DNA of 10,578 nt from NCBI GenBank assembly GCA_016217585.1, contig JACRHQ010000066.1, positions 1 to 10,578 on the forward strand, in the 5' to 3' direction. This document shows, one piece after another, positions 1 through 10,578 of this stretch; within the stretch, counting starts at the first letter, position 1, and every line of letters begins with the position of its first letter. The position numbers and the translations under genes are program-made. Origin of the DNA: Candidatus Omnitrophota bacterium. GTDB taxonomy: Bacteria > Omnitrophota > Gorgyraeia > Zapsychrales > Zapsychraceae. The notes below the pieces were generated by a model, which saw only the letters and a list, made by a program, of their open reading frames with translations, had not been told where the DNA came from and made no database searches.

Positions 1-1266
1 CTGCATCACGTTGTCCATATGCTCGACCGGTGTGAGGATCGTCACGGTCAGGTAAGGCTCCTCCACCTTCTGGATACTGGAACTGTCAGGCAGTGCCGAC
101 GGGCATTCCAGGTCGATCGTCTGGCCGTCCCGGGTATGGACGCGGTAACGGACGTTGGGGGTGGTGAGGATCAGGTTCAGGTCATATTCGCGCTGCAGGC
201 GCTCGTGGATGATGTCCATGTGCAGCAGCCCCAGGAACCCGCAGCGGAAACCGTTGCCGAAGGACTGCGAACTCTCCGGCTCGTAGACGAAGCTCGGGTC
301 GTTCAAACGCAGCTTTTCGATCGCCTCGCGCAGCTGCAAAAAATCCTTGGAATTGACCGGATACACGCCGCAAAAAACCAGCGGATTAAGCTGCCGGTAC
401 CCCTGCAGCGGTTCCGCCGCCACAGACGCGGCGTCGGTCAAAGTATCTCCGACACTCACCTCGCGCGGCTCGTGAATGTTGCAGGTGATATAGCCGACCT
501 CACCGCTCGTTAATTCCCGCACCCGCACCGCCTCGGGCGCGAACACGCCGATCTCCTCGATATGCGCTTCCCTGCCGGTGTGCATCATCTTGATCGCCAT
601 ATTCTCGCGGATGACACCGTTGACGACGCGCACGTAAATGATGATCCCCTTGTAAATGTCGTATTTCATGTCGAAAATAAGCGCCTGCAAGGGAAGTGTG
701 TCATCGCCCTCCGGCCTGGGGATGAATTCCACGATCTTCTCAAAAAGCCCCTTGATGCCGATGCCTTCCTTGGCGGAGACAAGCTGGATGTCTTTCTCCT
801 TGAAACTGAGGATCTCGATGAGCTGGAGTTTGGCGTGGTCCACGTCGATATTGGCGATGTCGATCTTGTTGATGACCGGCAGGATCTCCAGGTTGTTCTC
901 GACGGCCAGGTAATAATTGGCGACCGTCTGCGACTCGACCCCCTGGGAGACGTCCACGACCAAAAGCGCCCCCTCGCACGCCCGCAGGGATTTTTCCACC
1001 TCGTAGGTGAAGTCCACGTGCCCCGGCGTGTCGATCAGGTTGAAGACATAGGTTTTGCCGTCGTCGGCCTTGTAATTGAGCTTGACGGCCGAGGCCTTGA
1101 TGGTGATCCCGCGCTCGCGCTCGAGGTCCATGTCGTCGAGCATCTGGTTGCGGAACTTGCGCTCGTCAATGGCCCCCGCGTGCAGCAAAAGCCGGTCCGC
1201 CAAAGTCGACTTGCCGTGGTCGATATGGGCGATGATGGAAAAATTACGGATGAGGGATTTGTCCAT
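1..1266 (-). CDS. lepA: Elongation factor 4 (LepA), 3' end beyond the window
   Basis: This is a translational GTPase that acts on the ribosome (back-translocation or initiation/assembly factor, EF-4 family). Reading the minus strand from 1266 gives 422 uninterrupted codons to the window edge; the family is usually about 600 residues, so the C-terminal third is outside. Visible motifs are G1 AHIDHGKST (residues 13-21), the switch I region ERERGITIKASAV, G3 DTPGH (79-83), G4 NKID (133-136), a G5-like SAKEG, and the LepA-typical GFRCGFLGLLHMDII near residue 350. The N-terminus MDKSLIRNFSIIAHIDHGKS matches the family start. An in-frame GTG two codons upstream (1272) is possible. No Shine-Dalgarno sequence precedes either start; that space is filled by the GTCAC/GTGAC repeat at 1273-1325. 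The gene follows cmk after a 70-base gap. The identification is firm; the start is slightly less so. Confidence 0.97.
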   Translation of the reverse strand, partial: MDKSLIRNFSIIAHIDHGKSTLADRLLLHAGAIDERKFRNQMLDDMDLERERGITIKASAVKLNYKADDGKTYVFNLIDTPGHVDFTYEVEKSLRACEGALLVVDVSQGVESQTVANYYLAVENNLEILPVINKIDIANIDVDHAKLQLIEILSFKEKDIQLVSAKEGIGIKGLFEKIVEFIPRPEGDDTLPLQALIFDMKYDIYKGIIIYVRVVNGVIRENMAIKMMHTGREAHIEEIGVFAPEAVRVRELTSGEVGYITCNIHEPREVSVGDTLTDAASVAAEPLQGYRQLNPLVFCGVYPVNSKDFLQLREAIEKLRLNDPSFVYEPESSQSFGNGFRCGFLGLLHMDIIHERLQREYDLNLILTTPNVRYRVHTRDGQTIDLECPSALPDSSSIQKVEEPYLTVTILTPVEHMDNVMQ

Positions 1267-1272
1267 ATACAC

Positions 1273-1325
1273 GTCACAATGTCATAACGTCACAAAGTCA
1301 CACGTGTGACGGGTGACTTGGTGAC
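1273..1325. repeat. Periodic GTCA / GTGAC inverted repeat cluster upstream of lepA
   Basis: On the plus strand, GTCA occurs at 1273, 1281, 1289 and 1297, exactly every 8 bases. The units are GTCACAAT, GTCATAAC, GTCACAAA and GTCACACG. The pattern then flips to GTGAC at 1306, 1313 and 1321. The centre, 1297-1310 (GTCACACGTGTGAC), is a perfect 14-base palindrome. The block nearly fills the cmk-lepA gap and ends 6 bases before the lepA start codon, where a ribosome-binding site should be. It could fold as an imperfect hairpin in the mRNA, bind a protein as repeated half-sites, or be a short tandem-repeat element. It lacks the T-run of an intrinsic terminator. The pattern is seen directly; any function is inference. 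Confidence 0.85.
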
Positions 1326-1336
1326 CACTTTCGTGT

Positions 1337-2026
1337 TCATTTTTGAATGTGCTTGAGTATCTCATCCACCGTCCCGTTGACCGTCAGAGGGGTCGTGTCG
1401 ATCACGACCGCGTCCTCAGCCACTTTCAAAGGGCCCACGGTACGGGTAAAATCCTTGTGGTCTCTTTCCTTTAATTCCGTTTTAAGGTTCTCATCGTCGA
1501 CCTTTTTGCCCCTGGCCTTCAGTTCATCGATGCGCCGGCGGGCGCGCTCCTCAAAGTCGGCGTCGAGATAAAATTTATGGGAGGCTTTCGGGAAGACAAC
1601 CGTCCCCACGTCGCGGCCTTCGATCACAACGCTTTTTTGCGATCCAATTTTCCTCTGCCACCCGACCATGATCTCCCGCACGCCGGGCGCGCGCGCGATA
1701 TAAAACGTCTTGTTGGTGACCTCGGGGGACCGGATCGGTTCGCTCACGTCCTCCCCGTCCAGGAACACCTGGACCCCGTCGCGACCGTTCTCCATCCTGA
1801 TGTCGGTCCGGCGGGCCAGATCGACCAGCGCCTGCTCCTGCTCCAGGCCGGTCCCCGAACGGATCGCCTTTAAGGTCAACGCCCGGTACATGGCCCCTGT
1901 GTCCAGATAAAAGATCCCCAGGCGGCGGGCCAACTCTTTGGCCACGGTGCTTTTCCCGGCTCCGGCGGGGCCGTCGATGGTGATCACTTCCAGATTCTGC
2001 GCCACGGCTTTTGTTCTTTGTGCCAT
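1337..2026 (-). CDS. cmk: Cytidylate kinase
   Basis: This enzyme phosphorylates CMP and dCMP with ATP, giving CDP/dCDP for RNA, DNA and phospholipid precursors in the cytosol. The protein is 229 residues, the usual size. The P-loop GPAGAGKST is at residues 19-27. The nucleotide-binding segment LDTGAMYRA is at 41-49, the family motif EGRDVGTVVFP at 136-146, and an arginine-rich lid RARRRIDE at 161-168. It starts at an ATG 6 bases after the tyrA stop with no strong Shine-Dalgarno, so translation is probably coupled to tyrA. In many bacteria aroA sits between tyrA and cmk; here nothing does. The N-terminal dozen residues before the first beta-strand are a little long but unremarkable. Confidence 0.97.
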   Translation of the reverse strand: MAQRTKAVAQNLEVITIDGPAGAGKSTVAKELARRLGIFYLDTGAMYRALTLKAIRSGTGLEQEQALVDLARRTDIRMENGRDGVQVFLDGEDVSEPIRSPEVTNKTFYIARAPGVREIMVGWQRKIGSQKSVVIEGRDVGTVVFPKASHKFYLDADFEERARRRIDELKARGKKVDDENLKTELKERDHKDFTRTVGPLKVAEDAVVIDTTPLTVNGTVDEILKHIQK

Positions 2027-2032
2027 TCTGGT

Positions 2033-2887
2033 TCAGGAGATGGAATCGCGTTTTTCCCTGGCCCTGCTGAAGAATTGGACCAGGTTCTTTTGATCGCGCT
2101 GGCCAATGGTCTTGCGCAAAAAAGCCAGCTGCTTGACCAGGGCGTCCAGCGTCTGCAAGATATTCTTGGAATTAGCCACGCAGATGTCGTTCCACATCTG
2201 GGGAGAAGAAGCGGCGATGCGTGTGGAATCTTTAAGCCCCTGCAGCGCGTAGCCCAGGGATTCCCTGGGGATGGATTCCATCAGGGCATAGGCCAAAAGA
2301 TGCGGCAGGTGGCTTACCTGGGCCAGGATCTTGTCGTGGTCTTCGGGAGATAGAAACTCGACCTGCGCGCCGAGCTTGGTCCAGAGAAATTTGATTTTCT
2401 CCCTGGCAACGGGGCTTGTTTTTCCCGTCGGGGTCATGATGCAGCGCGTGTTCTCGAAAAGCTCGGCGCTGGCGTTCTCGACCCCGGTTTTCTCGGAGCC
2501 GGCCAACGGATGCGAGCCGACAAAAAGCCCCGGCGCGGACAGCGTACTCTCTGCCCTCGAGGCGATCTCTTCCTTGGCACTGCCCATATCCGTGACAAGA
2601 CATCCCCGGCGCAGATAAGGGTTGATCAAGGACAACTGCTGGAGGATCGTTTGCACCGGGGTCGCGAGGACGACAAGATCTGCGTTGACGATCCCTTTTT
2701 GCAGATCCATGGAACCGGAATCAATGGCCCCGGCATTGATCGCCTTGTCGAGCGATTCCTGCCGGTGCGAAACGCCGACCACCCCCTGGGCGAGCCCGCG
2801 CTTTTTTAAAGCCAGGCCCAGAGATCCCCCCATTAAGCCAACGCCGACAATAGTCACCTGCCTGAAAAGATGTGTCCGTGATAACAT
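2033..2887 (-). CDS. tyrA: Prephenate dehydrogenase
   Basis: This enzyme oxidatively decarboxylates prephenate to 4-hydroxyphenylpyruvate in the tyrosine branch. The protein is 284 residues. An N-terminal Rossmann fold shows the dinucleotide motif VGVGLMGGSLGLAL (14-27). The catalytic-histidine block GSHPLAGSEKTG is at 124-135 (His126). The helical dimer domain carries VSHLPHLLAYAL (191-202) and the substrate-binding segment LKDSTRIAASSPQMW (218-232, Arg223). There is no C-terminal ACT domain and no fused chorismate mutase, so tyrosine feedback, if any, must act elsewhere, possibly on the upstream DAHP synthase. The ATG at 2887 has an overlapping AAGGAG whose first bases belong to the aroF stop codon 8 bases upstream. 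NAD or NADP preference cannot be settled by eye. Confidence 0.96.
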   Translation of the reverse strand: MLSRTHLFRQVTIVGVGLMGGSLGLALKKRGLAQGVVGVSHRQESLDKAINAGAIDSGSMDLQKGIVNADLVVLATPVQTILQQLSLINPYLRRGCLVTDMGSAKEEIASRAESTLSAPGLFVGSHPLAGSEKTGVENASAELFENTRCIMTPTGKTSPVAREKIKFLWTKLGAQVEFLSPEDHDKILAQVSHLPHLLAYALMESIPRESLGYALQGLKDSTRIAASSPQMWNDICVANSKNILQTLDALVKQLAFLRKTIGQRDQKNLVQFFSRAREKRDSIS

Positions 2888-2895
2888 AGCTCTCC

Positions 2896-3915
2896 TTAGA
2901 TTTCCCGGGAAACTGCCGCGGCGATTTTCTTTAAATCTTTCATCAAAGCTTCGAATTTCTCGGGCTTCAGCGACTGCGGCCCGTCCGACAACGCCTCCTC
3001 CGGGTTCTCGTGGACCTCAATCATCAACCCGTCGCATCCGGCGGCGACCCCCGCCTTGGCCGCGCTGGCCACCAGGTCCCACTTGCCCGTCGCGTGGCTC
3101 GGGTCGACGATGACCGGCAGGTGCGATAATTGTTTGACCACGGGGATGGCGTTGATATCCAGGGTGTTGCGCGTGGCCGTCTCGAAGGTCCGGATGCCGC
3201 GTTCACATAAAATGACGTTAAAGTTTCCGTTGGCCAGGATGTATTCGGCCGACATGAGCCACTCCTTGATGGTCGCACTGATCCCGCGTTTGAGCAAGAC
3301 CGGTTTGTGAACTTTTCCCACTTCCTTAAGCAAGGAAAAATTCTGCATGTTGCGGGCGCCTATCTGCAGGATGTCGGCATACCGGCAAATGAGCCCCACG
3401 TCGCGCGGGTCCATGACTTCGGTGACGGTCGCCAGGCCGCATTCGCGTCCGGCCTCGGCGAGATATTTCAACCCCTCCTCGCCCAAGCCCTGAAAATCAT
3501 ACGGAGAGGTCCGCGGTTTGAACGCCCCGCCGCGCAGGACCGTCGCCCCGGCCTTTTTGACCTTGTGGGCGATGGCGAGAATCCCCGCCGCGGTTTCCAC
3601 CGAACACGGCCCGGCCATAACATGGATGCGCGACGTCCCGCCGACCTGCACGCGGTCGTTAATCTTGATGCCGGAATCTTCCTTCTTAAACTCCCGCGAG
3701 ACAAGCCGGTAAGGCGACAAGACGGGGAGCACCCGCTCGACGCCGGGAAACACTTCCAGCGGCGTGACCTGAAGGACGTCCTCCGGCCCGATGAGGCCGA
3801 TGATCGTCCTCTCCACGCCGCGGGAGATGTGGGCTTTTAGTCCCAATTTTCCCGTCTTCTCAAGGATATGGTTGATCTGCGCTTCGGTTGCGTCCGATTT
3901 CAAAATAATGATCAT
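2896..3915 (-). CDS. aroF: 3-deoxy-7-phosphoheptulonate (DAHP) synthase, type I-beta with N-terminal regulatory domain
   Basis: This enzyme condenses phosphoenolpyruvate and erythrose-4-phosphate to DAHP, the committed shikimate step. The protein is 339 residues. Residues 1-70 form a ferredoxin-like domain of the kind found in the Thermotoga maritima enzyme, where it confers inhibition by aromatic amino acids. The TIM barrel carries AGPCSVE (101-107), [17 protein letters not shown] (127-143), [10 protein letters not shown] (184-193), LLKRG (207-211), CERGIRTFE (237-245) and DPSHATG (271-277). Expected metal ligands are present: Cys104, His274, Glu300 and Asp311. The ATG at 3915 has a strong AGGGGAG at 3921-3927. 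It lies 18 bases after hisC and 8 before tyrA. The product name is firm; the gene symbol is by convention, since names for this family vary. Confidence 0.96.
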
Positions 3916-3933
3916 AGGATCTCCCCTAAAATA

Positions 3934-5019
3934 TTAAAGGGCGGCCTTCAGAGCGTTCAAAAAACGCTCATTTTCCGCCGCGGTCCCGATCGTAACCCGG
4001 ATAAAACGATCCAACCCCCAGCCGCGCATGTCCCGCACGATGACGCCCCTGGACAACAGCGTCCGGACAATACGGGAGGCGTCCCGGCGCATATCCATTA
4101 GAACAAAATTGGTGCAACTTTCAATATATTTTATCCCCAATTTCCCCAGCCCCGCGTAAAGCGCCTCGCGCTGGCGCCCGACCTCACCGGCCAGCTTCTG
4201 ATAATACGGGCGGTCATTGAGGCACGCCAGCGCCGCCGCCTGCGCCAGCGAATTGACGTTGAACGGCTCGCGGACGCGGTTGAGGCAATCGACGGTCTCC
4301 TCATCGCCGATCCCGTAGCCGACGCGCAACCCCGCCAGACCGTACATTTTCGAAAACGTGCGGGTGACGAGGATATTCTTGTGCCGTTTTAACAAACCGA
4401 TGGCATCGACGTAGTCCGGGGCCTGGACGTATTCATGGTACGCCTCGTCGATGAAGATCAAAATATCCCGGCGCAGCCCTTCCAGGAAACGTTCAACCTG
4501 TTTCTGCGTGAAGTATTGTCCCGAAGGGTTGTCCGGGTTGCCCAGAAAAATGATCCGCGTCTTTTTGCTGACGGCCTTTTTCATCCCTTCCAGGTCGTAA
4601 CGAAAATTTTTTAAGGGGACGGCCTTCACCCTCGCGCCGGCGATCGTCGCGGCGATATCATAGATAAGGAACGAGGGCCTCGCGATAATGACCTCATTGC
4701 CGGGACGGATGAAGGTCCGCGCCGCCAGGACGATGATTTCATCGGAGCCGTTGCCGAAGATTAACTGCCGGGGAGAAATGTTAAGACGCCGGGCGAGCGC
4801 CTGGCGCAGGTAGTAACAATCCCCGTCGGGGTAGCGGTTGACTTGCCGGGCTTCCTTCCTGATGGCCGCGACGGCCTTCGGGGACGGGCCCCACGGGTTC
4901 TCGTTGGAGGCGAGCTTGATCACATCCTTCAAGCCCAGTTCCCGTTTGACTTCATCAATGGGCCTGCCCGGCACATAAGGCTGGATTTTGAAAATCGTCT
5001 TTTGGGCGAATCGGCGCAT
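3934..5019 (-). CDS. hisC: HisC-family PLP aminotransferase, likely serving aromatic amino-acid synthesis
   Basis: This is a fold-type I PLP aminotransferase of 361 residues, full length for histidinol-phosphate aminotransferase. Visible features are ASNENPWGPSP (37-47) near the N-terminus, NRYPDG (61-66), FGNGSDEII (88-96) for PLP phosphate, NPDNPSG (161-167), the cofactor aspartate in FIDEAYHEY (189-197), the PLP lysine Lys224 in TFSKMYGLAGLRVGY, and a C-terminal RVTIGT with the substrate-carboxylate arginine. It sits between pheA and aroF, so I infer that it transaminates phenylpyruvate and 4-hydroxyphenylpyruvate. HisC paralogues are known to do this; in Bacillus subtilis hisC lies in an aromatic operon and serves both pathways. 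It may also, or instead, act in histidine synthesis. No histidine gene is nearby. The start lies 7 bases after pheA with no clear Shine-Dalgarno. Confidence 0.93.
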   Translation of the reverse strand: MRRFAQKTIFKIQPYVPGRPIDEVKRELGLKDVIKLASNENPWGPSPKAVAAIRKEARQVNRYPDGDCYYLRQALARRLNISPRQLIFGNGSDEIIVLAARTFIRPGNEVIIARPSFLIYDIAATIAGARVKAVPLKNFRYDLEGMKKAVSKKTRIIFLGNPDNPSGQYFTQKQVERFLEGLRRDILIFIDEAYHEYVQAPDYVDAIGLLKRHKNILVTRTFSKMYGLAGLRVGYGIGDEETVDCLNRVREPFNVNSLAQAAALACLNDRPYYQKLAGEVGRQREALYAGLGKLGIKYIESCTNFVLMDMRRDASRIVRTLLSRGVIVRDMRGWGLDRFIRVTIGTAAENERFLNALKAAL

Positions 5020-5026
5020 CGGTCGG

Positions 5027-6088
5027 TTAATCCATGACCGGGTAAGACCCGATCACTTTCAAATATTTGCACATCCCCTCAAGCTGCCCCAGCGCCTTTT
5101 GGACGTTCTTGTCCATCCGATGCCCCTCAAAATCGACGAAGAAATAGTAATCCCAGGCTTTTTTCTTGGCCGGGCGCGATTCGATCTTTGTCAGATTGAT
5201 CTTGTTTTTCACAAAGGGCGTGAGCATCGCGTGCAGGGCCCCTACCTTGTCTTTAATCGAGAACAAAATGGTTGTCCGGTCCCGTCCTGTCGCAGGGACA
5301 TCATGGGTAGCCAAAACCAGGAAGCGCGTCGTGTTGTGGGCGATATACTGGATGTTGGTCCTGACGATGGGGATTCCATAAATCCTGGCCGCCAGGCTCG
5401 AGGCGATGGCCGCGGCCCCCTTCTCCTTCCTGGCGCATCTGGCCGCCTCGGTCGTTGAAGCCACCCAGATATGCCCCGCCCGGGGCACGTTCTCCAGCAG
5501 CCAGTTCCGGCACTGTCCAAACACCTGCGGGTTCGAATAAATACGCCGGATATCCCTGATATCCCGCGCGCGCGACAAAAGGCTGTGAGAGATCTTCATC
5601 AGGATCTGGGCGCAGGCCTTCAGCTCGGAGTCGACGAGAAGGTCAAACGTCGTGGTCACCGCCCCCTCGATGGAGTTCTCGACAGGCACGACGCCGTAAT
5701 CGCAGTCGCCGTATTCGACCTTCTGGAACACCTCCGGGATGCTCTCACAGGGAACATACGTCACCCGCGAACCGAATTTTTTGTTTGCCGCCAGATGTGT
5801 GTGGGAACCTTCCGTGCCCAAATACGCGATCCGCAAAAATTTTTCCAGGGCGAGCGAACTCGACATAATCTCCCGGTAGATCGCCTCAAAGTCCTCGTAG
5901 CTCATCGGCCCCTTATTAAGGGCCCGGATGCGCTTGAGTATTTCCTTCTCTCGATGGGGCGAATAAATGCCCTTGCTGTTCTTGATTTTTTCCTTGCCGA
6001 TGGCAAGGCTGATCCTGGCCCGCCGGTTAAGCAAGGCCACCATCCGGTTGTCGATAGCGTCAATTTTTTTACGCAGACTGTTGAGCAT
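5027..6088 (-). CDS. pheA: Bifunctional chorismate mutase / prephenate dehydratase with ACT domain
   Basis: This enzyme converts chorismate to prephenate and then to phenylpyruvate for phenylalanine. From the chosen start it is 353 residues. Residues 1-80 are an AroQ-type chorismate mutase helix bundle (LRKKIDAIDNRMVALLNRR, then SPHREKEIL). Residues 86-265 are prephenate dehydratase with YLGTEGSHTH (89-98), VPVENSIEGAVTTT (134-147) and the signature HNTTRF (251-256). Residues 275-353 are an ACT domain with GALHAML (283-289) and ESRP (303-306), the phenylalanine-binding motifs, so product feedback is expected. The frame opens at a GTG at 6118, but the ATG at 6088 is preferred: it has AGGA closely upstream, and the mutase fold begins there. 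This start overlaps the last 20 bases of scpB, implying translational coupling. Confidence 0.96.
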   Translation of the reverse strand: MLNSLRKKIDAIDNRMVALLNRRARISLAIGKEKIKNSKGIYSPHREKEILKRIRALNKGPMSYEDFEAIYREIMSSSLALEKFLRIAYLGTEGSHTHLAANKKFGSRVTYVPCESIPEVFQKVEYGDCDYGVVPVENSIEGAVTTTFDLLVDSELKACAQILMKISHSLLSRARDIRDIRRIYSNPQVFGQCRNWLLENVPRAGHIWVASTTEAARCARKEKGAAAIASSLAARIYGIPIVRTNIQYIAHNTTRFLVLATHDVPATGRDRTTILFSIKDKVGALHAMLTPFVKNKINLTKIESRPAKKKAWDYYFFVDFEGHRMDKNVQKALGQLEGMCKYLKVIGSYPVMD

Positions 6089-6812
6089 TGTTTTCCTGAG
6101 CTTCCTGGAGCAGTTCACCGGGGCTTGCAGCCGCCACGCGTACAGCTTCTCCCTGGAGGGTTGGTTGTGCTTCCACGGGCGCAGGGCCGGAGCCGGCAGA
6201 TCCAGTTTCGCCGGTTTCCGTTCCTGCCTGGCCGGAAGGCAGTTCGGCCGCCGGTGTCAGCGTCGGGAACTCTTCCAGTTTGGGCAAATCATCAAGAGAT
6301 TTAAGCCCGAAATATTCCATGAACTGTTTGGTCGTGCCGTAAAGAAAAGGTCTGCCGGGCACGTCTTTTCGTCCGACGGGTTTGACAAGCTCCTTGCTTA
6401 AAAGGTGCGCGATCACCCCGTCGGAATTGACCCCGCGGATGAGTTCCACGTCCGTGCGCGTGACAGGCTGTTTGTAAGCGACGATGGCCAGCGTCTCCAG
6501 CGCCGGCTTGGATAACTTTTCCTTATGTTTGGTCTTGTAGAAATCACGGATATAGGAGGCGTAACCGGGACTGCTGAGCATCTGGTAGCCGCCGGCGATC
6601 TCGACGATACGTATGCCGCTTTGCCTTTGCCCGTATTCCTCGATTAAAGCCTGGACGGTGTCCTTGATCTCGGCGACGCCCGGCGCCCCCAGCACGCGCT
6701 TGATCTGCTCGAGGGTCACCGGCTTCTCGTTGACAAACAGCAATGCCTCCACGACGCCTTTGACATGCCTGCTTTGTTCTAAATCTCTTCCGTTGAGCGT
6801 TTGGTCTGTCAT
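6069..6812 (-). CDS. scpB: Segregation and condensation protein B (ScpB) with long low-complexity tail
   Basis: This is a kleisin-partner subunit of the SMC-ScpAB condensin, which compacts and segregates the chromosome. The two winged-helix domains span roughly residues 15-90 and 98-172. Family signatures include VVEALLFVNEKPVTLEQI (20-37), GGYQMLSSP (74-82), LSKPALETLAIVAYKQPVTR (100-119), IRGVNSDGVI (125-134) and GRPFLYGTT (153-161). The well-conserved part ends near residue 183. A further 64 residues rich in Pro, Gly, Glu and Ala look disordered, making this longer (247) than a typical 180-200 residue ScpB. Part of the tail, LPSGQA, is encoded by the palindrome at 6224-6242. The start overlaps the ruvA stop as ATGA. 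ScpA is not in the window. Confidence 0.95.
   Translation of the reverse strand: MTDQTLNGRDLEQSRHVKGVVEALLFVNEKPVTLEQIKRVLGAPGVAEIKDTVQALIEEYGQRQSGIRIVEIAGGYQMLSSPGYASYIRDFYKTKHKEKLSKPALETLAIVAYKQPVTRTDVELIRGVNSDGVIAHLLSKELVKPVGRKDVPGRPFLYGTTKQFMEYFGLKSLDDLPKLEEFPTLTPAAELPSGQAGTETGETGSAGSGPAPVEAQPTLQGEAVRVAAASPGELLQEAQENNAQQSA
6224..6242. repeat. Short palindrome inside the scpB tail
   Basis: The minus strand reads CTGCCTTCCGGCCAGGCAG. It has 6-base arms CTGCCT/AGGCAG around a core containing CCGG and GGCC. It encodes LPSGQA in the low-complexity tail of ScpB. It resembles the CTGCC...GGCAG palindromes that recur in genomes of some uncultivated phyla, but with one copy here it may be chance. 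Confidence 0.4.
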
Positions 6813-7486
6813 GTCCGTCTTTCGTTTGAGGTTACCCCCGCGCCGGCCGTTGAAACGCCGGGGCGGATCTTCTGGTTATAAATTTCGTTCAACAATTCCT
6901 CGGCGCTGCGGATCCCCTTGACCCGGTCCAGTGTTTTCTGGACCATCTCCCTGGCCTCGTGACGCTTGTACTGGAGCTGCAGGAGGACCTCAAGCGCCTC
7001 CTCCTGCCAATCAGAGACCTCTTTCCCTGAAACCGGGATCTTTTCCTTGTCCTGCATCAGGGCGAATTTACCGATTTTTCCCTGAAGTTTGGCGACGATC
7101 TCTTTGGCCTTCTGGACGCCGATCCCGGGAAGGGTCTTGAGATATTCGATGTCTCCCGCGTGGATGGCACGGGTAATTTCCGAGATGGGTTTGTCCAGCG
7201 CCTTGACCGCCGCGCGCGGGCCTATCCCCGAGACTTTAATAAACTGCAGAAAAAAATCTTTCTCAATTTCATTGATAAAGCCGATCATGGTCGGGATCCC
7301 CGATGACGGGGTGATCTGAAGGTAATGATAAATGACCAGATGGACATCTCCCTGGGCGTCTTTGGTCTCCTCCACGCTCGCCAGGACAAAGGCCGGCACC
7401 ATGATCTCATAACAAACGCCGTGGACGTTGACAATGAGCGAATGGTCCTGCTTTTCGACGAGTTTTCCCGTGATTCGTGCGATCAT
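6809..7486 (-). CDS. ruvA: Holliday junction branch-migration protein RuvA, with atypical pin region
   Basis: RuvA binds four-way junctions as a tetramer and loads the RuvB motor. The protein is 225 residues. Domain I (OB fold, 1-65) begins MIARITGKLVEK and continues LIVNVHGVCYEIMVP. Domain II has two helix-hairpin-helix motifs: FIKVSGIGPRAAVKAL (82-97) and LKTLPGIGVQKAKEIVAKL (116-134). Domain III (158-203), which contacts RuvB, contains WQEEALEVLLQLQYKRHEA. After it comes a 20-residue tail with no counterpart in typical RuvA. The stretch ITPSSGIPT (58-66) occupies the place where Escherichia coli RuvA has REDAQ with its acidic pin (Glu55, Asp56), and no acidic residue is present there. The start overlaps the ruvC stop as ATGA. 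RuvB is not in the window. Confidence 0.95.
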   Translation of the reverse strand: MIARITGKLVEKQDHSLIVNVHGVCYEIMVPAFVLASVEETKDAQGDVHLVIYHYLQITPSSGIPTMIGFINEIEKDFFLQFIKVSGIGPRAAVKALDKPISEITRAIHAGDIEYLKTLPGIGVQKAKEIVAKLQGKIGKFALMQDKEKIPVSGKEVSDWQEEALEVLLQLQYKRHEAREMVQKTLDRVKGIRSAEELLNEIYNQKIRPGVSTAGAGVTSNERRT

Positions 7487-7965
7487 ATCCTTCGGCAGTG
7501 CAGATGAATATATCCCAACGCCAGGGCCAACGCGACGCTCGCGTCCAGAGTCAGCTTGTTTTCATCGACGCCGAGGGCCTGGCCGACCACCCGGCGCACC
7601 TGCAACTTGGAGGCGCTGCCGTTTCCGGTCAGGGCCTGGCGGATGCGTTTGACGCTGTGCTCGACCAATCCCACATCTTTCTGCGCACACACAAGACAGA
7701 TAACGCCGCGCACATGCCCCAGGATACTGGCCGTCGTCGGGTGGTTATAATGCGCGTACAATTTCTCAAGGACAAGGACATCGGGGCGGTGTTGGTCTAC
7801 CACCTCGTTGAGCGAGACATAGATTGTCTTGATACGGTTCTGGATAAAATCTTTTTGCCTGGGCTCTATAGTCCCGGTCTCCAGCAGCCTGATCCTGCCG
7901 GCCTCAAATTCCACCATACCATAACCGGTCGCCTTCAGGCCCGGGTCGACGCCGAGGATTCTCAT
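7483..7965 (-). CDS. ruvC: Crossover junction endodeoxyribonuclease RuvC, last catalytic Asp replaced
   Basis: RuvC resolves Holliday junctions by symmetric cleavage with an RNase H-like fold and two metal ions. The protein is 160 residues, a normal core length. Asp7 lies in GVDPGLKATGYG (5-16) and Glu67 in VLVLEKLY (63-70). DNA-binding lysines lie in HSVKRIRQALTGNGSASK (103-120). Asp141 lies in LTLDASVALALAL, aligned by eye with Escherichia coli ADAADALAIA (Asp138 and Asp141). The fourth catalytic position is Val144 (codon GTC at 7536-7534) instead of aspartate; a single A-to-T change from GAC would produce it. The rest of the protein looks intact, so the enzyme may be impaired, may rely on three carboxylates, or the base may be wrong. 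The ATG overlaps the yebC stop as ATGA, and the stop overlaps ruvA. Confidence 0.94.
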   Translation of the reverse strand: MRILGVDPGLKATGYGMVEFEAGRIRLLETGTIEPRQKDFIQNRIKTIYVSLNEVVDQHRPDVLVLEKLYAHYNHPTTASILGHVRGVICLVCAQKDVGLVEHSVKRIRQALTGNGSASKLQVRRVVGQALGVDENKLTLDASVALALALGYIHLHCRRI

Positions 7966-8717
7966 TTTTCCTGGGTGATCTTCTCCATTTCCTCATCAGG
8001 GATGTCAAAATTGGCGTACACGTTCTGGACGTCTTCCTGATCCTCCAGCGCCTCCATGAGCGACAACAGCGATTTGGCCCCTTCGCCGACGACACGGATA
8101 TAGCTGCTGGGCAGCATCGTCATTTCAGCCGTCGCGACCGGGATACCTTTGGCCGTGATGGCGTCCTTGACCTTCTGGAAGCTGGCGATATCGCAGGTGA
8201 TCTCGTAACTCTGTCCTTCGGACTTGATGTCCTCGGCCCCGGCGTCGAGGGCAATCTCCATCAACGTTTCCTCGCTGGCCTTGTCTTTTTCGATGGTCAA
8301 AAATCCTTTTTTGCTGAAGAGATACGACGTCGCGCCAGGCCCGGCCAAAGAGCCGCCTTTTTTGGAGAGGATATTGCGGATCTCCGCGGTGGTTCTATTT
8401 TTGTTATCCGTCAGAGCATCGATAAGCATGGCCACACCGCCTGGGCCATACGCGTCAAATGTCGCACTTTCATAGACAACTCCCGGAAGTTCACCGGTTC
8501 CCTTTTTAATGGCATTCTCAATATTAGACTTTTGCATGTTAATGCCCTTAGCACGCTCGATGGCCGCTCTTAAGCGCACGTTAGTATCGACATTTCCGCC
8601 GCCGTCTTTGGCCGCCGCCGTAATCTCGCGGATCATCTTGGTGAACGCCGCACCGCGCTTTGCGTCTTCAGCGCCTTTTTTATGTTTAATTTTTGCCCAT
8701 TTTGAATGACCTGACAT
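7962..8717 (-). CDS. yebC: YebC/PmpR (TACO1) family protein
   Basis: This protein belongs to the YebC family. It has been described as a DNA-binding regulator and, more recently, as a translation factor that relieves ribosome stalling in TACO1 and YebC homologues. The 251 residues are full length. The N-terminus MSGHSKWAKIKHKKGAEDAKRG is diagnostic. FTKMIREITAAAKDGGGN, YGPGGVAML (90-98) and TDNKNRTTAEIRNI (103-116) are further family blocks, and GGSLAGPGATSYLFSKKG (121-138) precedes domain 3. The start has GGAGGA at 8726-8731 with 8-base spacing. It lies about 40 bases downstream of the rnpB 3' end with no terminator between them. It is the first gene of the ruvC-ruvA-scpB run; yebC-ruvC adjacency is common in bacteria and fits this assignment. 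Confidence 0.97.
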   Translation of the reverse strand: MSGHSKWAKIKHKKGAEDAKRGAAFTKMIREITAAAKDGGGNVDTNVRLRAAIERAKGINMQKSNIENAIKKGTGELPGVVYESATFDAYGPGGVAMLIDALTDNKNRTTAEIRNILSKKGGSLAGPGATSYLFSKKGFLTIEKDKASEETLMEIALDAGAEDIKSEGQSYEITCDIASFQKVKDAITAKGIPVATAEMTMLPSSYIRVVGEGAKSLLSLMEALEDQEDVQNVYANFDIPDEEMEKITQEK

Positions 8718-8725
8718 GACTTGAT

Positions 8726-8731
8726 TCCTCC
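8726..8731 (-). promoter_or_regulatory. Strong ribosome-binding site of yebC
   Basis: GGAGGA on the minus strand, 8 bases before the ATG at 8717. It is the strongest Shine-Dalgarno match in the window and marks yebC as a site of independent initiation after the non-coding rnpB. The genes after it depend largely on stop/start overlap. Confidence 0.8.
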
Positions 8732-8757
8732 GTCTTCTACCACTGATTTAATCGAAA

Positions 8758-9194
8758 TGAAAAGCAGGCCAATAAGCCGGGTTCTGTCCTCTCTTCAAAC
8801 GAAGAGAGCGATGGTTATTCAACTGACTCCAGAGATTGCTCTCCCCTGTACCCTGTCGGGTTGAGGGTCTCGCCTTTCGGCTCGACGGACTCTTGCGGCC
8901 TACCCGGGAATTCTGACGAGGCGGATCACCTCGTGTCCTGGCCAAGCCTTACGCCCTCTGCCCTATGCCAATGACTCTTCCCCTATACGGCCTTGCTCCA
9001 TGCAGAGATTGCTCGTTTCACTTGCCTGCTTGCGCGGCAGGCAACTCGTCTCTGTAGCTCTGATCTTCCAACCCTTGCCTTTGATCCAGGAAAAGGGGAG
9101 GAACCTTGAGTTAACAAGGTGCATCATCCTTCGGAGCCCGGACTTTCCTCCGCGCCGTTATCAAACAGCGTGGCAACCATCCCGGCCTGCTTTT
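8758..9194 (-). ncRNA. rnpB: RNase P RNA, bacterial A-type architecture
   Basis: This is the catalytic RNA that removes 5' leaders from pre-tRNAs. It is recognised by conserved cores on the minus strand: CR-I GAGGAAAGTCCGGGCTCC (9150-9133), ACAGAGA downstream of it, GGAGCAAGGCC followed by TAGGGG (8999-8980), GGGTAGGCCGCAAGAG (8905-8890) and CR-V ACAGAACCCGGCTTA (8787-8773). Helices can be drawn. P1 pairs AAAAGCAGGCC (9194-9184) with GGCCTGCTTTT (8770-8760). P2 pairs GATGGTT (9181-9175) with AACCATC (8816-8810). P3 is a compact 7-pair hairpin with a TGAT loop (9170-9153). P12 has arms TTGCCTGC/GCAGGCAA. A P19 hairpin with arms CTCTCTTC/GAAGAGAG lies at 8808-8789. Termini are set by P1 and are good to a few bases. 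The first 71 bases overlap the end of the RNase HI gene. No terminator follows, so 3' processing is likely. Confidence 0.97.
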
Positions 9195-9597
9195 TGTTTA
9201 TATTGTGCAAAGAGCTGGTAGCTAACTTGTCCGCTTCTTTGTTCTTTTCGCGGGGAACGTGGACCAGTTCAACGTTCGCAAAACCGCGTTTGAGCTGCTG
9301 GACCTGGTCGTAAAGAAACTTCAACTTCTGGTCTTTAACTTTATAGCTTCCGGTGAACTGATGGAACATCAGTTCACTGTCCGTGGAAATTTTCACCCGT
9401 GCCGCCTTGAGGACCAGCGCCTCCTGCAGGGCGCAGATCAGCGCCGAATATTCGGCGATATTGTTGGTCGCCTCGCCGATCGGCCTGGAAATCTCGGCGA
9501 TCGTTTTCCCGCCGCGCTTGATCACCACACCGATCCCCGCCGGCCCCGGGTTGCCGCTGCAGGCGCCGTCGACAAATATCTCAAGCACAGTGCTCAT
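9124..9597 (-). CDS. rnhA: Ribonuclease HI family protein whose 3' end overlaps rnpB
   Basis: RNase HI cleaves the RNA strand of RNA-DNA hybrids such as R-loops and Okazaki primers. From the ATG at 9597 the protein is 157 residues; a TTG one codon upstream also opens the frame. The catalytic carboxylates are present: Asp10 in FVDGACSGNPGPAGIG, Glu49 in NNIAEYSAL, Asp73 in STDSEL and Asp123 in NKEADKLA. The family domain ends near residue 130. Residues 135-157 (KKQAGMVATLFDNGAEESPG and on) are the translation of the 5' end of RNase P RNA, so they are probably not under protein-level selection. The sequence matches the short, reverse-transcriptase-like RNase HI subgroup (RVT_3). The gene starts 26 bases after the zinc-ribbon protein gene with only a weak GGTGG as ribosome-binding site. 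Specific substrate preference is unknown. Confidence 0.94.
   Translation of the reverse strand: MSTVLEIFVDGACSGNPGPAGIGVVIKRGGKTIAEISRPIGEATNNIAEYSALICALQEALVLKAARVKISTDSELMFHQFTGSYKVKDQKLKFLYDQVQQLKRGFANVELVHVPREKNKEADKLATSSLHNINKKQAGMVATLFDNGAEESPGSEG
9197..9202 (-). promoter_or_regulatory. Possible -10 element for rnpB inside the RNase HI gene
   Basis: TATAAA on the minus strand (codons for Asn-Ile-Asn of RNase HI) ends a few bases before the start of P1, which is the spacing expected if transcription begins at the RNase P RNA 5' end. The candidate -35, TTAGCT with a 17-base spacer, is poor (3 of 6). The call is tentative; RNase P RNA may instead be processed from the upstream transcript. 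Confidence 0.35.
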
Positions 9598-9623
9598 CAA
9601 TGGCCACCCGCGGCTTCAAAGGG

Positions 9624-10349
9624 TCAAAGATCATCTTCAATATACAGGATCCGCTGGCATATCTCGCAGACGACAAACTGGTCGTGCATCTTGATGGCGT
9701 TGATCGTCTGGGGGTTCACGTTCATGTAGCAGCCGCCGCACGAATTGTCTTTGACCGGGACGATCGCCAGACCGTTTTTATGGGCTAAAACTTTTTCATA
9801 CCGCTCCAGCGAGACCTTGTCCATCCCCGGGAGCAACTGCTTGCGCTGGGAATCGAGGACCTTGACACGGTCCTGGATGAGCATCATTTCCTCTTCCAGT
9901 TTCTTCTTTTGCGCCAGATATTGCTTCTCCTCGCCCTCGACGACCGTTTTTTCTTTGGCAACGTCTGCCTGCACGGCGTCCGCCTCGTCATACGAAACAA
10001 GTATCTTTTCTTCAATGATCGATTTGTCGGCCTTGATGCTGGCGATCTCCGTCATCTTGGCCTGGTACTCCTTGTTGGTCTTGATCTGCGAAAGCTGGCC
10101 GTTGGCCTTGACGATATTGTCTTCCTTGGCTTTAAGGTCGAGCTCCAGTTCCTTGCGTTTGAGCTGGACACCTTTAAGCTTCTCTTCCAGTTTAAGGAGG
10201 TGCGCCTTGCCTGCCTCAAACTTTCTTTTCAATTCCTCGATCAGCGCCGGTTTTTCGGTCAACTCGATTTTAAAACGGTAAATTTCTCCGTCGAGCTTCT
10301 GCAGGTCGACAAGCCTCTTTACCTGGTCTTTAACGGAGATCTCCGGCAC
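9624..10349 (-). CDS. Coiled-coil protein with C-terminal C4 zinc ribbon (DUF164/CT398-like)
   Basis: The protein has 241 residues. Residues 5-175 are almost entirely charged heptad-rich helix (many Lys, Glu, Leu and Gln), consistent with a long antiparallel coiled-coil hairpin. At the C-terminus CGGC (204-207) and CEIC (228-231) form a four-cysteine zinc ribbon. This architecture matches a widespread bacterial family that includes Chlamydia CT398 (CdsZ). Nucleic-acid binding is often annotated, and a role in type III secretion or sigma-54 contacts has been reported in Chlamydia. Its role here is unknown. No signal peptide or membrane segment is seen, so it is cytosolic. The start codon is GTG, supported by AAAGGA at 10358-10363 with 8-base spacing. 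Genes of this family often neighbour RNase H genes, as in actinobacteria. Confidence 0.9.
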   Translation of the reverse strand: MPEISVKDQVKRLVDLQKLDGEIYRFKIELTEKPALIEELKRKFEAGKAHLLKLEEKLKGVQLKRKELELDLKAKEDNIVKANGQLSQIKTNKEYQAKMTEIASIKADKSIIEEKILVSYDEADAVQADVAKEKTVVEGEEKQYLAQKKKLEEEMMLIQDRVKVLDSQRKQLLPGMDKVSLERYEKVLAHKNGLAIVPVKDNSCGGCYMNVNPQTINAIKMHDQFVVCEICQRILYIEDDL

Positions 10350-10357
10350 GATAGACG

Positions 10358-10363
10358 TCCTTT
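10358..10363 (-). promoter_or_regulatory. Ribosome-binding site fixing the GTG start of the zinc-ribbon gene
   Basis: AAAGGA on the minus strand, 8 bases before the GTG at 10349. There is no nearby in-frame ATG, so this site decides the start. Confidence 0.65.
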
Positions 10364-10403
10364 ATCTTTCGCCTAAACGCTTTATATGGACTCAGTAGGG
10401 ATC

Positions 10404-10450
10404 GCGAGCCCCGAGCCATGATTCCTTGGGGAGGGGCGAGTCCCGAGTCA
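10404..10450. repeat. Pair of 15-base direct repeats made of heptads
   Basis: On the plus strand GCGAGCCCCGAGCCA (10404-10418) recurs as GCGAGTCCCGAGTCA (10436-10450). The start-to-start distance is 32 bases, with only two differences, both C to T at matching places in the heptads. Each copy is itself a tandem of two heptads (GCGAGCC CCGAGCC; GCGAGTC CCGAGTC). The repeat is seen directly; function is unknown. Confidence 0.7.
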
Positions 10451-10472
10451 CCCTTGCTTAATTCCAGGTGAC
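10447..10472. repeat. Inverted repeat GTCACC...GGTGAC
   Basis: GTCACC (10447-10452) and GGTGAC (10467-10472) are perfect 6-base inverted arms with a 14-base loop. They use the same GTCAC/GTGAC word that fills the lepA leader at 1273-1325. No T-run follows on either strand. Confidence 0.55.
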
Positions 10473-10475
10473 GAG

Positions 10476-10496
10476 GGAAACCTTAACACCGTTTCC
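10476..10496. repeat. Inverted repeat GGAAAC...GTTTCC
   Basis: Perfect 6-base arms at 10476-10481 and 10491-10496 with a 9-base loop. It could be a weak hairpin in the leader RNA or an operator-like site. Without a T-run it does not qualify as an intrinsic terminator. Confidence 0.45.
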
Positions 10497-10578
10497 AAAC
10501 TTGATTAATCGCTCCTTATTCCCTACGCTATAACAGTAGTTTGTTAGAAAATTTTTTTATTAAGCGTATTTTAAAAAA

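Follow-up and report, generated by a model that had tools for sequence, protein, structure and literature searches.

Overlaps in which the 3' end of a coding gene and a structured RNA share one strand are known, both where coding genes run into tRNA genes and where small RNAs lie at mRNA 3' ends. Catalytic RNAs are usually thought to require a sequence of their own. Among the matches listed from the open-licence literature (subscription journals and preprints lie outside it), we recognised no description of a protein gene running into rnpB, the gene for RNase P RNA, and the relevant passages of PMC10117765, PMC6582537 and PMC5217408 describe no such overlap. One of these reports that, judged by Ribo-seq, the rnpB RNA of Sinorhizobium meliloti does not seem to be translated (PMC10117765). 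Here we describe a locus at which the RNase HI gene rnhA continues into rnpB and ends at a stop codon inside the ribozyme. The whole stretch of DNA analysed, 10,578 nucleotides from the draft genome, 61% complete, of an uncultured bacterium of the Omnitrophota, is referred to as the window, and the features on which the analysis draws are as follows.

7962..8717, minus strand: yebC-type gene, directly 3' of rnpB (Pfam)
8757..9193, minus strand: rnpB, class A RNase P RNA (RF00010 match)
9124..9126, minus strand: TGA that ends rnhA within the RNase P RNA, 24 nt beyond where CR-I begins
9124..9193, minus strand: rnhA/rnpB overlap of 70 nt (RF00010 bounds and ORF; kept in relatives)
9124..9597, minus strand: rnhA, RNase HI (ORF; Pfam RVT_3 E 6.9e-24, RNase_H E 2.3e-16)
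9150..9173, minus strand: P3 hairpin, entirely within rnhA codons (cmscan structure line; covariation)
9175..9181, minus strand: P2 5' strand, within rnhA codons (covariance-model alignment)
9183..9193, minus strand: P1 5' strand, within rnhA codons (cmscan structure line)
9197..9202, minus strand: TATAAA, a proposed -10 box, unsupported as a promoter (sequence; sigma-70 type scan)
9624..10349, minus strand: gene for a C4 zinc-ribbon coiled-coil protein, directly 5' of rnhA (Pfam Zn_ribbon_9 E 5.9e-12)

The rnhA–rnpB junction in the window

A cmscan search returned a complete RF00010 match at 9193–8757 (model positions 1–367), which scores 152.6 bits (the gathering score being 100) and is the sole RF00010 match in its genome at E ≤ 0.001. 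With a full-model score over the cut-off, a P1 helix and a P3 hairpin, the predicted transcript has the features of a class A RNase P RNA. The rnhA frame is open on the minus strand from 9600 to a TGA stop codon at 9126–9124, and the overlap of the two genes is thereby confirmed. The initial annotation, which had described this overlap and called for a covariance-model search to fix its bounds, had given it 71 nt; with the RF00010 5' end at 9193 the overlap stands, at 70 nt. Besides the stop codon, it takes in 22 sense codons and the final base of the codon that precedes them. Covariance-model alignment assigns these bases to the parts of the RNA that the initial annotation had named, namely the 5' strands of P1 and P2, the whole of P3 and the CR-I region, GGAGGAAAGUCC; the CR-I motif, GAGGAAAGTC, begins 24 nt ahead of the rnhA stop codon.

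The ribozyme fold is intact, in agreement with the earlier reading of the sequence. A perfect helix of 10 bp is possible between the P1 5' strand and the 3' end of rnpB, and every one of the 71 genomes of the window's order with a detected RNA allows a P1 helix (median 10 pairs, lowest 5), a count that takes the best of many registers with no shuffled control and in which the 5' strand is usually made of codons. P3 covaries: among 19 distinct sequences of one family (f1) and 20 of another (f7), each position shows several types of pair. Canonical pairs per position number 14–19 of 19 and 17–20 of 20, respectively.

The rnhA product is 157 aa long when started from ATG at 9597 and 158 aa from TTG at 9600. 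Pfam RVT_3 and RNase_H matches jointly cover residues 6–129, and residues D11, E50, D74 and D124, which we take to be the catalytic acidic residues, are invariant across 33 aligned sequences; with this domain and these four residues, the product is a predicted RNase HI. The best PDB match ends at residue 131. In an AlphaFold2 model, confidence holds up to about residue 130 and is low past that point, with a mean pLDDT of 65, 49 and 45 in its last three blocks and a helix drawn up to residue 147. As first proposed, the tail falls outside the RNase H fold, the Pfam match ending at residue 129. The tail is present in only part of the 33 aligned rows, and the low-confidence model does not support a folded tail.

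Positions 1337–10349 of the window form a one-strand cluster that includes the zinc-ribbon protein gene, rnhA, rnpB, yebC and Holliday-junction and aromatic amino acid genes; three of its proteins were Pfam-tested, and the other names are readings of ORF translations. Across the order, yebC lies downstream of rnpB in all 70 loci with enough sequence, within 134 nt in 63 of them. The initial annotation had credited rnpB with a promoter of its own, based on the TATAAA hexamer. The hexamer is present and starts 9 nt before the RNA, but a scan of 8600–9700 for sigma-70 type promoters, other promoter types being outside its scope, returned no promoter-like site, and the hexamer is not kept genus-wide, being present by eye in the same-genus genomes G001 and G005 and absent from G003 and G004. 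An independent rnpB promoter of this kind is therefore not supported. Because rnpB lies between rnhA and yebC, and because no coding-strand terminator-like site was found at 8600–9700, co-transcription is the likelier arrangement; RNase P RNA would then be processed from a joint transcript, or might instead arise by weak internal initiation.

Distribution of the overlap within and beyond the order

We searched 81 genomes of the order, of which 71 gave an RNase P match and 10 did not; in one of the latter (G014), which stands outside the counts, a locus identified through rnhA has the same junction. In all 71 genomes with a detected RNA, rnhA immediately precedes rnpB on the same strand. The rnhA frame enters the RNA by at least 30 nt in 63 of the 71 and by at least 60 nt in 57, ends at or before the first RNA base in 7 and in between (under 30 nt) in 1. 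The overlap of at least 30 nt has members in all seven families of the order set, and 51 of the 71 genomes stop at the same codon of the RNA, 24 nt past the CR-I start. The junction in relatives, which the initial annotation had named as the comparison to make, thus bears the overlap out. It had also reasoned that relatives in which rnhA ends before P1 would speak against the overlap; seven such genomes exist, alongside the 63 that overlap by at least 30 nt. As 8 of the 71 members keep both genes without a deep overlap, the overlap is dispensable rather than essential. Set against 8 of 63 genomes in the rest of the class, none of 42 in other classes and the conserved phase described below, a same-strand overlap of coding sequence and RNA has been kept across related species beyond chance.

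Several members of the order carry P3 insertions (G003, G039, G054, G022, G035, G028, G040 and G021), with lengths of 40–82 nt versus 18–23 nt. The rnhA frame stops inside the insertion in G003, G021, G022, G028, G039 and G054.

Outside the order, we examined an even draw of 145 genomes from the class and phylum, 127 of them with an RNase P match. Of 65 genomes from the class but not the order, 64 retain the rnhA–rnpB pair, and the junction was measured in 63 of the 65, leaving out G064 (no rnhA upstream) and G158 (no CR-I motif). In 39 of these 63, rnhA does not extend beyond the first RNA base; in 16 it ends at 2–29 nt and in 8 at 30 nt or more. None of the 63 uses the stop codon site shared within the order, which is thus specific to the order relative to the class genomes examined. 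Among 45 genomes of other classes, no rnhA was found upstream of rnpB within at most 1,500 nt of sequence, five of them offering under 700 nt upstream to inspect; two of the 45 have rnhA downstream of rnpB. None of 42 other-class genomes with at least 400 nt upstream had any frame on the strand of the RNA that stayed open through 100 codons before it and for its first 30 nt.

We also considered loci from named genomes, 40 of 80 of which were scanned for RNase P RNA, with a match in 21. rnhA followed by rnpB also occurs here in records not labelled Omnitrophota, with overlaps of -12 (L088), -300 (L087), -1 (L092), -217 (L108), -37 (L114), +42 (L100) and +68 (L074). L100 (2001–2501), a MAG labelled 'bacterium', has its 42-nt rnhA–rnpB overlap with a different sequence after CR-I and is possibly a separate case. 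The junctions of L056 (labelled Planctomycetales) and L074 (labelled Elusimicrobia) match those of the order members G004 and G190, respectively, and these labels may be wrong.

Origin and maintenance of the double use

We favour, with a probability of roughly 0.6, a history in which an ancestral rnhA lost its stop codon and the RNA fold, together with selection on the reading frame, has since kept the double use across the order. The ancestor would have had a compact gene row of zinc-ribbon protein, rnhA, rnpB and yebC, and would most simply have lost the rnhA stop codon that relatives in the class usually have near the rnpB start. Translation would then have entered the ribozyme and ended at the RNA's own stop just past CR-I. 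The RNA fold would set most of the shared sequence while selection also maintained the reading frame, and these two constraints would explain why the double use persisted across the order, some members of which are now without the overlap, probably through one gain followed by several losses. The ribozyme may be cut from the joint transcript or depend on weak internal initiation, and the benefit may be proper termination or avoidance of the other frames rather than a folded tail.

Constraint on the frame was assessed on a quick tree of the order built from the RnhA core and YebC, with 33 of 80 inner branches well supported; as outgroup we took from the class the first 12 genomes in which YebC was present as well. 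Relative to this outgroup the order forms a single clade (support 99). The deep-overlap state changes a minimum of 6 times within the order tree, a count that gives no direction. Between the RNase H core and CR-I, the distance underwent at least 34 length changes and 9 phase changes in 70 order genomes, whereas in 612 runs that simulated random indels on this tree and had 32–36 length changes, phase changes averaged 20.5 and never numbered fewer than 13; the simulation pools the short spacer before the RNA with the RNA itself. The rest of the class had 53 length changes and 29 phase changes in 61 genomes (Fisher p 0.014 versus the order); the length counts leave out G204, G112 and G085. The 9 phase changes observed are fewer than in any of these runs, so the frame that leads into the ribozyme has been kept beyond chance. 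P3 length by itself, with 18 length changes and 8 phase changes in 67 order genomes, follows no clear multiple-of-three rule, and we discarded this test as unconvincing, partly because the P2 landmark falls at two places in family f7 and is missing in 4 order and 17 class genomes.

Of the 52 genomes whose rnhA frame reads to the shared site, 51 have a stop codon at it, as do 13 of the 19 others (Fisher p 0.0011); after correction for kinship, no significant link between reading and stop retention was found (median p 0.625 over 9 independent pairs). In the 64 genomes that carry a stop at this site, the codon has changed identity among TAA, TAG and TGA a minimum of 17 times. Openness as far as the stop site is a weak sign of selection, and we set it aside: frame 0 is open in 62 of 71 order genomes, frame 1 in 23 and frame 2, which rnhA uses in only 5, in 54, nearly as many as frame 0, so that the openness comes largely from the RNA itself. 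In the part of the tail encoded by the ribozyme, substitutions had no clear codon-position bias in 14 order pairs (28, 17 and 29 at positions 1, 2 and 3), compared with 20, 15 and 13 in 7 class pairs. Tail codons that differ are synonymous or nonsynonymous in 22 and 40 cases in the order and in 8 and 25 cases in the class.

These observations bear unequally on the other explanations that we considered. If the stop was lost once and RNA constraint alone has kept the frame open, with no selection on the overlap, one would expect what is seen in the two RNA frames that are open in most order members, in tail substitutions without clear protein-level constraint, in a tail modelled at low confidence and in the repeated changes of the deep-overlap state. 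Such a neutral relic is nevertheless hard to square with phase changes that fall below every simulated run, and with a single genome of 52 that reads to the shared site and has no stop there, and we regard it as possible but rather unlikely. The frame might alternatively be kept for the sake of the protein, if the RNA-coded tail (22 residues in the window) functions in RNase HI, for example in nucleic acid binding or as a degradation signal. The conserved frame and the presence of the tail in the order's aligned relatives are compatible with this, but a tail of low model confidence past residue 130, carried by only part of the aligned rows, without a clear codon signal and absent from some order members, makes a protein function very improbable.

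A kept frame would also be expected under regulatory coupling, in which a ribosome finishing rnhA covers P1–P3 and delays folding or processing of the ribozyme, so that RNase P supply is tied to rnhA translation. The geometry is suitable, since a terminating ribosome would sit on CR-I and P3, and rnpB shares one apparent gene row with yebC; the eight order members that have both genes without a deep overlap argue against such coupling, which we consider improbable. It is equally doubtful that a terminating ribosome restrains folding or 5' processing of RNase P RNA on the joint transcript such that supply follows the translational state of the cell, with the frame selected for that purpose. Finally, the window comes from a single incomplete draft, in which a sequencing or assembly error could have removed an earlier rnhA stop; because overlaps of at least 30 nt recur in 63 of 71 separate genomes of the order, the probability of an assembly accident is negligible. 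Stop loss in the ancestor, followed by joint maintenance through RNA fold and selection on the frame, remains the reading that we prefer.

Comparison with known systems

The RNA of the window resembles the class A RNase P RNAs of Rfam RF00010 in giving a full-length match over the gathering score and in being able to form P1 and P3; it differs in that its first 70 nt double as the 3' end of a protein gene. The protein shares the RNase H domain and conserved acidic residues with bacterial and archaeal RNase HI (closest solved structures 3u3g, 4h8k and 3hst), and differs by a tail of about 25 residues past the core, mostly encoded by the ribozyme. An RNase P RNA whose first 70 nt can be read as codons and a stop provides a natural test of the extent to which one strand can serve both a protein and a ribozyme, and the overlap raises the question of how a ribozyme within an apparently translated gene row gets made. 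As in the overlaps of coding genes with tRNA genes or with small RNAs at mRNA 3' ends, one strand here carries both codons and a structured RNA; what sets the present case apart is that the structured RNA is the ribozyme of RNase P and that most members of an order share the overlap. Across the genomes compared, the rnhA–rnpB overlap is a genuine double use of sequence, widely conserved and specific to its lineage, within this known class of coding/RNA overlaps.
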